Shown one piece after another: positions 1 to 64,000 of a stretch of 64,000 nucleotides of DNA. Source of the stretch: Candidatus Zixiibacteriota bacterium (GTDB lineage: Bacteria; Zixibacteria; MSB-5A5; GN15; FEB-12); the NCBI GenBank assembly GCA_020351995.1, contig CP070674.1, forward strand, positions 862,688 to 926,687, given 5' to 3'. The notes under the pieces were generated by a model, which was not told the DNA's origin, searched no databases, and worked only from the letters and a program-made list of their open reading frames with translations. The position numbers and the translations under genes are program-made. Numbering within the stretch: position 1 is the first letter of the stretch; each line of letters starts with the position of its first letter.

Positions 1-2278
1 GATACCATTTAGCCAAATGCCTGTTCCAGAACTCCCAATCCCAAGTATAATTTATGTTGTAGTATCCGGTCGACTCGCACCAGTTCATCCACTGCGAAAG
101 ATACTTCAGGATGACCTCCCCTTCTGTTTCCTGGATTACATCCAGTTGTACCCTCAGCAAGTGAGAAATGTTTATCTGGTCAATAATTCCTATGTTCCTA
201 CTAAGTTCCAAATGCCTTTTCTGGAGCTCACGAGCTTGTTCCACGTAGCGGGGGTTCAATGTGACAATTAAACGCGCTATCTGATCCGACAAGACTGCGG
301 GATAATTCACGAAATCCGGATAGGAAAGAAAGTCCGTAGGAATGAGGCGCTCAATATTCTCTATCTCCTTATCAGCACTGTCTATCTGAAGCACAAGTTC
401 AGCCGGAACCGGTAGCGAGTCTCCGCTCTTGATTATCTTTATATTATCAGGGATCATACTATAGACCGTTTCAGGTTGCTCTTCGCCAAAACGTATTGCA
501 CCAACAGTAAAGGACGACTCCACTGCCACTCTTAGCTCACTGAACCCACAGTCATGGAAACCAATGTAGCTGCTGTCGGACATCGTGATTGTAACCGAAT
601 CAAGCTGACATGACTCAAAGAGAATTGTGCTGGGGCTTCCTGTCCTGGATAATTGCACGTTTCTCCATGAACTCGCGCTAATGATAAAGGCCGGTTGTAC
701 ATACGGGTCATAGCGCACAAAACGACATGAATCGAACTTACAATCATTAAGCTCCTTGTTTACCAAAAGATCTGCGTAGAATGTGCACTTGGTAAACTCA
801 GTTCCTCCCGTAAGTAACGCTGGACTGCTCAGGTCCAGAAAACGCGGCAATGGCGAAGGCGAAGGTGAAAGTGACAGACGATGACCCCTGAAATCGATCC
901 GGGACACCGTACGGTCCCGAAGATCTATCGCTCGAACAGGCGAGTTCGTAGATAACTCGAACACCCTGTTCTCGAATGTCCTTCCGGGATCAACAAAACC
1001 CAGGTTGCAGCTATAGTCCAGCCACATGAAGAGAAGGAACCCGCAGGCCACACACAGAAATGTCAAGGACAGCAACACCATCACGCCCGCAAGAGCAGCG
1101 CGAACCCCTGCTATTATTCCACTTGTCGCCTTAAGACCGAGTTTAACTCGTTTCGCAAAAAGATAGCGAAACTTGGTTACCGAGAAGTTAAGCCTGGCCG
1201 CAAGCCACAGCGAAGGCACAAGGGTAAATGCAACCAGTGCTGAAAGCGCCAGAACCACGGCCTGCAACAATGTCCACGCCAGCGCCGGCCCCAAAGGAAA
1301 TATCCTCAAAAGAACAAACGATACCACCAACCATAGACCAAGCAGTATAGGGAAACTCGTTAACCTGATCACCAGGTAATCTGCATCGACAGCAGTGCGG
1401 TCGATAGATTGACTATATATCTTCTTGATCTTGCGTTTGGACCAGGTACGCACCTTCGACTTAACAAGTTGCGGTTGCCGGTCGATGAACAAAAGCAGGG
1501 TAAGAAGCTCTAACTTGCGGACAAAGAGACTGCGAGGAAGAAGATCCGAGATAAATGGGTAGTTTCCGAATGATTCAAATATGCGACGATGATATGGGAA
1601 ATAGGCCAGTACGATCTCGTTAACTACCTTGTGCAGATTATCCCTGTAAATTCCTGCGAGCCTTCTGACGCTATGGGTGGACTTGAGTCGGTTGATCACA
1701 ATATGAAGCTGCGGTGGCCTGGGTACCTCTGCTAGTGCGCTCTGTAAATGATTGATCAGGTTGACCGTACCCGTAAACGTTATTACATCCGGCTCGTTCA
1801 CCAGTATCGTGTGCTCTGCAACAGCGGCTGCGGCCGTTGTCAACACATCAATTCCACAAAAACAATCTAGAACAACGCAGTCGATATCATAGCATTCACT
1901 TATCTCCTGAAGCTTGCCGCGCAGATCGGCAACAAGCCCCTGCAACGTAGTTCCGTCAGGCGGATCCCACGCCAATTCATTCGGACTTGATGCTGGTATG
2001 AGAAAGATGTTAGACTTGACCTCAATTAGATCTCTGGTTCCTTGATCTGTTCCAAGATCATCTCGCAACAGACGTGTGGTAGTTACTCTCTCGTGGGGAA
2101 GTCGAGTCTGTTTCGAGAAAAGACCACTGGCACCACGGTTGGCCAAGTCAAAGTCGATTATAAGTACTTTGGCCTTGGCTTGCGCTACAACATTGGCGAA
2201 ATTCGCGGCAAGTGTGGTTTTGCCGCATCCCCCTTTACCACTTGTGAAGGCAATGACGGGTGTCATTCGTGTACTCAT
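1..2278 (-). CDS. Membrane-anchored ParA/MinD-like ATPase with pentapeptide-like C-terminus (partial, 3' end outside window)
   Basis: Reading from the ATG at 2278 the frame stays open to the window edge (about 759 codons), so the C-terminus is missing. Residues 14-22 form a deviant Walker A (GKGGCGKTT), followed by a MinD/ParA-like A' segment (IIDFDLANRGAS, about 40-51), so the first 250 residues look like a P-loop ATPase of the ParA/MinD/CobQ class. Three hydrophobic segments follow at about 309-327, 332-358 and 396-420. After them comes a stretch with F-x-x-C-x-F/L spacing (about 494-520 and 553-580) resembling a short pentapeptide-repeat beta-helix. I know no named family with this order. 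Its ATG lies 3 bp after the stop of the small membrane protein gene, so the two are almost certainly co-translated. A role in partitioning, membrane positioning or defence is speculation; the ATPase domain is well supported. Confidence 0.85.
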   Translation of the reverse strand, partial: MSTRMTPVIAFTSGKGGCGKTTLAANFANVVAQAKAKVLIIDFDLANRGASGLFSKQTRLPHERVTTTRLLRDDLGTDQGTRDLIEVKSNIFLIPASSPNELAWDPPDGTTLQGLVADLRGKLQEISECYDIDCVVLDCFCGIDVLTTAAAAVAEHTILVNEPDVITFTGTVNLINHLQSALAEVPRPPQLHIVINRLKSTHSVRRLAGIYRDNLHKVVNEIVLAYFPYHRRIFESFGNYPFISDLLPRSLFVRKLELLTLLLFIDRQPQLVKSKVRTWSKRKIKKIYSQSIDRTAVDADYLVIRLTSFPILLGLWLVVSFVLLRIFPLGPALAWTLLQAVVLALSALVAFTLVPSLWLAARLNFSVTKFRYLFAKRVKLGLKATSGIIAGVRAALAGVMVLLSLTFLCVACGFLLFMWLDYSCNLGFVDPGRTFENRVFELSTNSPVRAIDLRDRTVSRIDFRGHRLSLSPSPSPLPRFLDLSSPALLTGGTEFTKCTFYADLLVNKELNDCKFDSCRFVRYDPYVQPAFIISASSWRNVQLSRTGSPSTILFESCQLDSVTITMSDSSYIGFHDCGFSELRVAVESSFTVGAIRFGEEQPETVYSMIPDNIKIIKSGDSLPVPAELVLQIDSADKEIENIERLIPTDFLSYPDFVNYPAVLSDQIARLIVTLNPRYVEQARELQKRHLELSRNIGIIDQINISHLLRVQLDVIQETEGEVILKYLSQWMNWCESTGYYNINYTWDWEFWNRHLAKWY

Positions 2279-2281
2279 GCC

Positions 2282-2674
2282 CTATTCACTGGTCCCCTTG
2301 AAGATCTCGTCGTGTTTAACTTTCTCTTGTTTCTGTTCCTGCAGAGAAAGGTATCTATTACCCAGAAGATAGAGAACGTACAGGAGCATGACCACCACAC
2401 CGAACCACAAGATACTCTCGATCACTTCCGTGGCCGCGTTACCCGGAATAATCTTCTTGGCAATACAGTATATGAACGACACCAAAACCACAACCAGAAC
2501 CGCGACAGCAAATAGTGGAATCCTGGCAGATGGAGTGGACGATGGAAGAAGCTTTGCGATATCTCCCAGTGTTTTTAATGCAGGAGTTGCGACTGATCCC
2601 GTTTCGCTCATACTAATCTGACGTCCTCGCCCAAGAAGGGCTGAAACCGTGTTTGCGACCGCAAATCCATCCAT
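2282..2674 (-). CDS. Small two-TM membrane protein, partner of the ParA-like ATPase
   Basis: A 130-residue protein of unknown function. It has a Ser/Thr/Pro-rich N-terminal part, two hydrophobic helices (starting LFAVAVLVVVLV and ILWFGVVVMLLY) and a charged, Lys/Glu-rich tail. The start is uncertain. The ATG at 2674 has no visible Shine-Dalgarno. The internal ATG at 2611 (MSETGS...) has GAGG about 12 bases upstream and would give a protein of about 109 residues. The stop TAG is followed after 3 bp by the ATG of the ParA-like gene, indicating one transcript and probably translational coupling. No family is recognised. The pairing suggests a two-component membrane complex, which is inference. 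Confidence 0.7.
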   Translation of the reverse strand: MDGFAVANTVSALLGRGRQISMSETGSVATPALKTLGDIAKLLPSSTPSARIPLFAVAVLVVVLVSFIYCIAKKIIPGNAATEVIESILWFGVVVMLLYVLYLLGNRYLSLQEQKQEKVKHDEIFKGTSE

Positions 2675-3130
2675 TTTTGGATTGCGGGTCTTTAATGCTA
2701 ACTCACGAAGAGTAGATTACGGCGCCCCAAGTTGATTTGCGAGTGTGTCATGGCCTTGGAGTCCCTGAGTAAATCCAAGTTTTATCGAATCCAAACTCCA
2801 ATCAAAAAAGCACAATATACAGCGCTAATGTCAAGTACTTTTCTAGAGTAGGTTGGTCGATTTTGGGCATTTACCTACCGAATTACCGACCCAGATGGTA
2901 CACAAATTGGGAACCCCGCATAGGTCGTAATTCAATTTGGAGGTGGGGGGAATCGAATTGGGCTGTCTCTGTAATCACACGTGGTGCATCAACCTACGGT
3001 AGAACTTCTTGAGTCCCACAAATTTCCAATTCTTATTTGGTTTTGTTTATCTGTGTATGTTTTTCGTTGCTTTTACTCCAGTATGGCACAAATCCGGCAC
3101 CAAATCAAATTAAGTTATGAACCTGACACC
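2675..3130. other. Intergenic, AT-rich, holds a decayed tmRNA 3'-end copy
   Basis: About 450 bases between the two-TM gene and the PI-PLC-like lipoprotein. It must contain the promoter of the leftward two-gene operon, though I could not pick a convincing -35/-10 pair. The only clear landmark is the partial tmRNA 3'-terminal sequence at 2938-2957. A plus-strand open frame through 2981-3307 has no Shine-Dalgarno, runs into the opposite gene and is not credible. Confidence 0.5.
2938..2957 (-). repeat. Third, degenerate copy of the tmRNA 3' end (att relic)
   Basis: Twenty bases identical to 8173-8192 inside the tmRNA gene: the T-loop/T-stem 3' strand and acceptor strand (GATTCCCCCCACCTCC on the minus strand). 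The CCA end and the downstream CCAAC/GTTGG dyad are lost and there is no cloverleaf around it, so it is not a tRNA. It fits an old attachment-site remnant left by an earlier insertion at ssrA. With only 20 bp this copy is weaker than the one at 6600. Confidence 0.5.
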
Positions 3131-4834
3131 TCAATTCGCCGGTCCGTAGAGTTTTACTTCCCAAAAACTGGGCCAGTGCTCTTCATCACGTGTGTCATAG
3201 ACTTTAATTTTGACATAGCGCCAATCAGACTGACCGCCCCTAAACGTCTTAATATCCCACAGTTGAGGACTAACATTAGTTTGCCTATCTCCTTCCGCAA
3301 CTTCTAGCCAACCCGCATCCTCCCGCAGTTCTTCGTTGGATATACCATCACCAAACCTGAAATCATCATTCGATGCATATACCCTGTAACCGGGTCTCTT
3401 GTGAGAAAATTCCCACGCTATAGCGATTTCACTTATTGCTTTTCTTTCCCCCAGATCAATACCCCAGGTGTGATCAAGTATCCAACAGGAACCGCACCAG
3501 CGTGTCCATAGATCATTGTCCACTGCCCATTCGGGAAGTCGTTTCCAATCGTAGTCGGTCTCGTATGTCGTCGACACAATTTTCCCCTTATCCTCATGCC
3601 CATCCAAATCTAATTTGGCTTTGAAACCTGCTACAACCTCGGCCACTTCCGCCTGTATGGCCGGTATCTGACTGAGATGCTCAACCCTTGAGTCGTCGAA
3701 CTCGTGGGGATAAAGTTCCCAAAAGCATTCGCTATGTTCCCAGTCGCTTCCAACCCGTTCGTGGTTCAGCCGGTTACAGGCATCAACAACGTCTATGGGA
3801 AGAGGTCCGGCATTCGAAGCCCTGTAGTAATCCACATTAATATAATTGACCACGCGATTGTCCGGAAGGATCTCCATTTCGTGTTGTTTGGCTACCTGAT
3901 ATAACCTCCGGCCGTCATTGTTCTTCGCCGCATCTTCCTGGTCCCCGGCCCACGAGACTCCATCCGGACAACACTCTATCAGAAACAATCGGTACGGGCC
4001 ATCCTTTTGTCTGTCTCGCGTAGGAGACCAGGATGGCATTAATCTACAAAACTGTTCCTGTTCGTCCGCCTTGTAATCGCAGACCGAGCCAGGGAAACTA
4101 TAGTCTAATTTTAGAACATAAGCCTCATCAATAACACCATGTTCTTTGTAGTCCCTATTATGAATAAACATGACGTTTTTACCTGACTCAATCATTTCGC
4201 GCAGTGTGGGCCACGGATCCGGGATGTAACACTTCAGAGGGTCGTCATTCAGTTTTTCAGGATGCCAGTTATAGATATATTTATCCAGACCTTGTTCTAT
4301 CAGTTTTGCATTCATTTCGGCATACGCGTACTCTGGAGTGGGTGGATCAATCAGGCAGTCGATCAGTATTGTTTCTTTGCATGACAAGTCAGCTATACGG
4401 ACCGTAAAGATTTGCAACGGATGCTCCATTACGTAATGCTTAATCTCCTGGAGTCGCTCGTTCATATACCCAGCGCAAAACCCGCCGTGGTTTACGTATA
4501 GATCCACATCGATATCGAACTCTATATATCTAATGCCGTACTCAAGTTGATCTGCAATTGACAGGTGCTGGTTCTCACAGTGAGGCTCCCAGTTAGACGC
4601 ATAGGAATTATGCGTTCCCGGAAAGGTGATTTCATTGAAGCGCCTGTCGAGCATACCGTACGTGATGACAAACCCGCCACCGGCACTGAAAACGGGATCA
4701 TAGCCGCCCGCAATCTGGCCGTCGGGCCCGGCGAGGTTCCGCTGGCTGTCTTTATCGCAAGTGACCAATAGCACGATCAAAACGGCCCCGACAACCACAA
4801 GGGGTAATGATATCCTGTACCTGGACTGTTTCAT
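3131..4834 (-). CDS. PI-PLC X-domain-like lipoprotein with C-terminal discoidin-like domain
   Basis: 567 residues. A lipoprotein signal ends at Cys26 (LLVTC). The PI-PLC X fold is recognisable from FPGTHNSY (His75), QLEYGIRYIEFDID and VNHGGF (His116), so both general acid/base histidines of the bacterial PI-PLC family are present. Later motifs (GKNVMFIHN and a hydrophobic repeat of the barrel) fit the rest of the barrel. The last 150 residues (AVDNDLWTRW, WGIDLGERKAISEIAIAW, GYRVYASND, RYVKIKV) look like an F5/8 type C (discoidin) carbohydrate-binding domain. Predicted role: a surface or periplasmic phosphodiesterase acting on inositol lipids or GPI-like glycans; the substrate is not known. 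The Shine-Dalgarno is AAGGGA before ATG at 4834. It lies in the accessory region left of ssrA, 144 bp downstream of another lipoprotein gene. Confidence 0.8.
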   Translation of the reverse strand: MKQSRYRISLPLVVVGAVLIVLLVTCDKDSQRNLAGPDGQIAGGYDPVFSAGGGFVITYGMLDRRFNEITFPGTHNSYASNWEPHCENQHLSIADQLEYGIRYIEFDIDVDLYVNHGGFCAGYMNERLQEIKHYVMEHPLQIFTVRIADLSCKETILIDCLIDPPTPEYAYAEMNAKLIEQGLDKYIYNWHPEKLNDDPLKCYIPDPWPTLREMIESGKNVMFIHNRDYKEHGVIDEAYVLKLDYSFPGSVCDYKADEQEQFCRLMPSWSPTRDRQKDGPYRLFLIECCPDGVSWAGDQEDAAKNNDGRRLYQVAKQHEMEILPDNRVVNYINVDYYRASNAGPLPIDVVDACNRLNHERVGSDWEHSECFWELYPHEFDDSRVEHLSQIPAIQAEVAEVVAGFKAKLDLDGHEDKGKIVSTTYETDYDWKRLPEWAVDNDLWTRWCGSCWILDHTWGIDLGERKAISEIAIAWEFSHKRPGYRVYASNDDFRFGDGISNEELREDAGWLEVAEGDRQTNVSPQLWDIKTFRGGQSDWRYVKIKVYDTRDEEHWPSFWEVKLYGPAN

Positions 4835-4978
4835 TTTTTATCCCTTCTTATCCAGTGCTGTCTTACCGTAGTTGCCGCGCTTGAGACCACACGACATGTG
4901 CCGATCATTCCGGGCGGCAACCTATCTCGGCAATCCGGGTCGATCAAGACAGCGCCGGATCGACAGTTTTTCCAAGCC

Positions 4979-6163
4979 CTATCGATTACTCAAGGCAAGG
5001 GAGTTGAAAAATCCAACATTACTGCTTTGATCTACAAGGTGCACACCCCAGCCACTGCCGACTTTCAGTGCGTATCTAAGGCATTCGTTGCCGGAATCAT
5101 AATAGCTGATTCGCGGGTTCCCCTGAGCATCGACGGCGATCGACACATACATTCCGACTTTGCCATAACCGTCGGCGTCTTCATATGACCATTCGTCGTC
5201 CACGCTTTTCGTAAGATAGCCGAGATGTTCGGTCCCTGTGAAGAAGCCTATATGTGGGTTTCCCGTGGCGTCCATGGCGATGTCAGCGTATTGTGCACAC
5301 CAATGTATCCCATCCCCTACAGTGATAGTATCCGCCGACCAGACACCGGAATTCTTCCATACATATTTGACAGAATAGGTGTCGTCCCCCAAAGAAACCA
5401 AGTGGCATATGTGGGGATTCCCCTGAACATCGAGAGCAAGCGGGCACTGATAGCCTGCTATATCGTTGCCGACGGTTTCAAATGACCACCCGCCGCCTGC
5501 GGTCTTGACAGCGTAGCCGAGTCTTCCATCGTGGGTGCGGTAGGCTATGTGAGCGTAACCGCTGGCATCAACGGCGATGGATGTGCTGTACCAGCTATAC
5601 TTAGCCTCCTGACAAAGTGCACTGTCAGTTTCATACATAGGAAGGCCTGGTAGTGTCTCGCTTTTCCATACTCCACTCACCAGCGACGCGTATTTGACAT
5701 TACGGTCGGCATCAATGTAGCTTATGTGCGGGAATCCCTGAGCGTCGAGGGCCATCGCGCAACGCATGCCCACATGCCCGGTGTAATCAACTGTAAAACG
5801 CCGCCAGCCCTCTGAGGTCTTGATGGCATACATAAGGTCCTGGTTGGTTTCGTCGTAGTAGCTTATATGGGGAATACCCTGAGCATCGAAAGCAAGCGAT
5901 GAATACCACCCCACTCTACCGCCATAAGTGACAACCTCGGGGTTCCCCCAGTAATCGCCTCTTTTCTCGACATACTTGAGATCACCACTACTGTAATCAA
6001 AGTAGCTAATGCCTTCCACGACGGTTTGTAGCTCCGGCTGAGGCTCCGGCCCCACGCTATCATCGGAACAGCCGGCAAAAAGAACCAGGCTTACCAATAG
6101 AATCGCCCAGCGGCCGATAATTTGGATTGGGGCGTTCTGTTTACTGAGTTTCCGGTCGATCAT
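4979..6163 (-). CDS. Propeller-like repeat lipoprotein
   Basis: 394 residues, lipobox at Cys32 (LFAGC). The mature protein consists of about seven imperfect 45-50 residue repeats built around A-x-D-A-x-G-x-P-H-I-S-Y-Y-D followed by LxYAxK, each with a Gly and aromatic residues. This pattern is typical of BNR/sialidase-like or other beta-propeller repeats of secreted proteins. No catalytic residues are evident, so a binding or scaffold role is most likely, but no specific function can be assigned. The start is fixed by a strong GGGAGG 6 bases upstream of the ATG at 6163. It precedes the PI-PLC-like lipoprotein in the same direction and may be co-transcribed with it. Confidence 0.75.
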   Translation of the reverse strand: MIDRKLSKQNAPIQIIGRWAILLVSLVLFAGCSDDSVGPEPQPELQTVVEGISYFDYSSGDLKYVEKRGDYWGNPEVVTYGGRVGWYSSLAFDAQGIPHISYYDETNQDLMYAIKTSEGWRRFTVDYTGHVGMRCAMALDAQGFPHISYIDADRNVKYASLVSGVWKSETLPGLPMYETDSALCQEAKYSWYSTSIAVDASGYAHIAYRTHDGRLGYAVKTAGGGWSFETVGNDIAGYQCPLALDVQGNPHICHLVSLGDDTYSVKYVWKNSGVWSADTITVGDGIHWCAQYADIAMDATGNPHIGFFTGTEHLGYLTKSVDDEWSYEDADGYGKVGMYVSIAVDAQGNPRISYYDSGNECLRYALKVGSGWGVHLVDQSSNVGFFNSLALSNR

Positions 6164-6775
6164 TTTAACCTCCCGTTAAATCTGTAATTTTGTGCAATGG
6201 TGTGGGAATCTAAGTAGGTTTTCAATCAGCGAATTTGAATCTCGCTGACATTGAGATATTTGTTTATATGAAGATGCTGCTTAATATGTGCCCCTCTACA
6301 TCCATTGCGCCATTGCCTGTTTCCCAGATTTATACTTGCTTATGACGCTATAATTAACATATCCAGTTCGCTGGTTAAAGTCAAGATCTTTGGAAAGTGA
6401 ATCCATAATGCCCCCGATGCAATAGCAGTTTGTCCGCAAGTTTTTTGAGCCGAAACGTGTCCGAAATCGTCCTAAATTATTGTATGATAGTCAACATATA
6501 GTTGGCAAAACCAACAGAGCAGGTGATAGTGAGATTAATCTAGTCGAGACGCCCCAGTTTGAGACTTCGCAGCTTTTCGCCGGAGGGTTGTTGACAAGAC
6601 CAACAAAGTTGGTGGAGGTGGGGGGAATCGTCGCAGATGCTGAGCACAGCGCAGCAAACCCCATACTCGCTTTGCCGCACAAAAAGTTGCACCGTATTGT
6701 GACCAAATTGTGACCGTTTTTTGCGGGGAAACTGATGTCTTTCCCTTACCTATGAGGAAGTGGAACGCAGCTGGG
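6164..6775. other. Intergenic with tmRNA att copy and recombinase-like dyads
   Basis: About 610 bases without a credible gene. It contains the exact tmRNA 3'-end repeat (6600-6630) and two imperfect dyads of the form GTTGrCAArACCAAC at 6501-6515 and 6590-6604. The tandem TTGTGACC-type repeat at about 6697-6713 is also visible. Short minus-strand frames crossing the repeat code for proline-rich strings produced by the tmRNA fragment and are not genes. The region looks like the scar of an integrated element whose integrase has been lost or lies outside the window. Confidence 0.55.
6600..6630 (-). repeat. Direct repeat of tmRNA 3' end (candidate attachment site)
   Basis: Thirty-one bases identical to 8160-8190, which spans the 3' terminus of the intact tmRNA gene (T-arm 3' strand, acceptor strand, CCA) plus ten bases beyond it. 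The shared flank carries the dyad CCAAC-AAA-GTTGG. The two copies are 1560 bp apart and bracket a single gene (6776-8083). Site-specific integration of islands into the 3' end of ssrA is well established, and this is the expected footprint: the gene is restored on one side and a fragment left on the other. Confidence 0.75.
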
Positions 6776-8083
6776 CTAATGCATGACGTCGTGATATACG
6801 GCTCCGGAATCTGCCGGACCAACCCACCCGTTCTCCAGATTCTTTATCTCACTGAAGTCAATCTTGGAGAAATTCAGGTCAGTTACGTGATACAGTTCGT
6901 TGTCATACCAAATCAAGCGACCACCGGTATAAGGCATAGCTGGCATTCCGGTGCCGATGCGCCAGCGACCCGAGAACGTAGGCTCGTACCACTTAGCAAC
7001 AAGTTCACCCGTTTTGATGTCAATGGCGGCCAGCATTCTGATTGTTCCTCTCAAGTCATTAGGTATAACTGGCCCGTGAGCAATAGACTCTCTAATAGCC
7101 ATACCGCTTAGTATAAGGTAATCATTGGTTATCACCCATATAACCCGGTGTACCATAGGTGAGTGGTATTCAATCGGATCGTTCACGCTCCATACAAACT
7201 TGCCGGTGTTGAGAGCCAACAAGCTGAAGACATCTCTCTCTTCCACCTTGTTGTAAACGATCACAGTTGCTGTTTCCGGCACCCACTCCAGGAAACCGCT
7301 GTATCGTTCTAAGGGAACCTTCGTGATCTTGTCATCCGAGTAAAAGTAAGCGAAGGCCGTGGCATGCCGAACCTTAGGATGATCAAAGTTATAGTAAACG
7401 ATCACATGATCACCATTTGGAGATGGCGCTAAGCCGGCAAGTGGCCCTTCTGCGTTAAATGAAAAGACTTCATTCCCTATAGAATCTACCGAAACAACTC
7501 TACAAAGATGCTCGGCTGTCGAATCCAGTTTGGAATAGACAAAACTGCCTGAGTTGCCAATCCCGAGGCTTATCCCATGTGTTCCCGAGTGCGGACCATA
7601 TGTTCCGACTAGTGATCCATTGCTGTAGAAGTCCGTGTACGTGCCTTGGGCATTCCTATACTGACGGTAGAAGTGTTTCCCGCAATCTTGCACGTGAATG
7701 TAGCTGTCTTTTACATCTCCTAGCCGAAGAAGCTTGGTCGACTGTGTGCTGTGTACTGAGTGAATTAGAGTGGTGTCAGCTATCCGCTGCACGATGTAGG
7801 AATTGTCTTGAAGCCGCTCTCCGCTGACTTCCTTCAAGATGTCTCCGTCCTTGGAGTACCACGTTACCTTCCTGGTAGGCTTGTCCGCGATAGTTACTTC
7901 TTCAAGAAGAACATATGGTGCTGCCCATCGCATCGAGGAAGAGCCAGCAATTTCACCAGGATAGGAGGACGGGACGCCGATTCTGGGGGGCGGCCCCGCT
8001 ATAACGGGAACTGATGTCAGAAGGACGGCTAGAGTTACGATAATAGATTGAATGATCGACGTATGAGTTCTGTTTAAATTCAT
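6776..8083 (-). CDS. Secreted protein, probable beta-propeller, unknown function
   Basis: 435 residues with a signal peptide (IIQSIIVTLAVLLTSVPVIAG). Internal segments of 40-50 residues (for example VTWYSKDGDILKEVSG, YFYSDDKITKVPLERYSG, LLALNTGKFVWSVNDP, AAIDIKTGELVAKW) resemble WD/PQQ-like blades. It is therefore probably a periplasmic or secreted propeller; no enzyme motif is seen. A strong GAGGAGGGA precedes the ATG at 8083. It is the only gene between the two tmRNA 3'-end repeats, so it may be the entire cargo of a 1.56 kb insertion or the residue of a larger one. Confidence 0.75.
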   Translation of the reverse strand: MNLNRTHTSIIQSIIVTLAVLLTSVPVIAGPPPRIGVPSSYPGEIAGSSSMRWAAPYVLLEEVTIADKPTRKVTWYSKDGDILKEVSGERLQDNSYIVQRIADTTLIHSVHSTQSTKLLRLGDVKDSYIHVQDCGKHFYRQYRNAQGTYTDFYSNGSLVGTYGPHSGTHGISLGIGNSGSFVYSKLDSTAEHLCRVVSVDSIGNEVFSFNAEGPLAGLAPSPNGDHVIVYYNFDHPKVRHATAFAYFYSDDKITKVPLERYSGFLEWVPETATVIVYNKVEERDVFSLLALNTGKFVWSVNDPIEYHSPMVHRVIWVITNDYLILSGMAIRESIAHGPVIPNDLRGTIRMLAAIDIKTGELVAKWYEPTFSGRWRIGTGMPAMPYTGGRLIWYDNELYHVTDLNFSKIDFSEIKNLENGWVGPADSGAVYHDVMH

Positions 8084-8159
8084 GATTCCCTCCTCACTAT
8101 TGCAGGACGTATAACCCGGAAATCTGTTCAGATCGCAGCTAATCTGGGGAGTAAAATAG

Positions 8160-8190
8160 CCAACAAAGTTGGTGGAGGTGGGGGGAATCG
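8160..8190 (-). repeat. tmRNA 3'-end copy within ssrA (candidate attachment site)
   Basis: The chromosomal copy of the 31-bp direct repeat also present at 6600-6630. It overlaps the last 21 bases of the tmRNA gene and continues 10 bases past the CCA end. The inverted repeat CCAAC-AAA-GTTGG at 8160-8172 is a plausible tyrosine-recombinase core site. Confidence 0.7.
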
Positions 8191-8523
8191 AACCCCCGTC
8201 CGAATATAACGCCGAACCGTCTTCTACGTGTGTAGTCAGGTCTTTATATTCTCGCCCTGCCCGCTGTCGACCGACAGACCACTGACAGGGCCAGTCTATT
8301 TAGTTTAGGCTTATCTTATAGACATTGAAAAGCCGAGTCTTCTTTTATCGACGCTGTAGCCCGGACTCGAAGACAAAGCCCTGGGTACAACGGGTTGCCT
8401 TAATTAGGCAGCCATGGCATACGAGTTGCCAATTGTCGATTTGCCCGGTTTGTTGACGGGGCCCCAGACAACCCCGACACGCCAACGATCCCTCGCTAAA
8501 CCCGTCGAAACCAAGTCACCCCC
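8170..8523 (-). ncRNA. ssrA: tmRNA (transfer-messenger RNA)
   Basis: On the minus strand the gene begins GGGGGTGAC-TTGGTTTCGAC-GGG, the canonical tmRNA 5' end, and finishes with the T-arm GGGGGTTCGATTCCCCC, acceptor strand CACCTCC and ACCA. GGGGGUG pairs with CACCUCC over 7 bp (one G-U). The tag frame at 8445-8404 reads GKSTIGNSYAMAA followed by TAA, so the degradation tag ends in AMAA instead of the commoner ALAA. Length is about 354 nt with an encoded CCA. It rescues stalled ribosomes with SmpB. The 3' end is duplicated at 6600 and partly at 2938. Confidence 0.95.
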
Positions 8524-8576
8524 ATGGATTTAAGCAAGAGGTCGTGAAACCTCCAGATGTCAAAGAACTCTACATT

Positions 8577-8605
8577 AATATACGTTATCGGCCCAAAATA
8601 TTCAA
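8577..8605 (-). promoter_or_regulatory. Predicted sigma70 promoter of ssrA
   Basis: On the minus strand, -35 TTGAAT (8605-8600), a 17-bp spacer and -10 TATATT (8582-8577). It implies a leader of about 50 nt removed from the 5' end of mature tmRNA (8523), as usual for tmRNA precursors. Confidence 0.6.
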
Positions 8606-8656
8606 TATCCGCGCACAATTATAACGAATATTCACCCGGGAAGTTTCCCCCGGTTC

Positions 8657-9499
8657 TCAAGGTTCCGCCCGGGCCACCACCGTGAACTGAGGCGAATCGG
8701 CCCCATACGGCCCCCCGGCTACATCGGCATACTGCTCGATTACTGTCAGGCCAGCCTCCTTGAGCTCCAGTGTCAGTGACTCAAGACTAAAGCACTGCAG
8801 CCAGTTGAAAATCTCCCGGGTGCGAGACCTCTCAATTATGGTGTGTTTATTGAGAATCGCTTTCTCTTCGTCATACTTGAACGTGTTGAGAAACATGTAA
8901 TAAGCTTCGGGCGACCAGAAACCGCCCTCGGGAGCGTATTCATATGTTCGAGCCTCTTTCGTATCCTCGAAGAATTTCAAAGAAATAACATCCACAAGCA
9001 CCGCGCCCCCCTCTGCCAGGTGGTCTCGAAAGATCCCGAGTAATGTTTTTCTCTGCTGCGGGCTCAAAGGACAAAAATCGCAGAATATCAACGAGATCAG
9101 ATCGAACTTCTTGTCCGATTTATACTCAAGGTAATTCTGTAAGACGTAGTCTATTGTGAGCCCTCTATCCCCGGCCGTTTCCCGGGCGTGCCGAATCGAG
9201 CGTTCAGAAAAATCAATTCCCGTAACATCGGCACCCGCTTCGGCGAAAGGCGTCGTATACAGGCCCGGGCCGCATCCGAAATCGCAAATCCGAACACCGG
9301 GACCGATGTTAAACCTCTCTATCATCCACGCGGCGGATTTTTCCACAAATGCCCGGTTTCGTGAGGCCAGATCAACATCCTCATTGAGATGGTACTCGAG
9401 CATCTGTTTCGATATGTGCTCATCAGTCCATAAATCAGCCGCAGTGTAGAATTCGAACGGCTTCGGACGATGATTGATCTTTTCAAGATTGTCAAACAT
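8657..9499 (-). CDS. Class I SAM-dependent methyltransferase
   Basis: 280 residues. Motif I is GVRICDFGCGPGLYTTPFAEAG (about residues 88-109), with the acidic end of strand 2 in VTGIDFSERSI and motif III around FDLISLIFCDFCPL, so the Rossmann-type methyltransferase fold is secure. The N-terminal 60 residues (WTDEHISKQMLEYHLN) look like the small-molecule methyltransferase group (Methyltransf_25/11). Substrate unknown. It lies between ssrA and a small outer-membrane-like protein in the same direction and is separated from them by short gaps. Confidence 0.85.
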   Translation of the reverse strand: MFDNLEKINHRPKPFEFYTAADLWTDEHISKQMLEYHLNEDVDLASRNRAFVEKSAAWMIERFNIGPGVRICDFGCGPGLYTTPFAEAGADVTGIDFSERSIRHARETAGDRGLTIDYVLQNYLEYKSDKKFDLISLIFCDFCPLSPQQRKTLLGIFRDHLAEGGAVLVDVISLKFFEDTKEARTYEYAPEGGFWSPEAYYMFLNTFKYDEEKAILNKHTIIERSRTREIFNWLQCFSLESLTLELKEAGLTVIEQYADVAGGPYGADSPQFTVVARAEP

Positions 9500-9524
9500 G
9501 ATGTCTCCGTGCTATCACTACTGC

Positions 9525-9938
9525 CTAAAACACAAACCTTACCCCGAACTGGTTGACCGGCTCGGGCTCGAAAGTCGATATCACCCGCTGCACATTCAGG
9601 CTGACAAAACTGGTCACCGGCTTCACCAGCGAAAGTTCTATATAATGGTCATTATCAAGCCCGGGCGTATAGTCAAAATTGAAATCTCCCGTGAACTCGA
9701 AATTGAAAGTCGTCCAGAGCCTGAAACTATTGATCGAGATTATCTGAAGCGTCTCACCCCGGTCTTCGCCAGCGTCATCGACATTCTTATAAAGCGAAAC
9801 TTCATTCGAGATGGGGTAGAAACCGAATTTCCCCGACGGCGCCTCCCAGGATGGTATCATCCCGGCCCAGCACACGGTAGCACCGGTGAACCCACTGCTG
9901 ATCAAGGACATGCAGACGAGCAGAACAAGCTTGCGCAT
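9525..9938 (-). CDS. Small secreted protein, outer-membrane-like, unknown function
   Basis: 137 residues with a signal peptide (LVLLVCMSLISSGFTGATVCWA). The mature part has alternating hydrophobic/polar strands (LQIISINSFRLWTTFNFEF, DNDHYIELSLVKPVTSF) and ends with the C-terminal aromatic NQFGVRFVF typical of outer-membrane beta-barrel strands. At this length it could form only a small barrel or be the tail of a larger porin that has been truncated; a good GGGAG Shine-Dalgarno before ATG at 9938 argues for an intact small gene. Confidence 0.65.
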   Translation of the reverse strand: MRKLVLLVCMSLISSGFTGATVCWAGMIPSWEAPSGKFGFYPISNEVSLYKNVDDAGEDRGETLQIISINSFRLWTTFNFEFTGDFNFDYTPGLDNDHYIELSLVKPVTSFVSLNVQRVISTFEPEPVNQFGVRFVF

Positions 9939-10103
9939 GCGTAACTCCCATAGAAAAAGGTGAAAATAGTATGTGATTCTGTAAGATATGTTAACTTACT
10001 CAAACAAATAAATCAAGAACACAAGGCGCTGGCAATATCCGAAACATTGTCGGGAGGGCACGTATAAGGATACAAAGGCCCTGATTTACCGAAAGGCATC
10101 ATA

Positions 10104-10550
10104 TTGAGCAGACGCCCCAGGTGGAAATACCCTTCGGCAGGACTAGGCAGCAAAAACGGCCACGCCGATATCGGCCTGTTAGTATTGCGAGTAAGCGTAT
10201 CGGCCTTCATGGCCTTCGGCCACGGCGCTGAGAAGCTGGTCAATTTCAGCGAACGCGCCATAAACTTCCCCGATCCGCTCGGAATCGGTCCGGTGGCCAG
10301 TCTGGCCCTGGTGGTATTTGCCGAATTCTTCTGTTCGCTCGCCGTCGCTTTCGGATTTCTCACTCGTCTGGCCACGATTCCGCTCATAATTAATATGCTC
10401 GTTGCAGCTTTCGTGATTCACGGCGCCGATCCGTGGGCAAGGCAGGAATTTGCCCTGATGTATTTCTTGATTTATCTGGGAATTCTCATCGGCGGACCGG
10501 GCAAGTATTCCATTGACCGGATGGTCTTTCGTAAAAACGGCAACGCTTAG
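10104..10550 (+). CDS. DoxX family membrane protein
   Basis: 148 residues, TTG start at 10104 with AAAGG upstream. Four hydrophobic helices follow the DoxX pattern: DIGLLVLRVSVSAFMAFGHGAEKL (helix 1 with the family's HG), LVVFAEFFCSLAVAFGFLTRLA (helix 2), IPLIINMLVAAFVIHG (helix 3) and a final helix through FLIYLGILIGGPGKYSID. DoxX/DoxD proteins are associated with respiratory-chain or thiol redox partners, but many family members have no proven function. Its last four bases overlap the 3' end of the convergent SDR gene. Confidence 0.85.
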   Translation: MSRRPRWKYPSAGLGSKNGHADIGLLVLRVSVSAFMAFGHGAEKLVNFSERAINFPDPLGIGPVASLALVVFAEFFCSLAVAFGFLTRLATIPLIINMLVAAFVIHGADPWARQEFALMYFLIYLGILIGGPGKYSIDRMVFRKNGNA

Positions 10551-11605
10551 TAATGACGGGCCCCGTTGCCCGGTTTCAGGTAAGTACCCACAAAATTGTT
10601 ATTGAGTAGCTCGTCAAGGGTATCGTGAATCGACCGGCACCTGAAACCTAATTCTTCGCGAGCCTTGCTGTAGGAATAGGCCCAGTCGTAATCGAGCATC
10701 TTCACCAAATCCGGGTAGTAAGAAATCTTCCCTCGCCCGATCAGCTTGGCCAGCACGAAAGCCGCCCGGGCGGAGAAATCATACACCGGGCGCGGTATGC
10801 GAAGCACATGCGGGACCCGGCCTATAATTGACGAAACCGCCAACACGAGATCCTTCACCGTGATATTATCTCCAGCCAGGATATATCTTTCACCATTACG
10901 GCCTTTACACATAGCCGCGATGATCGCCGGGGCAACATCGCGAATATCCACCAGGTTGACCCTGACGGGCAGGTCAGGCATCACGAACCGGTTGAAAAGA
11001 CGGTGAGTCTTACCCCGGTCGTCACCCGTACGCGACGGGCCAACAATAATAGTGGGATTGACCGTGACGAGTTCCATCGAGCTTTCGCTCGCGGCTTTTT
11101 TGAGTTCCTCCTCGGCGGCCCGTTTGGTCATTATGTAGGGTATGCGAAGGTGTCCGAGATTGAACTCCGTACTCTCGCGCACCAGAAGGTCTTCAAAAGG
11201 TATGGCACTGTTGTTCTTACGGCGCACGGCCCCAACCGCGGCCGCCGTCGAGACATGCACAAAGCGTTTTACCCCCGCTTTCTGGGCGGCTCTGAACGTG
11301 TTAAGGGCGCCGAAAGTGTTAATACCGGTAAATTGAGTCAGCCGGTCCTGGCGAAAATTTACCCACGCGGCAGTGTGAATGACGGCATCGATACCGTCGA
11401 CCAGCTTCTCCAGACTTTCCTCATTGCGAAGGTCGGCGTATCTTTTCTCCAGACCAAGCGAATCCACATACGAGGTATCCGACGTCTCCCGCACGTGAGT
11501 AACCGGTTTAACGCCTCGCCGATTCAACTCATAGATTAGCTGTTTCCCCAGTGACCCCGACGCACCGGTTATGAGGATTTTGTTCTTTTCAATATCCATG
11601 ATCAT
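10547..11605 (-). CDS. NAD(P)-dependent epimerase/dehydratase (extended SDR)
   Basis: About 352 residues from the ATG at 11605. The Rossmann motif is ITGASGSLGKQL near the N-terminus, the catalytic YxxxK is YIMTK, preceded by an upstream STAAAVG serine region, and VNPTIIVGPSRTGDDRG fits the extended-SDR substrate loop. Activity is probably oxidation/reduction or epimerisation of a nucleotide-sugar, flavonoid-like or sterol-like substrate; extended SDRs of this dihydroflavonol-reductase type cannot be assigned more closely. A near-perfect promoter lies at 11641-11669, so it is transcribed separately from the aminotransferase gene upstream. It shares four bases with the convergent DoxX gene. 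Confidence 0.88.
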   Translation of the reverse strand: MIMDIEKNKILITGASGSLGKQLIYELNRRGVKPVTHVRETSDTSYVDSLGLEKRYADLRNEESLEKLVDGIDAVIHTAAWVNFRQDRLTQFTGINTFGALNTFRAAQKAGVKRFVHVSTAAAVGAVRRKNNSAIPFEDLLVRESTEFNLGHLRIPYIMTKRAAEEELKKAASESSMELVTVNPTIIVGPSRTGDDRGKTHRLFNRFVMPDLPVRVNLVDIRDVAPAIIAAMCKGRNGERYILAGDNITVKDLVLAVSSIIGRVPHVLRIPRPVYDFSARAAFVLAKLIGRGKISYYPDLVKMLDYDWAYSYSKAREELGFRCRSIHDTLDELLNNNFVGTYLKPGNGARHY

Positions 11606-11640
11606 TGCTGCCTGTAACCCCAACCGATGATTGTTCTGCT

Positions 11641-11669
11641 ATTATACGCCTTCACTCCGCACAAGTCAA
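11641..11669 (-). promoter_or_regulatory. Predicted sigma70 promoter of the SDR gene
   Basis: On the minus strand, -35 TTGACT (11669-11664), 17-bp spacer, -10 TATAAT (11646-11641). It lies 36 bp upstream of the chosen ATG and shows that the longer TTG-started frame (11623) would leave almost no leader, supporting the start at 11605. Confidence 0.7.
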
Positions 11670-11747
11670 TTTGATGGCGAATCTGCTTCTTATTAACGAC
11701 CGGCCCGCTAAAATGTTTCCGCACATCGCCCCCGATAAGTCGCTTGA

Positions 11748-12914
11748 TCAGCGGCCTTTCGAAAAATCATCGAGCACCGAAATAAGCCGTTCGATATCAT
11801 CCTCATTATTAAACAGATGTGCCGAAACCCGGATCGCGCCCTCGCGCTTGGCGACAATAATACGGCGCTCCATCAGCTTCTGGTAGAGCTCATCCAGTGG
11901 TCCGCAGCTGAAGGCGAAAATCGATGAGCGGTGTTTCGTTTCCAGCACCGAGGTCACGGAGTAGAAAGGGTTGCTTTTGATGTAATCGGCCAGCCGATCG
12001 ATCAGGGCATGGTTATGCTTCTGGATATTCTCGATGCCGAGATCCGTGAAAAACTTGACCGATGCCTTCATGCCCAGAATGTTCAGAGCAACATAGTAAC
12101 CCATTTCAAAGCGGCGGGCCGAATCGAAAAAGGGTAGATTATATTTGAACAGGTCGGTGAAGTTCATTTTCCAGTCAGCACCCAGCCAGCCCATAAAAGG
12201 ATGCTTCAGCCGATCACGGATATGATCGGGCAGGTAAAAGAAACCGCATCCCTGCGGACCCAGCATCCATTTCTGACACCCTGAAGAGAATATGTCGATA
12301 CCCAGCTTCTTGACATCGATCGGCTCGACCCCCATTCCCTGAATACCGTCTACCACCAGGAAAATACCACGCCGCCGGCAGATTTCGCCAATTGCCTCAA
12401 GATCGTTTTTGAAGCCGTTGAAATACTGCACAAAAGACAGTGCCAGCACCCGGGTCTTGTCGGTTATAGCCGCTTCCAACTTCCCTAAATCGAAATGACG
12501 TTGTGTTGACTCGACGAATCGAAGTCTGAGTTTACGCTCCTCGGCGGCGGCGCGCCAGGTGTACACCAGGGCCGGAAACTCAACATCGGAAACCAGCACT
12601 TCATCCCCCTCCTTAAGAGGCAGGCCAAAAGCAGCGATATTGAGCCCGAAGGTGGTGTTCATCCCGATGCCGATTTCTTGTTTCTCCGCCCCTACCAGCA
12701 AGGCGTAGTCTCCACGAAGATCATCCTGAATCTTCATCACCGCAGGGGTGTCATCGGCAGACGCGTCCAACCGCAGGCGAAGATTACCCTCGATAGCTTT
12801 CTGGACCGGGGTGGAGAAAGGACCGTATGACGCGGAATTGAAATAGACGATCTCGCCGGCATGGGGGAAAAGGGCGCGGGCTTGCTGAAACTGATTGTCC
12901 GGGCTGTCGTCCAT
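11748..12914 (-). CDS. Class V aminotransferase (PLP enzyme)
   Basis: 388 residues. Hallmarks of fold-type I class V aminotransferases are present: YFNSASYGPFS near the N-terminus, ALSFVQYFNG, VVDGIQGMGVEPID (the Asp binding the PLP nitrogen) and SSGCQKWMLGPQGCGFFYL with the Schiff-base lysine. It resembles isopenicillin-N-epimerase/SufS-like desulfurase relatives, but no clear catalytic Cys loop is seen, so cysteine desulfurase activity is not claimed. It follows the 140-residue membrane protein by 9 bp in a leftward operon with an SDR. Confidence 0.85.
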   Translation of the reverse strand: MDDSPDNQFQQARALFPHAGEIVYFNSASYGPFSTPVQKAIEGNLRLRLDASADDTPAVMKIQDDLRGDYALLVGAEKQEIGIGMNTTFGLNIAAFGLPLKEGDEVLVSDVEFPALVYTWRAAAEERKLRLRFVESTQRHFDLGKLEAAITDKTRVLALSFVQYFNGFKNDLEAIGEICRRRGIFLVVDGIQGMGVEPIDVKKLGIDIFSSGCQKWMLGPQGCGFFYLPDHIRDRLKHPFMGWLGADWKMNFTDLFKYNLPFFDSARRFEMGYYVALNILGMKASVKFFTDLGIENIQKHNHALIDRLADYIKSNPFYSVTSVLETKHRSSIFAFSCGPLDELYQKLMERRIIVAKREGAIRVSAHLFNNEDDIERLISVLDDFSKGR

Positions 12915-12923
12915 AGACTTCTC

Positions 12924-13346
12924 CTAAAGCGTGTAACTGTAGCCGATAATGACCATCGCCCCGCCGAGTTTAAACAGGTAACCCAGCAGTGAAAAGAGAA
13001 GGTACTGCATAGGAAGCCGCAGGCGAACTGACAACCCCATGACAATCGGCACCGCCCCCAGGGTAAACGCGAACAGCGTCGCCGCCAGGCCGGCCTTGAC
13101 ACCGGAGAAGGGAACTATCAAGTAGAAGAAACTGTAGCTGACGGTAGGAATGACAACGAAAAACAAAACTTCCATGATAAAAAACGTGACAAACCAACCG
13201 ACCCCGGTTACTTCCACGAGCTGCGGCGGAAAATTTCCCAGCAGCTTTAGCCTCCTGGAAAGAAACTCCAGAATAAGACTCATCAACAGCAGGTACGCAC
13301 CTGCGATTACGAGACAATAGACCATCTGCGACATCGATATCATCAT
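12924..13346 (-). CDS. Four-TM integral membrane protein, unknown function
   Basis: 140 residues, almost entirely hydrophobic, with about four helices (MVYCLVIAGAYLLLMSLILEF, WFVTFFIMEVLFFVVIP, LAATLFAFTLGAVPIVMG, YLLFSLLGYLFKLGGAMVIIGY). No family is recognised. Its ATG overlaps the stop of the upstream SDR gene (ATGA at 13346-13343), and the class V aminotransferase begins 9 bp downstream, so it is embedded in a three-gene operon and probably provides a membrane function for that pathway. Confidence 0.7.
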   Translation of the reverse strand: MMISMSQMVYCLVIAGAYLLLMSLILEFLSRRLKLLGNFPPQLVEVTGVGWFVTFFIMEVLFFVVIPTVSYSFFYLIVPFSGVKAGLAATLFAFTLGAVPIVMGLSVRLRLPMQYLLFSLLGYLFKLGGAMVIIGYSYTL

Positions 13347-14335
13347 AGCCAGCCTTCTTTCTTGTACCAGTCAAACGTTTGCCGGGCGCCTTCCTCAAAC
13401 GAAATTGACGACCGGTATCCCAGTTCCTCCCGCGCTCTCGAAACTGATACCTCCCATGTTGCCAGAAGCTCGTCTGCCTTCTCACGGGTCAGCATAGGGG
13501 AGATGTTTAACAGTTTGAGAATCCTGGCTGAGATGGCGGCAATCACCCTGAGGGGAGCCGACGGAAGATACAGCGGAATAGCGGATTTCCCGACTGTGTT
13601 GCGGAGAATCTTAATCAACTCCTTCATCGTGTACGATTCGTTTTCGGCAACGAAATACACCTTTCCCGACGAAGTCGCTCTTGTAGTCGCAAGAAATACT
13701 CCGCGACAAAGGTCATCGACGTGTACCAGCTGGATCTTCCGGCTGGTTCTGCCCAGGTATGGCTTAACACGGAGACTGAGAGCCAAAAAGAAGGCGAAGT
13801 TCTCTCTATCTCCCGGCCCGTACACCCCCGGCGGTCTCACCGCAACGACACTGAGCTCATCCTTATACGACAGGGCCACTCTCTCTCCCGCCAGTTTGGA
13901 CTTGCCGTAGGTACTTATCGGGTTCGGCGGGTCATCTTCGTTACGCGGCGACCTGCCATCGGACGGTCCCACTGCCGCTACCGATGATATGTAGATTACT
14001 TTCTTGACCGAGGGATTGTGTTCCGCGACGGCCTGAAACAGCGCCTGCGTACCACCTTCGTTGACTTCGAAGAACCGCTCAATCCTCTTTGTCTTGACTA
14101 CTCCCGCATTGTGAATAACATAATCCACTCTCTCGACCATCTTTCCCAGAGTCTCGGGACGGCACACATCCCCATACCGGTAGGCAACCTCGAGCCCGGT
14201 CAGTTGCCTCAAGTCGGCCGTCTGTCGTACGCCCGCGATAACGTTAAAGCCTTCTTCCAGGAAGGTGCGACACAAACGGGAACCAACAAAACCGTTGGCC
14301 CCGGTGATGAGAACCGATGGCTTGTCCGGCGACAT
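13343..14335 (-). CDS. NAD-dependent epimerase/dehydratase (extended SDR)
   Basis: 330 residues. Cofactor motif ITGANGFVGSRL (residues 9-20), ISSVAAVGPS with the catalytic serine, YGKSKLAGE with the YxxxK pair, and RPPGVYGPGDRENF. This is the classical layout of nucleotide-sugar epimerases, 3-beta-HSD-like enzymes and dihydroflavonol-reductase-like proteins. It resembles the other SDR of this region in overall build (about 30% by eye in the motifs), suggesting related steps. It overlaps the membrane protein by 4 bp and lies 66 bp downstream of the Memo-AMMECR1 gene, likely in the same transcript. Confidence 0.87.
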   Translation of the reverse strand: MSPDKPSVLITGANGFVGSRLCRTFLEEGFNVIAGVRQTADLRQLTGLEVAYRYGDVCRPETLGKMVERVDYVIHNAGVVKTKRIERFFEVNEGGTQALFQAVAEHNPSVKKVIYISSVAAVGPSDGRSPRNEDDPPNPISTYGKSKLAGERVALSYKDELSVVAVRPPGVYGPGDRENFAFFLALSLRVKPYLGRTSRKIQLVHVDDLCRGVFLATTRATSSGKVYFVAENESYTMKELIKILRNTVGKSAIPLYLPSAPLRVIAAISARILKLLNISPMLTREKADELLATWEVSVSRAREELGYRSSISFEEGARQTFDWYKKEGWL

Positions 14336-14401
14336 GAGGAGAATTTAGCCAAAAGCCGGGCATGAAACAACAATAGATATGAAGGTGATATTCAGATAGG
14401 T

Positions 14402-15841
14402 TCAGAAAACATCGGCTGTGAAGCGATAAATCTCGGCGTGCCTGTCGCGGTAGCTGTTCTTCGGAAGACCGGCCTTGAGGCACGTCTGTTCCAGGAACTC
14501 TGTCCTATCCCAGCCATACTCCGTGGCCACCTGAGGCAGCAGAAGACCGGAATGCAGGTCCAGCTTGATCATCAGGCCATCGCGGCCGACTTTGATATCT
14601 TCTAAATCGCGGACCCTTTCCAGCGGAGACAGAACGGAGATGTCGTACTCAAGCTTGGGGAATTCAATGGCGGTCACGGGCGGGAAGCGGGGATCGTCGA
14701 AGGCCGCCGCCGCAGCCATATCGGCCACAGCTTTATATAAGGGGTCGCGCGCCTTGATCAGACCGATACACCCGCGCAACTGACCATCTATCTTAAGCGT
14801 CACGAATACACCTCGCTCTACACTCAGGCCATCGGCGGCGGTAGGGATATACGGCTCGTCCTTGATGCGGGCCTCGATGGCTTCCCTGGCAATATCGAGA
14901 AGCCTCTTTTTCTCTTCGTCGTTGAGCGAAAACTCTTGCCGCGGACGAGCCGCCCGGGCGCCCAGTGTGGATTTCGTCTGCGTCGCCACTCTATCCGCTA
15001 CGATCGCGGCCGACAGGTAACCGACCACTTCCTGAAAATCTCCGGTCGTCTGCCCGGAAGTAGTGTATTCGAGAAACTCAACTTCTTTTCCGCCCAGCCT
15101 TTTCGCCGCCTTCATAACCGCCGCGACAATGCCGCCGCCACAGGCTTCCCCTTCACCGGCCTCCAGCGTATCTATCAACAGTTCAGGGTCAAAGCGCTCG
15201 ACCGCTTTCTGGATTGCGCCGTCAAGACGCTCGGCCACCTTCTGTGAGTGAAAGTGGGAAAGATCAGTTGAGGCTACAATCAGGGCGTTGGTATCCTTGA
15301 GTGCCACCCCGAGAGTTTCGCCCAGGGAGTTGATGGAGTCTTCTTCCTGATCACCCATTACGATCGCGACCAGCTTGAACTTGCCCAGCACTATCTGGAG
15401 AAATGGAAGCTGTACCTCGAGAGCGTGCTCTCCTCTCGTGGCGCCGCTGGCGTGACCCATATTGGACATATATACCGACGGGTGGATTGAGCCGATCTTT
15501 CTGGAAAGTTCGCTGTCAATATCCACAGTCCCGAGAGGGGTGTCATATCCGGCACCGTCATAAACCGACGATCCCTTGAAGAAGACTCTGTGGGATGGCG
15601 ACACAACCACCACTGTATCATAGTTCTCACCTTCAAGCAGCTTATAGGCCACGGCGGCGGTGTGGCCGGAGTAAGGATAACCGGCATGGGGAACCACTAA
15701 TGCGATCGGGGCGCCGCCCAGCTGTCTTTTGGGCACCTTCGAATAGAACTCGGCGATCACCTTTGCGAGTTCCCCCGGGTGAGCGGGATAAAAGAGCCCG
15801 GCTACAGCCGGTTTTCGGATGTCACGATTGTGGGTAATCAT
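14402..15841 (-). CDS. Memo-AMMECR1 fusion protein (AmmeMemoRadiSam system B+A)
   Basis: About 479 residues. The N-terminal half is a Memo domain: PAVAGLFYPAHPGELA, LVVPHAGYPYSGHTAA, VVSPSHRVFF, EHALEVQLPFLQ and ASTDLSHFH, with the histidines that form the Memo metal-site pocket. The C-terminal half is AMMECR1: GVFVTLKIDGQLRGCIG, DDPRFPPV and LEYDISVLSP. In many bacteria these proteins are encoded with a radical SAM enzyme (the 'AmmeMemoRadiSam' set); here the two are fused and no radical SAM gene is in the window. The start is taken at 15841 because the alternative ATG at 15859 lies inside the -10 box of the promoter. The molecular function of the set is unproven. Confidence 0.92.
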   Translation of the reverse strand: MITHNRDIRKPAVAGLFYPAHPGELAKVIAEFYSKVPKRQLGGAPIALVVPHAGYPYSGHTAAVAYKLLEGENYDTVVVVSPSHRVFFKGSSVYDGAGYDTPLGTVDIDSELSRKIGSIHPSVYMSNMGHASGATRGEHALEVQLPFLQIVLGKFKLVAIVMGDQEEDSINSLGETLGVALKDTNALIVASTDLSHFHSQKVAERLDGAIQKAVERFDPELLIDTLEAGEGEACGGGIVAAVMKAAKRLGGKEVEFLEYTTSGQTTGDFQEVVGYLSAAIVADRVATQTKSTLGARAARPRQEFSLNDEEKKRLLDIAREAIEARIKDEPYIPTAADGLSVERGVFVTLKIDGQLRGCIGLIKARDPLYKAVADMAAAAAFDDPRFPPVTAIEFPKLEYDISVLSPLERVRDLEDIKVGRDGLMIKLDLHSGLLLPQVATEYGWDRTEFLEQTCLKAGLPKNSYRDRHAEIYRFTADVF

Positions 15842-15857
15842 ACTGGCCCTGCTATCC

Positions 15858-15885
15858 ATAATACGAGTTCAGCGGCCCTTGTCAA
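15858..15885 (-). promoter_or_regulatory. Predicted promoter of the Memo-AMMECR1 operon
   Basis: Minus strand: -35 TTGACA (15885-15880), 16-bp spacer, -10 TATTAT (15863-15858). The -10 box overlaps the upstream candidate ATG, so translation must begin at the next ATG (15841), which has AGGG 6 bases ahead. Confidence 0.65.
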
Positions 15886-15910
15886 GGGGGGAATAATTGA
15901 CCAGGCCGCC

Positions 15911-17203
15911 TTAATAAGGCTCCGGGCAGAGCACGGCAGGAAACGGCCATGATCGCCAGTCTTGGAGTGTGTCCATAAAAGGTGGCACGACCCCGTGGTT
16001 ACGCCTCAACCCAATCATCAAAGTCGCTGAGAGAATGTCCTTTACGTTCCGGTAATAATTGATCACCACGGCCTTTTCCGTGTCGGGGTCAAGCGAAACT
16101 GACGGAATTACATATGACAGGTCATTGATGACATATATCTCAGGCAATTCTTGGAGCCCGCTGTACCTTTTCTTGATGTAGAGCGGCGTTATTCCGTACT
16201 CACTCCACAGTATCTCATCGTTCAGATGGTATCCGCAGTAGTAGATGTTCTTGATCTCAAGTCTCTTGAGCAATAGCATGAATTCATAGATGTCTCCAAT
16301 GGTTCGGTCTTTGCAGGTCAGCCTGTTGCGATAAATCACACCATACTCTGCGCTGGTCTCCTTGAGAAAATCCTCAAATGCAGTCAGTCTTGTATCCACA
16401 CTCTCGCTTTGGAATACAAGAACGAAGTTGTTACCGGTATCGACCTCACATACGGTAGTGGCAAACACGTCGTTCGATGTTCGCTTCGGATAGATCTGGC
16501 TGTACGTAACGGAATCAGATCTTATAACCCCAACATCGTGCTTCATCAGTAGTGAAAGCGCCGCTCCCTTCATTTCTTTCGTATACGATGTAACCCCCTG
16601 TTCAAACACAAAGACCCTCGCACCGTGACCAGGATTTCTCAGACGATAGGAGAAAATTCCGTTGGGTTTATCCGTGACGCAATAGAAAGCGTCAAAGCCA
16701 ACATAGAAAAGATTTTCTATTTCGTGGTAAAACAGATAATCGTCCATAATCTCAGAGCCGGCAAATGTAATTGACCCCTCGGAAATCAAAAGCTTGTTGC
16801 TTTGCGGATGTTGCGAGCGAGCATAGATTATTTTCGCGCCCAGTCTGTCAAACTCCTCGATCAGCGGATTGATAAAGCATATTATCATTGAATCCAGGAA
16901 ATCGATGTTCCATACATCGACAATAACCAGGGCGCTTCGCTCCGGGTCGATTAATGTCTCATGAGTAATATCAACATATCTGTTAACGGCCCTATCGTAG
17001 CGAGACAATGTATATGTAACTTTCATGTAACCGGACGCGTCTGCGCTGACTCCGTGTGTCTCCAGAAAGCTCCTGGTGTCAACTGGCAGGTGATATTCGG
17101 TCTCCGGCCCGGCACAACCGGACACAACAGCAATGAGGGCCAATATTACAACCGGGAGAGAGAACTCTATTTGGATGACTTCAGGCCTGCGCATAAGTAA
17201 CAC
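15911..17203 (-). CDS. Lipoprotein with degenerate, apparently duplicated isochorismatase-like domains
   Basis: 430 residues; lipobox VVSGC with Cys30. The first domain (about 85-215) has RSALVIVDVWN, LGAKIIYARSQHP and FYVGFDAFYCVTD, reminiscent of isochorismatase-like cysteine hydrolases (Asp of LVIVDVQ, cysteine after the GV turn). A second, more eroded copy seems to follow (FVLVFQSESVDTRL, LKRLEIKNIYYCGYHLND, YVINDLSYVIPS). The catalytic Asp-Lys-Cys triad cannot be traced with certainty in either half, so a binding function is as likely as hydrolysis. Placing this normally cytoplasmic fold behind a lipoprotein signal is unusual. It is transcribed leftward toward the Memo-AMMECR1 gene. Confidence 0.6.
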   Translation of the reverse strand: MLLMRRPEVIQIEFSLPVVILALIAVVSGCAGPETEYHLPVDTRSFLETHGVSADASGYMKVTYTLSRYDRAVNRYVDITHETLIDPERSALVIVDVWNIDFLDSMIICFINPLIEEFDRLGAKIIYARSQHPQSNKLLISEGSITFAGSEIMDDYLFYHEIENLFYVGFDAFYCVTDKPNGIFSYRLRNPGHGARVFVFEQGVTSYTKEMKGAALSLLMKHDVGVIRSDSVTYSQIYPKRTSNDVFATTVCEVDTGNNFVLVFQSESVDTRLTAFEDFLKETSAEYGVIYRNRLTCKDRTIGDIYEFMLLLKRLEIKNIYYCGYHLNDEILWSEYGITPLYIKKRYSGLQELPEIYVINDLSYVIPSVSLDPDTEKAVVINYYRNVKDILSATLMIGLRRNHGVVPPFMDTLQDWRSWPFPAVLCPEPY

Positions 17204-17319
17204 GTGTCGGCGTGTGCAGCAAAAGCTGCCTTGATCAGATCAAAACCATGATACGCGTTTGCGGTAAGGGCGTCAACAGTGATCTGCCGGTTTCCTTCGG
17301 CGCGCATGGAAGAAATGAA

Positions 17320-17345
17320 AGGGCCAGTCACTTATGACCGGCCCT
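17320..17345 (-). terminator. Terminator of the NfeD/SPFH operon
   Basis: Eleven-pair stem with one mismatch (17320-17330 with 17335-17345, loop of 4), located 30 bp past the stop of the SPFH gene; followed on the minus strand by a short T-rich stretch. Confidence 0.55.
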
Positions 17346-17375
17346 CTTGCATGTACAGGGGTTCGTAAGGAACTT

Positions 17376-18347
17376 CTATTTGCCTTTGGGCGGTTCATCG
17401 CAGGGCTCCGGGTTGCCTGCGCCCTTGCCGTGGCCACCGCCGTGTTTGGCCTGCATACCTTCAACCATCGCCGCCAGCGAGGCGATAATGCCGCTCGCTT
17501 CATATGGCAAGAACAGCTTGTTGGCCTTACCATCGGCCAGCTTCGGCAGCATATCCAGATACTTCAGGGTGATCAGTTCCTCATCCGGACGGCCTTCATG
17601 AATGGCACCGAAAACATTCAGGATTGCCTTGGCTTCACCCTCCGCTACCGCAATCTGACGATACCTCTCAGCATCGGCTTTCTTCTTGACTGCTTCGGCA
17701 AAACCTTCGGCTTCCAGAATCTGGGAAATCTTGGTACCTTCGGCTTCGGTAATAGCGGCCTGACGGACAGCTTCGGCATCGAGAATCTTGGCACGCTTGT
17801 CACGCTCGGCTTTCATCTGCCGGCTCATGGCCTCGGTGATATCACGCGGGGGATCGATCCGCTGCAGCTCAACGCGGTTTACTTTCACTCCCCACTTGTC
17901 CGTGGCCTGATCGAGAACATCACGAAGCTGGGCGTTGATGGTGTCACGCGAACTCAGACAACGGTCGAGATCCAGCTCGCCGATAACGTTCCTCAGGTTG
18001 GTCTGCGCCAGTTTGGTAGCCGCTAGAACATAGTTCATAATTTCGTAGCGGGAACGAACCGGATCGGTCACCTGGGCGTAGACCACAGCGTCAACTTCGA
18101 CACCGACATTGTCAGAGGTAATCACCAACTGGGGCGGTACATCGAGCACCACCTCGCGCATGTCAACCTTTATAGCTGTATCGAAAAAGGGAACGATCAA
18201 ATTCAAGCCGGGATCGAGAATCCGCTGGAACCTGCCCAGTCTTTCCACCAGACCTTTTTCGAAGGGTCGGACTATCCGAATCGCCATCGCGGTCAGGATG
18301 AACGCGAGTACACCAAAAACAATAATGAATAATAAGACGGGGTTCAT
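17376..18347 (-). CDS. SPFH/Band 7 (stomatin-like) membrane protein
   Basis: 323 residues. N-terminal membrane anchor (LLFIIVFGVLAFILTAMAIRIV) followed by the SPFH domain: RPFEKGLVERLGRF, DPGLNLIVPFFD, DMREVVLDVPPQLVITSDN and the conserved YAQVTDPVRSRYEI. A long Ala/Glu-rich coiled-coil segment follows (about 190-250). The C-terminus is rich in Gly/His/Pro. Such stomatin-like proteins form membrane-associated oligomeric rings and are commonly encoded with NfeD, exactly as here (NfeD ends 13 bp upstream). Likely role: membrane microdomain organisation or control of an associated protease or transporter. Confidence 0.93.
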   Translation of the reverse strand: MNPVLLFIIVFGVLAFILTAMAIRIVRPFEKGLVERLGRFQRILDPGLNLIVPFFDTAIKVDMREVVLDVPPQLVITSDNVGVEVDAVVYAQVTDPVRSRYEIMNYVLAATKLAQTNLRNVIGELDLDRCLSSRDTINAQLRDVLDQATDKWGVKVNRVELQRIDPPRDITEAMSRQMKAERDKRAKILDAEAVRQAAITEAEGTKISQILEAEGFAEAVKKKADAERYRQIAVAEGEAKAILNVFGAIHEGRPDEELITLKYLDMLPKLADGKANKLFLPYEASGIIASLAAMVEGMQAKHGGGHGKGAGNPEPCDEPPKGK

Positions 18348-18360
18348 GGCATTATCCTTT

Positions 18361-18789
18361 CTAAGTTTTTCTCTCCACGTGGACCTTGGCGCCGGAGACG
18401 GACGTAATGGTCACTTTATCCCCCTCATCAATCTTCTCATTTGCCGTAGCCATCCAGACCTCGCCCTCGATGCGAATCTGTCCGCCCACGTCGGGGTCGA
18501 TTGATTTCGTCACCAGTCCGACTTTGCCAATCAAAGCGTCGACGTTTGATTTCTGCGGAGACTCCTTGGTGATCTTCTTCGCCAGTGACCGGGTCAGGGG
18601 AAGCAGAATTACCGAGACGCCCACGAAGATACCTATCTGCAGGTAGTAGTTCTCCGGGTAAATGAAACTTATCACACCCGACACCAGTGAGCCGGCTACG
18701 AAGCAGGCAAAAATCAAAGTTGGTGTCGCCAGTTCGAGAATCAGAAAGATCACGACGGCGGCCAGCCATATCCAAACCATATCGGGCAT
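18361..18789 (-). CDS. NfeD family protein
   Basis: 142 residues, the short NfeD form: two or three transmembrane helices (VWIWLAAVVIFLILELATP, FACFVAGSLVSGVISF, LQIGIFVGVSVILLPLT) followed by a C-terminal OB-fold (LIGKVGLVTKSIDPDVGGQIRIEGEVWMATAN, EGDKVTITSVSGAKVHVE). The family's G-x-x-G-x-x-x-x-x-l-x-P-x-G-x-v pattern is visible. It pairs with the SPFH protein immediately downstream. Strong AAAGGAG Shine-Dalgarno before ATG at 18789. Confidence 0.92.
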   Translation of the reverse strand: MPDMVWIWLAAVVIFLILELATPTLIFACFVAGSLVSGVISFIYPENYYLQIGIFVGVSVILLPLTRSLAKKITKESPQKSNVDALIGKVGLVTKSIDPDVGGQIRIEGEVWMATANEKIDEGDKVTITSVSGAKVHVERKT

Positions 18790-18841
18790 AAATACTCCTT
18801 TCGGCTAAAGCTCCCGGCAGCAACTGTGCCGAGAGTCACAA

Positions 18842-18871
18842 ATATTACCTTGCATTTTAAAGTTTATTCAA
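18842..18871 (-). promoter_or_regulatory. Predicted promoter of the NfeD/SPFH operon
   Basis: Minus strand: -35 TTGAAT (18871-18866), 18-bp spacer, -10 TAATAT (18847-18842), about 50 bp upstream of the NfeD start. Confidence 0.55.
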
Positions 18872-18989
18872 CTAGCCCAATTCGATTAATTATGAAAGCT
18901 TATGAGGATAATGAATGTCAACTTTTATTAGTTGAAGACCCGGACTAAGTTAAAACAGCCCAGCAAAAAGGTACGCTGGAATTAACAAA

Positions 18990-19760
18990 ATGTTTACCGA
19001 ACCATACGCGCGGTTTGCGGAAGTATATGACTCGATGGGCGCCGACGATTTTTCCATCAAGATGACCGAGTACTGCCGAAAGATATTTCGCAGGTTCAAA
19101 ATCAACCCCTGTACCGGGCTGGATATCTGTTGCGGTACCGGAACAGCCATCAAGAAGTTCTCCGAACTCGGGATACATATGTGCGGCCTTGACCGCAGTG
19201 CGGCTATGCTGGCCGTGGCCGCGAAAAAGCTGAAAGGTCACCGCGTAACCCTGTATCAGAAGCCGCTGCCACGTTTCAGAATCATTGATGCGCTTGACAG
19301 CAGAAAAACACGACGCTTCGATCTGGTAACCTGTTTTTTCGACTCACTCAACTACCTGAAAAACCAGCGCGAACTGGGGCAGGCCTTCAAATCCATTTAT
19401 ATCCACCTGAATTCCGGCGGATACTTCATTTTTGATATGAATACCCCGGCAGCCATGAAAATTCTCTGGGGAGGGCAGGTATTTGTGAAAAGTAGCCCGA
19501 ACCTTTTCACTGTCTGGCATAATGAATACTATCCCAAAACCAAATCGGCCAAATGCACGGCCACGTTCTTCAAGAAAAAGGGGACCACGTGGGAACGATT
19601 CGACGAAGAGCATCTCGAGCGGGCCTATGATAACCGGACCATTAAGAAGACGTTGCGGGATTCCGGCTTGGTGGTAAAGGGATTCTACCGCTGTTTGAGT
19701 TTCGAGAAACCCGCCAAAGGAACTTACCGTATTTGCGGGGTAGCAAAAAGGCCGGTCTAA
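18990..19760 (+). CDS. Class I SAM-dependent methyltransferase
   Basis: 256 residues. SAM-binding motif GLDICCGTGTAIKKFSELG (about residues 42-60), then MCGLDRSAAML with the acidic residue of strand 2, FDLVTCFFDSLNYL and the post-motif III segment GGYFIFDMNTP. The last hallmark, with 'FDSLNYL', is shared with small-molecule and sugar methyltransferases. Substrate unknown. It stands alone on the plus strand between the NfeD/SPFH operon (divergent) and FmdB (convergent), and its stop codon falls inside the shared terminator stem. Confidence 0.85.
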   Translation: MFTEPYARFAEVYDSMGADDFSIKMTEYCRKIFRRFKINPCTGLDICCGTGTAIKKFSELGIHMCGLDRSAAMLAVAAKKLKGHRVTLYQKPLPRFRIIDALDSRKTRRFDLVTCFFDSLNYLKNQRELGQAFKSIYIHLNSGGYFIFDMNTPAAMKILWGGQVFVKSSPNLFTVWHNEYYPKTKSAKCTATFFKKKGTTWERFDEEHLERAYDNRTIKKTLRDSGLVVKGFYRCLSFEKPAKGTYRICGVAKRPV

Positions 19761-19770
19761 AACCGGCCTT
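19748..19770. terminator. Bidirectional terminator between methyltransferase and FmdB genes
   Basis: Perfect 9-bp stem (19748-19756 with 19762-19770), loop of 5. Followed by TTTTT on the minus strand, so it best serves the leftward OsmC-DUF302-DUF6132-FmdB cluster; the stop codon of the plus-strand methyltransferase lies in the loop. Confidence 0.7.
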
Positions 19771-19813
19771 CGCATATCTTTCCTTTCCGCGACCGCGGAA
19801 CTAACTATGAAGC

Positions 19814-20014
19814 TCAGCTAAATCCGGTGCTGCACGACGGTTTGCCGCAGGGAAGACCCGAGGAAGACGAACCGCTCGAGGCCGAAAAGACCGAGAGCAT
19901 TCGAGACACGTTCTCGGACTTGCACTTGGGGCAGAAGACTTTAACTTCGCTCCCCGAAACGAGTTCCTCGAACTGATGACCACATTGCGAACACTTGTAT
20001 TCAAAGAGAGGCAT
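19814..20014 (-). CDS. FmdB-type zinc ribbon protein
   Basis: 66 residues. MPLFEYKCSQCGHQFEELV with a second pair CPKC makes a four-cysteine zinc ribbon of the FmdB/CxxC_CXXC_SSSS regulator family, including the serine-rich tail (ASSGSSSSGLPCGKPSC). These small proteins are widespread and are thought to be regulatory, but their function is unproven. The Shine-Dalgarno AGGAG overlaps the TAG stop of the preceding 62-codon gene, implying translational coupling with the candidate selenoprotein. Confidence 0.88.
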   Translation of the reverse strand: MPLFEYKCSQCGHQFEELVSGSEVKVFCPKCKSENVSRMLSVFSASSGSSSSGLPCGKPSCSTGFS

Positions 20015-20023
20015 CTGGAGCTC

Positions 20024-20212
20024 CTACATTATCCTCATATCGGTAAACGATGTGGCCGCCCCGGCCACGGCTCCCAGTACCGTCCACGGGTAGGGATTCA
20101 CCATCACCGGTCAGGTTCCCCCTAAAATCAGGGCGGCGAAATACAGAATATAGCCAATAATTCCGCCGGCAACAGTGAAAAAGATCGTCCTGAAATTGAG
20201 ATATTTGCTCAT
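20024..20212 (-). CDS. Candidate selenoprotein: DUF6132-like membrane protein with in-frame TGA (Sec34)
   Basis: Starting at ATG 20212 the frame codes one hydrophobic helix (IFFTVAGGIIGYILYFAALILGG), then TGA at 20113-20111, then continues in frame without interruption (PVMVNPYPWTVLGAVAGAA) to TAG at 20024, 62 codons in all. From memory, DUF6132-type proteins have the pattern G-T-C-P-x-x-x-N-P-x-x-x-x-x-G-A at this place, and the TGA falls on that cysteine. A hairpin with a GU-containing apical loop lies 15 nt past the TGA. The TAG overlaps the Shine-Dalgarno of fmdB, as expected if the full frame is translated. Alternatives: a recent nonsense mutation, or a truncated 33-residue peptide. Neighbours OsmC, DUF302 and FmdB are consistent with a thiol/sulfur redox setting. 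Weak Shine-Dalgarno (GAGG, 14 bases upstream). Confidence 0.6.
20073..20095 (-). promoter_or_regulatory. Candidate bacterial SECIS hairpin
   Basis: On the minus strand, beginning 15 nt after the TGA: CCC UACC pairs with GGUA (CU bulge) GGG, closing an apical loop CGUGGAC. Seven base pairs, one small bulge and a GU in the loop about 24 nt from the UGA match the general bacterial SECIS layout read by SelB. The match is by eye only and no folding energy was computed. Confidence 0.45.
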
Positions 20213-20242
20213 ATACTGAGTATCGACCTCAACCGCAACAAA

Positions 20243-20629
20243 TTAAACCGCAGCTTCCATGATCTTTCTAAGCTTATTTTCTACATCGGCGGCCAACTCA
20301 TCTAGTCCCGCCTCCGGCAGCATCTGCGAAATCATCATCGGCCGCGCCAGCGTTACCACTGTCTTGCCGCCCTCGACGTGAACCACGAACTTACACGGCA
20401 TGAACATCGCCGCGCCCACCTCTTTATTAAGCGCTTCGTTGGCAAAAACCGCGTTGCACACCTCAATGATCTTCAAGGGTTCGCGATTCAACCCTTTCTC
20501 GGCCAGAGTAGCCTGAACATCATGTATGTGCAGTACCCGAAACTGGTTGTTGGCTGTTTCCCGCTCCAGGTTTTCGACAACGGTGTCAAACGCCTTGTCG
20601 GACTCCAATCGGTACGCTAATTCTTCCAT
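20243..20629 (-). CDS. DUF302 family protein
   Basis: 128 residues. The DUF302 core is visible: FDTVVENLERETANNQFRVLHIHDVQATLAEKG, then LKIIEVCNAVFANEALNKEV with the family's 'E.CNP..A' motif, and the strand MFMPCKFVVHVEGGKTVVTLARP. Cys residues of 'EVCN' and 'MPCK' are retained. The fold binds small ligands or heme-like/sulfur species in some relatives but has no general proven role. It precedes the candidate selenoprotein by 30 bp in the same direction. Confidence 0.88.
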   Translation of the reverse strand: MEELAYRLESDKAFDTVVENLERETANNQFRVLHIHDVQATLAEKGLNREPLKIIEVCNAVFANEALNKEVGAAMFMPCKFVVHVEGGKTVVTLARPMMISQMLPEAGLDELAADVENKLRKIMEAAV

Positions 20630-20694
20630 CGTATAATACTACCCCCAAATTCTATCTCTAATATTGGATGGCAAATCCGGCCAAATGATTCATC

Positions 20695-21117
20695 TTAATT
20701 TGCCAGAACCTCATAACTCGTGGTCACCTTCGTCCGATTGGCAACGGTCTGGCTGACTACACAATACTTACTCTCCGACAGGTCTATCGCCATGGCCAGC
20801 TTCTTTTCGTCCAGATTATCACCACGGACAATGAACTTGATCTCGACGGTATGAAACGGCCTGGGATAATCATCGTTCTGGTGCGCAGTCATCTCTATCT
20901 CCAGCGAGGTCAATTTCTGCTTTTGCTTCTGAAGGATCCGCACAATGTCAATCCCGGCGCACCCGGCCATGCCGAAAAGGAGAAGCTCGGTCGGCTTATA
21001 GCCATCTTCCTGCCCACCAGCACCTTTTGAGGCATCGGTGGCGATTTTGTGGCCGAAGGCCGAGGTCCCCTCAAATTTCAAGCCCCCCGTCCAGCCCATT
21101 TTTGCCTGCATCATCAT
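20695..21117 (-). CDS. OsmC/Ohr-family peroxiredoxin-like protein
   Basis: About 140 residues from ATG 21117, chosen because GAGG lies 6 bases upstream. Motifs: GYKPTELLLFGMAGCAGIDIVRIL carrying the first cysteine of the OsmC family (GxxxC), and SKYCVVSQTVANRTKVTTSYE carrying the second (KYC). OsmC/Ohr proteins are dithiol-dependent organic hydroperoxide reductases. This one belongs by appearance to the YhfA-like subgroup. It is the first gene of the small redox cluster running leftward to FmdB, 65 bp upstream of the DUF302 gene. Confidence 0.9.
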   Translation of the reverse strand: MMMQAKMGWTGGLKFEGTSAFGHKIATDASKGAGGQEDGYKPTELLLFGMAGCAGIDIVRILQKQKQKLTSLEIEMTAHQNDDYPRPFHTVEIKFIVRGDNLDEKKLAMAIDLSESKYCVVSQTVANRTKVTTSYEVLAN

Positions 21118-21211
21118 TGGAGCCTCACTACCTTTCATACGAATATGGTAATTTGCGTTTACCAATATAATGAATGAGGCCTGCCTGACAACAGCATCTC
21201 AATAAATAGAA

Positions 21212-21257
21212 GCCGGTTTCCGGTTCAGTCCTGACGGGCCTATAACCAGAAACCGGC
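21212..21257. terminator. Long inverted repeat, likely terminator of the wzi-containing operon
   Basis: Fourteen-pair stem (21212-21225 with 21244-21257, one mismatch) beyond the 3' end of the Wzi-like gene; loop of 18 nt. No strong T-run, so termination strength is uncertain. Confidence 0.45.
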
Positions 21258-21329
21258 ATGTCGAACCGCGATAAGTCTACAACACGGCCCTCCCGGCACT
21301 TGTTCCTTCAGGCCAGAGGCAGCTCTCGC

Positions 21330-22796
21330 TTACCAGTCGATATTGATGGGGGTAGAGAAGAATGTGGATACGCGAATGCGCACAAACGGCTCGGTCCGTT
21401 TTACGCTCTCGATGTGCGAGTAATTGTCATACCAGTTGACGCCGCCCCGCGCATCGATATAGAAATGATTGAACAGAAAGCTTTGAAATCTCAGGCTGGC
21501 TGATTCGGTGGTCTCGATCACTCCCGTCGGGAAAGGCTCCGCATAATCACCCTCCGTCTCCAGCCAGGGCGCCGTCCACTCGGCGGTGGGCCGGCCTTCA
21601 CCCTGACGCCGGTGCGAAAACTCGGCCGACAGAGCCGTTTCATCACTGAACCATCGCTTCAGACCCAGCCGCCATGTCTCGTAGTCGTTACCCCGGGCAT
21701 TACCGATCAAGTCGCGGTGAAACAGATATCGGTTGCGCTCAAGCGGTTGGTTGAAAGTCCAGTTGGTGACCCGACTGTACTCGACATTGACGTCCAGCCC
21801 CGACATCACTTCCACCAAATCAGTTCCGAGGACCATCCCGTACTGATCCGGCTCCTGGTCTCCCTGGCTGCTGTTTTCAATCTGGAAATCATCCACCAGC
21901 AACTGACCGTAGAGCTTTACTCCCAGCCGTGGCTTGACGACGAAGTCGAGCCCTACCAGGGTGTTGTCGTCCACTCCATCATTGATCTGGTCAGCGTGGA
22001 AAAAGACAATAGGGTTAAGGTAGAGCAGGTCTATCTGTCGCCCGGGACCCCCGAAAATAACAGTCTCAAACAGGCCCAGGCGAAACCGGCGGCTGAAATG
22101 AATGTCCAGCCGGTGCCCGGCGAAAAACCGGTTTTCGAACTGCTCCACATTGTCGTCTTCGGGGTTCAGGCCATCCAGTTTGGCCAGGCGGTACGACAGC
22201 ACCAGTCTCCCCCAGTGAAAGTGGTAGCCAAATCCGTCAAGCGCGTTTCGAGAAGACAGCACCAGCGAGTTGCGCGGCCCCCAGAACGATGCGAACCTTC
22301 CCACTGTTAATTCCAGCGGCTTCAGATGATAGTGGATAAAGGCCTGTTCGACACCCCCCGCAAGCCCACGCCATTTTTTCCCCGTATAATTTTCATCCTC
22401 GGCTTTCCACTCGTCGAGGACGAAATTACCATACACGAACAGCTTCTCTATCGGTGTCGCCACAATCCCTCCCCGGAGCGACTCAAACCCGGCCGGTGAC
22501 CGCGCCTTGGTGGAATAAAAATCCTCTCCGAAAAACGAAAAGACGGTCAGCTTTGTTGACGGCGCGTCGGCCAGATAATTGAAAGCCCCGAAAGAGAAAT
22601 TTCCGCCGTTGTTGTCAAAGGGTCCCAGTTGATAGTTGTATATCTCAAGCGAAAGAGCCTCGTTTCGCTCAAGACGGTCGTAAATAAAATCGTATTCGGA
22701 CTTTCCGGCGGGAAGAAGTGGTGACGCCGCCGTGCAGACAGACAGCGCCAGCGGCAGTATTAACGTCCCCATATGCTTGCCCGATAACAGGTTCAT
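21330..22796 (-). CDS. Wzi-like capsule assembly outer-membrane protein
   Basis: 488 residues: signal peptide (LILPLALSVCTAASPLLPAG) and then a long beta-rich body. Features shared with the capsule-assembly Wzi family are GGVEQAFIHYHLKPLELTVGRFASFWGP followed by NALDGFGYHFHWGRLVLSY, and alternating amphipathic strands ending in RVSTFFSTPINIDW. Wzi is an outer-membrane beta-barrel lectin that anchors or organises exported polysaccharide. It is the last gene of the leftward group with the sugar transferase (18 bp apart) and HisC-like gene, supporting an exopolysaccharide role. Confidence 0.8.
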   Translation of the reverse strand: MNLLSGKHMGTLILPLALSVCTAASPLLPAGKSEYDFIYDRLERNEALSLEIYNYQLGPFDNNGGNFSFGAFNYLADAPSTKLTVFSFFGEDFYSTKARSPAGFESLRGGIVATPIEKLFVYGNFVLDEWKAEDENYTGKKWRGLAGGVEQAFIHYHLKPLELTVGRFASFWGPRNSLVLSSRNALDGFGYHFHWGRLVLSYRLAKLDGLNPEDDNVEQFENRFFAGHRLDIHFSRRFRLGLFETVIFGGPGRQIDLLYLNPIVFFHADQINDGVDDNTLVGLDFVVKPRLGVKLYGQLLVDDFQIENSSQGDQEPDQYGMVLGTDLVEVMSGLDVNVEYSRVTNWTFNQPLERNRYLFHRDLIGNARGNDYETWRLGLKRWFSDETALSAEFSHRRQGEGRPTAEWTAPWLETEGDYAEPFPTGVIETTESASLRFQSFLFNHFYIDARGGVNWYDNYSHIESVKRTEPFVRIRVSTFFSTPINIDW

Positions 22797-22814
22797 TTCA
22801 CTACCCTTGCGTCT

Positions 22815-24221
22815 TCAGGACGCTCCATTGCCCTTGAGTACGGCCGGAATGGTTCTAACCAGAATCTTAGTGTCTCGCCACAGTGACCAATTATCGATAT
22901 ATTCGAGATCCAGCCGCATCCACTGTTCGAAGTCAATGTTGTTTCGACCGCTGATCTGCCAGGTACAGGTGACACCCGGCGTGACAGACAATTTTCGGTG
23001 CTGCCATGGTTCGTACTTGGCAACTTCCTCAGGCAGCGGAGGGCGCGGTCCGACCATTGACATGTCCCCCTTCAGCACGTTTATCAGCTGCGGAAGTTCA
23101 TCCAAAGATGCTCTGCGGAGTATCCGACCCACCCGGGTCACTCTCGGATCGTTGGTGACTTTGAACACCGGGCCCGACATTTCATTCAGGCTTTCGAGCT
23201 CGGCCTTCTTCTTCTCGGCATCGTGGCACATGGTCCGGAATTTATATAGCGTAAACCGCTTTCCGTTCAGCCCTGACCGTGTCTGCCTGAACAGCACCGG
23301 TCCCTTGCTGGTAAGTTTTATGGCCGCCGCCGCAAGCAACATCATCGGCGAAGCCAACAGGATCACGCCCAGGGCACCGGCTTTGTCGAGCAATCGCTTT
23401 ATCGCCAGAACCAATTGATTCTCCGGGACGGCATGGTATAGAATAAGAGGCGTTCCGTTGATGCGTTCAGGCCTCATCCGGGCGATTGATGGCTGGAACA
23501 TCTGGGGAACAAAGCAGATCGGCACCCCCATTTGCTCTACTGTACTGAAAAGAGACTGGGTTCTGGCCAGGTCCTGCGGCTCCACCGCGACGAAAACAGC
23601 GTCGATCTGGCGGTGTGCTATAATACGATCGATCTCATCGGGGCGGCCAATTAAAGATATATCCCGGTAACTCCAGAGGCCTTTACGATCATAATCAAGA
23701 AATCCTGCTACCCCGGTCTCGATCTCAGGGGTACTCAAAATCGAATCCGCAGCCATTTTTCCCCGCACACCGGTTCCGACAATCAAAACCTGTCGTTCGC
23801 AGGTACCTTGCCGGGCTCGCTTGCGGTCGGCCGACAGACTCGCAACCATCACCCGCGAGAAAAGACATTGAACTACGATATTAAGTGCAAAGAAGATGGC
23901 AAGAGTAACCAGCGCCACCGGCCACTGCATAACAAAACAACCCGCAGCCAGGGCAATGCCGATCTTGATCTCATCCCCTATCACCGAACGAACAGAACGC
24001 CGAACGGAGCGCCCCGGAAGTACCGGTCTTGGACCGCGAGTCATGCAGTACAGAAGCCTGATGAGAACAACCGCGCTTGACATCTCCAGAATAAACAGCC
24101 CACGATAACCTGATGCTAAAAGTGTACCCACAAGCGAGATCAGCGACAGTATGTGGGCTCCGGCCTGACCGGACAGAATTAAAATCATCTTTCGAAGATA
24201 TTCTCGCCGCCTCGACTTCAT
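22815..24221 (-). CDS. Initiating sugar-phosphate transferase (WbaP/WcaJ family)
   Basis: 468 residues. N-terminal membrane helices plus a CoA-binding-like domain (RQVLIVGTGVRGKMAADSIL), then the bacterial sugar-transferase domain: KRLLDKAGALGVILLASPMML, RQTRSGLNGKRFTLYKFRTM, VTNDPRVTRVGRILRRASLDELPQLINVLKGDMSMVGPRPPLP and GVTCTWQISGRN. The DELPQ and GPRP motifs are diagnostic of polyisoprenyl-phosphate glycosyl-1-phosphate transferases, which load the first sugar phosphate onto undecaprenyl phosphate. It starts exopolysaccharide repeat-unit assembly. It lies 10 bp downstream of the HisC-like gene. Confidence 0.93.
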   Translation of the reverse strand: MKSRRREYLRKMILILSGQAGAHILSLISLVGTLLASGYRGLFILEMSSAVVLIRLLYCMTRGPRPVLPGRSVRRSVRSVIGDEIKIGIALAAGCFVMQWPVALVTLAIFFALNIVVQCLFSRVMVASLSADRKRARQGTCERQVLIVGTGVRGKMAADSILSTPEIETGVAGFLDYDRKGLWSYRDISLIGRPDEIDRIIAHRQIDAVFVAVEPQDLARTQSLFSTVEQMGVPICFVPQMFQPSIARMRPERINGTPLILYHAVPENQLVLAIKRLLDKAGALGVILLASPMMLLAAAAIKLTSKGPVLFRQTRSGLNGKRFTLYKFRTMCHDAEKKKAELESLNEMSGPVFKVTNDPRVTRVGRILRRASLDELPQLINVLKGDMSMVGPRPPLPEEVAKYEPWQHRKLSVTPGVTCTWQISGRNNIDFEQWMRLDLEYIDNWSLWRDTKILVRTIPAVLKGNGAS

Positions 24222-24231
24222 CGCTCTTCCG

Positions 24232-25296
24232 CTATTGGCCCATTCCCGCTGGCAAGGAGGCGCGATTATCTGTTCTGTTAACTGTTAGCCGGGGGATTTC
24301 ATGTCGATCCTTCGACATCACAGGCGCGACCCCTCTGCGCCGGTGCAGCCTTACCGCCTTGTCGTCAAAACCCGGCATTTTAATATAGTGAGTCGGCATC
24401 CGGCTAAAGGCATCGAGCAACTCGTCATTTTCGGCAGGGGACGAGAGACGGTAGCGAAGATAGTTCTTCATTCCCGGATAGCCGTCAAGATTCTCGATCG
24501 GCACCCTGTGCGATGTCAGAAAATTCCCGGTGTCCTTCGGGCTGGCTACCCGCATCAGCAAAAAGTCGGTAGCCGAGATGCGACACTGTATCCCGAGCTT
24601 GGTTAAATCCACGGCCAGCCGCAGCGATTCATCGTGAATCTGCTGGCGGCGACAGCCTACTGCCTGACCGTCGCTGATGGCCTCAACGATCGCGTCGCGA
24701 ACACCACGTGAAACGGCGTTCGGACGGATTGCCTCAACCATGCGAGCGTTAAGTTGGCGGTGGGCGATACTGAAACCAGCGTCGGTCGTGTGAATACCAA
24801 ACGGAGCGGTAAACGAACGAAGTATGATGACGTTGCGGCACCTCTCCTGAACCGACTTGCAGGTTATACCGGAATAGTCACACAGCGTCTCATCTACTAT
24901 GAGGAAACCGTGTGGCACCGCCTCGGCTAGCTGAACCAGGTCCGCCAGCGACACGCACGCCCCGCTAACACGGTTGGGATTAGCTATGTACAGAACATTG
25001 TCGCGGGCCGCCACGGCCGAGAGGGTACTGTCCAAATCTACCGTAAAAGGGGACACGCCAGTCACCTCAACCAGGTTGACACCTGCCCGGTCACAGGCTA
25101 TGGCAATCTCGGGAGTTGTCAGACCCGCACTGACAAAGGTCCCGAGCGGCCGACAAAACGTTTCGAGAAACTCCTTCAGGAAATCCGAGAGCTCGCCGAA
25201 AGCAAAGACTCTCTCGGTGGAAACGCCCGCTAACCGGGCGGCTGCCCCGGTAAGATCACATCGAACGACTTGGGCGTCATCAATCAGGTTAGTCAT
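24232..25296 (-). CDS. HisC-like fold-type I protein lacking the PLP lysine
   Basis: 354 residues with the layout of histidinol-phosphate/class I-II aminotransferases: LYIANPNRVSG (cf. NPNNPTG), FLIVDETLCDY (cf. DEAY.DF) and NVIILRSFTAPFGIHTTDAGFSIA (cf. R-T/S-F/L-S-K-A-F-G-L-A-G). The catalytic lysine position is Ala164, and the neighbouring Ser-Lys-Ala reads Thr-Ala-Pro. No other lysine substitutes in that strand. The C-terminal DTGNFLTSHRVPIENLDGYPGMKNYLRYRLSSPAEND is intact. It therefore looks like a pseudo-aminotransferase retained in the exopolysaccharide operon, with a structural, regulatory or altered-chemistry role. Confidence 0.75.
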   Translation of the reverse strand: MTNLIDDAQVVRCDLTGAAARLAGVSTERVFAFGELSDFLKEFLETFCRPLGTFVSAGLTTPEIAIACDRAGVNLVEVTGVSPFTVDLDSTLSAVAARDNVLYIANPNRVSGACVSLADLVQLAEAVPHGFLIVDETLCDYSGITCKSVQERCRNVIILRSFTAPFGIHTTDAGFSIAHRQLNARMVEAIRPNAVSRGVRDAIVEAISDGQAVGCRRQQIHDESLRLAVDLTKLGIQCRISATDFLLMRVASPKDTGNFLTSHRVPIENLDGYPGMKNYLRYRLSSPAENDELLDAFSRMPTHYIKMPGFDDKAVRLHRRRGVAPVMSKDRHEIPRLTVNRTDNRASLPAGMGQ

Positions 25297-25510
25297 ACGT
25301 TACCTCTCCCTGGCACATATGCGTTAATTCCCGATGGTTGTACCGCAAGAACAATGCCACCCGCAGACAATATCTCGCGCGCCCATGTAATACATTGAAT
25401 GAAGGACACTTATATCGCAATCGGGTCGTCCCGGCCTCCTTCCGTATGGTTGACTTGAGCCCGCAGAAGGCATCTTTTTCCGGGGCTATCCGAAAAAACT
25501 TCCGTCAAAT

Positions 25511-25542
25511 AAAGCCGGAGCGACCTGGGCCACTCCGGCTTT
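25511..25542. terminator. Terminator after the Wza-like gene
   Basis: Perfect 10-bp stem (25511-25520 with 25533-25542) with AAA/TTT flanks, between the Wza-like exporter gene and the HisC-like gene. It separates the exporter from the sugar-transferase operon and could act in both directions. Confidence 0.65.
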
Positions 25543-25591
25543 AATTAGGAAGGTAAGAAAAGATAATGCAGCGTTGGCGCTAAGAACCAAA

Positions 25592-27955
25592 CTACAGTTT
25601 GCTCACAATATATACTGACGTTAATACTCCCGTTGCCGCCGTCAGGGCGGTTGTGAACGTTTTCAGCCAGTTACGGTCCTTCTCTATCTTCGAAGGGACA
25701 ATTATCACGTCACCGAGATGGACTCTTTTACCCATAATACCGCGTCCGGAAAGAACCTCCCCGGTGGCCCGAACCAGCCGCGTTTCTTTCTTGTCTGCCC
25801 GGCGCGTAAAATTACCGGCCTTTTTCACATAGTATTTTACCGGCTCACGCTCAACGAATCTTATCGTCCCGTTGGAGCCCACGGCACCGATGACAGAAAT
25901 CCCGGACGGAATCGTGGGAACGTAAATCTTGTCGCCCGGTTCGAGGACGATATCAGCTTCGGTCCCCCCACTGGCCAGAATTCTATCCATATCGATAACC
26001 AGACGGTTCATCGAATGTACATCATAATCAACGACATTACCTCGTGTGATATGTCCCAGTGAATCTTCCCGCAGCGGTGCCGATTTCTCGATAATCCGTG
26101 GTACACCCAGTCGCGTCAGGCCGTCATCGATGGTCGGTCGTTCGACAATCGTCCCACGGGGAAATGCGTTCTCGGTAAACCCACCGGCCCGTGTGAGCAA
26201 CTCGTAGAGAGTCTCATACCGATCAGAAAGTGTATACTCCCCGGGATACATTACTTCTCCATTGATAGATACCGCCCGATGCAACTGCCATTCCGGTAAC
26301 TGACGAACATAGAGATGGTCGTCTTCGTTGAGAATCACTGTCTTGGGCGAAACCTCCCCTATATTTACGCTCGCTATGGACACCTCACCTATTGAGTCAA
26401 TCCGGGCGATTTCAATCTGATGACGGTATGCCCCCCGGTTGAACGAGCCCGCCAGAAATATGAGGTCCTCGGCAGACATGCCGTCATAAAGCGGATATCG
26501 TCCGGGTCTCTTGACTTCACCTTCGATATAAACGTATCTTTCCCATTCGACTTCGTCGATCGAGTATATGTAAAGGGAATCCCTGTCCTGCAGGAGCATA
26601 TCTTTGCCGCTGTCACCGCTCAAGATCGCCCCAATATCGACCGGGATGACCTCCAGGCGACGGTCCGGATATCGCCGAAACAGATCGGCGCGATCAAAGT
26701 AGACATCATAGGGCTGAAGCTGGGCAAGGCCAATCAAATTCGATACCGTGGTCGAATCGTTGCGCTCATAATAACCGGTATGCTTTACGTGGCCGAATAC
26801 GGCGACAATGTTCTTCTTGGCTTCAAATATGGAATAGATGGTCATGCGGTCGCCATCAGCCAGCGAAATATTGTCTGTTTCGGATATCTGTTCGGTGTCG
26901 AGATTAAGATCCACAACCTCCCACTCGTTGGCAGGAGATATTCTCTCCAGCATGACCCGTTCGAGATAGGCCTCGGCGGTAGGCTTGCCGGCCAGTTCCA
27001 GCAAATCCAGGGCCCTCTCCCCACCGCATAGCTCATAAATTGCCGATCGCTTGATTTCCCCCCTGACAGCCACCTGAGACCCGGCGACCGGCACGAATAT
27101 CACATCGCCGCTTTGAAGACGTACGTCGGCGGAATTTTCCCCTCGCAAGAGCAAGTCGTAAAGGTCACAAACCGCCTCTACCCGTCCGTTGCGCATCAGT
27201 TTGATCTGACGCATGCTGCCTCTGCTGTTGGGACCACCCGCGAGATACAGGGCATTGAACAGTGACGTCAGCGACGACACTGTATATGCGCCGGGTTGCT
27301 TGACCTCTCCTGCAACGAATACCCTTATGGAACGGATTTTGCCCAGAGACACTGTCAGGTCGAAATCAGAAAAAACTCGCGAGAGTGCTTTCTTCGCCTG
27401 CTCTGTAAACTGTTCCAGGGTTAGCCCCCAACCCACAATTTCTCCCACTTGAGGAATGAAAACCTTCCCCTCCCGATCAATGGTCAGGTTGAATTGCTTT
27501 TCCGCTCGACCCCACAGGTACAACACGAGATTGTCACCGGGGCCCAGAACGTAATCATCAGCGGAAGGAATATCGATCGGCACCTCGTTACCCCGGCCAC
27601 CGATAAACAGTTCGGCACCGAAAGGTAAGAGGTCGGAGAAAGCCGGGATTCGGCCGGACTTTTTGTTGTCACCGCTAGCGCTCGGCTCATCGGGCGATTC
27701 TGTCCCTTGCTCTGGTGGCGCAATTCCGGCGGCTTGCCCACTATTTTCGCGGGCATCAGAGCCGGCGAATATCTCCGGTGTCTCCCAGTAATACTGGTCG
27801 ATCTCCGACGTACCGGTGGAACTGAGCTTCTTCAGTAAAGCGGCTTTTTCCTCCGGCGTCATGTTGGTCATGTCGCCAGCATACAGTTCGGTGAACCAGT
27901 TTAGAGATACCAGAACAATGACGAGTAAGACAATAAGTGAAAACCGTTTCTTCAT
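25592..27955 (-). CDS. Polysaccharide export protein, Wza-like, with multiple SLBB domains
   Basis: 787 residues; signal peptide, then a Pro/Ser/Gly-rich linker (about 60-100), then the Poly_export domain: YVLGPGDNLVLYLWGRAEKQFNLTIDREGKVFIPQVGEI. A string of about five to six SLBB repeats follows (VFVAGEVKQPGAYTV, VAVRGEIKRSAIYEL, VAVFGHVKHTGYYE, VYIEGEVKRPGRYPLYDG, VSINGEVMYPGEYTL, ISVIGAVGSNGTIRF), with a C-terminal hydrophobic helix (TTALTAATGVLTSVYIVS). Wza-type proteins form the outer-membrane conduit of exopolysaccharide export. It is transcribed alone, ahead of the HisC-like/sugar-transferase/Wzi group. Shine-Dalgarno AGGAAGG before ATG at 27955. Confidence 0.93.
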   Translation of the reverse strand: MKKRFSLIVLLVIVLVSLNWFTELYAGDMTNMTPEEKAALLKKLSSTGTSEIDQYYWETPEIFAGSDARENSGQAAGIAPPEQGTESPDEPSASGDNKKSGRIPAFSDLLPFGAELFIGGRGNEVPIDIPSADDYVLGPGDNLVLYLWGRAEKQFNLTIDREGKVFIPQVGEIVGWGLTLEQFTEQAKKALSRVFSDFDLTVSLGKIRSIRVFVAGEVKQPGAYTVSSLTSLFNALYLAGGPNSRGSMRQIKLMRNGRVEAVCDLYDLLLRGENSADVRLQSGDVIFVPVAGSQVAVRGEIKRSAIYELCGGERALDLLELAGKPTAEAYLERVMLERISPANEWEVVDLNLDTEQISETDNISLADGDRMTIYSIFEAKKNIVAVFGHVKHTGYYERNDSTTVSNLIGLAQLQPYDVYFDRADLFRRYPDRRLEVIPVDIGAILSGDSGKDMLLQDRDSLYIYSIDEVEWERYVYIEGEVKRPGRYPLYDGMSAEDLIFLAGSFNRGAYRHQIEIARIDSIGEVSIASVNIGEVSPKTVILNEDDHLYVRQLPEWQLHRAVSINGEVMYPGEYTLSDRYETLYELLTRAGGFTENAFPRGTIVERPTIDDGLTRLGVPRIIEKSAPLREDSLGHITRGNVVDYDVHSMNRLVIDMDRILASGGTEADIVLEPGDKIYVPTIPSGISVIGAVGSNGTIRFVEREPVKYYVKKAGNFTRRADKKETRLVRATGEVLSGRGIMGKRVHLGDVIIVPSKIEKDRNWLKTFTTALTAATGVLTSVYIVSKL

Positions 27956-28393
27956 TTCTACCTTCCTATGGCAAAAACAGGCTTGTCATCCATTTCAAAA
28001 CCTTATCGTTCCGATAGCCTGCAAGGGAAATGCCAAAGCGCTCGGAGATGATTCAAAGCGACTGTGACATAGCCACATAACTGTGCGACCGTCGCATCCG
28101 CGCCCGAATCACCGAACGCTGCAGTTAGAAACGGATTCCAGTATCTCGGGAAAGAATTTCCAGTGGGCACCGTCTAATCATTTCCTGAGAAACCAGAAGA
28201 ACGAAATTTCTCCGGCGATGGTCTGTAAGCCTAAATGTTTCAAGTGATTTTAATTTCCTTGCATTTTTTTTCGAAGACGAACCTGCCCACTCTCAACGAA
28301 ATGACAACTCGTGCGTCCTATAATAGTTGCGAGTAAGGCCATCATTATCAAAAGTTTAAGAGGATGGTTCAATCGAAAAAACAAGGGAATCCC

Positions 28394-28422
28394 TTGACAA
28401 CCAGATGGGGTTGTAGTAACTT
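28394..28422 (+). promoter_or_regulatory. Predicted promoter of the FadL operon
   Basis: -35 TTGACA (28394-28399), 17-bp spacer, -10 TAACTT (28417-28422). Transcription would start near 28430, giving a leader of about 135 nt containing the inverted repeat at 28438-28498. Confidence 0.55.
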
Positions 28423-28437
28423 GACTGCTTATTTTTA

Positions 28438-28498
28438 GGGTACAAATACCCCGTTCTAAACCCGGGCCGCATGAGTATCCTCGGGAATACTTGTACCC
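28438..28498 (+). promoter_or_regulatory. Structured 5' leader (closing stem with internal hairpins)
   Basis: GGGTACAA at 28438-28445 is the exact reverse complement of TTGTACCC at 28491-28498. The stem extends by two further pairs after one mismatch. Enclosed are smaller complementary blocks (CCCG with CGGG; GAG-TATC-CTC). The element starts close to the predicted transcription start and ends 67 nt before the FadL start codon. No known riboswitch consensus was recognised. Confidence 0.35.
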
Positions 28499-28564
28499 GG
28501 TCAGAGTGTTGATATTGGCTCGAGAGTGACAAACATTTCATAGCATAAATTTATGGAGACGAGA

Positions 28565-30046
28565 ATGTCGATTGTTAGATTCTCTGCTAAGATTCTGGTA
28601 ATAATAGCTCTGCTCTCCCCAAGTCTGGCGGCCGGCGGGTTCGAAAACTTTTCCGTCGGCATTCAGGCGAGAGGCCTGTCGGGAGCTTTCCGTGCGATAG
28701 CCGATGACTGGACGGCGGCTTACTACAACCCAGCCGGCTACGCCCTGATACAGGACAACCAGATGGGGGGAACGGTAGGGCTGATTCATTTGCGTAATGA
28801 ATTGACTCCGGATTACAGGCTCGGCGACGTCTACGAAGTCGGTATTTTTAACGACGTCACTAATTACAATAAACATGAGATCTATAACAACCCATCCGGT
28901 GGGTTCCTTGTCAGACTGCCTGTGATGGGAGAAACGGTCATGGGTCTGTCGGCGTATCAGCCGTTCGACTACAACATCACCTGGAAACTCTACGACCTGC
29001 CGTTGGCATATAATGATGTCCTGTCGGTACCCGGCGACCAGTTTAGCAACAACATCGATGTCGTGGCCTTTCAGCTGACCTTTGCCAGGGAGATCATGGA
29101 AGAAAAAGCATATTTCGGTCTGGGACTTCAGTTGCTGCGGGCCGATCTCATTTACACCAACGTTCTGTTCCGCGACAATCCTTATGACGGTACGCCACTG
29201 GATGTTCGCCCCTGGGATAAGATAACTGAATGGAACAAAAACGATGGCAAGGGTTGGGGATTCGGTCTCAGGGGCGGCTTGATGGTCGACCTGACCGACA
29301 AACTGAACTTGGGCTTTACCGCCGCCCTGCCCTTCGACATAACTCTAAAGGGCAGCAGCATGCTGGCTTACTACATGCCGCTTAACGCCGACCTGTTGAC
29401 ACCGGGCGGGGCCGACGGTGTAGATTACCTTCCGGGCACCCCCGAATACCTTTTCGCATCGGGTAGCTTAATAACTGATTCTGCCGACTTCGAGGCCAAG
29501 CTCAAGCTCCCGGCTTCCTTCGGGATGGGGCTGGCTTACTCTCTGACGGAAAACCTGACGCTCTCCCTCGACGGTGAGTACACTCTCTGGTCAAAGTTTG
29601 ACGGACTTGATTTCGTCTTCAGCAACCATCATGGCCTGACCGGCGCGGCTGATACCAGCACCATGCTGCAGGAATTCTTCACCGAGGACATTTCCAATCC
29701 GGTGGAGTGGAAAGACGCTGCGAAAGTAGCCATGGGAGTAAGATACGATTTCCGGGACCGCCTCACATTCCTCGCCGGGGGTTCCATGGACCAGTCACCC
29801 GCTGAGGAAGCACTGGAGTTCAAGCCGCAATTGATGGATACCGGTACGAAATACAGTTACAGCACCGGTGTCATTTACCATCACGGCCAGTGGGATTTCG
29901 GATTGGCCGGTAGCATTACAACCTACCCCGACCTGGCTGTTGATGGCCTGGTCGACACCGATGGTGATGACCTTCCGGACAACTTTACCGGCGAGTACAA
30001 AGCCAACACTTACGAGACAGTCCTGTCATTCAACTATCGGTTTTAA
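28565..30046 (+). CDS. FadL/OmpP1/TodX family outer-membrane transport protein
   Basis: About 493 residues from ATG 28565 (GGAG 7 bases upstream; the ATG at 28553 is less well placed). Signal peptide, then the N-terminal FadL signature: FENFSVGIQARGLSGAFRAIADDWTAAYYNPAGYALI, i.e. 'G..a..gGa..a..d...a.yyNPAgl'. Beta strands follow to the terminal aromatic (ETVLSFNYRF). FadL proteins import hydrophobic compounds such as long-chain fatty acids or aromatics across the outer membrane. The next gene, an esterase-like lipoprotein, begins 11 bp downstream and is clearly co-transcribed. Confidence 0.88.
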   Translation: MSIVRFSAKILVIIALLSPSLAAGGFENFSVGIQARGLSGAFRAIADDWTAAYYNPAGYALIQDNQMGGTVGLIHLRNELTPDYRLGDVYEVGIFNDVTNYNKHEIYNNPSGGFLVRLPVMGETVMGLSAYQPFDYNITWKLYDLPLAYNDVLSVPGDQFSNNIDVVAFQLTFAREIMEEKAYFGLGLQLLRADLIYTNVLFRDNPYDGTPLDVRPWDKITEWNKNDGKGWGFGLRGGLMVDLTDKLNLGFTAALPFDITLKGSSMLAYYMPLNADLLTPGGADGVDYLPGTPEYLFASGSLITDSADFEAKLKLPASFGMGLAYSLTENLTLSLDGEYTLWSKFDGLDFVFSNHHGLTGAADTSTMLQEFFTEDISNPVEWKDAAKVAMGVRYDFRDRLTFLAGGSMDQSPAEEALEFKPQLMDTGTKYSYSTGVIYHHGQWDFGLAGSITTYPDLAVDGLVDTDGDDLPDNFTGEYKANTYETVLSFNYRF

Positions 30047-30057
30047 GGAGGTCAACA

Positions 30058-31302
30058 ATGAACGTTTTCGTTAGATTATCAATTCTGGCAATGACCCTCG
30101 CTCTCGTTCTCGCTGTTGGCTGTTCCGACCGCGGCCCCAACGGGGGGACCGATCTGGCTATCGAGCAAGGCGGACCGCTGGTGATGACACACGTCTTCTT
30201 CAATGAATTGCTCCTGCAGATCAAGAACGACTTCCAGATGCTCGAAATGATTGCTTATCGACCGAAAGTCAATTTCGAGCCTTATGCCGGCGGCGAACTC
30301 AGACCGGTACCACTCTTAATCCTGCTGCCTCCTAAGGGCAAAGACCACTATTACTATTTTAATCACGGCCTGCAGGAGATCGCTGACGAGCTTATCGCCA
30401 CCGGTCAGATTCAGCCGATGTTTATCGCCTGCATTAGCAACGACCTCGTGTTCGGCGGCTATTTCTTTGCCGAAGACCACCCGGGCGCGGGCAACTATGA
30501 CACTCTGGTTGGCCAGAATCTGGTCGACCATATCGAGAGTTTTGGCCTGACTATCGCTGAACCGGCCAAACGAGGCATCGGCGGTGTCGGCATGGGTGCC
30601 TATGGAGCCTTTCGCGCGGCCATGCTCAACCCCGGTACCTTCACATCCATTTCGGCGGTCGACGGCCCGCTTGATTTCGATGGCCCCGATGGCAACAGCG
30701 GCCTGATTGACCTGTTTGTGCCTTCTCTGACCGAACAGGGTCTTCTCGGTGAGGAAAACTGGAAAGCCGATTATGACAGTGCCTCCGCATGGCCCACCAC
30801 TCGTCTCCTCATTGGCGGAGCCCTGGCTTTCTCGCCCCACGACACGGCACTGGAGTGCTTTGTATCGCCTACTCCGACCGGTATAATTGTCGATATCACC
30901 GAGCGCTATACCATCGATGATACCATGACTCTGGTCACAAACGTGGTGACGGCCGATGCATACAACCTTGACTTCCACCTCCCGTTCGATGGCGCCGGCG
31001 ATCCCTACCCGCCTATCTGGAATGCTTTCTGGCTTCCCAATAACCTTGAGAATCTCAATACCTCGGCTCTCGATGACGTCAACATTTTTATCGCCACCTC
31101 TGATGAAGCCAGCTTTGGCTACCACGATCAGACCATGTCCTGGGCGTCGACTATCCAGAATCTCGGCCGCTCGGATACTCTCCTAACCGTCCATGAATAC
31201 GAGGGCTATCCGGGTAATCCGGCCACCGGCGATCAATATTTGTATGATTTGCTTAAAGAAATGCTTATCTTCCATTCCAACTCCTTCGGCAATGGAGATT
31301 AA
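30058..31302 (+). CDS. Esterase-like alpha/beta-hydrolase lipoprotein lacking the nucleophile serine
   Basis: 414 residues; lipobox LAVGC at Cys22. The body resembles the 'putative esterase' (esterase D/enterochelin-esterase-like) fold: PLLILLPPKGKDHYYYFNHGLQEIADELI, IQPMFIACISND and the nucleophile elbow GIGGVGMGAYGAFRAAMLNP. In active members the elbow reads G-x-S-M-G-G-Y-G; here residue 178 is Gly (codon GGC at 30589-30591), one base from the Ser codon AGC. It is probably catalytically inactive or a binding protein. Excellent AGGAGG Shine-Dalgarno; in operon with FadL, so possibly handles the same hydrophobic ligand. A strong terminator follows. Confidence 0.75.
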   Translation: MNVFVRLSILAMTLALVLAVGCSDRGPNGGTDLAIEQGGPLVMTHVFFNELLLQIKNDFQMLEMIAYRPKVNFEPYAGGELRPVPLLILLPPKGKDHYYYFNHGLQEIADELIATGQIQPMFIACISNDLVFGGYFFAEDHPGAGNYDTLVGQNLVDHIESFGLTIAEPAKRGIGGVGMGAYGAFRAAMLNPGTFTSISAVDGPLDFDGPDGNSGLIDLFVPSLTEQGLLGEENWKADYDSASAWPTTRLLIGGALAFSPHDTALECFVSPTPTGIIVDITERYTIDDTMTLVTNVVTADAYNLDFHLPFDGAGDPYPPIWNAFWLPNNLENLNTSALDDVNIFIATSDEASFGYHDQTMSWASTIQNLGRSDTLLTVHEYEGYPGNPATGDQYLYDLLKEMLIFHSNSFGNGD

Positions 31303-31328
31303 GGTTTTTGCATAAAGGATTCGAATGG

Positions 31329-31359
31329 ACCCGGAGGAGCTAATCCTCCGGGTTTTTTT
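31329..31359 (+). terminator. Rho-independent terminator of the FadL operon
   Basis: Perfect 10-bp GC-rich stem (31329-31338 with 31344-31353, loop of 5) followed by seven T. The next start codon is only 3 bases after the T-run. Confidence 0.9.
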
Positions 31360-31362
31360 GAG

Positions 31363-32079
31363 ATGAGCAGTACAACCGGATTGTACGATCTGTTGTCGGT
31401 CGGTGCCCACCCCGACGACGTCGAGGTGGGTAGCGGCGGCGTACTGATTGATCTCAGTAAGCGCGGATACCGATGCGGCGTGGTTATACTTACCCAGGGA
31501 GAGATGGGTACCGGTGGCAACGCCGGGGTCCGACAAAAAGAGGTAGAGAAAGCCGCCGGGATCCTTGGCGCTGACATCGTCGCCACCTACGATTGGGGCG
31601 ACACCAAACTGATCGACAGCTACAACAAACGACTGGAACTGGCCGCGATCATACGCCGCTGCCGACCCCGCGTCGTTCTGGCTCCCTACCCACATGTGGG
31701 GCACGGCCGCCGCCAATCCCATCCCGATCACGTGGCAGCCGGTGTAATCGCCATCAATGCCGCCCACCTGGCCTCACTGAAAAAGGTCGATGTCCCCGGC
31801 GAGCCGCACCTGATAACCAGAATATTCCACTATTTTCTGCCTCCCGGGGTTACCCCCAACTTCGTCGTCGATATTACCCCCCATTTTGACCGCTGGATCG
31901 AGGCCCTTTCGGCCCACGAATCGCAGTTTTTGAACCCGGAAAAGTCACGCGACTATATCGAAAACCTGACTGCGATGGCCCGCTCTTTCGGCCTGCAGGC
32001 CAGGTGCAAGTACGGACAGGGTTTCTACGCCGTCGAGCCCGTCCTGGTCAAGGACATAATGAGCTTGGGGGAAGAGTGA
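31363..32079 (+). CDS. bshB1: LmbE/BshB1-type deacetylase (bacillithiol biosynthesis)
   Basis: 238 residues of the LmbE zinc deacetylase family: YDLLSVGAHPDDVEVGSGG carries the AHPDD zinc site, ILTQGEMGTGGNAGVRQKEV is the BshB1-like LTRGE.GT...R..E motif, and HVGHGRRQSHPDHVAAG supplies the third metal ligand (HPDH). BshB removes acetyl from N-acetylglucosaminyl-malate in bacillithiol synthesis. BshA and BshC are not in the window, so the pathway is inferred. The start is odd: it is 3 bases beyond the terminator T-run of the previous operon, and its only upstream GGAG lies in the terminator stem. No other in-frame ATG precedes the AHPDD motif. Confidence 0.85.
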   Translation: MSSTTGLYDLLSVGAHPDDVEVGSGGVLIDLSKRGYRCGVVILTQGEMGTGGNAGVRQKEVEKAAGILGADIVATYDWGDTKLIDSYNKRLELAAIIRRCRPRVVLAPYPHVGHGRRQSHPDHVAAGVIAINAAHLASLKKVDVPGEPHLITRIFHYFLPPGVTPNFVVDITPHFDRWIEALSAHESQFLNPEKSRDYIENLTAMARSFGLQARCKYGQGFYAVEPVLVKDIMSLGEE

Positions 32080-32167
32080 CCTTGGCCTGACCCGCACCCG
32101 CGGGTCGGCCAGACCGCAGCCCGGCGCGGGCGGCTTTCTTTCCGGCCCGGAAAACCGTCAAAAATAC

Positions 32168-32196
32168 TTGACACCCCTGAAAACGGAATTTAAGAT
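32168..32196 (+). promoter_or_regulatory. Predicted promoter of the small zinc-ribbon gene
   Basis: -35 TTGACA (32168-32173), 17-bp spacer, -10 TAAGAT (32191-32196), about 90 bp upstream of the start codon at 32291. A preceding GACCCGC-ACCC-GCGGGTC hairpin lies downstream of bshB1. Confidence 0.65.
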
Positions 32197-32290
32197 ATTT
32201 TTCGCTTGTTCGACAATATGACTATCACGAATTGTCGAGCGAAAATTAGGAAACCACGGACCATTCTTTCCGGTGTCTTTGGAGGCCATT

Positions 32291-32467
32291 ATGTTTTGCG
32301 CGAACTGCAGCGAGAAAATACTCGGCGAAGCGATAAAGCAGGGGGGCGAATTCTTCTGCGGCTACGAGTGCGCCAGCCTGGCAGCCGGCGTCGATCCCGA
32401 TGAAGCCAGCGTTTATTTCGAGGAAGACGAATCAGTCGACGACTTCTTCGGTGACCTTGACGAATAG
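32291..32467 (+). CDS. Small acidic zinc-binding protein
   Basis: 58 residues from ATG 32291, fixed by GGAGG 6 bases upstream. MFCANCSEKIL followed by FFCGYECASLA gives a C-x2-C...C-x3-C treble-clef/zinc-ribbon-like site, reminiscent of the MYM/TRASH or YacG-type fingers. The C-terminal half is strongly acidic (ASVYFEEDESVDDFFGDLDE). Own strong promoter upstream. No family with known function is recognised; an adaptor or metal-trafficking role is possible. Convergent with greA. Confidence 0.7.
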   Translation: MFCANCSEKILGEAIKQGGEFFCGYECASLAAGVDPDEASVYFEEDESVDDFFGDLDE

Positions 32468-32498
32468 ATAGTAACTTGCCCGTCACGGGCGAAAATCA

Positions 32499-32975
32499 TC
32501 AATCACGGGAAATTCTGAGAATCTCGTATTCGAGTATTCCGCGGGGAACCTTTATACTCACCACATCACCAACAGCCTTACCCAGAAGCGCGGCACCTAT
32601 CGGCGATTTAACCGATATGATGTCCTTATCAACATCGGCCTCCTCCGGAGGCGCCAGAGTATAGACTGTCTCGTGACCCGACTTCTTGTCCTTAACCAGA
32701 ACCCTGGCGAAAAGGTAAGCCTTGTCCGATGGAATCTGATCGGTATCCACTTCCTGAATGTGTAACAGCTTCTCATGCAGTTCGGCAATCTTTCTCTCCA
32801 GATGCACCTGAGCCTCTTTAGCGGCGTGATATTCGGCGTTCTCGGAAAGATCGCCCAGCTCTCGGGTACGTTTGATTTCAGCGACTATCTTGGGGCGCTC
32901 CTCGAACTTCAGCCTCTTTAATTCGGCCTCGAGTTTTAGTCGGCCTTCTTTGGATACGTAAATTGGTTCACTCAT
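32499..32975 (-). CDS. greA: Transcription elongation factor GreA
   Basis: 158 residues, the usual GreA length. N-terminal coiled coil (SKEGRLKLEAELKRLKFEERPKIVAEIKRTRELGDLSENAEYHAAKEAQ) including the conserved D-L-S-E-N-A-E-Y-H-A-A-K tip with the acidic residues that enter the RNA polymerase secondary channel. C-terminal FKBP-like domain ends SPIGAALLGKAVGDVVSIKVPRG. It stimulates cleavage of backtracked RNA. Convergent with the small zinc-ribbon gene. Confidence 0.97.
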   Translation of the reverse strand: MSEPIYVSKEGRLKLEAELKRLKFEERPKIVAEIKRTRELGDLSENAEYHAAKEAQVHLERKIAELHEKLLHIQEVDTDQIPSDKAYLFARVLVKDKKSGHETVYTLAPPEEADVDKDIISVKSPIGAALLGKAVGDVVSIKVPRGILEYEILRISRD

Positions 32976-33000
32976 AAGCGGCTAATATAACCGATAATTT

Positions 33001-34392
33001 CTATTTTGCAACCGTGTTATGCTCCCGGTGTTCCGAGAACATCATAAATACGATTAATGACACAACCAGGCCGGGAAATATTGGCATGATCTCCAGCCAG
33101 AAACTTTCATCGACCGTGAAGTATTTCGACAGATACCACACCAGCGACAATCCCCCCGATAGAACAATTGACCGAAATGCCCATCGCGATGGCAACCGTC
33201 GCTTACCGACGAAAGAAAAGAACACCGGTACAAGAAGTGCCGGCGTGCCGATCGAGCCAAAGGCATACCAGATGTCGATCACCGATCTGAAAAACAGAAC
33301 GATTGTCACCGCCAGAAGCACCGTTACAAAAAGGCCGATACGGGTGTAGTACGTTACCTTATTCTCCTCGATTCGAAACAGCCGCATGACAATATCCCGG
33401 CTGAAAGTCGAGGCAGCCACGAACGAATAGGAATCGATGGTCGACATAACGGTGGCCAGCAAGGCCAACGCGAACACCCCCATCAGCCCCGCCGGCATAA
33501 CCTTCAACGCCAGGGCCGGGTACGAACCCACCGCGTTTTCCAGTTCTGGCAGTATTGCCCTGGCATACAGACCACAGCTGGTGGTTAGAAAATCAAAAAA
33601 GGTCCAGCACAAAATTGCCAGAAGGATACCCCGGCGGGCTACCTTCGAGTCTCTGGCGGCGTAACAGCGCTGATAGAATGTCGGCTCAATCAACGTCGCC
33701 AGGGCGATCACATACCACACCGCGATATACCACCCGGAATTGCCGCCGTGCCAGGTGAAATGGGTCGATGGCACCCGGGCCGAGAGATACTCCAGCCCAC
33801 CGTACTTGAACACCAACATCACCACCAGTGTCGCGAAACCCAAAAACATCAAACCGAACTGAAACAAATCCGTGCGCACCACGGAGCGAAAACCGCCAAA
33901 ATAGATATACACTACCGAGAACAGCGTCCCGCCGACAATCCCCACCCAGAACGGCCAGCCGAAGAGCTCCTGACAGAGAATGCCCATCATCAGAACGTAT
34001 GCCGCCGGAACCGTCATCACAAAAATGATAACCGAACCGGCCACGGCCGTCTTATTGTCATAGGCCTGCGCTAATCGGTCGGGTATGGTCAGTAACTCCG
34101 ACTTACGGGCCCGCTCGGCGAGGAACATGGCAAATAAGAAGGCCGCCAGGTAGTATGGCACACCGAACACCAGCCAGTTCGACAGCCCGTAAAGGTAACT
34201 GTACTCCCCGACACCGAGAATCCCGCCATACCAGGTCGAAACTAGGCTGGCCACGAACGCCGGCAAAGTAAGCACCCGGCCGCCGACAATAAGCTCGGTG
34301 GCCGGGCTGTCCTTTTTCAGGCGCCGGATGAACCCCAGCGTCAACAACGTGCCAAGGTAGACTGCTATCAGCAGGTAATCAACAAGATGCAT
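33001..34392 (-). CDS. Sodium:solute symporter, predicted thiamine (or precursor) transporter
   Basis: 463 residues with about 13 hydrophobic helices of the SSS family: MHLVDYLLIAVYLGTLLTLGF, TELIVGGRVLTLPAFVASLVSTWYGGILGVGEY (helix 2 and following), and ALALLATVMSTIDSYSFVAASTFSRDI in place of the family's 'a.lmSt.dS.ln..st....D' sodium-site motif. It starts 6 bp after the end of the TonB-dependent receptor gene, and the pair lies downstream of a TPP riboswitch, so both should be repressed by thiamine pyrophosphate. Thiamine-regulated SSS transporters (ThiV) are known. Thiamine or its hydroxymethylpyrimidine precursor is the predicted substrate; inferred from context only. Confidence 0.88.
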   Translation of the reverse strand: MHLVDYLLIAVYLGTLLTLGFIRRLKKDSPATELIVGGRVLTLPAFVASLVSTWYGGILGVGEYSYLYGLSNWLVFGVPYYLAAFLFAMFLAERARKSELLTIPDRLAQAYDNKTAVAGSVIIFVMTVPAAYVLMMGILCQELFGWPFWVGIVGGTLFSVVYIYFGGFRSVVRTDLFQFGLMFLGFATLVVMLVFKYGGLEYLSARVPSTHFTWHGGNSGWYIAVWYVIALATLIEPTFYQRCYAARDSKVARRGILLAILCWTFFDFLTTSCGLYARAILPELENAVGSYPALALKVMPAGLMGVFALALLATVMSTIDSYSFVAASTFSRDIVMRLFRIEENKVTYYTRIGLFVTVLLAVTIVLFFRSVIDIWYAFGSIGTPALLVPVFFSFVGKRRLPSRWAFRSIVLSGGLSLVWYLSKYFTVDESFWLEIMPIFPGLVVSLIVFMMFSEHREHNTVAK

Positions 34393-34398
34393 CTGCCG

Positions 34399-36996
34399 CT
34401 AAAAGAGCTCCAGCATAAGTTGTCCGTAGAAAGACCGTTCCGCGGCCACGAAATACTCGGCTTCATGGATGTATGTCACCGGCTCACCGACAGCATCCGA
34501 CAAACCCCAGGTCCACCCGTAACCCGATGATTCGTATTTCTTGTCAAAAAGATTGTCAACTCTCACCTGGAAAGTCAAATCGCCGGTACCAAGAAATCCC
34601 CTCACTTTGTAAGAGGCCGACACCGATGACACCACATGCGGATCGATGGCCAGCGAGTCGATGTTGAACAATTCCATGTATTGCTTCCCCACAAAACGTA
34701 ATCGGTACGTTAAACGCCAGCGCTCGTCAGCATAGTCGGCAATCAGATTCCCCAGGAAATCGGGAAAACCGGGTATGACCTTATCCTTGTAGTCAATGCC
34801 CTCCGTGTACGATGACCAGTCGGGGAAATATACCTCAACATTGCCCACGTAATCTTTGATCCGGTTATAGTTCAGCGCGAAGTTCCCACTGAAAGTCAGT
34901 CTATCGACAAGCTGGTAGGCACCGGTCAGCTCCATCCCGGCGTGCACCGACCGATCGGCATTGGTGGTAATCGGAAGACCGGTGTTTTCGTTCAGGCCGC
35001 CATAGGGAATAATCTCATCGCGAAAATCCATCCAGAAGGCATTCATGCCGAATGCGTAGTCATCGGTCCGATACCTCCAACCTGCCTCAACATTGTAAAC
35101 ACGTTCGCTCTTAGCGGTGGGATCACCGAAAACATATCCTATCGTGTCACCACCGGCATCTACCAGCGCCGATTTAATTTCCAGCGACGGAAGTATAAAC
35201 GGGTCGTTCGCGTCATATATGGCGGCATCAGTCGGTGTCCTCGATGACACCGCGAAATTGCCGAAGAAACTCATCCGGTCGTCCACCCTGTAGTTGACAC
35301 CGAGCCTTGGGGAGAAAAACACCCAATCCACATTATAATTCAGCCCCAGGAAAGCCCCCATCCGCTCCTGGTCGAAATCATATTTCTGATAGCGCAATTG
35401 AGCTGTTACCTGGCCCGAGAGCCGGTCGGTGAGATCATAGTACTCCTGCACATAAGCCGACCCGACGTACTTGGTGCCATAATACTGGTAATACCGGTGA
35501 CGCGGATCAAGCGAGCCCGAAACGTTCTGCGCCCATACCACCTGACCCCAGTGATCGGAGCTGAAGTAGTAGAACGAACCACCGAAAGTATGGGTACCCT
35601 TATCGTGATCGATGTCCAGACGTGAATTCCAGCCGGTCTGATTCTTCTCCACCCACTGCTGACGGACCAGGTCACCCTCGGTATACGGCTCGCCGGTGGA
35701 AGGGTCTATATTAATGAGGTCCGGCGAGATGTTGTATTCATAGTAGTCACGACCATCCTTATACTGCTCGTAATATCCTTTACCCCGAATGTAATAGAGC
35801 GTGTTGTGCAGCGTCGTCTTATCATCAATGCGATAAGTGTTCTGCAACTGGTAATGCGGCTGGTTGAAATTGTCAGTCTCATTGTCATACGTGAGTGGGT
35901 TCGATCGACGGTCCAATTCGATAGCCTCCCGCGTGGAGCCGTAGTAAGCCAGGTGCATACGCATCGGACCGCCATAGATATGAAGCTCGGTGGTCATACG
36001 CGGATCGAGCCGTGCCACTGAAAAATAATAGGCCCAACCTTCGTACCAGCTGTCGTGACGGTACCCCCCGGTTTTCTGACGGGAAAACCGCCCCGAGAAA
36101 AGCCACTTGCCGTCGATGAGACCACTGGCGTACTCAACACTCTGCTTGTAAACATCGCTGACCGACTTACCATCGCAGGTGTACTCACCGTATCCGGCTG
36201 TCAACGTCGTCTTGCGCTCACGGTCAAAACCGGTCGTTACGATATTGATCGAGCCCCCGAACGAAGCATCGCCGTAAAGGGAATTGCCCACCCCGCGCTG
36301 TACCTGAATATCCGAAACATTGGCTGCAAAATCCGGAAGATCCACGAAATATGTCGCCTGGTCCTCCGGATCATTGAGCGGCACACCGTTGATATACGTT
36401 ACGATCCGTTTATCATCGAAACCCCGGATCTTGGTGTAGCTGTACCCGAGCGACGAACCGGCATCGGAATACGAATAGAGATTTGGGGTCGTGCTTAACA
36501 GAAGCGGAAACTCCGCCACGGTGTAGTCGCGTTTGATTTCGTCCTTGGAGAAATTATCGAACGCCACCGGGGTAATTCCCGGCTCGGCCCGGTCGGCCCG
36601 TACCAGGATGTCTTCACCACGGTAATAAGCCGCTCTCAGGATGATCGTTTCGGGTAGTTGATCGATCTTGTATTGCTCGGAGTGAAAGCCGACCGACGAA
36701 AACGTTATCCTCGTAACGTCTCCGGTCCGGGTCAGCTCGAATGAACCGTCGATATCAGTGACCGCTCCGACACCGGCCACATCGGTTATTACGGAAACCC
36801 CGACAACGGGATCCCCGTTGGAATCGACCACTTTGCCTTTCAGCGATGTGGTCGTTGCCCCCAGGGTCGTCCCGGCCAATGCCACAAGAGCGGCCGCGAC
36901 AACCAGGACCGACATGAACGTGAAGCTGCGCGCAGCACGTCCGTGTCGATCTGGATAAATCACACTGAGTGTCTTTAAGTGACGCTGAGCGTCCAT
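34399..36996 (-). CDS. TonB-dependent receptor under TPP riboswitch control (predicted thiamine receptor)
   Basis: About 865 residues from ATG 36996 (GAGG 7 bases upstream). Signal peptide, then a CarboxypepD_reg-like domain (LKGKVVDSNGDPVVGVSVITD, TDIDGSFEL), plug domain (FPLLLSTTPNLYSY, YTKIRGFDDKRIVTYINGVPLNDPE, DIQVQRGVGNSLYGDASFGGSINIVT) and a beta barrel that ends with YGQLMLELF. The N-terminal regulatory-like domain is typical of Bacteroidota-type receptors. Its transcript begins with the THI-box riboswitch at 37098-37176, and it is followed by the SSS symporter, so it is predicted to bring thiamine or a precursor across the outer membrane with TonB-ExbBD energy. Confidence 0.92.
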   Translation of the reverse strand: MDAQRHLKTLSVIYPDRHGRAARSFTFMSVLVVAAALVALAGTTLGATTTSLKGKVVDSNGDPVVGVSVITDVAGVGAVTDIDGSFELTRTGDVTRITFSSVGFHSEQYKIDQLPETIILRAAYYRGEDILVRADRAEPGITPVAFDNFSKDEIKRDYTVAEFPLLLSTTPNLYSYSDAGSSLGYSYTKIRGFDDKRIVTYINGVPLNDPEDQATYFVDLPDFAANVSDIQVQRGVGNSLYGDASFGGSINIVTTGFDRERKTTLTAGYGEYTCDGKSVSDVYKQSVEYASGLIDGKWLFSGRFSRQKTGGYRHDSWYEGWAYYFSVARLDPRMTTELHIYGGPMRMHLAYYGSTREAIELDRRSNPLTYDNETDNFNQPHYQLQNTYRIDDKTTLHNTLYYIRGKGYYEQYKDGRDYYEYNISPDLINIDPSTGEPYTEGDLVRQQWVEKNQTGWNSRLDIDHDKGTHTFGGSFYYFSSDHWGQVVWAQNVSGSLDPRHRYYQYYGTKYVGSAYVQEYYDLTDRLSGQVTAQLRYQKYDFDQERMGAFLGLNYNVDWVFFSPRLGVNYRVDDRMSFFGNFAVSSRTPTDAAIYDANDPFILPSLEIKSALVDAGGDTIGYVFGDPTAKSERVYNVEAGWRYRTDDYAFGMNAFWMDFRDEIIPYGGLNENTGLPITTNADRSVHAGMELTGAYQLVDRLTFSGNFALNYNRIKDYVGNVEVYFPDWSSYTEGIDYKDKVIPGFPDFLGNLIADYADERWRLTYRLRFVGKQYMELFNIDSLAIDPHVVSSVSASYKVRGFLGTGDLTFQVRVDNLFDKKYESSGYGWTWGLSDAVGEPVTYIHEAEYFVAAERSFYGQLMLELF

Positions 36997-37097
36997 GACG
37001 TTACCTCGCTTTAACTTGTTATAGTTTAGCAAGATTCCGTCCTGATTCGTGAGATTTGCCGGTATTTAGGCAGTGGGGATGTTTTATACATCTCCGT

Positions 37098-37176
37098 TTC
37101 CCTACGCCGGTATTATCCGGATCAGGTCGAGGGGGTATGTTCTCAGGCGGTATCTTTTTCGCCACCCCCAACGGAA
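37098..37176 (-). promoter_or_regulatory. TPP (THI-box) riboswitch
   Basis: Minus strand, reading from 37176: a GGGGGTG stem strand, CCGCCTGAGAACATACCCCC (the CUGAGA pyrimidine-sensor loop with ACCC), then GACCTGATCCGGATAATACC, then GGCGTAGGGA. These are the canonical conserved blocks of the thiamine pyrophosphate aptamer. An imperfect hairpin (GGAGATGT/ACATCCCC) follows at about 37074-37095 and may be part of the expression platform. The regulated genes are the TonB receptor and the SSS symporter. Confidence 0.95.
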
Positions 37177-37289
37177 CTATTATCTTCGCCTTCAATCTAC
37201 GAAATGAGCAACATGAAGGGCAAGGGAAATTTCAAAACGATTTCCGGAATGGTCCCTTTATAACGGATTCGGAAACGGACCCGACACCC

Positions 37290-37934
37290 CTACCCCAACC
37301 CGTCAATAAACTCCACCGTAACCTCCGCAAGCGATGACACCACCGCCCTGGCACGGGAAAAATCGTCATTCAGCGTAAATTCGTTGGGTACGGCGATACA
37401 CTTCATACCCGCACGATAAGCCGCCTCAACACCTTTCTGAGCATCCTCCACCACAACACAGTGGCACGGTTCCACAACAAGCAGCTCGGACGCACGCATG
37501 AAAATATCAGGCGCTGGCTTTAACCTCTCGACATCATTGGCCGATACCACCACCTCAAAAAAATACCGGGCGGCTATCTTCTCCAGCACTACATCGATAT
37601 CGCCCCGAATTGAGCTGGAGCCCAGCGCCAGTCTTCTCTGTCCTTGAATCCGTCGAAGGAACGGCAACGCTTCCGGCATCGCCTCCGCTTCGGCCCGTAT
37701 CATCTCCCGGTATCGGGCCGCTTTGGTGGCACGTACCTCGGCGGCAACCAGAGGCAATCGGCGTTTCTCGATGTAGGTGGCTACACCCTCGCCGTTTCGA
37801 ATCCAGTGCTCAATATACTCATCACGGCTCAGGTCCACGCCAAGGGCCGCAAGAACTTCCTGATAGGCTCCCATATGGAGCCTTTCGGTGTCGGATAGCA
37901 AACCATCCAAATCGCAAATTACGGCTTTGATCAC
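37290..37934 (-). CDS. HAD-superfamily hydrolase, beta-phosphoglucomutase-like
   Basis: 214 residues. Motif I DLDGLLSDTE (nucleophile Asp9), motif II LALGSSS, motif III K in VERLKPAPDIFMRA, and motif IV VVVEDAQKGVEAA. Helical cap between motifs I and II (WIRNGEGVATYIEKR), i.e. subclass I as in beta-phosphoglucomutase and phosphoglycolate/GS1-type phosphatases. Substrate not predictable. Located directly upstream of the riboswitch, so its 3' end lies about 110 bp before the THI aptamer; it is not obviously part of the thiamine regulon, though some HAD enzymes dephosphorylate thiamine intermediates. Confidence 0.88.
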   Translation of the reverse strand: MIKAVICDLDGLLSDTERLHMGAYQEVLAALGVDLSRDEYIEHWIRNGEGVATYIEKRRLPLVAAEVRATKAARYREMIRAEAEAMPEALPFLRRIQGQRRLALGSSSIRGDIDVVLEKIAARYFFEVVVSANDVERLKPAPDIFMRASELLVVEPCHCVVVEDAQKGVEAAYRAGMKCIAVPNEFTLNDDFSRARAVVSSLAEVTVEFIDGLG

Positions 37935-38084
37935 ACCACAATGTAATGCCCGATCGGGCCTGTATCAAGCGAACAGGTTGACACCACCACCCTGAATCGC
38001 ATTCTTTCCACTTGCTGGGAGTCTGTCAACGAATCAGCCCGCCACAGCGTCCCAGAGGAAACCCTTCAAGCGAAAGAGCGTATT

Positions 38085-38585
38085 ATGAAGTATTTAACAC
38101 CGCTGGTTCTATTAACCGTCTGCTTAATAACAATAGGGTGCGCGAAAATGACCGTGAGTATCGACCGCGAGGCGGAAATCGCCGCCGTTAAAGAAGCCAT
38201 CCATACCAGTATTACCTGGTGCCTGCCCGACAAAGACCGGGAAAAACTCTACCGCCATACCGCCCGGGATTCATCCTTTTTCATCTTCCATCCCGACTCG
38301 AAATCGACCATCGTCGGATTTGACAATTTTCAGAAATTCGCCGAGGAACTCTTCTTCGATCCCCGCTTCAAAGCCGTCAGTTCCGAAATCAAGGACCTGA
38401 GAGTGAATCTTTCGCCCGAAGGTACGGTGGCGTGGTTCTCGTGTCTTCTGGATGACCAGGGTGAATGGGACGGCAAGCCGGTCGGATGGACCGATGCCCG
38501 ATGGACGGGAGTGCTGGAAAAACGCGATGGCACCTGGTTCCTGGTCCAGCAGCATTTCTCACTGCCGACCGACCGGGAAGAGTGA
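38085..38585 (+). CDS. SnoaL/NTF2-like lipoprotein
   Basis: 166 residues, lipobox ITIGC (Cys19). The rest reads as a single cone-shaped NTF2-like (SnoaL_3/DUF4440) domain: EAEIAAVKEAIHTSITWCLPDKDREKLYRHTARDSSFFIFHP, TIVGFDNFQKFAEELF, GTVAWFSCLLDDQ, ARWTGVLEKRDGTWFLVQQHFSLP. Such domains bind small molecules or catalyse simple isomerisations; no catalytic residue is assigned. A second protein of the same type is encoded at 39793-40272, on the other side of the CPBP gene. Confidence 0.82.
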   Translation: MKYLTPLVLLTVCLITIGCAKMTVSIDREAEIAAVKEAIHTSITWCLPDKDREKLYRHTARDSSFFIFHPDSKSTIVGFDNFQKFAEELFFDPRFKAVSSEIKDLRVNLSPEGTVAWFSCLLDDQGEWDGKPVGWTDARWTGVLEKRDGTWFLVQQHFSLPTDREE

Positions 38586-38652
38586 GTGAATTCATCCGGG
38601 GCCTGGATGCTCTTCCTCCCCCCTGACAACGGGGATTGAGCGGTTTATTATT

Positions 38653-39630
38653 CTAAATGGTAGAATCCGTGGGTGGCCCACCCATTGGGTGGGGATCAAT
38701 CGAAGGCTCTGCGGGCGGTTCAACCTCTCGAACCTTCCGCACCCATAGCGGCCCCAGAATTTGTCCGGCCCGGGCGGCTCTCATAATCAGAAGCACACCG
38801 ACCACAACGCAAATCGCGATACTCACGTACGATCCCTCGATGCCGAAATCACCGCCGGTGAGCCAATCCGGGCCGCTCCGGGTGGACGTCACCAGAGTCT
38901 CGAGCTCATCTTCGCCCGAAACAGTAACGCCGAAGATAGTTCCCTGGAAATAGTTCCATCCCACATGAAGCCCCCACACCAGCCACAGTCGCCTTGTGAG
39001 CACCCAGCACGCGGAAACTATCAAGCACTGAAGAGCGATAGCCACCGAAGTAAAGACGGTAGCGTTGGGGTTGCCGATATGAGCAAAGCCGAACAGCAAA
39101 CCGGTAAAGATAATAGCGCCCCAGGTACCGGCAAGCTCCTCGATGTGCCGAAACAGAATAGCACGAAAAACGATTTCTTCCCCAAGCGCGGCGAGGCCGA
39201 AAAACAGCAGAGCGTGAAGGATCACCTCCCACGAACCGACACTATCGATCCTGTAATACGACAGTACCCACAGCAGGGCTACCATGAATGTCATGATGCC
39301 AGCGCCAAGCAAAAAGCCCAATCCGGTCTCGCTTACGCTTCCCCTCGCCGACATTTCAACGGCTGGTCGCTTTTCGACCACGCGCGTAAACAGGCGATAC
39401 ATAAGGATCGCCACCGCCATGAAAATTATGCCGATTAGATCACGCAAGTACAGGTTCATAGATTCGAGGGGCCCTGCGAAGACAAGATCCCTTACCCAGC
39501 TCAACACAAAAATGGGGCCGAGAACAAACAAGAAAGCTATCACGCTTCGAATAAGCGGGAATTGGACTATTCTTCCAATTCTCGATTTTGGCTGACGGTA
39601 GCTATAGATTTGACGGACTGGGATTATCAC
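38653..39630 (-). CDS. CPBP/CAAX-family intramembrane metalloprotease
   Basis: About 325 residues from the GTG at 39630, which has AGGAG 5 bases upstream (better than the TTG at 39696). Seven to eight helices. Diagnostic motifs of the ABI/CPBP family are EEIVFRAILFRHIEE (EExxxR), FGFAHIGN and HVGWNYF. Members are membrane-embedded glutamic proteases involved in bacteriocin immunity or protein maturation; the substrate here is unknown. The C-terminal residues SIDPHPMGGPPTDSTI are encoded by a copy of the dispersed GGTGGCCCACC palindrome (38670-38695), so the repeat has been recruited as the protein's tail. Confidence 0.87.
   Translation of the reverse strand: MIIPVRQIYSYRQPKSRIGRIVQFPLIRSVIAFLFVLGPIFVLSWVRDLVFAGPLESMNLYLRDLIGIIFMAVAILMYRLFTRVVEKRPAVEMSARGSVSETGLGFLLGAGIMTFMVALLWVLSYYRIDSVGSWEVILHALLFFGLAALGEEIVFRAILFRHIEELAGTWGAIIFTGLLFGFAHIGNPNATVFTSVAIALQCLIVSACWVLTRRLWLVWGLHVGWNYFQGTIFGVTVSGEDELETLVTSTRSGPDWLTGGDFGIEGSYVSIAICVVVGVLLIMRAARAGQILGPLWVRKVREVEPPAEPSIDPHPMGGPPTDSTI
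38670..38695. repeat. Dispersed palindromic repeat, family A
   Basis: GTGGGTGGCCCACCCATTGGGTGGGG-type palindrome, related to copies at 40327-40380 and 42031-42060. Here it lies inside the last codons of the CPBP protease gene. Confidence 0.65.
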
Positions 39631-39792
39631 CTTCTCTCCTCTCTCTCGGTGTTTACGGACAAACGATATATAATGTTTCGCCCGGGTCACTGACAACCAT
39701 TTTTAGCCTGTTGGTTGTCATGCTATTTTCATTGCTCACCGTTTCCGAAACCAATATCTTCTTGCCACAGGAGCTTAAAATGGAGGTCAATC

Positions 39793-40272
39793 ATGTCCGT
39801 TTATCGTTTGCTTGTCATAGCGCTGGTTCTGAGTTTCATCACCATCGCCTGCGCCCAGGCGCCGCAGGTTGACACGAAAGCCGAAGCGGAGAAGATCCAG
39901 CAGGTCGTCGAGGCCTGGCAGGAGGCCGTGGCCGCCAGAGATATCGACGCATGCACATCGTTCTACGCCCCAGACGGCGTGGAAATGCTTTCCAACTCGC
40001 CTGCCGCCGAAGGCCCCGAGGCCATTTATCAGTGGTACGCCGACTGGATTTTCGACACCACCATCACCAACTCTTTTCACACTGATTTCATCGAGGTAGC
40101 TGCCTCCGGGGATCTGGCCTATGAGCGCGGCACCTGGCAATTCGTCATGGAAACCGAGGACGGACCCATCGAGGATTACGGCAAGTACGTTATCGTCTGG
40201 AAAAAAATCGATGGTGAGTGGAAAGCTCTCATCGACATTTCCAACAGCGACATCCCGTTAGAGCAGGAGTAG
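39793..40272 (+). CDS. DUF4440/SnoaL-like lipoprotein
   Basis: About 159 residues from ATG 39793 (GGAGG 7 bases upstream; the longer upstream frame starting at 39715 lacks a signal peptide). Lipobox TIAC (IACAQAP). Core: EAEKIQQVVEAWQEAVAARDIDACTSFYAPDGVEML, GPEAIYQWYADWIF, SGDLAYERGTWQFVME, DYGKYVIVWKKIDGEWKALIDISNSD. The last motif, with W..idG.W....d, is the DUF4440 signature. Ligand-binding or scavenging lipoprotein of unknown partner. Divergent from the CPBP gene. Confidence 0.85.
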   Translation: MSVYRLLVIALVLSFITIACAQAPQVDTKAEAEKIQQVVEAWQEAVAARDIDACTSFYAPDGVEMLSNSPAAEGPEAIYQWYADWIFDTTITNSFHTDFIEVAASGDLAYERGTWQFVMETEDGPIEDYGKYVIVWKKIDGEWKALIDISNSDIPLEQE

Positions 40273-40317
40273 TCCTCTCCGTCGTACTTCGTAGGGCATT
40301 CCTCGTACGGCAGAGAG

Positions 40318-40380
40318 TGTAGGTTGGGGTGCCCCACCCTTTGGGTGGGTCGGGGTGGCCCACCATTTATGGTGGGTTTG
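40318..40380. repeat. Dispersed palindromic repeat, family A (tandem pair)
   Basis: Two adjacent palindromes: GGGTGCCCCACCCTTTGGGTGGG and GGGTGGCCCACCATTTATGG plus TGGGTTTG. The second unit matches 42031-42055 almost base for base. Confidence 0.7.
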
Positions 40381-40455
40381 CAGTCCAGGTAGCTAAAGTA
40401 GGTCGGGTTCCGATTCCATAAAAATACAATTGTGAGAAACCCGACAATATCTTCT

Positions 40456-40515
40456 GTAGGTCGAAACCCCTGAGCATCGGTCCCCGCCCTCAGCGGGGCC
40501 GAGCGTGGTTTCGAC
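40456..40515. repeat. REP-like element, copy 1 (60 bp)
   Basis: Sixty bases identical to 40761-40820. The ends are inverted (GTCGAAACC ... GGTTTCGAC) and the middle has CCCCGCC-CTCA-GGCGGGG-like pairing (CCCCGCcctCAGCGGGG), so a long hairpin forms. It flanks the REP-associated transposase gene. Confidence 0.85.
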
Positions 40516-40626
40516 ATCATCTCTAATTCTTCAACCGTACTATCTCCCAGCGAGCCTTTTCAACTTTTAACCCGGTAACCCACTCGTTCATTGGTTCACT
40601 CAATTACTCGCACCACGCTGCGGTCT

Positions 40627-40671
40627 GGGTAACCCACTGCTTGCGGTGGGATCCTTCCATATTCGCAGATA
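40627..40671. repeat. Dispersed repeat, family B (copy 1)
   Basis: GGGTAACCCACTGCTTGCGG and following bases through CAGATAT. About 35 of 45 positions agree by eye with 42222-42269, including GGATCCTT and the following CAT.TT.GCAGA. Confidence 0.55.
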
Positions 40672-40760
40672 TCTTGATATCCAAAACAACCCTCTCCCGC
40701 TTTCAGGCCGCTCCCCGATGCGTGTGATCCCGGATGATGCGTCGTCGTTTTCAAGCCCAA

Positions 40761-40820
40761 GTAGGTCGAAACCCCTGAGCATCGGTCCCCGCCCTCAGCG
40801 GGGCCGAGCGTGGTTTCGAC
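40761..40820. repeat. REP-like element, copy 2 (60 bp)
   Basis: Exact copy of 40456-40515 in the same orientation, ending 8 bp before the 3' end of the transposase gene (40829). Confidence 0.85.
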
Positions 40821-40828
40821 ACAATTCA

Positions 40829-41332
40829 CTATTCACCAAACTCTCCAACAAAATCCATCTCCCGCGATATCCCCCAACCCCGGGCATAATAGCCCCGCTC
40901 ATAATAATCATGAATCGAGCTGTACTTCCACTGAAACGGATCCCCAACTAAATCATGTTTCACCGGGTTATAATGAATATAATCAATATGTCGATTCATA
41001 TCATCCCTATCACGAATCACATGATCCCAATACCGGTTCTGCCACACGCGACCACCGTACAAACCCACCCGGCCTCGATAAAGTCCCGAAAACGAAAGCT
41101 TCACGCGACGCATAAGAAGCGAAAGATCCTCGTCACCAGGGTCTATCAAAAGATGCATGTGATCGGGCAATATGACCCAGGCTGACAGGTCGAACGATGA
41201 TGTTTGTGATATTCTCTCAATCGCTTGCCACACAAGGTCATTATGGTCAACAAGTAGCGGAGCGCGTTTGTACGTGACATGCGTCAGAAAGTATACATTA
41301 CCCTTCTTATAATATCTGCGAATGTTTGTCAT
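40829..41332 (-). CDS. REP-associated tyrosine transposase (RAYT, Y1 HUH family)
   Basis: About 167 residues from ATG 41332; the longer upstream frame (to 41566) runs through a repeat and lacks homology. IS200/Y1-like signature: YFLTHVTYKRAPLLVD, AWVILPDHMHLLIDPGDEDLS (HUH motif H-M-H), VWQNRYWDHVIRDRDDMNRHIDYIHYNPVKHDLV with the catalytic tyrosine helix, and a C-terminal W..SS. region. RAYTs are single-copy, domesticated relatives of IS200/IS605 transposases that act on REP palindromes. Here 60-bp REP-like copies lie immediately downstream and a related hairpin (41351-41403) just upstream, as expected for a REPtron unit. Confidence 0.93.
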   Translation of the reverse strand: MTNIRRYYKKGNVYFLTHVTYKRAPLLVDHNDLVWQAIERISQTSSFDLSAWVILPDHMHLLIDPGDEDLSLLMRRVKLSFSGLYRGRVGLYGGRVWQNRYWDHVIRDRDDMNRHIDYIHYNPVKHDLVGDPFQWKYSSIHDYYERGYYARGWGISREMDFVGEFGE

Positions 41333-41350
41333 CCATACTCGAGAATCTAT

Positions 41351-41403
41351 GTCGAAACCTCCCCCGCGAAGCGGGTGACCTGCCGGCAGGGGTTTCGACC
41401 TAC
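41351..41403. repeat. REP-like element, copy 3 (inverted and diverged)
   Basis: Starts GTCGAAACC and ends GGGGTTTCGACCTAC, i.e. the same ends as the 60-bp copies but in inverted orientation and with a different centre (GCGAAGCGGGTGACCTGCC). Located 18 bp upstream of the transposase start. Confidence 0.75.
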
Positions 41404-41417
41404 TTGCTGCTGCGGTG

Positions 41418-41999
41418 CTATCTTTGATGAGCCCACTCCCGTATAACCGGTTCGATGTCCTCTGGCCCGAGAACGGATTTGGAAGCCAGGCGGGGGTCGT
41501 TACCTGTGTAATCCATATGCAAGCGGCCAATGGGATAACCGGAAATAGACTCCGGACCTGCCTCATAGGTCATCGTAATATGTTCCTTCATCTTACCGTC
41601 GACCGTTTCGTAATCCTCGGGACCCCAGTACATCAATTGTTCACCAGCCCATTCGAACTTACTGTCGATCAGGCGAAACGCGACTGTGCGGCTTATCAGC
41701 CCCTCATCTACATGAAGCATGGCATCGTAACCGTTACCGGCTCCCTCCAGGTATACACTGGCAGTGTCGGATATATCAGGAAATCCGAGCGAGTCACGAA
41801 CGGTAATATCCATTGCGCCGAGCAACGGGATAACACGCTCATCGTCAAGACCGACCTTCTCCGGAAAGCCGCACGTCAGCAGCAGCAGTGACAACAGTGC
41901 CACCAACCAGACCAGCGGCGAATGCTTGTGAATTGAAATGGCAGGAGCATCTTTGCAGGAAGTCCTCTGGCCACGACATGTTTTATTTACTGGTTGCAT
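41418..41999 (-). CDS. Hypothetical lipoprotein
   Basis: About 193 residues from ATG 41999 (AGGAG 8 bases upstream). An unusually long, basic N-terminus precedes the hydrophobic segment SPLVWLVALLSLLLLTCGF, whose LLTC is a lipobox; if the true start were further in, the signal would be more typical. The mature part (LDDERVIPLLGAMDITVRDSLG, ASVYLEGAGNGYDAMLHVDEGLISRTVAFRLID) has no recognised family. It looks like a secreted beta-sandwich-type lipoprotein. Neighbour of the RAYT repeat cluster, with no obvious operon partner. Confidence 0.6.
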   Translation of the reverse strand: MQPVNKTCRGQRTSCKDAPAISIHKHSPLVWLVALLSLLLLTCGFPEKVGLDDERVIPLLGAMDITVRDSLGFPDISDTASVYLEGAGNGYDAMLHVDEGLISRTVAFRLIDSKFEWAGEQLMYWGPEDYETVDGKMKEHITMTYEAGPESISGYPIGRLHMDYTGNDPRLASKSVLGPEDIEPVIREWAHQR

Positions 42000-42030
42000 A
42001 TTGGCTACTCCTGTGCTCTTGTGACGGGCA

Positions 42031-42060
42031 GGGTGGCCCACCATTTATGGTAGGTTTCCG
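42031..42060. repeat. Dispersed palindromic repeat, family A
   Basis: GGGTGGCCCACCATTTATGG then TAGGTTTCCG; nearly the same as the second unit at 40355-40380. Confidence 0.6.
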
Positions 42061-42588
42061 TGCGATCACGATTTCCTTACAAACTCTCACCTGATGGTTA
42101 CATCATACCCATTAATTAGGCGGCAAAAATCGGTTGATTTTCCGTCTAAATCAAATGTCAGAAACTGGAACCTGAAGCGAAACCAAAAAATGACAAAACG
42201 AACCCAAACCCCTACAAGGTATTGGTGCCCCACAGCTTGCTGTCGGATCCTTGCATGTTGGCAGAGAAATATTAAGCTCCTGTACGGAAACCGTCAACCA
42301 GCAAACTACCGGGGTTACCCTCGACAAAACCCACACAAAGTGTGGAAACGAACCCAAATCAACGCAACCCGCTATGAATCTATTGGTTACAAGGGCGATG
42401 ACACATCTAACACGGCCAAATGACGACTTTTGCCGACAAATCCTGCGTACTGGAAACTGCTTCTTCCATAAGCCCGTAAACTGTGCCAAACGTTGCGGTG
42501 AGAGGTCGCGCTTTGCTTTCTGTGGCGTTCGCCGGCATGCCCCTTCAAAAGTCGCGGCCCCCAAACACATAAAGGCAGGAGACAGTAC
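42061..42588. other. Intergenic region with family B repeat and possible coding remnants
   Basis: About 530 bases before the DUF5916 gene. It contains the second family B repeat (42222-42269) and two blocks reading AACGAACCCAAA (about 42198 and 42345). No frame in it has a start, Shine-Dalgarno and sensible codon pattern. A GGAG Shine-Dalgarno for the next gene is at 42577. The rest looks like decayed or repeat-derived DNA. Confidence 0.45.
42222..42269. repeat. Dispersed repeat, family B (copy 2)
   Basis: Diverged copy of 40627-40671: GGTGCCCCACAGCTTGCTGT, then CGGATCCTTGCATGTTGGC, then AGA. The central CCCAC..GCTTGC..G(T/G)GGGAT core and following CCTT.CAT.TT.GCAGA are shared. Confidence 0.5.
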
Positions 42589-44868
42589 ATGTCGTACCTC
42601 AGAACGGGGGTAGTAGCGGGAGTTTGTTTGCTCGTTCTGGCAACCGCCACATTTGCCTCAGAAATTACCGAAACCACCTTTGCGCCTCAATTTCACCCGA
42701 CTCTCAAGGCCCATCGGACACAGGGTGAAATCAAAATTGACGGACAACTGAGTGACCCGGGCTGGCAAGGCGCCCAGGCCGCGACCCATTTTACAGAACA
42801 CTCTCCCGGTGAGGAAGTAGCCCCGCCGGTGAGAACCGAGGCCTTCGTCGCCTACGACGACAAGAACCTCTATCTGGCCGCTATTTGCTACGCCGATCCC
42901 GCCCAGACTCGCGCTTCGATGTGCGAACGGGAACGTATCTTCGACGATGACAACATCGGGTTCTTTTTCGATACTTACGGCGATGCCTCCCGGGCTTACA
43001 TTATCAACATCAATCCCCTCGGCATCCCCTACGACGCCCTGTGGTCGGCCGGCTGGGGTGAGGATTCCAACTTCGACCTGATTTTTGATTCGAAAGGCAT
43101 TGTCACCGACTCCGGCTATCAAGTAGAACTGGCTATTCCGTTCGCGAATCTCAGGTTTCCTTCCAAACCGATTCAGGAATGGAAATTCGATTTCTACCGG
43201 CATCATCTCCGTGAGGTTCATTACTCGATGTCCTGGGCTACCTACGACCAGAATGAGTCCTGCTGGCCATGCAAATGGGGCACCGTGACCGGTATCGAGA
43301 ATGTCAAACCCGGCAAAGGCATCGAGCTTCTGCCCAGCTTTGTCGCCCACCAGAAGGGTTCTGTAACCGACGGCACTTTTCCCGAAGAATCATTCGAAAA
43401 CGGTGACATATATGGCGATCTGTCAATCGGCGGCAAGTACGCCATCTCGTCCGATGTTGTGGTCGAAGCTACGTATAATCCGGACTTCAGCCAGATTGAG
43501 GCCGACGCCTCGCAGGTTGATGTCAATACTACCTACGCTCTCTTCTACGACGAGCGCCGACCGTTTTTCCAGGAAGGCATCGATGTCTTCCGCACCAATT
43601 TTAACGCGGTGTATACGCGTTCAATAAATAATCCGGATTTTGCCGCCAAGACCTCGACCAAGCTGGGAAAGACCAGCTTTGCGGCCCTGTCGGCCCACGA
43701 TGAACAGAGCCTGGCCATTATTCCCTTCGAGGAGTTTTCTGCCTACATCCCACTCGGGGAAACCTATGTCAACATGGCGGCCATGCGACACGCCTACGGC
43801 GACGACGACCACGTTCGGGCCGTTGTCACTGATCAACGAATCGACGGTGGTGGGTCGGGTACCCTGGCCAGCTTCGACGGCACTTTGTCGCTGAGTAAGA
43901 CCTTTACTCTCCGGGGACAGGTCATAGCTACCCATACCGATGAACCGAATGATCCATCCAAGACCAGTTATCTTAATGGCCTTACCTTTGACGATGGAGC
44001 CCACACGGCCTCCTACGACGGTGAATCGTACTGGGGCTCGGCCGTACTGATAGGTCTCACTCACAACTCAAGAAGCTGGTACGCCAACGTGCGCGGCTAT
44101 CAGAGAACGGCCACTTATCGCGCCGCCAACGGTTATCAGCCCCGCAACTCTGACCGGTGGCTGCTGGGTTACTTCCAGTATAACTACCGGCCATCGGGCT
44201 CAATCATCCACAGCGTGGACCCCAGTCTTGACATCGGCCGCATCTGGAACTTCGATGGCACCCGTAAGGACGAGTGGATCAGGTTAGCCTACGGTTCTCA
44301 GTTCCGCTTCGCCCAGGCCAACGTATGGACCGAGTACCTGCGCAGCCGGGAAATGCTCAGAGGTGTTGACTTCCCGAATATATGGGCCGTCACGTTGAGT
44401 ATGTCGGCTTGCCCCATCCCGTTTATCGAGGGCGGATGGAACGTGGTCTATGGCAACCAGATTGCCCGCAGCTATCTTGAAATGGGACGGCACACCGCGA
44501 TTGGCGCCTGGATGGAAATTCGCCCCACCGACCGGCTCCTGTTAGAGTCGGAAATCCACTACGTCCGAAGCCGGGATCTCGAAACGAACTTCAGATTCTA
44601 CGAAGGAAGCATTACCAGGTTGCGCGTGGGCTATCAGTTCAACCGTGAGTTTTCACTCAGGCTGGTTACGGAGTACGATGAATTCAACAAACAGTGGAAC
44701 ATCGACCCGCTCATCACTTATCGTATCAATCCCTTCTCGACATTTTACGCGGGGGCAACATACGATTACAGCGAATTCAGGGGCTGCGGCATGGATCAAC
44801 TCCACACCCTGACCTGCCTGTCGCAGCGCCAGTTTTTCGTCAAAATACAGTACCTGTTCCAAACGTAA
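42589..44868 (+). CDS. CBM9-like / DUF5916 outer-membrane beta-barrel protein
   Basis: 759 residues, signal peptide (TGVVAGVCLLVLATATFAS). The N-terminal 200 residues are a carbohydrate-binding-module-9-like domain: GEIKIDGQLSDPGWQGA, TEAFVAYDDKNLYLAAICY, FDDDNIGFFFDTYGD, GYQVELAIPFANLRFP. After it comes the DUF5916 barrel: YNPDFSQIEADASQVDVNTTYALFYDERRPFFQEGIDVF, then many amphipathic strands to QFFVKIQYLFQT. The two-domain layout is well known in Bacteroidota and related phyla, with no proven substrate; surface glycan or peptide handling is assumed. Shine-Dalgarno GGAG 8 bases before ATG. Confidence 0.92.
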   Translation: MSYLRTGVVAGVCLLVLATATFASEITETTFAPQFHPTLKAHRTQGEIKIDGQLSDPGWQGAQAATHFTEHSPGEEVAPPVRTEAFVAYDDKNLYLAAICYADPAQTRASMCERERIFDDDNIGFFFDTYGDASRAYIININPLGIPYDALWSAGWGEDSNFDLIFDSKGIVTDSGYQVELAIPFANLRFPSKPIQEWKFDFYRHHLREVHYSMSWATYDQNESCWPCKWGTVTGIENVKPGKGIELLPSFVAHQKGSVTDGTFPEESFENGDIYGDLSIGGKYAISSDVVVEATYNPDFSQIEADASQVDVNTTYALFYDERRPFFQEGIDVFRTNFNAVYTRSINNPDFAAKTSTKLGKTSFAALSAHDEQSLAIIPFEEFSAYIPLGETYVNMAAMRHAYGDDDHVRAVVTDQRIDGGGSGTLASFDGTLSLSKTFTLRGQVIATHTDEPNDPSKTSYLNGLTFDDGAHTASYDGESYWGSAVLIGLTHNSRSWYANVRGYQRTATYRAANGYQPRNSDRWLLGYFQYNYRPSGSIIHSVDPSLDIGRIWNFDGTRKDEWIRLAYGSQFRFAQANVWTEYLRSREMLRGVDFPNIWAVTLSMSACPIPFIEGGWNVVYGNQIARSYLEMGRHTAIGAWMEIRPTDRLLLESEIHYVRSRDLETNFRFYEGSITRLRVGYQFNREFSLRLVTEYDEFNKQWNIDPLITYRINPFSTFYAGATYDYSEFRGCGMDQLHTLTCLSQRQFFVKIQYLFQT

Positions 44869-44913
44869 CGGGGCGAGTACGCGCCCCGACCGCTCCTTTT
44901 GTTTTTCAAAAGC

Positions 44914-44938
44914 CAGGCCGTCCGTAAAGGGCGGCCTG
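44914..44938 (+). terminator. Terminator after the DUF5916 gene
   Basis: Stem CAGGCCGTCC (44914-44923) with GGGCGGCCTG (44929-44938), loop of 5, then GCGTTTATG. A second GC-rich hairpin (GGGGCG/CGCCCC) with a T-rich tail lies just upstream at about 44869-44906. Confidence 0.6.
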
Positions 44939-45053
44939 CGTTTATGTTAGCACAACTCATGAGAAAAACACACGGAAACTAAACTTATTGAGTCCGGATA
45001 CGTCTTTATTTCAAAAGAGGCTTGAAAAGCACCGCCGGAATGGAGATATTGTA

Positions 45054-45857
45054 ATGATGAAAAAATCTCATGAAGAAATAAAAAAGGCCGTCCGCGAGCA
45101 CTATGGTCAGGCGGTCGCCCATCGATCAGAGTGCTGTGGCGGGTCATCCAGAGTTCAACTCGAGGAGCAGGGCGCGGGAACTGATCCTCTCCAGGGAGTG
45201 GCGTCATTCGGATGCGGTAGCCCGTTGGCTTTTGCCAATATCGCCCCGGGGGACACCGTACTCGACCTTGGTGCCGGTGCCGGACCGGACCTCATTATGG
45301 CCGCCAGAAAGGTTGGCCCCGAGGGCAAAGCGATCGGCCTGGACATGACTCCGGAGATGATTGACGCGTGTCGCCGTAACCTTGAAGCAGCCGGAATTGA
45401 AAATGCCGAAGTTCGCCAGGGCGAGATGGAGAACATGCCGGTAGCGGATGCCGAGGTGGATTGGATTATCTCCAACTGCGTCATCAATCTCTCGCCGGAT
45501 AAGGAAAAAGTCTTTGCCGAGGCTTTCCGTGTCCTCAAACCGGGCGGGCAGATGCTGGTCTCGGATATTGTCACCGTGGGCCTGCCGCAGGCCCTGCGGG
45601 AAAATATGACTGCCTGGGTAGGGTGCATTGCCGGTGCCGTTGAGCAGGATGAGTATATCAGGCTGGCTCGCGAGGCCGGCTTTGAGAATGTGCGTGTGGT
45701 CGACAAGTATGAATATTCTGAAAGTTCTCTGTGCGCCCTCACCGAGGGCTGCAGCTGTGGTTGCGACGATGACAAGGCATCTCCCGATATGAGCCATGCC
45801 GGCGACTTGGCCGGCAGAATCGCCTCGGTTCGGCTTTATGCCCGCAAGCGGAAGTAG
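45054..45857 (+). CDS. arsM: Arsenite S-adenosylmethionine methyltransferase
   Basis: About 267 residues from ATG 45054 (GGAG 8 bases upstream; earlier start at 44988 lacks a ribosome site). HYGQAVAHRSECCGG near the N-terminus, VLDLGAGAGPDLIMAARKVGPEGKAIGLDMTPEMI (motif I, and the loop typical of ArsM), ISNCVINLSPDKEKVFAEAFRVLKPGG with the first reactive cysteine of the family, and WVGCIAGAVEQDEYIRL with the second. The C-terminal Cys-rich tail GCSCGCDDD is also common. It methylates As(III) to volatile or less toxic species. No arsR or other ars gene lies next to it. Confidence 0.93.
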   Translation: MMKKSHEEIKKAVREHYGQAVAHRSECCGGSSRVQLEEQGAGTDPLQGVASFGCGSPLAFANIAPGDTVLDLGAGAGPDLIMAARKVGPEGKAIGLDMTPEMIDACRRNLEAAGIENAEVRQGEMENMPVADAEVDWIISNCVINLSPDKEKVFAEAFRVLKPGGQMLVSDIVTVGLPQALRENMTAWVGCIAGAVEQDEYIRLAREAGFENVRVVDKYEYSESSLCALTEGCSCGCDDDKASPDMSHAGDLAGRIASVRLYARKRK

Positions 45858-45883
45858 CGAATCTGCCGTATAGCTGAAAATTA

Positions 45884-45915
45884 AAAGTGCCGTCACGGCC
45901 CTGTGACGGCACTTT
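45884..45915. terminator. Bidirectional terminator between arsM and the coiled-coil protein gene
   Basis: Perfect 13-bp stem (45884-45896 with 45903-45915, loop of 6) with AAA/TTT at the ends, between two convergent genes. Confidence 0.8.
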
Positions 45916-45962
45916 CTCGTGGGAGGATTGAGTTGAACTACGAATCACCTAAGGAGTGGTCT

Positions 45963-46478
45963 TTACCTTTTATCCTTCTTTATCTCGCGAACGTCTTCAG
46001 CAAACTCGAGCGCAGCCATCCCCAGTTCCTTCTTGAGCAACCGCCGATAATTCGACAGAACGAGATACTTTAGCGAGAACGAGTCGCTTACTTTCCATTT
46101 GTAAAGAAGCACCTGCTTGCTCGCCAGAATGGTTCGCGCGGCCGCGAAATCCTTCTCATCGGCAACCCAGCCGCCCTTATCTTGACCCTTGCGCTCTTTC
46201 GCTCGTTCTCTCTCGGCCCGATCAAGAGCATGAAAAGTAGCGTTGAGATCTTTCACAAACAGATTGATGATCGCCAGTTCATACTGACGCACCTTCTTGT
46301 TATCGCCCGCAAGATTGGCTTCATGCCACTTGTCGATCAATCGATTTAGTTTGTCGAGGCTTGCCTTGCTACTTCGGATCTCACGTCTGTCCTGCTTTAA
46401 CTCATCCGGATTTTCCGCCCATACCGTACCGGACAACAGAAAGCCGACCAATATTAATGAACCGAATATTGTTCTCAT
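45963..46478 (-). CDS. Secreted helical protein, unknown function
   Basis: 171 residues with a cleavable signal peptide (IFGSLILVGFLLSGTVWAEN). The mature part is highly charged and predicted helical (LKQDRREIRSSKASLDKLNRLIDKWHEANL, LDRAERERAKERKG, LRE/LAL heptads), ending in KKDKR. No domain is recognised. It may be a periplasmic adaptor similar in style to Spy/CpxP or heavy-metal-binding helical proteins, but this is only resemblance. Promoter not picked; rex lies 187 bp upstream in the same direction. Confidence 0.65.
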   Translation of the reverse strand: MRTIFGSLILVGFLLSGTVWAENPDELKQDRREIRSSKASLDKLNRLIDKWHEANLAGDNKKVRQYELAIINLFVKDLNATFHALDRAERERAKERKGQDKGGWVADEKDFAAARTILASKQVLLYKWKVSDSFSLKYLVLSNYRRLLKKELGMAALEFAEDVREIKKDKR

Positions 46479-46665
46479 TTTTTCGCTCCTTTCAACGTTT
46501 CACCCAGGCTCCCGAAGCTGTAAGAACAAATTGTGTGCCGGTGGTAAGGTCCTTTAAACCAACAGCTTTACCCGTAAGACCGGGCAAAATTATGGGGCGG
46601 ACACCATATTTCCGGGAAACTGTTAGCGTAAAACGCTATTCCGGGCCTGCTGATTAGACCGGGGC

Positions 46666-47325
46666 CTACTTGGATTTCTTGGGGGCGTGGTTGTTCACCA
46701 TCGCGAACGACAAATACTCCAGTTCCATAGACATATTCTCGTTGCGAAGGTGCACCGTGGGAGGGACCCTCAGATTGATAGGGGCAAAATTCAATATAGC
46801 CGTTACACCGGCTTTCACCACATCATCGACTATATACTGTGCCACTGTTGCCGGCACAGCCAGAATGACCATTGTAATACCGGCTTCCTTAATCTCGGAA
46901 TCGAGATTCTTGATATCGGAAACAATAATGCCCTTGTGATTGGAGCCTATTTTTCGCTGATCGTTGTCAAACAGCTTGATAATATGAAAACCCTGCTTGG
47001 CGAATTCCTTATAGCTGACCAACGCCGAGCCGATGTTTCCGACCCCGATAAGAGCTACTTTCCAGTCGCGGTTGATGCCGAGAATGCTCTCGATCTTCGA
47101 TTTCAGCTCGTTAACATTGTAACCCAAGCCACGAGTCCCGAAAGAGCCAAAAAAGGAAAGATCTTTACGCACCTGGGCGGGGGTAAGTTTCTCGCGCTTG
47201 GCCAACTCCTTGGAGGAAACGGTTTCATAGTTCTCTTTCTCAAGCAATGAAAGAGTTCGGTAATACAGCGAAAGCCGGTGAATGGTCGATTCCGAAATCC
47301 GCTTTCTCGCCAGTGGAGAGGCCAT
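46666..47325 (-). CDS. rex: Redox-sensing transcriptional repressor Rex
   Basis: 219 residues. N-terminal winged helix (ISESTIHRLSLYYRTL, SSKELAKREKLTPAQVRKDLSFFGSFGTRGLGYNV: the Rex DNA-recognition signature). Then the NAD(H)-binding Rossmann domain (VALIGVGNIGSALVSY, KLFDNDQRKIG) and the C-terminal domain-swapped helix (MSMELEYLSFAMV). Rex senses the NADH/NAD+ ratio and represses fermentative or respiratory genes when NAD+ is high. A Rex box sits over its own transcription start, so it is autoregulated. Confidence 0.97.
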   Translation of the reverse strand: MASPLARKRISESTIHRLSLYYRTLSLLEKENYETVSSKELAKREKLTPAQVRKDLSFFGSFGTRGLGYNVNELKSKIESILGINRDWKVALIGVGNIGSALVSYKEFAKQGFHIIKLFDNDQRKIGSNHKGIIVSDIKNLDSEIKEAGITMVILAVPATVAQYIVDDVVKAGVTAILNFAPINLRVPPTVHLRNENMSMELEYLSFAMVNNHAPKKSK

Positions 47326-47373
47326 ATGCTTAATATCTCCTTGTCTTCAAAAATGAAATTTCATCTGGTGACC

Positions 47374-47391
47374 ATGTGAAATGGTTCACAA
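47374..47391 (-). promoter_or_regulatory. Rex operator (Rex box) upstream of rex
   Basis: Minus strand TTGTGAA-CCAT-TTCACAT, matching the Rex consensus TTGTGAA-N4-TTCACAA at 13 of 14 positions. It begins 2 bp downstream of the -10 box at 47394-47399, covering the transcription start. Confidence 0.9.
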
Positions 47392-47393
47392 GA

Positions 47394-47422
47394 AGTATAT
47401 TCACACCCGGCGGAAGTGTCAA
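47394..47422 (-). promoter_or_regulatory. Predicted promoter of rex
   Basis: Minus strand: -35 TTGACA (47422-47417), 17-bp spacer, -10 TATACT (47399-47394). Near-ideal promoter with the Rex box directly downstream. Confidence 0.85.
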
Positions 47423-47531
47423 GAAAAATATCGACCCGATTAAGTTTTGATTGAAACAGCTTTTTGCCAATCAATGGCTTGCGGCAACCCTTGAAGCAGT
47501 CAATAAATGTCTTTACCGGAGCGCTTGTGAC

Positions 47532-48689
47532 TTACGACACTATCAACCTGGATGTGTGCGGCGACAGACGAGCCAGAATTTCGTAGTTGATTGAGTTGGC
47601 CCACGTGGCCAGTTGCTCGACCGTAACCGTTTCCTGCCCATTCCGACCGATTATAACTACTTCGTCCTCGAGCCGAACACCTTTGATGTCGGTAATGTCT
47701 ACCATAGTAAGGTTCATACACACTCGCCCCCTCACTGGAGCCCGCTTCCCCTTTATCAGTACATAAGCCTGATTTGACAGCGACCGGCTGTATCCCTCAT
47801 AGTACCCTACCGGTACCACGGCCAGTCGAGTAGCGGTGGTAGTACGATAGGTGCATCCGTACCCGACAAACGAGTCGGGGTCGAGCCGCTTGATTTGAGT
47901 GACCCGTGTCTTCCAAGAAAGGACCGGGCGAAAAAGGTCGTTTTGACCACCCTTCAGCCGATAGGAAAGATATGTCTCCTTCGACGGCCAGTGGCCGTAG
48001 ACGGCGATGCCCGGACGCACCAGCTCGAAATGCGTTTTCTTAAAGAGAATTGCCGCGGCCGAGGAAGCCGTGTGCCGCAGGGTTGGTTTGATACCGAGGC
48101 CGACCATGGCCCCAACCATCTTCCGAAACGTAGTCAACTGGTACTGAGCGTACTCGTGATTTGTTGTATCTTCGATGTTGGCAAAATGCATACTGGCGCC
48201 GTAAGGTTTTTTCAACCCGGCATATTTCTTGTACACCTCGGCAAAGCCCGGCAATTCATCTTCGCGAATGCCCTGCCGATGCGTACCGGTTTCGAGCTTG
48301 AGATGTGTTTTCACCATCTTGCCGTGTCTGGCTGCCATCTTTCCAAGATTGACCAGGAACGATTTGTTGAAAATAACAGGCTCAAAATCGTATGCCAGAA
48401 TTGGCTCGACATTGTCAAGGGCAAGCGGCCCCAGAATCATGACGCTTTTCTGCCATCCATTCTCACGACAGGCGATTGCCTCCTCGACGGAGTGCACCGT
48501 TAGATAATCAACCCGCGGGTTGTCCTTGAGCAGAGATACAATTTCCTTCAAGCCGTGTCCATAGGCGTTGGCTTTGACGGAAACAGCCATGAGTTTGCCG
48601 TTGGTCAGACTGGATAGAGACTCAATATTGTTGTTGAGTGCCGCCCGCGACAATTCGATCCAGTTGAGAAGCGTCTTTTTGGCCATCAT
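47532..48689 (-). CDS. alr: Alanine racemase
   Basis: 385 residues, a standard Alr length. PLP-binding lysine in KLMAVSVKANAYGHG, the H-x-x-L-E-T-G-x-x-R-Q-G segment (HLKLETGTHRQGI), the C-terminal domain GYGCTYRTTTATRLAVVPVGYYEGYSR with the catalytic tyrosine, and RVCMNLTMVDIT. The family's usual Met in 'TGM.R.G' is replaced by Thr. It supplies D-alanine for peptidoglycan. Upstream of rex in the same direction with a 206-bp gap that contains the rex promoter. Confidence 0.95.
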   Translation of the reverse strand: MMAKKTLLNWIELSRAALNNNIESLSSLTNGKLMAVSVKANAYGHGLKEIVSLLKDNPRVDYLTVHSVEEAIACRENGWQKSVMILGPLALDNVEPILAYDFEPVIFNKSFLVNLGKMAARHGKMVKTHLKLETGTHRQGIREDELPGFAEVYKKYAGLKKPYGASMHFANIEDTTNHEYAQYQLTTFRKMVGAMVGLGIKPTLRHTASSAAAILFKKTHFELVRPGIAVYGHWPSKETYLSYRLKGGQNDLFRPVLSWKTRVTQIKRLDPDSFVGYGCTYRTTTATRLAVVPVGYYEGYSRSLSNQAYVLIKGKRAPVRGRVCMNLTMVDITDIKGVRLEDEVVIIGRNGQETVTVEQLATWANSINYEILARLSPHTSRLIVS

Positions 48690-48881
48690 ACTATTTATAG
48701 TCGGCAGAATGCCTTTCTACAACAAGAAGATTTTCTATCACCCCCGGCTCAGCCGGTGCTCGATGAATAATACTTCGTCGACCGCGGGGGAAGATTAAAT
48801 TTCTTGTGCGAGAGGGAAGATGGCCTTAGCTTTTTCTGCCAGTCTGCGCAACTTGTACGCTACGGAGTCGTCCAAATAAAT

Positions 48882-49589
48882 ATGAGTCGGCTGAGAGCTT
48901 TTGAACTATGCCGTTACTACCGCCGCGGCCCCCAGGAAGTCCGCGCCGTGGATAATGTCAGCCTTGATATACGCCGGGGTGAGTTCCTTGCTATTGTGGG
49001 AAGTTCGGGGTCGGGCAAGTCGACCATGCTCAATCTCCTAGCCGGACTGGATACTCCGACTTCGGGGAGAATCGAGGTCGACGGCACCGCTCTGAATTCA
49101 CTATCGCGCCGGGAGCTGTCGTCCTACCGGGCCAAGCAGGTGGGTATGGTTTTCCAGTCTTTCAATTTGGTTGCGCACCACACGGCACTGAAGAATGTTG
49201 AACTGGCCTTATTCTTCAACGACACTCCGGCTCGCGAACGACGCCTGTTGGCCAGCCACATGCTTGAACGGCTGGGCTTGACAAACCGTATGGACCACAA
49301 GCCGGCCGACCTATCCGGCGGTGAGCAGCAGCGGGTGGCTATGGCGCGAGCCCTGGTTAAGAAACCGAGCATCCTTTTTGCCGATGAACCCACCGGCAAC
49401 CTTGACCATGAAAACACCGAGCAGATAGGGCAAATGCTGACGGAACTCAACGGCCAAGGGCAAACCATAATCATGGCCACCCACGACCTTGAGCTGGCTC
49501 GTCGGTATGCCCACCGCACGGTGCGGATGAATTACGGAAGGCTCATTGAGGCTCCACAGCTACCCGACAGAGGCGAGAAAAGTCAATGA
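48882..49589 (+). CDS. ABC transporter ATP-binding protein (MacB/LolD type)
   Basis: About 235 residues from ATG 48882. Walker [11 protein letters not shown]-loop [24 protein letters not shown], signature [19 protein letters not shown], Walker [14 protein letters not shown]-loop [10 protein letters not shown]. The LV..ta..NVELPL-type Q-loop and the 'DEPTGNLD' string are typical of the LolD/MacB/FtsE subfamily, which pairs with FtsX-like permeases. Its stop overlaps the start of such a permease gene (ATGA). Likely role: lipoprotein or peptide/antibiotic handling at the inner membrane. Confidence 0.94.
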
Positions 49590-51049
49590 CCTTCAAAGAC
49601 CTGCTCTTAATCTCGTCGGGGAATCTTTGGCGCATGAAACTGCGTACTTTCCTTACCGTTTCAGGAGTCGTCATTGCTATAGCTGCCTTTGTGGCTATGT
49701 TGTCGTTCGGAGCGGGTAATCAGCGGCTCATCACCGAGCAGTTCAACGAGCTGGGTTTGTTCTCGACCATGTATGTTTATCCCCCCGATAAGGAAGAGCC
49801 CAATGATTCCTTACCTGAGCCGGTGCTTGACCAGCAGGCCGTCGAAACACTCGCCGGTATTCCAGGCGTAAACCTGGCCTATCCTCTGCAGGCCTTTTCT
49901 GTAACCGTGGTTGCGCTCGACACCCAAATTGTCACCAAGGCTCAGGCTCTTCCCGGCGCGGCCGTTCAGACCAAGATATTCTCTCAATTAGTAGCTGGAT
50001 CACCCTACAGTAGTGACAGTGCGGGTGAAGCGATGGTTACTGAAAATGTCCTTGAGGCCCTGGGCATCAAGCAGGCTGATTCGGCAATCGGAATGGAAAT
50101 AGTAGTCTCTGTTCAGGCGGCCAGTATCGACAGTGGTTTGACCAGGGTTATTCAGAGCGTAGGTGAGCGCATCGGAGAAAGAGTCAAAGACTTTCGAAGT
50201 GACTCTTACCAAAGGGCGGAATACTGGCAGCAGGCGGCGCGTGAGGAGTTAAACGGGGCTATGATGCGTTTCTTTGACGGATTCATGAATGCCCGTGCCA
50301 CAATTTCGGATACGCTTACCATAGTCGGTGTTCTTAAAGGCGCCAAACGGGGACGGCTTGGCATTGACGGAGTTATTATTCCCATCCAAACGGCATTTCG
50401 TTTTAAATCAGGTGGTTTCACGGGCGATGTGGTAGACTTGGCCAGCGCCGCGAGCCAGGGAAAGTTGTTTCTGGCCTCCGGTGATACATCGACCCAGAGT
50501 TATTCCAGGGTTACCCTGGACCTCGATCCCAAAGTTCTTTATCAACCGATCCGCGATTCGGTCCAGGCGTTGGGCTTCAGGACTTTCAGCTTTGCAGAGC
50601 AGTATGACCAGATCCAGCGAGCCTTCTTTTACTTTGACCTCGCCCTCGGGCTGGTCGGTTTGATTGCCCTAATCACGGCCTCGCTGGGGATTGTTAATAC
50701 GATGGTTATGTCAATTGTGGAGCGAACCAGGGAAATCGGTGTGATGAAATCGCTTGGTGCCGATGAGAGCGAGATTCGGCGTTTGTTCCTGGTTGAATCG
50801 GGGGCCATAGGTGGAATTGGTGCTGCCATGGGTATATTGTTCGGGTGGTTGATCACTCGGATAGCTTCGCTGATCGCCAAAACCATTATGGAAAACCAAG
50901 GGGTCGATGCCGTGGAGTTGTTCGCCTTGCCGCTCTGGCTGGTGCTAATAGCGTTTACTTTCGGACTGCTGGTCAGTCTCGCCGCCGGATTCTACCCGGC
51001 GTCGCGCGCCGCCCGAATCGATCCTGTGGAAGCGCTGCGTAACGAATAA
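49586..51049 (+). CDS. FtsX/MacB-like ABC permease
   Basis: 487 residues. N-terminal helix (LRTFLTVSGVVIAIAAFVAMLSFGAG), a large periplasmic domain of about 300 residues (MacB_PCD-like), and three C-terminal helices (LALGLVGLIALITASLGIVNTMVMSIVERTREIGVMKSLGADESEIRRLFLVESGAIG..., then GWLITRIASLIAK and LIAFTFGLLVSLAAGFYPASRAARIDPVEALR). This is the FtsX core with the MacB-type signature ending. It forms a mechanotransmission-type ABC exporter with the ATPase it overlaps; no MFP partner is adjacent. Confidence 0.93.
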   Translation: MTFKDLLLISSGNLWRMKLRTFLTVSGVVIAIAAFVAMLSFGAGNQRLITEQFNELGLFSTMYVYPPDKEEPNDSLPEPVLDQQAVETLAGIPGVNLAYPLQAFSVTVVALDTQIVTKAQALPGAAVQTKIFSQLVAGSPYSSDSAGEAMVTENVLEALGIKQADSAIGMEIVVSVQAASIDSGLTRVIQSVGERIGERVKDFRSDSYQRAEYWQQAAREELNGAMMRFFDGFMNARATISDTLTIVGVLKGAKRGRLGIDGVIIPIQTAFRFKSGGFTGDVVDLASAASQGKLFLASGDTSTQSYSRVTLDLDPKVLYQPIRDSVQALGFRTFSFAEQYDQIQRAFFYFDLALGLVGLIALITASLGIVNTMVMSIVERTREIGVMKSLGADESEIRRLFLVESGAIGGIGAAMGILFGWLITRIASLIAKTIMENQGVDAVELFALPLWLVLIAFTFGLLVSLAAGFYPASRAARIDPVEALRNE

Positions 51050-51085
51050 GCCCATTCGAAGGTTCACACGCACATAGATGCATTC

Positions 51086-51106
51086 AAAAAGGCCCCGCCG
51101 GGGGCC
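51086..51106 (-). terminator. Terminator of the ferritin-like gene
   Basis: Minus strand GGCCCC-CGGC-GGGGCC followed by TTTTT, 30 bp past the stop of the ferritin-like gene at 51133. Confidence 0.85.
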
Positions 51107-51132
51107 CTGCTAGCTTTCTCTATTGTATCTTA

Positions 51133-51618
51133 TCAGCCCAGAGAAGCTTTCATCTCCGAGATCATTCTCATGTGTCCCTCCTCGAATTTCGTAAGCTGCT
51201 CGAACATCTTGCGGCCTTCCTCGGAGTCAACCATGTTTTTGGCCGAGGCGAAAAGGTCGCGCGCATCTTCCTCAAGACGGTAAGCGATATCTAGTATCTT
51301 GGACATAGAGTCAGCCTCGCCAACCTTGTCAATCAAATCCCGATGCTCGTGGCTCATTTCCTCGGTTATCTCAGGCAAGCCCTCCTGTTTGAGAATGTCG
51401 GCAGTGCTAATCCACTTCTCGCTGCGGATCAGTGAGTCGTACTGCCTTTCGAGCACCCGGAAATGTTCTTTTTCTTCAAGGGCAAGTTTTTCAAGGATGT
51501 TTCTGTGTTTGTCGGCCACGGTTTTCTTGGCTGCCTCCAGGTAGAATACATAGCTGGCGACCTCAGATTGGATTCCTGCGGTCAAGGCTGCCAAAGTATC
51601 GGGGTGAACGGGTGACAT
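51133..51618 (-). CDS. Ferritin-family/rubrerythrin-like diiron protein
   Basis: 161 residues, four-helix bundle without a rubredoxin tail. Ligand motifs: SEVASYVFYLEAAKK (first E), KLALEEKEHFRVLERQYDSL (E-x-x-H), IAYRLEEDARDLFASAKN (third E) and FEQLTKFEEGHMRMISEM (E-x-x-H). This is the ferritin-like/rubrerythrin diiron arrangement. Probable role: peroxide detoxification or iron handling in a microaerobic or anaerobic cell. Leftward, with its own terminator. Confidence 0.9.
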   Translation of the reverse strand: MSPVHPDTLAALTAGIQSEVASYVFYLEAAKKTVADKHRNILEKLALEEKEHFRVLERQYDSLIRSEKWISTADILKQEGLPEITEEMSHEHRDLIDKVGEADSMSKILDIAYRLEEDARDLFASAKNMVDSEEGRKMFEQLTKFEEGHMRMISEMKASLG

Positions 51619-51814
51619 GGCGGATTCCTTTGCTTTGATTGTTCGTCTTACTGAACTGTCGTAAAGGTACGAAACTGACCCGCATTGTCAAGCGTCACAC
51701 GACGAGTTCGAGCCCCTCAGGCAAAGGGGCATAACAATACCCCTTAAGGCGGCTTCGGAATTGCCGATAACATGTATACACAGCATCAATCAGAGTAAAA
51801 ATTCCGAGGACGAC

Positions 51815-52975
51815 ATGGGTATTTTCGATCTCTTTAGCTCCATAGCTGATAATTTCGCCAATCGTTATCTTGAGATGATTCAGAACTCGGCCATCAGGCG
51901 CCTGGCCTTGAAATACGACGACGCACCTCGGCAGGATTGCCCCGCCACCACAGAAAACGCTGACACCTACGAACCCTCCTCCGAAACCACAACTCAAGCC
52001 ACGATGTTGGAGGATAGCTCCGATCCAGCCGTCACCGATACCACTGAACCGGCGATCGGGGGCAGCGATAAGGTTATCGTCAGTGATCCCCAACCCGAAA
52101 TAACTGAAGAGATGCCCTTGCAGCCGTACCGGTTCCGGCACCACACCCACTTCAATTACGAGGTAAGGTTGCAGTTTCAACTTCAGGCGATTGCCAGCCT
52201 GGCTCAGCAGATTGCTGACGGCGAAACGGTTTCGCAGGAGGAGCTTATAGCGGCTGGGTTCGGTCTGCAGGCCGCCATGAATTTCAGTGGCAAGCAAACA
52301 GTAGAGGCGGGCGAAGGTAACGCGCTCGGTGACGGGCATGGTCGAAACGCCAGCCTGGTCAAGGCCCGTCAAGCCCGGGTCGTCGCCGCCCAGAGTCGCA
52401 ACTTCGCGCTCGAATCGTTTTCCCGGGAATCCCTTCGAATCAAGCGCTCCATGGATTTAAAGACAGGTGAAGCCTATCAGAGAGCCGTTAACCGTTTCTC
52501 GCTTCGCTATCGCATGGACACTCAGTTCAGTTTTGCGCTCCTCAATCGTTTCAACGTGCAGACGGAGCGCTTCACCGAGGCCGATCCAGCAAATGTAACC
52601 GACTACGTTAACACCGCCGGAGGTGTCGCTGAAGACGGCACCAGCGACATGATGGCGGCTTTCTTCGACGCCGTGGACGCTTATCTCGATCAGGCCGAAG
52701 AGGCTCTTCTGGTGAAGGCTAACGAATTCCTCGACCTGGCTGCGGAGGAACTCGGTTACTCCCAAGACATGATAGCAGCCGCGCGCGGTCACGTGACAGG
52801 CACTATAAAATCATTCTTTGACCAGGTTGATGACGCTGTCGCCGGGCTGGAATCGTTTTTCCTGCCGCAACAGACGGAGTCTACGCAACCAGACGAATAC
52901 ATCGTAATGCCGACGGTGAGTGATCACTATGGTTCTCCGCCAAAGGATGAACCGGCCAATCTTGCGCTCGCGTGA
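51815..52975 (+). CDS. Hypothetical protein with acidic linker and helical C-terminal domain
   Basis: About 386 residues from ATG 51815 (GAGG 5 bases upstream). No signal peptide. The first 50 residues (GIFDLFSSIADNFANRYLEMIQNSAI) are amphipathic, then a Thr/Pro/Glu-rich linker to about residue 110. The rest is helical: HFNYEVRLQFQLQAIASLAQQIADGE, RQARVVAAQSRNFALESFSRESL, MDTQFSFALLNRFNVQTERF, AAFFDAVDAYLDQAEEALLVKANEFLDLAAEELG. The last part is reminiscent of DUF5610-type domains, but this was not verified. Cytoplasmic scaffold or secreted-by-unknown-route protein; function unknown. Confidence 0.65.
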   Translation: MGIFDLFSSIADNFANRYLEMIQNSAIRRLALKYDDAPRQDCPATTENADTYEPSSETTTQATMLEDSSDPAVTDTTEPAIGGSDKVIVSDPQPEITEEMPLQPYRFRHHTHFNYEVRLQFQLQAIASLAQQIADGETVSQEELIAAGFGLQAAMNFSGKQTVEAGEGNALGDGHGRNASLVKARQARVVAAQSRNFALESFSRESLRIKRSMDLKTGEAYQRAVNRFSLRYRMDTQFSFALLNRFNVQTERFTEADPANVTDYVNTAGGVAEDGTSDMMAAFFDAVDAYLDQAEEALLVKANEFLDLAAEELGYSQDMIAAARGHVTGTIKSFFDQVDDAVAGLESFFLPQQTESTQPDEYIVMPTVSDHYGSPPKDEPANLALA

Positions 52976-53013
52976 TTTGTCAGGAACGCTTGTCCTCTAT
53001 GGATTTCGATGGT

Positions 53014-53041
53014 CGCCGGCTTAGCTGTTGCTAAGCCGGCG
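53014..53041. terminator. Hairpin, probable terminator
   Basis: Perfect 11-bp stem (53014-53024 with 53031-53041, loop of 6) between the hypothetical gene and yggS. Only a weak T-run follows, so read-through is possible. Confidence 0.5.
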
Positions 53042-53093
53042 CCAACATTTTCCTTGCCAAAATCGGCGCACGCGTGGTTTATTTTACTCGACG

Positions 53094-53780
53094 GTGAAAG
53101 ATAACATATCCAAAAATCTGGTGGACCTTCACGGCCGCATAGCCGAGGCATGCGAGAAATACAACCGGGACACAGACGACATCACTATCGTGGCTGTCAC
53201 CAAAACGCATTCCCCGGCTATCATCAAGACAGCCGTAGCCGTTGGCCTCCACAATATCGGCGAAAGCAAAATCCAAGAGGCCGAACCCAAAATTCTCGAG
53301 GTCGGTCCGATCGCGCGGTTCCACCTGGTGGGTCACCTGCAGACCAACAAAGTCAAGAAAGCCGTGCAGCTGTTTGACATGATTCAATCGGTCGATTCCT
53401 TGAAACTGGCTGAAGAAATCAGTCGGCGGGCCGGCGAAATTGATCGCACGATCGAATGTTTGATTGAAGTCAACTGCTCGGGAGAGAGCCAGAAGTATGG
53501 AATATCTCCAGACCAGTGTCTCGACCTTGTTCGGCAAACGAACGCACTGAACAATATCAATCTCGTGGGATTGATGACGATCGGGCCGTTTGTCGATAAC
53601 GAGCAGGTGATCCGCGACGCATTCAGCCAATGCCGGAGGCTCTTCAGGCAGGCTCAGGATGTCGTCGGTGACCAGTTCGATACTCTTTCGATGGGTATGA
53701 CCCACGATTTCCCAATTGCCATAGCCGAGGGGGCAACTATGCTACGTATTGGCACAGCCCTGTTTGGCGCCCGGGATTAA
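53094..53780 (+). CDS. yggS: YggS/PLPBP-family pyridoxal phosphate homeostasis protein
   Basis: About 228 residues from GTG 53094. TIVAVTKTHSPAIIKTAV with the PLP lysine, GLHNIGESKIQEAEPKI, ARFHLVGHLQTNKVKKAV (the G-x-L-Q-x-N-K signature), SVDSLKLAEEI, LIEVNCSGESQKYG, LVGLMTIGPF, LSMGMTHDFPIAIAEGATMLRIGTALFG. This is the full set of YggS motifs. The protein controls free PLP and keto-acid balance. In Firmicutes and Actinobacteria it sits in front of the divIVA gene, and the same pairing appears here (224 bp downstream). Confidence 0.96.
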   Translation: MKDNISKNLVDLHGRIAEACEKYNRDTDDITIVAVTKTHSPAIIKTAVAVGLHNIGESKIQEAEPKILEVGPIARFHLVGHLQTNKVKKAVQLFDMIQSVDSLKLAEEISRRAGEIDRTIECLIEVNCSGESQKYGISPDQCLDLVRQTNALNNINLVGLMTIGPFVDNEQVIRDAFSQCRRLFRQAQDVVGDQFDTLSMGMTHDFPIAIAEGATMLRIGTALFGARD

Positions 53781-54003
53781 GGGGAGAAGCCCCCGAAATC
53801 GGCGATCCTAAGCCAAAGAAATTCTTTCGTTTTCATTTGGTGAAAACAAAAGGCCTGCAGCCCACTCAATATTTTACCGAAAATTACGATAATAAAGTAG
53901 AGGCAGCGTTTTGGGAAACTGCTCGATTTTCGAACAGCTAGCCCAACCGTCCGCCGATAGACGAATTTGAAAATAGAAACCTGAATGATAAGCGAGTTGG
54001 CTT

Positions 54004-55125
54004 ATGGATTTGTCCCCAAATGATATTCGGAACTATGAATTCCCCAACCAGATGCGCGGCTATGACAAGGAAGAAGTAGACAACCTGCTCGAGCAGGTAG
54101 CCGTAGCGCTTGAGGAAGCCCGGCAAGAGAATCTCAAGTTGAGTATGGAACGCGATTCCCTGAAAACTCAGCTTGCCGGCCTGAAGGAGTTCGAGGACAC
54201 CATCAAGAACGCGGCTATCGACGCCCGGCGGAACGCAGACGCCACCATCACCAACGCCAAGAAAGAAGCCGCGGAGATTATCGCCAAAGTCAAACAGCAA
54301 ACCGAGGAGCTGTCCAATACCTACAATGCGAAGAAAGCTGAGATTGAAAAACAGATGGCCGAACTGGAGCAGGTGAAAAGATCGTATATCTCAAAACTCC
54401 GCACTCTGATAAACTCCCATCTGGACATGGTTGACGAGGTCGCCACCGCCGATGTGAAAAAAGAGATTCACGGCGAGTCCGAGGATGGGCCGACTGAACA
54501 GCCCGAGCCGAAACCCGGTTTCGAGTCTGACAACGGAGGGATTGAGGTCACCGAATCCGAAGATATGACCCGCAAGAAGCTGGAAACCCTGGCTGACCGG
54601 CCGTCGAATAAAGAGGATGACGCGGAAGAATCCGACACCGACGACGAAAAGGCCGAAGCAAAAGAAAAGCTGGCCGAAAAAGCGAAAGCTCCTAAGCCCA
54701 TCGACCCAGAACTGGCGGCCGCTCTTGAACAGTACAAGTCTCAAGCCGAGAAGAAAGTCGAGGATCTCAATCCCGAAGATTTCGGCCCGGCGCCGCCTCA
54801 GGGAACCATTGTCGAAACGGACAAACGTGCCGAAGACATTCCGCCGGGGTTTATCGCTAAGGTCGCTGATACGGATAACAAGGCGCAGAAGCCGCAGGAC
54901 GCGCCCGAATCTGAGAACGAGAACGGCGAAAACGGGGATGACGCTGATTCGGGGGTCGCTCTCGACGCTCAGGATCGCCCAACCGAGCACAATGCCATTG
55001 ATATGGATCAGCCCTCAGCGGAAGACAAGGCCAAAGCCAAGGTTTCACCCGATGAACTGGCGAAAGCCCTCGATGGCGTGGTGAGTAAGTTCGAGGAAGA
55101 GTTGGACAAAGCCGAGAAGAATTAA
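54004..55125 (+). CDS. divIVA: DivIVA domain-containing protein with long acidic C-terminal region
   Basis: 373 residues. N-terminal DivIVA domain: MDLSPNDIRNYEFPNQMRGYDKEEVDNLLEQVAVALEEA matches the family signature 'P.dI....F....rGYd..eVd.fL..v'. A coiled coil follows to about residue 130 (LKEFEDTIKNAAIDARRNADATI, TYNAKKAEIEKQMAELEQVKRSYISKLRTLINSHLDMVDEV). The remaining 230 residues are disordered, rich in Glu/Asp/Lys/Pro. DivIVA senses negative membrane curvature and recruits division or polar-growth proteins. It follows yggS, an arrangement familiar from Gram-positive genomes and unusual in a genome with so many outer-membrane proteins. A strong terminator closes the unit. Confidence 0.88.
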   Translation: MDLSPNDIRNYEFPNQMRGYDKEEVDNLLEQVAVALEEARQENLKLSMERDSLKTQLAGLKEFEDTIKNAAIDARRNADATITNAKKEAAEIIAKVKQQTEELSNTYNAKKAEIEKQMAELEQVKRSYISKLRTLINSHLDMVDEVATADVKKEIHGESEDGPTEQPEPKPGFESDNGGIEVTESEDMTRKKLETLADRPSNKEDDAEESDTDDEKAEAKEKLAEKAKAPKPIDPELAAALEQYKSQAEKKVEDLNPEDFGPAPPQGTIVETDKRAEDIPPGFIAKVADTDNKAQKPQDAPESENENGENGDDADSGVALDAQDRPTEHNAIDMDQPSAEDKAKAKVSPDELAKALDGVVSKFEEELDKAEKN

Positions 55126-55147
55126 GTATATTCCCACCGATGAATAG

Positions 55148-55188
55148 AAGACCGGCCAACCAATCCCCTCTCGGCCGGTCTTTTTTTT
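55148..55188 (+). terminator. Rho-independent terminator after divIVA
   Basis: Perfect 10-bp stem (55148-55157 with 55173-55182, loop of 15) followed by a run of eight T ending at 55188. Confidence 0.85.
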
Positions 55189-55317
55189 GCCCCAAATAAT
55201 ATTCCTTCGCAATAGCGGCATTCTATCTGCCACAACGCGCTTCTTGCACTTTCGCCTGTCGCAGCGATAAGCTATATTGGCGGAAATAACCAACCTATGG
55301 CTCAGAAGGGAAAGGAC

Positions 55318-56148
55318 ATGCGCTCCATAAACGAACTCCACGAACAATTGGATGAGGCCGTAAGCTATATTAAAGAGCAAATAAGCTTCAAGCCGCAGAT
55401 CGGGATCATTCTTGGCACCGGTTTAGGTTCACTGGTGGATGGAATCGAAATGCTCGGGTCGGTCGATTACGACAAAATACCCCATTTCCCGGTGTCAACC
55501 GTGGAATCGCACGCCGGAAGGCTCTTGTTCGGCAATCTCAAAGGTAAGCCAGTCATATGTATGCAGGGAAGGTTCCATTATTACGAAGGCTATACCTTCC
55601 AACAGATAGCTTTTCCCATTAGGGTGTTGAGGCGCCTCGGCATTGAGTCGTTGATCGTCTCCAATGCCGCCGGGGGCATGAATCCGAATTTCAAGCCCGG
55701 CGATATTATGCTGATAAAGGACCACATCAATTTCTTTCCCGGTAATCCGCTCATAGGCCCCAATGACGATAGCATGGGTGACCGCTTTCCGGACATGTAT
55801 GACCTGTACTATTGCGGTTATCAACAACTGGCCAAAGATGTCGCCCTGGCTCAAGGACTCCACCTGCAGGTCGGCGTATACGTAGGGCTGACCGGGCCGT
55901 GCCTGGAAACGGCCGCGGAATACCGTATGTTGCGCGGGTTCGGCGCCGACGCCGTAGGTATGTCAACCGTGCCGGAAGTAATCGCGGCCCATCACCAGCG
56001 AATCAAGATCCTCGCTTTTTCGATTATCACCGATATGGGGCTGGCTGATAACATGCATCCTTGCTCACTCGACGATGTAATCGGGGCCGCCTCCGCAACC
56101 GAACCTAAGCTTCGCGCCCTGATTGCGGGGTGTGTGGAGAAGATGTAG
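55318..56148 (+). CDS. punA: Purine nucleoside phosphorylase (trimeric type)
   Basis: About 276 residues from ATG 55318 (GGGAAAGG upstream; a weak ATG lies at 55297). Motifs: QIGIILGTGLGSLVD (phosphate loop), VESHAGRLLFGNLKGKPVICMQGRFHYYEGY, NAAGGMNPNFKPGDIMLIKDHINF, GVYVGLTGPCLETAAEYRML with the base-binding Glu, and ADAVGMSTVPEVIAAHH. This is the class of the trimeric PNP/MTAP family specific for guanosine/inosine-type nucleosides. Salvage of purines. Has its own upstream region after the divIVA terminator. Confidence 0.95.
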   Translation: MRSINELHEQLDEAVSYIKEQISFKPQIGIILGTGLGSLVDGIEMLGSVDYDKIPHFPVSTVESHAGRLLFGNLKGKPVICMQGRFHYYEGYTFQQIAFPIRVLRRLGIESLIVSNAAGGMNPNFKPGDIMLIKDHINFFPGNPLIGPNDDSMGDRFPDMYDLYYCGYQQLAKDVALAQGLHLQVGVYVGLTGPCLETAAEYRMLRGFGADAVGMSTVPEVIAAHHQRIKILAFSIITDMGLADNMHPCSLDDVIGAASATEPKLRALIAGCVEKM

Positions 56149-56252
56149 GGAATATCGACGAGAGGAGAAGCTGAACTTTTTCTCATCAGTATCGTACAGA
56201 GTCAAATAACACATAATAGGATTTTTCCAAACAACACCACCCACAAAACAGT

Positions 56253-57509
56253 ATGAATAAAGTAAAAAAAATACCGTTTACCGATATCGAGAAATTCATC
56301 GATATCCTGGCCGATGCCTATCCGGGTATCGGGATTACCACCCCCGAAGATAAAAAGCGCGTCAAGGAGCGCTTTCGTAAGCGCAGCAAGGACAAGCGCA
56401 TGTCCTGGTGGGGAGTGTATCGCGGCAGTGAGCTGCTGGGCGGCGCCATCTTCTACGACTTCACCATGAACTTCTTCGGCAACAAAGTACTGGCCGGGGG
56501 TCTCGGTACGGTCTGCGTAAGTCTTGTTCACAAGAAGGAACACGTCGCGCGGGACCTGATGCGATTCTATTTGCGGCACTACCGCAAACGCGAGGCCACG
56601 TTCAGTGTCCTGTGGCCCTTCCGACCCGATTTCTACAAGCAGATGGGCTGCGGATTGGGCTCCACCAACCATGTCTATAAGGTAAAGCCGGCCGACCTTC
56701 CCCGCGGAAAAAGCAAGAAGAATGTACGTTTTCTCGGTAAGGCGGATATGAAGGCGCTCAACGACTGTTACAATCGCTACGTTGATCGTCACACCGGCAT
56801 GATCGAGGAAACACTGGTTAATCGTAAAATCCGATTCGACCTGTCCAAAGAGACCAAGTTTGTCGGGGTCGAGAAGAAGGGACGGATTGAAGGCTACATG
56901 ATCTTCAGCTTTGTCCGGGGCAACGCGGCGAATTTCGTCGACAACCACATCAAGGTGAGCGAAATGATCTACGAAACGCCCGAAGCCCTTTCCGAATTGA
57001 TGACCTTCCTTCACACCCAGGCCGACCAGATAAACCGCATCATATTCCACACCGACGACCCCGATTTCTATCACTATGTGAAAGACCCGAGAAACGATTC
57101 CGGCAACCTCGCCGAGCCGGTCTATCACGAAAGCCATGTTTCCGGCGTGGGCATAATGTTCAGAGTATTAAATACCCGGCAGATCTTCGGGATTCTCGAA
57201 AAACACAATTTTAATGGTCAGACCCTCAGGCTGAAATTGAATGTGAGGGACAGTTTCCTGCGTGAGAATAACTCGAGCCTGGTGATACATTTCGAAGACG
57301 GTAGACCGTTCCTGAAGACGAAGAACGCGGCTGCAGATGTAACCCTTGAGCTGAACATCGCTGACTTTTCATCCTTAATCCTGGGAGCGGTCGGGCTCAG
57401 GTCGCTATTTCAATATGGTTTTGCCAGAATATCGAAGCCAGATTATCTAAATCGGCTTCATAGGCTTTTCGCTACGGAAGAAAAACCGATCTGCACCACC
57501 TCGTTCTGA
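56253..57509 (+). CDS. Eis-like GNAT acetyltransferase with SCP2-like domain
   Basis: 418 residues. The layout is that of the Eis family: an N-terminal GNAT domain with VCVSLVHKKEHVARDLMRFYL (the acetyl-CoA pyrophosphate loop region 'V.V.P.hrgrGla..Lm'), a second GNAT-like domain (KADMKALNDCYNRYVDRHTGM, GYMIFSFV) and a C-terminal sterol-carrier-protein-2-like domain (MFRVLNTRQIFGILEKHNFNGQTLRLKLNVRDSFLRENN, ADFSSLILGAVGLRSLFQYG). Eis proteins acetylate amines such as aminoglycosides or protein lysines. The function here is unknown. A terminator lies 28 bp downstream. Confidence 0.87.
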   Translation: MNKVKKIPFTDIEKFIDILADAYPGIGITTPEDKKRVKERFRKRSKDKRMSWWGVYRGSELLGGAIFYDFTMNFFGNKVLAGGLGTVCVSLVHKKEHVARDLMRFYLRHYRKREATFSVLWPFRPDFYKQMGCGLGSTNHVYKVKPADLPRGKSKKNVRFLGKADMKALNDCYNRYVDRHTGMIEETLVNRKIRFDLSKETKFVGVEKKGRIEGYMIFSFVRGNAANFVDNHIKVSEMIYETPEALSELMTFLHTQADQINRIIFHTDDPDFYHYVKDPRNDSGNLAEPVYHESHVSGVGIMFRVLNTRQIFGILEKHNFNGQTLRLKLNVRDSFLRENNSSLVIHFEDGRPFLKTKNAAADVTLELNIADFSSLILGAVGLRSLFQYGFARISKPDYLNRLHRLFATEEKPICTTSF

Positions 57510-57536
57510 CTGGTGCTGATACTTGGATTGAGAGCC

Positions 57537-57566
57537 AAGCGGCTGAGTCACCCGATTCAGCCGCTT
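57537..57566 (+). terminator. Terminator after the Eis-like gene
   Basis: Perfect 10-bp stem (57537-57546 with 57557-57566, loop of 10), followed by GCGTTTAT. Confidence 0.7.
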
Positions 57567-57630
57567 GCGTTTATGCCCGTTTATGGCTTTATTCCAGTCA
57601 ATCGTACAGACCATATAGAAAGGTTACAAC

Positions 57631-59448
57631 ATGGCATCAGCCAAAAACAAAGTGAACGAAATCCCGCAACGAAAAGACATAGAAGACCGGTACAAATGGC
57701 GTCTGTCCGACATATACGAATCCGATGAAGCGTGGGAGGCCGACTTCAAAAAGGCTCAGGATATGGTCGGTGAGGTCAAGAATTTCGCAGGTAAATTGTT
57801 TTCCTCTCCTTCCTTGCTTTTTGAGTGTCTCGAGCTCCGAACAAATCTTTCGATGCTGGTTTCGCGCCTTTACCAGTACGCGAAACTGAATAGTGATATC
57901 GATACCCGGGTGTCGAAGTATCAGGCCATGACCGAGCAGACTGCTATGTTTGCGGCCCAGGCCAACGCCGCCTTTTCTTTCATTGAACCGGAACTCCTTG
58001 GAATGAGCGACGAAGATTTGCTGAAAATGTCGAACCGCTTTGAAAAAACTGATATATACGACTTCTACTTCCGCGAGCTGATCCGCTCACGGCAGCACAT
58101 TCGCTCGCAGGAAGTGGAAGAATTGCTTTCTCTTTCCCTGACAATGGCCAAGGGCCCGGACACGATTTATTCGTTACTGGATGATGCCGACCTGAAATAC
58201 CCATCCATAAAAGATGAAGCCGGCAACGAGGTAAAGTTAACCAAGCAGCGATTTGCCAAGTTTATGGAATCCTCAGATTCCAGGGTTCGGCGCGACGTCA
58301 GCGACGCTTACCACTCAGCATATAAGGATCATATCAACACCCTTGGGGCGACTCTTTCGACCGAGGTTCACAAAAACGTGTTCTACGCACGTGCCCGCCG
58401 ATACGAGAATTCGCTGCATAGCGCTCTCGACGGTGATAACATTCCAACCGCAGTGTACCACTCGCTGCTTGATACTACGGAGGCTAATCTGGACGGACTT
58501 CACAAGTGGACCACCCTGCGCAAGAAAATACTCAAGCTCGATGAAATCGCCCCCTATGACATGCTCTGTCCGCTGTTTCCCGAAAGAGATTTCGAGGTCC
58601 CCTACGACGAAGCTGTCAGCGAGACTATCGAGGCACTGGCCCCATTGGGCCATGAATATCAGAATACGCTGACGAACGCCTTTTCTTCAAGATGGGTCGA
58701 TGTATACGAAACTGAGGGCAAGACCAGCGGCGCCTTCAACTGGGGCAGCTATACGGTGCATCCCTATGTGCTGATGAATTACAATGATACTGTAGATAAC
58801 ATGTTCACGCTCGCCCATGAGATGGGCCACGCCCTGCACAGCCATCTGGCCAGTTCTAACCAGCCGTTCGCCAAAGCGCACTATTCGCTGTTCGTGGCGG
58901 AGGTCGCCTCGACACTCAACGAGGGGCTCTTGCTTCAGTATCTACTTAAAAGGGCGAAAGACGTTACCGAGAAGCTCTATTTGCTCAACCGGCACATCGA
59001 CAATACGCTGGGGACCTATTTCCACCAGGTCATGTACGCCCGATTTGAGCTGATGATTCACGAGCATGTCGAAAAAGGGCAGGCCCTCTCGCCCGATATG
59101 CTCACCAGGCTGTGGGCCGAACTGACCGGGAAATACTACGGTCCGGCCCTAACAATGGATGAGCTTTCGGCCTACAAGTGGGCCCGCATTCCGCATTTCT
59201 ACTCGGATTTTTATGTATATCAGTATTCTACCTCGTACGCCGCGTCTCAGGCTATCATGGAGAAATTCATCGCGGGTGAGGAAGGTATCGTGGACCGTTT
59301 TCTTGAGCTTTTGAAATCCGGAGGGAAAGATTATCCTATAGCTCTTCTTAAGGCTTGCGGCATAGACATGACCACCCCCGCGCCATTTGAGTCTACCCTA
59401 AAGCTATTTGCCCAACAGGTCGATGAGGTAGAAAAATTGGCGGGGTAG
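57631..59448 (+). CDS. pepF: Oligoendopeptidase F (M3 family metallopeptidase)
   Basis: 605 residues, typical PepF length. N-terminal helical region (DIEDRYKWRLSDIYESDEAWEADFKKA), and the zinc site FTLAHEMGHALHSHLASSNQPF (HExxH with the downstream Glu in VAEVASTLNEGLL). Also KTSGAFNWGSYTVHPYVLMNYNDT and YSDFYVYQYSTSYAASQA, the substrate-tyrosine and signature region. Cytosolic zinc peptidase of oligopeptides. AAAGG Shine-Dalgarno 7 bases before ATG. Confidence 0.96.
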   Translation: MASAKNKVNEIPQRKDIEDRYKWRLSDIYESDEAWEADFKKAQDMVGEVKNFAGKLFSSPSLLFECLELRTNLSMLVSRLYQYAKLNSDIDTRVSKYQAMTEQTAMFAAQANAAFSFIEPELLGMSDEDLLKMSNRFEKTDIYDFYFRELIRSRQHIRSQEVEELLSLSLTMAKGPDTIYSLLDDADLKYPSIKDEAGNEVKLTKQRFAKFMESSDSRVRRDVSDAYHSAYKDHINTLGATLSTEVHKNVFYARARRYENSLHSALDGDNIPTAVYHSLLDTTEANLDGLHKWTTLRKKILKLDEIAPYDMLCPLFPERDFEVPYDEAVSETIEALAPLGHEYQNTLTNAFSSRWVDVYETEGKTSGAFNWGSYTVHPYVLMNYNDTVDNMFTLAHEMGHALHSHLASSNQPFAKAHYSLFVAEVASTLNEGLLLQYLLKRAKDVTEKLYLLNRHIDNTLGTYFHQVMYARFELMIHEHVEKGQALSPDMLTRLWAELTGKYYGPALTMDELSAYKWARIPHFYSDFYVYQYSTSYAASQAIMEKFIAGEEGIVDRFLELLKSGGKDYPIALLKACGIDMTTPAPFESTLKLFAQQVDEVEKLAG

Positions 59449-59555
59449 GCTGTCTGACACGATACGATGGGCCGCCAGGACAACCACCCCTACAATTCCC
59501 TTTACAAAATAAGGCACACAGCCTAAATTGATGGGTTATTTCAGGAACCGTACAG

Positions 59556-62500
59556 ATGAAATTCGATCCGCTGAAAGATAATTTCTCGATTCCGAAGGCC
59601 GAGGAACAAATCCTTAAGTTCTGGGACACTCACAACGTGTTTCACAAGGCCCATGAAATGGCTCAAGATCGGCCCCATTTTGTATTCTATGAGGGGCCTC
59701 CAACGGCTAATGGCAAACCGGGCATCCATCACGTTATCTCTCGAACCGTCAAGGACTTATTCTGTCGCTATAAGGCCATGAAAGGCTTTCGAGTGGATCG
59801 CAAAGCGGGTTGGGACACCCACGGCCTGCCGGTCGAAATCGAGGTCGAGAAAGAACTCAAACTTACCAGCAAGCCGCAGGTCGTTGAGTACGGCATCACA
59901 AAATTCAACGACAAGTGCAAAGAATCGGTTTTTCGGTATCTAAATGACTGGAGCGATCTCACCCGCCGTATCGGCTACTGGTTGGATCTCGACGACGCTT
60001 ACGTCACTCTCCGCAACGAATATATCGAAACCGTCTGGTGGATTCTGAAGAATTTCTTTGACCGCAACCTGATTTACAAAGGTTACAAGACTATTCCTTA
60101 CTGTCCGCGTTGCGGCACAGGACTATCCAGCCATGAGGTAGCGCAAGGATATGACCTGGTTAAGGACCCATCGGTATACGTCAAAGTCAAAGCTGCCGAT
60201 GATGATTTTGCCTACCTGGTCTGGACCACTACCCCCTGGACGCTCCCATCAAATGCCGCTTTGTGCATGAAAGCTGACGCTGACTATGTTCTGGTGGAAT
60301 ATCAGGGAGAGAAACTGGTTCTGGCCGAGGCACTGGTCTGGAAGACCTTCGGCGGCGAGGCCGAGGTTAAGATTATCGACCGCTACAAAGGCGAAGACTT
60401 CCTGAAACGCAAATATGCTCCGCTTTTTGACACTTTCAAGGATGAGATCGACAAAGCCTTTTTCGTCATAAACGCCGACTTTGTGACTCTCGAGGACGGT
60501 ACCGGTATTGTCCATATTGCTCCCGGCTTCGGGCAGGACGATTACGACGTAGGTCAAGAGTATGGCCTTCCCGTCTTCCAGGCCATCGAAGCCAACGGGT
60601 ATTTTAAGGATTTCGCCGGCCCCTACAAAGGGATGTTCATCAAAGACGCTGATCCGATCATCATGGAGGATCTGAAGAAAGCCGGCAAGCTGTACAAAAA
60701 GGAACTATACGAACACAATTACCCGTTTTGCTGGCGGTGTGATTCGCCGCTGATCTATATAGCTCAGCCTTCGTGGTATCTCAAAACGACCCAGTTCAAA
60801 GACCAGTTGATCAAGAACAATAACGACATCAATTGGTACCCTGATGACATTCGCACCGGCCGGATGCTCAACTGGCTGGAAAATAACGTTGATTGGTCGC
60901 TCTCGCGTGAGCGCTTTTGGGGAACACCTATCCCAATCTGGATCTGTGAAGATTCCAAGTGCGGCAAACAGCGGGCTGTGGGCTCGCTTGAGCAACTTCG
61001 GCAGGAGGCACAGAATCTCCCGGACGAAATCGACCTGCACAAACCGATGATGGACGAGGTGAGACTAACCTGCGAGTGTGGCGGCACCATGAACCGCATC
61101 CCGGAGGTAGTCGACGTCTGGTTCGATTCCGGCGCCATGCCATATGCGCAATGGCATTATCCTTTTGAGAACAAAGATGAGTTCGAAAGGAAATACCCCG
61201 CTGACTTCATTTCTGAAGCTGTCGACCAGACCCGGGGCTGGTTTTATTCCCTCCTGGCCATCTCCACCCTGCTATTCGATAAAGCTCCGTTCAAGAACGT
61301 GGTCGTTCTGGAGTTCGTTCTTGACCAGGAAGGCAAGAAGATGTCCAAGCACAAAGGTAACGTGGTCGATCCCTTTGAAACCGTAGATAAGTACGGCGCT
61401 GACCCGGTTCGCTGGTATCTTGTCTCCGCATCGAACCCATGGCTGCCGACCAGATTCGGATATGAAGGTTTAGGCGAAGTTATCCGAAAATTTTTCGATA
61501 CCATGCGCAACACATACAGCTTTTTTGCCATCTATGCCAATATCGATAACATCTCCGAGCGGGCCGAAGCTGAAGGCGTCACCGCGCGAGCGTTTCTCGA
61601 GAAAAAAGCCGGTGAACCACAGCGTTTTGACCGCTGGATTATCTCCAAATACAATAGCCTGGTAAAAGATGTCACGGAGTCCTTTGACGGCTACGAGATA
61701 ACGAAGCCGGTCAGGGCCATTCAGCACTTTGTCATCGAGGAACTATCCAACTGGTATGTGCGCAACACCCGGCGACGTTTCTGGGCCAAGGCCGACGATC
61801 CCTCCAAAATGCGCGCCTATCTGACCCTATACGACGTTCTGGCCGGTGTTTGTCACTTGGCTGCCCCGGTCGCGCCGTTCTTGACCGAACTGGTCTGGAC
61901 CCAGCTCATGGGAGAGAACCGCCAAAAATACGGTTTGCCGCTCTCTGTTCACATGTCCGATTTCCCAGTTACCGATGAAAGCCTGATAGACGAAAAACTC
62001 GAAGAAACCATGGATATCGCCGAGCAAATCGTTTCCCTGGGACGAGCGGCCCGATCCCGAAAGAACATTAAAGTCCGCCAGCCCTTGTCGAGATTGATGA
62101 TAAAGCTGCCCAACTGGGTCGGCCTGGAACGGCTTGAGGGTTATCTGGACATAATCAAGAGCGAACTGAACATTAAAGAGATTGCGGTTGCGGAAGATGT
62201 GGCTAATTACGTATCCTATTCCGCAAAGCTGAATTTCAAGACAGCCGGTCCAAAACTGGGAGTTAACGCCAAGGCTGCCGCGGCCTGTGTAGCCGAACTC
62301 GATTCAGAGGGCGTAAAGAGGTTTCTGGATACAAAAACCTTGACATTGCAGGTCGACTCCAAGAAAATTGAACTGGCCGAAGACGAGGTTGAAGTCAGCA
62401 AATCGGAAAAAGAGGGCTTCGCCGTCGAAAGTGAAGGAGCACTGTCGATTGCTCTTGAGACCCGGCTGACCGATGATTTGATTGACGAAGGTTTCGCGAG

Positions 62501-62747
62501 AGAGCTGGTCAACAAAATTCAGAACATGCGAAAGTCGTCGGGGTTTGAGGTAACCGATCAGATAGAGATTCTCCTGCATTCTTCTGACCGATTGCTAGCT
62601 GCCGCCAGAAAGCATGATGAGTTTATCCGCCGTGAGACTCTGGCCAAACAGATTAAGTATCTGGCGGAGGGGTCTTTTGAGGGCTGCAGGGAGTGGAATA
62701 TAAATGGCGTGAACGCCGCTATTGCCGTAAGCAAACGAGACACATAG
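59556..62747 (+). CDS. ileS: Isoleucyl-tRNA synthetase (eukaryote-like long form)
   Basis: 1063 residues. FYEGPPTANGKPGIHHVISRTVKDLFCRYKAMKGF contains the HIGH-type signature in the form 'PGIHH'; RKAGWDTHGLPVEIEVEK and TTTPWTLPSNAALC mark the CP1 editing domain; KKMSKHKGNVVDP is the KMSKS signature in the KMSKHKGN variant; anticodon-binding domain ends the protein. Length, 'KMSKHKGN' and the C-terminal extension identify the IleRS2 type known for mupirocin resistance, common in environmental lineages. Cys motifs CPRCGTGLSS and CECGGTMNR are the zinc-binding sites. Followed by a DksA-like gene and lspA in one operon. Confidence 0.96.
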   Translation: MKFDPLKDNFSIPKAEEQILKFWDTHNVFHKAHEMAQDRPHFVFYEGPPTANGKPGIHHVISRTVKDLFCRYKAMKGFRVDRKAGWDTHGLPVEIEVEKELKLTSKPQVVEYGITKFNDKCKESVFRYLNDWSDLTRRIGYWLDLDDAYVTLRNEYIETVWWILKNFFDRNLIYKGYKTIPYCPRCGTGLSSHEVAQGYDLVKDPSVYVKVKAADDDFAYLVWTTTPWTLPSNAALCMKADADYVLVEYQGEKLVLAEALVWKTFGGEAEVKIIDRYKGEDFLKRKYAPLFDTFKDEIDKAFFVINADFVTLEDGTGIVHIAPGFGQDDYDVGQEYGLPVFQAIEANGYFKDFAGPYKGMFIKDADPIIMEDLKKAGKLYKKELYEHNYPFCWRCDSPLIYIAQPSWYLKTTQFKDQLIKNNNDINWYPDDIRTGRMLNWLENNVDWSLSRERFWGTPIPIWICEDSKCGKQRAVGSLEQLRQEAQNLPDEIDLHKPMMDEVRLTCECGGTMNRIPEVVDVWFDSGAMPYAQWHYPFENKDEFERKYPADFISEAVDQTRGWFYSLLAISTLLFDKAPFKNVVVLEFVLDQEGKKMSKHKGNVVDPFETVDKYGADPVRWYLVSASNPWLPTRFGYEGLGEVIRKFFDTMRNTYSFFAIYANIDNISERAEAEGVTARAFLEKKAGEPQRFDRWIISKYNSLVKDVTESFDGYEITKPVRAIQHFVIEELSNWYVRNTRRRFWAKADDPSKMRAYLTLYDVLAGVCHLAAPVAPFLTELVWTQLMGENRQKYGLPLSVHMSDFPVTDESLIDEKLEETMDIAEQIVSLGRAARSRKNIKVRQPLSRLMIKLPNWVGLERLEGYLDIIKSELNIKEIAVAEDVANYVSYSAKLNFKTAGPKLGVNAKAAAACVAELDSEGVKRFLDTKTLTLQVDSKKIELAEDEVEVSKSEKEGFAVESEGALSIALETRLTDDLIDEGFARELVNKIQNMRKSSGFEVTDQIEILLHSSDRLLAAARKHDEFIRRETLAKQIKYLAEGSFEGCREWNINGVNAAIAVSKRDT

Positions 62748-62758
62748 TCGGGGCAATA

Positions 62759-63145
62759 ATGCGAAAGACCGATTTAGAAAGATTCAAAAAGCTGCTTCTG
62801 GAAAAACGGGAAGCGCTCTTTGAGGAAATCTCAGCGATGACCAACAAGATGGGTAAGACCATCAAGGATTCCACCGGTGACCTTTCTTCGTACTCCTATC
62901 ATATGGCCGACCAGGGGACCGACGCCATGGAGCGAGAAATTACCTTCATGCTCGGCTCGAAGTCGGGACGGTTCCTCTATCACATAGACGAGGCCTTGCG
63001 CCGAATCGAAACCGGCGAATACGGCAAATGCTTCTCCTGCGGTAAGCAAATCAGCATTGATCGGCTGAAAGCCGTTCCGCACGCCCGGCTGTGTATTGAG
63101 TGTAAGTCCGCTGAAGAAACGAAGAAGGGCGCGAATCGAAAGTAA
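62759..63145 (+). CDS. DksA/TraR-family C4-type zinc finger protein
   Basis: About 128 residues from ATG 62759, 11 bp after the ileS stop. Long helical hairpin (MRKTDLERFKKLLLEKREALFEEISAMT, DAMEREITFMLGSKSGRFLYHIDEALRRIETGEYGKC) then the zinc finger CFSCGKQISIDRLKAVPHARLCIECKS, the classic DksA/TraR C4 pattern. Small members bind the RNA polymerase secondary channel and modulate rRNA or stress promoters. The canonical acidic tip of DksA is not obvious, so it is labelled DksA-like. In operon with ileS and lspA. Confidence 0.92.
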   Translation: MRKTDLERFKKLLLEKREALFEEISAMTNKMGKTIKDSTGDLSSYSYHMADQGTDAMEREITFMLGSKSGRFLYHIDEALRRIETGEYGKCFSCGKQISIDRLKAVPHARLCIECKSAEETKKGANRK

Positions 63146-63146
63146 G

Positions 63147-63650
63147 TTGAGACAACTACTTGCACCGTCCATCGCCCTGGTCACCGTAGTGATTGTCGAT
63201 CAGGTGACCAAACTCTGGGCAATAAGTACCCTCTCCGAACAGCCCGTCCGCCAGGTCCTGGGAAATTTCTTTATGTTATCCTTAGTTTATAATGAAGGCG
63301 GCGCCATGGGCTCCAACTTCGGTTCGCCAGCATATTACCTGGCAACTTCCATTCTTATATTATTGTTTATCCTCTATTACATCTACACTCACCGGACAAG
63401 TCTGATGCTGACGCTCCCGCTTGCCCTTATAGCGGGCGGGGCTATCGGTAACATTATCGACCGGCTTCGCTTTGGAAAAGTGGTCGACTTCCTCGATTTC
63501 GACTTCTTCGACATCAATCTCTTCGGATACCAGATCGACCGCTGGTGGACGTTCAACATTGCCGATGCTGTGATCAGTTGCTCGATTATTTTCCTGCTGG
63601 TTAGGCTCATATTTTTTCACCAACAGAAACCAGCCGGGAGCGCACAATGA
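63147..63650 (+). CDS. lspA: Lipoprotein signal peptidase LspA (signal peptidase II)
   Basis: About 167 residues from a TTG at 63147, 1 bp after the stop of the DksA-like gene; an upstream TTG (63096) would overlap that gene by 50 bases and gives a basic tail with no purpose. Four helices, with the catalytic aspartates in NIIDRLRFGKVVDF (NxxDR) and TFNIADAVI (FNxAD). It cleaves prolipoproteins after diacylglycerol attachment, in keeping with the many lipoproteins in this window. Translational coupling with the DksA-like gene is likely. Confidence 0.95.
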   Translation: MRQLLAPSIALVTVVIVDQVTKLWAISTLSEQPVRQVLGNFFMLSLVYNEGGAMGSNFGSPAYYLATSILILLFILYYIYTHRTSLMLTLPLALIAGGAIGNIIDRLRFGKVVDFLDFDFFDINLFGYQIDRWWTFNIADAVISCSIIFLLVRLIFFHQQKPAGSAQ

Positions 63651-63728
63651 GCCCTGCCCTGGTTAAAGCCCGGCTGCTGACGGCCGGAGAAAGCTTTTTT
63701 CAGATACCGGGCCCATTGGAGGAAAAGA

Positions 63729-64000
63729 ATGACCAGTTCGAGATTCGGTGAACATACCATCTTCTATCGAAATGACGACCCGAAGCAACATGCCGATAGT
63801 CTACCCCGGTTAGTGTCCGAGCGCGGCTTCAGTAAATTCAGTCCCGAAGGTGTCACCAGCTATCTTACCTTCCGCTACCCCATCGGAGACCTGACGCTGT
63901 TTGATGGCTACAGAAGAGTCCCCGCGGGTTGCCGCGTCACCGACGGCTCTATCGAGCCCTACTGGTATCCGGATTTTAAGGAGCAGAAAGTTCCCTTCGA
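63729..64000 (+). CDS. Asparagine-synthase-like protein (partial, 3' end outside window)
   Basis: The frame starts at ATG 63729 with GGAGG 6 bases upstream and is open to the edge (90 codons). GVTSYLTFRYPIGDLTLFDGYRRVPAGCRVTDGSIEPYWYPDF corresponds to the linker of asparagine synthase B ('yl..gy.pgp.Tlf.gir.lpPG......g....YW'). There are only about 45 residues before it, so the N-terminal glutaminase (GATase II) domain with its Cys1 is absent and the protein would be an ammonia- or partner-dependent ATP-PPi amide ligase. Such truncated relatives act in exopolysaccharide or natural-product pathways. Confidence 0.65.
   Translation, partial: MTSSRFGEHTIFYRNDDPKQHADSLPRLVSERGFSKFSPEGVTSYLTFRYPIGDLTLFDGYRRVPAGCRVTDGSIEPYWYPDFKEQKVPF

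Follow-up and report, generated by a model that had tools for sequence, protein, structure and literature searches.

The stretch of DNA analysed here (the window; 64,000 nucleotides of contig CP070674.1 from a Candidatus Zixiibacteriota bacterium) contains a short frame on the minus strand with an internal TGA, which raises the question whether this codon ends a peptide or is read as selenocysteine (Sec). The frame runs from an ATG at 20212-20210 across the TGA at 20113-20111 to a TAG at 20026-20024. These coordinates were confirmed, and the sequence bears out the preliminary description of the frame as 62 codons interrupted by this TGA alone. The same description had the terminal TAG overlapping the ribosome-binding site of fmdB, and this is the case (the site is AGGAGC, and the ATG of fmdB lies at 20014). 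Read through, the frame yields 62 residues, MSKYLNFRTIFFTVAGGIIGYILYFAALILGGTUPVMVNPYPWTVLGAVAGAATSFTDMRIM. Ordinary gene calling would cut such a gene short at the TGA or miss it. The features of the locus are listed in Table 1.

Table 1. Features of the locus, in window coordinates; offsets of the hairpins are counted in nucleotides past the TGA.
Feature	Position	Offset	Strand	Remarks
FmdB-family zinc-ribbon protein	19814..20014		-	immediately downstream; ends in an ordinary TGA stop
Putative selenoprotein gene, Sec form of the DUF6132 kind	20024..20212		-	62 codons including UGA, then TAG
RNA hairpin B, GUGGCC-GGGGC-GGCCAC	20052..20068	+43..+59	-	SECIS-type apical loop; proposed SelB-binding element
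RNA hairpin A, loop CGUGGAC	20072..20096	+15..+39	-	canonical SECIS distance
In-frame TGA, proposed Sec34	20111..20113		-	aligned with the invariant Cys of homologues
DUF302 protein	20243..20629		-	next gene upstream
OsmC-family protein	20695..21165		-	both typical cysteines; longest ORF

In a read-through search, 34 of 61 genomes, that of the window among them, had TGA at this position. Profile A1, built from 30 read-through TGA proteins and run on 132 genomes of the phylum, recovered a homologue in 69 genomes of Candidatus Zixiibacteriota; the site was TGA in 56 of these and Cys in 13, with no other residue. An unrelated residue in homologues or a sequencing error would have spoken against the preliminary description. 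The former was not encountered, and the latter is excluded because the same TGA recurs in independent genomes. Past the TGA, the frame retains the pattern G-S-T-U-x-x-M-C-N-P ... G-A-V-x-G-A-V-M-S. In 19 non-overlapping close pairs, pN/pS was 0.27 before the TGA and 0.42 beyond it, and we therefore conclude that the downstream part is translated. Synonymous change decreased from 0.50 before the TGA to 0.32 after it, as would be expected if the RNA itself carries information.

The simplest alternative is that the UGA is a true stop, in which case the gene would encode only a single-helix peptide of 33 residues or be decayed, with the rest untranslated. The standard table-11 reading indeed ends there, and short hydrophobic peptides exist. 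However, this would leave the same TGA in 56 genomes, the codon-level purifying selection beyond it and the Cys that takes its place in open homologues without explanation, and we give it almost no credence. A pseudogene and two separate ORFs were likewise considered and rejected.

Sec and Cys forms replace each other among sister genomes, both in f15 (Sec in L115, Cys in L119) and in f5 (Sec in L124, Cys in L125 and L126). The tree contains at least three Sec/Cys changes on well-supported branches; the sequences are short and many forks remain unresolved. An IUPAC DNA pattern with the TGA, used after contig scans with the single protein and with the A1 alignment had given nothing usable, returned 18 contigs, 17 of which encode a protein of the same cluster's type. 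Those of the 17 that carry a group name belong to Candidatus Zixiibacteriota or to candidate division GN15, an older name for the group, and the others are labeled "bacterium." The remaining contig belongs to a second phylum; it derives from Candidatus Fischerbacteria RBG_13_37_8, the genome of which has SelB. The wider Fischerbacteria group holds more Sec forms (L194, L195 and L196, with GSTUG) and also Cys forms, such as GCSTGACPLTATP. We did not find SelB in two Cys-form genomes (G097 and G061, both incomplete assemblies), which fits a gene in which Sec was replaced or never gained. The profile A1 search gave no match in 12 genomes of the same family (G015, G019, G021, G076 and eight more), several of them 97-99% complete; these represent either real losses or forms that diverged past detection.

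Absence of selA, selB, selC and selD would have refuted the proposal. All four are present in the source genome, a single contig of 3,608,951 bases. Its tRNA-Sec gene scored 69.5 bits (cut-off 47) and its SelB 335 bits (cut-off 242). selA (L043:13615-14997) lies adjacent to selB (15008-16912) and was recognized from its translation and its position directly before selB, without a profile. The SelD of this genome (371 bits) has an in-frame TGA of its own in the motif AGUASKL. Among the SelD UGA rows we counted only those with an AGUASK-type motif; several other rows were unrelated ORFs. SelB was found in nearly all relatives, so that presence or absence of the machinery discriminates little within the phylum. 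As a side observation, SelD also occurs free of in-frame stops as part of a frame of about 740 aa (L140, G048:C26:79615-80541, and L139, G027:C132). The L140 frame starts with a cysteine-desulfurase-like sequence (MQPIYLDYNATT), which suggests that a desulfurase is fused to SelD there; a separate SelD with TGA is present in this genome too.

The UGA could still be translated without Sec, by a near-cognate tRNA (e.g., that for Trp) or under a changed code, and a stem-loop past a stop codon can also promote read-through. Yet the exchange partner at this site is Cys and never Trp, the genome encodes a full Sec system, the downstream RNA contains a SECIS-type loop motif (see below), and fmdB next door terminates at an ordinary TGA, because of which a global reassignment of UGA was rejected as well. 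We regard non-Sec read-through as very improbable. That the UGA at this site codes for selenocysteine we hold with high confidence, on comparative grounds and without protein or selenium-labeling data.

The best-known bacterial SECIS element is that of E. coli fdhF. For the locus studied here, a SECIS-like hairpin of 7 bp with loop CGUGGAC had been described 15 nt past the TGA. A hairpin with this loop exists at this position (hairpin A), but it pairs as UCCC-UACC/GGUA-CU-GGGA, that is, 4+4 bp with a 2-nt bulge. Structure past the TGA is real, but the best SECIS signatures reside in the next hairpin, B. We shuffled synonymous codons within each gene while keeping the protein fixed (no correction for shared ancestry). 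In 54 TGA genes, two stretches past the UGA were more stably folded than in the shuffles: the mean z was -1.69 for the hairpin A region (+13..+40) and -1.39 for the hairpin B region (+41..+61), compared to -0.19 and -0.22, respectively, in the 13 Cys homologues. Hairpin B keeps its register across two families, shows covariation (GUGACC/GGUCAU, GUGGCC/GGCCAC, AUAGCC/GGCUAU, ACAGCC/GGCUGU, AUGAUC/GAUCAU) and is broken in the Cys homologues. In 52 of 54 genes, the loop Gly is encoded by GGU or GGG, and in none by GGC; elsewhere in these genes, GGU/GGG account for 177 of 392 Gly codons (Fisher P = 1.7e-14, uncorrected for ancestry). Hairpin A varies in sequence and is usually strong, with only modest strength in the window, and its loop motif is not conserved. 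RNAalifold recovered only the core of hairpin B from the full ungapped set and no structure from a diverse subset; the full structure was missed because hairpin A varies in register.

In the published bSECIS model, the apical loop N1-G-[G/U]-N-N2 tops a stable stem and the usual spacing is 16-37 nt after the UGA (PMC13188914). The hairpin B loops GGUGC, GGGGC and GGUCU fit this motif, but they lie 48-49 nt past the UGA, with a conserved hairpin in between. Hairpin A alone could be the SECIS, with hairpin B maintained for a different purpose, for example to control translation of fmdB: the A loop is at canonical distance (in the window, 22 nt past the UGA) and has G at its second position, and the mean z of the A region is the value given above. 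However, positional covariation, fixed register and selection for GGU/GGG in the loop codon are seen in B and not in A, and a hairpin occupies the B position in an independent Sec gene (L115) as well. We consider it possible, but unlikely, that A acts alone. Hairpin B is probably the SelB site, an inference made despite its location outside the published spacing, and hairpin A is possibly a spacer, a role that is inferred, or an accessory SECIS stem.

Folding agrees only conditionally with two neighboring hairpins. With ribosome-covered bases omitted, the mean probability of hairpin B was 0.67 vs. 0.13 in shuffles. When 66 nt of the window RNA were folded without constraints, hairpin B was outcompeted (P 0.01), and it reached a P of 1.00 only with the first 9-12 bases excluded, with A and B then side by side. 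We propose that SelB would deliver Sec-tRNA-Sec to the UGA with the aid of this downstream RNA structure. The signal would consist of the two side-by-side hairpins, the distal one (B, loop G-G-[U/G]-N-C) being the likely SelB site and the proximal one (A) probably folding out the extra spacer, which would bring B close enough to the ribosome to work. A distal SelB-binding hairpin about 48 nt past the UGA, brought near by a hairpin that is variable in sequence and conserved in structure, would be a new SECIS geometry, a suggestion that may equally well prove wrong. If the tandem-hairpin reading is true, the bacterial SECIS spacing rule used by gene-finding software is too narrow. SelD of the same genomes has an apparently ordinary hairpin about 20 nt past its UGA.

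The product would comprise an N-terminal basic stretch, a helix, the short loop GGT-Sec-PVMVNP and a second helix. Structure prediction placed Sec34 between two helices (residues 3-29 and 40-60; mean pLDDT 77). The net charge is about +3 at the N terminus and about 0 in the loop, and the Sec loop therefore probably faces the outside of the membrane according to the positive-inside rule, a topology that is inferred. In this loop, Sec would act as a reactive nucleophile. The window protein contains no Cys at all, whereas 44 of the 56 Sec members have one at Sec+4; any redox bond of its Sec must therefore involve another molecule, which we propose would be a second copy or a partner.

Assignment of the protein to DUF6132, as made in the preliminary description, held at the level of kinship and not of formal membership. 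The window protein itself had no Pfam match and did not meet the curated cut-off of PF19628 (DUF6132), because of which we do not file it as a member, and a PF19628 search over its own genome found nothing. Seven of 30 Sec relatives match PF19628 weakly (best E 3.5e-4), three of the scanned Cys relatives, which belong to the same class, score above the DUF6132 cut-off, and hhalign aligned the Sec profile with DUF6132-type proteins with a probability of 98.1 (E 8.7e-14). Like the Cys form of PF19628, the window protein is a small two-helix membrane protein, and the two have in common the loop G-T-C-P-x-x-x-N-P, with the putative Sec at its conserved Cys, and G-A-x-x-G-A in the second helix. It differs in carrying Sec and in lacking the upstream Cys of G-C-x-S-G-T-C, a second Cys seen in DUF6132-type relatives. 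Sec relatives usually also differ from the Cys form by a Cys four residues past Sec, which the window protein does not share. On the sequence comparisons, we prefer to call it a divergent Sec branch of the DUF6132 kind.

The 2026 inventory of 119 prokaryotic selenoprotein families and subfamilies does not include DUF6132 (PMC13188914). The families listed there have in common with the present one a UGA at a reactive Cys, Sec/Cys pairs and SECIS-like downstream RNA (PMC13188914). None of the NCBIfam selenoprotein models matches. Literature searches on DUF6132 or Zixibacteria selenoproteins gave nothing relevant, and a full-text search for DUF6132 led only to an unrelated paper. While we found no prior report, we cannot exclude one in the groundwater MAG survey cited by PMC13188914. 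The proposal of a new selenoprotein family has strong comparative support. It would add a selenoprotein family in an uncultivated phylum, tied to a conserved OsmC-DUF302-FmdB cluster, and offer a reactive residue as the first functional handle on a DUF family.

This cluster was borne out by 34 loci, in which FmdB is adjacent downstream in all 34, OsmC lies upstream in 33 and DUF302 upstream in 30. Reading of translations placed an FmdB-like gene also after three Cys forms (L113, L116 and L119) and the independent Sec form L124. The true start of OsmC in the window is probably an ATG downstream of the start of the longest ORF. A shared pathway of OsmC, DUF302, the Sec protein and FmdB is well supported, while the thiol redox task that had been attributed to the four remains an inference. 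Judged from the OsmC partner and the exposed Sec, the most likely role is thiol/peroxide or sulfane-sulfur handling, to which we would give an even chance; metal-thiolate handling is the main alternative. In the former role, the co-encoded OsmC and DUF302 proteins would be natural partner candidates of the Sec, for peroxide or sulfane-sulfur/thiol reactions at the membrane. Other membrane proteins with Sec are the MerT-like proteins (PF02411), YeeE/YedE (PF04143) and the SO_0444 efflux transporter, which are membrane-transport selenoproteins of the 2026 inventory (PMC13188914). These are known or believed to deal with soft thiol, metal or sulfur ligands, but they belong to other families with other motifs and serve as an analogy only. 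Further along the window (17376-19760), genes for an SPFH protein, NfeD and a divergently transcribed methyltransferase adjoin the cluster in many relatives as well, so that the conserved block is larger than four genes.
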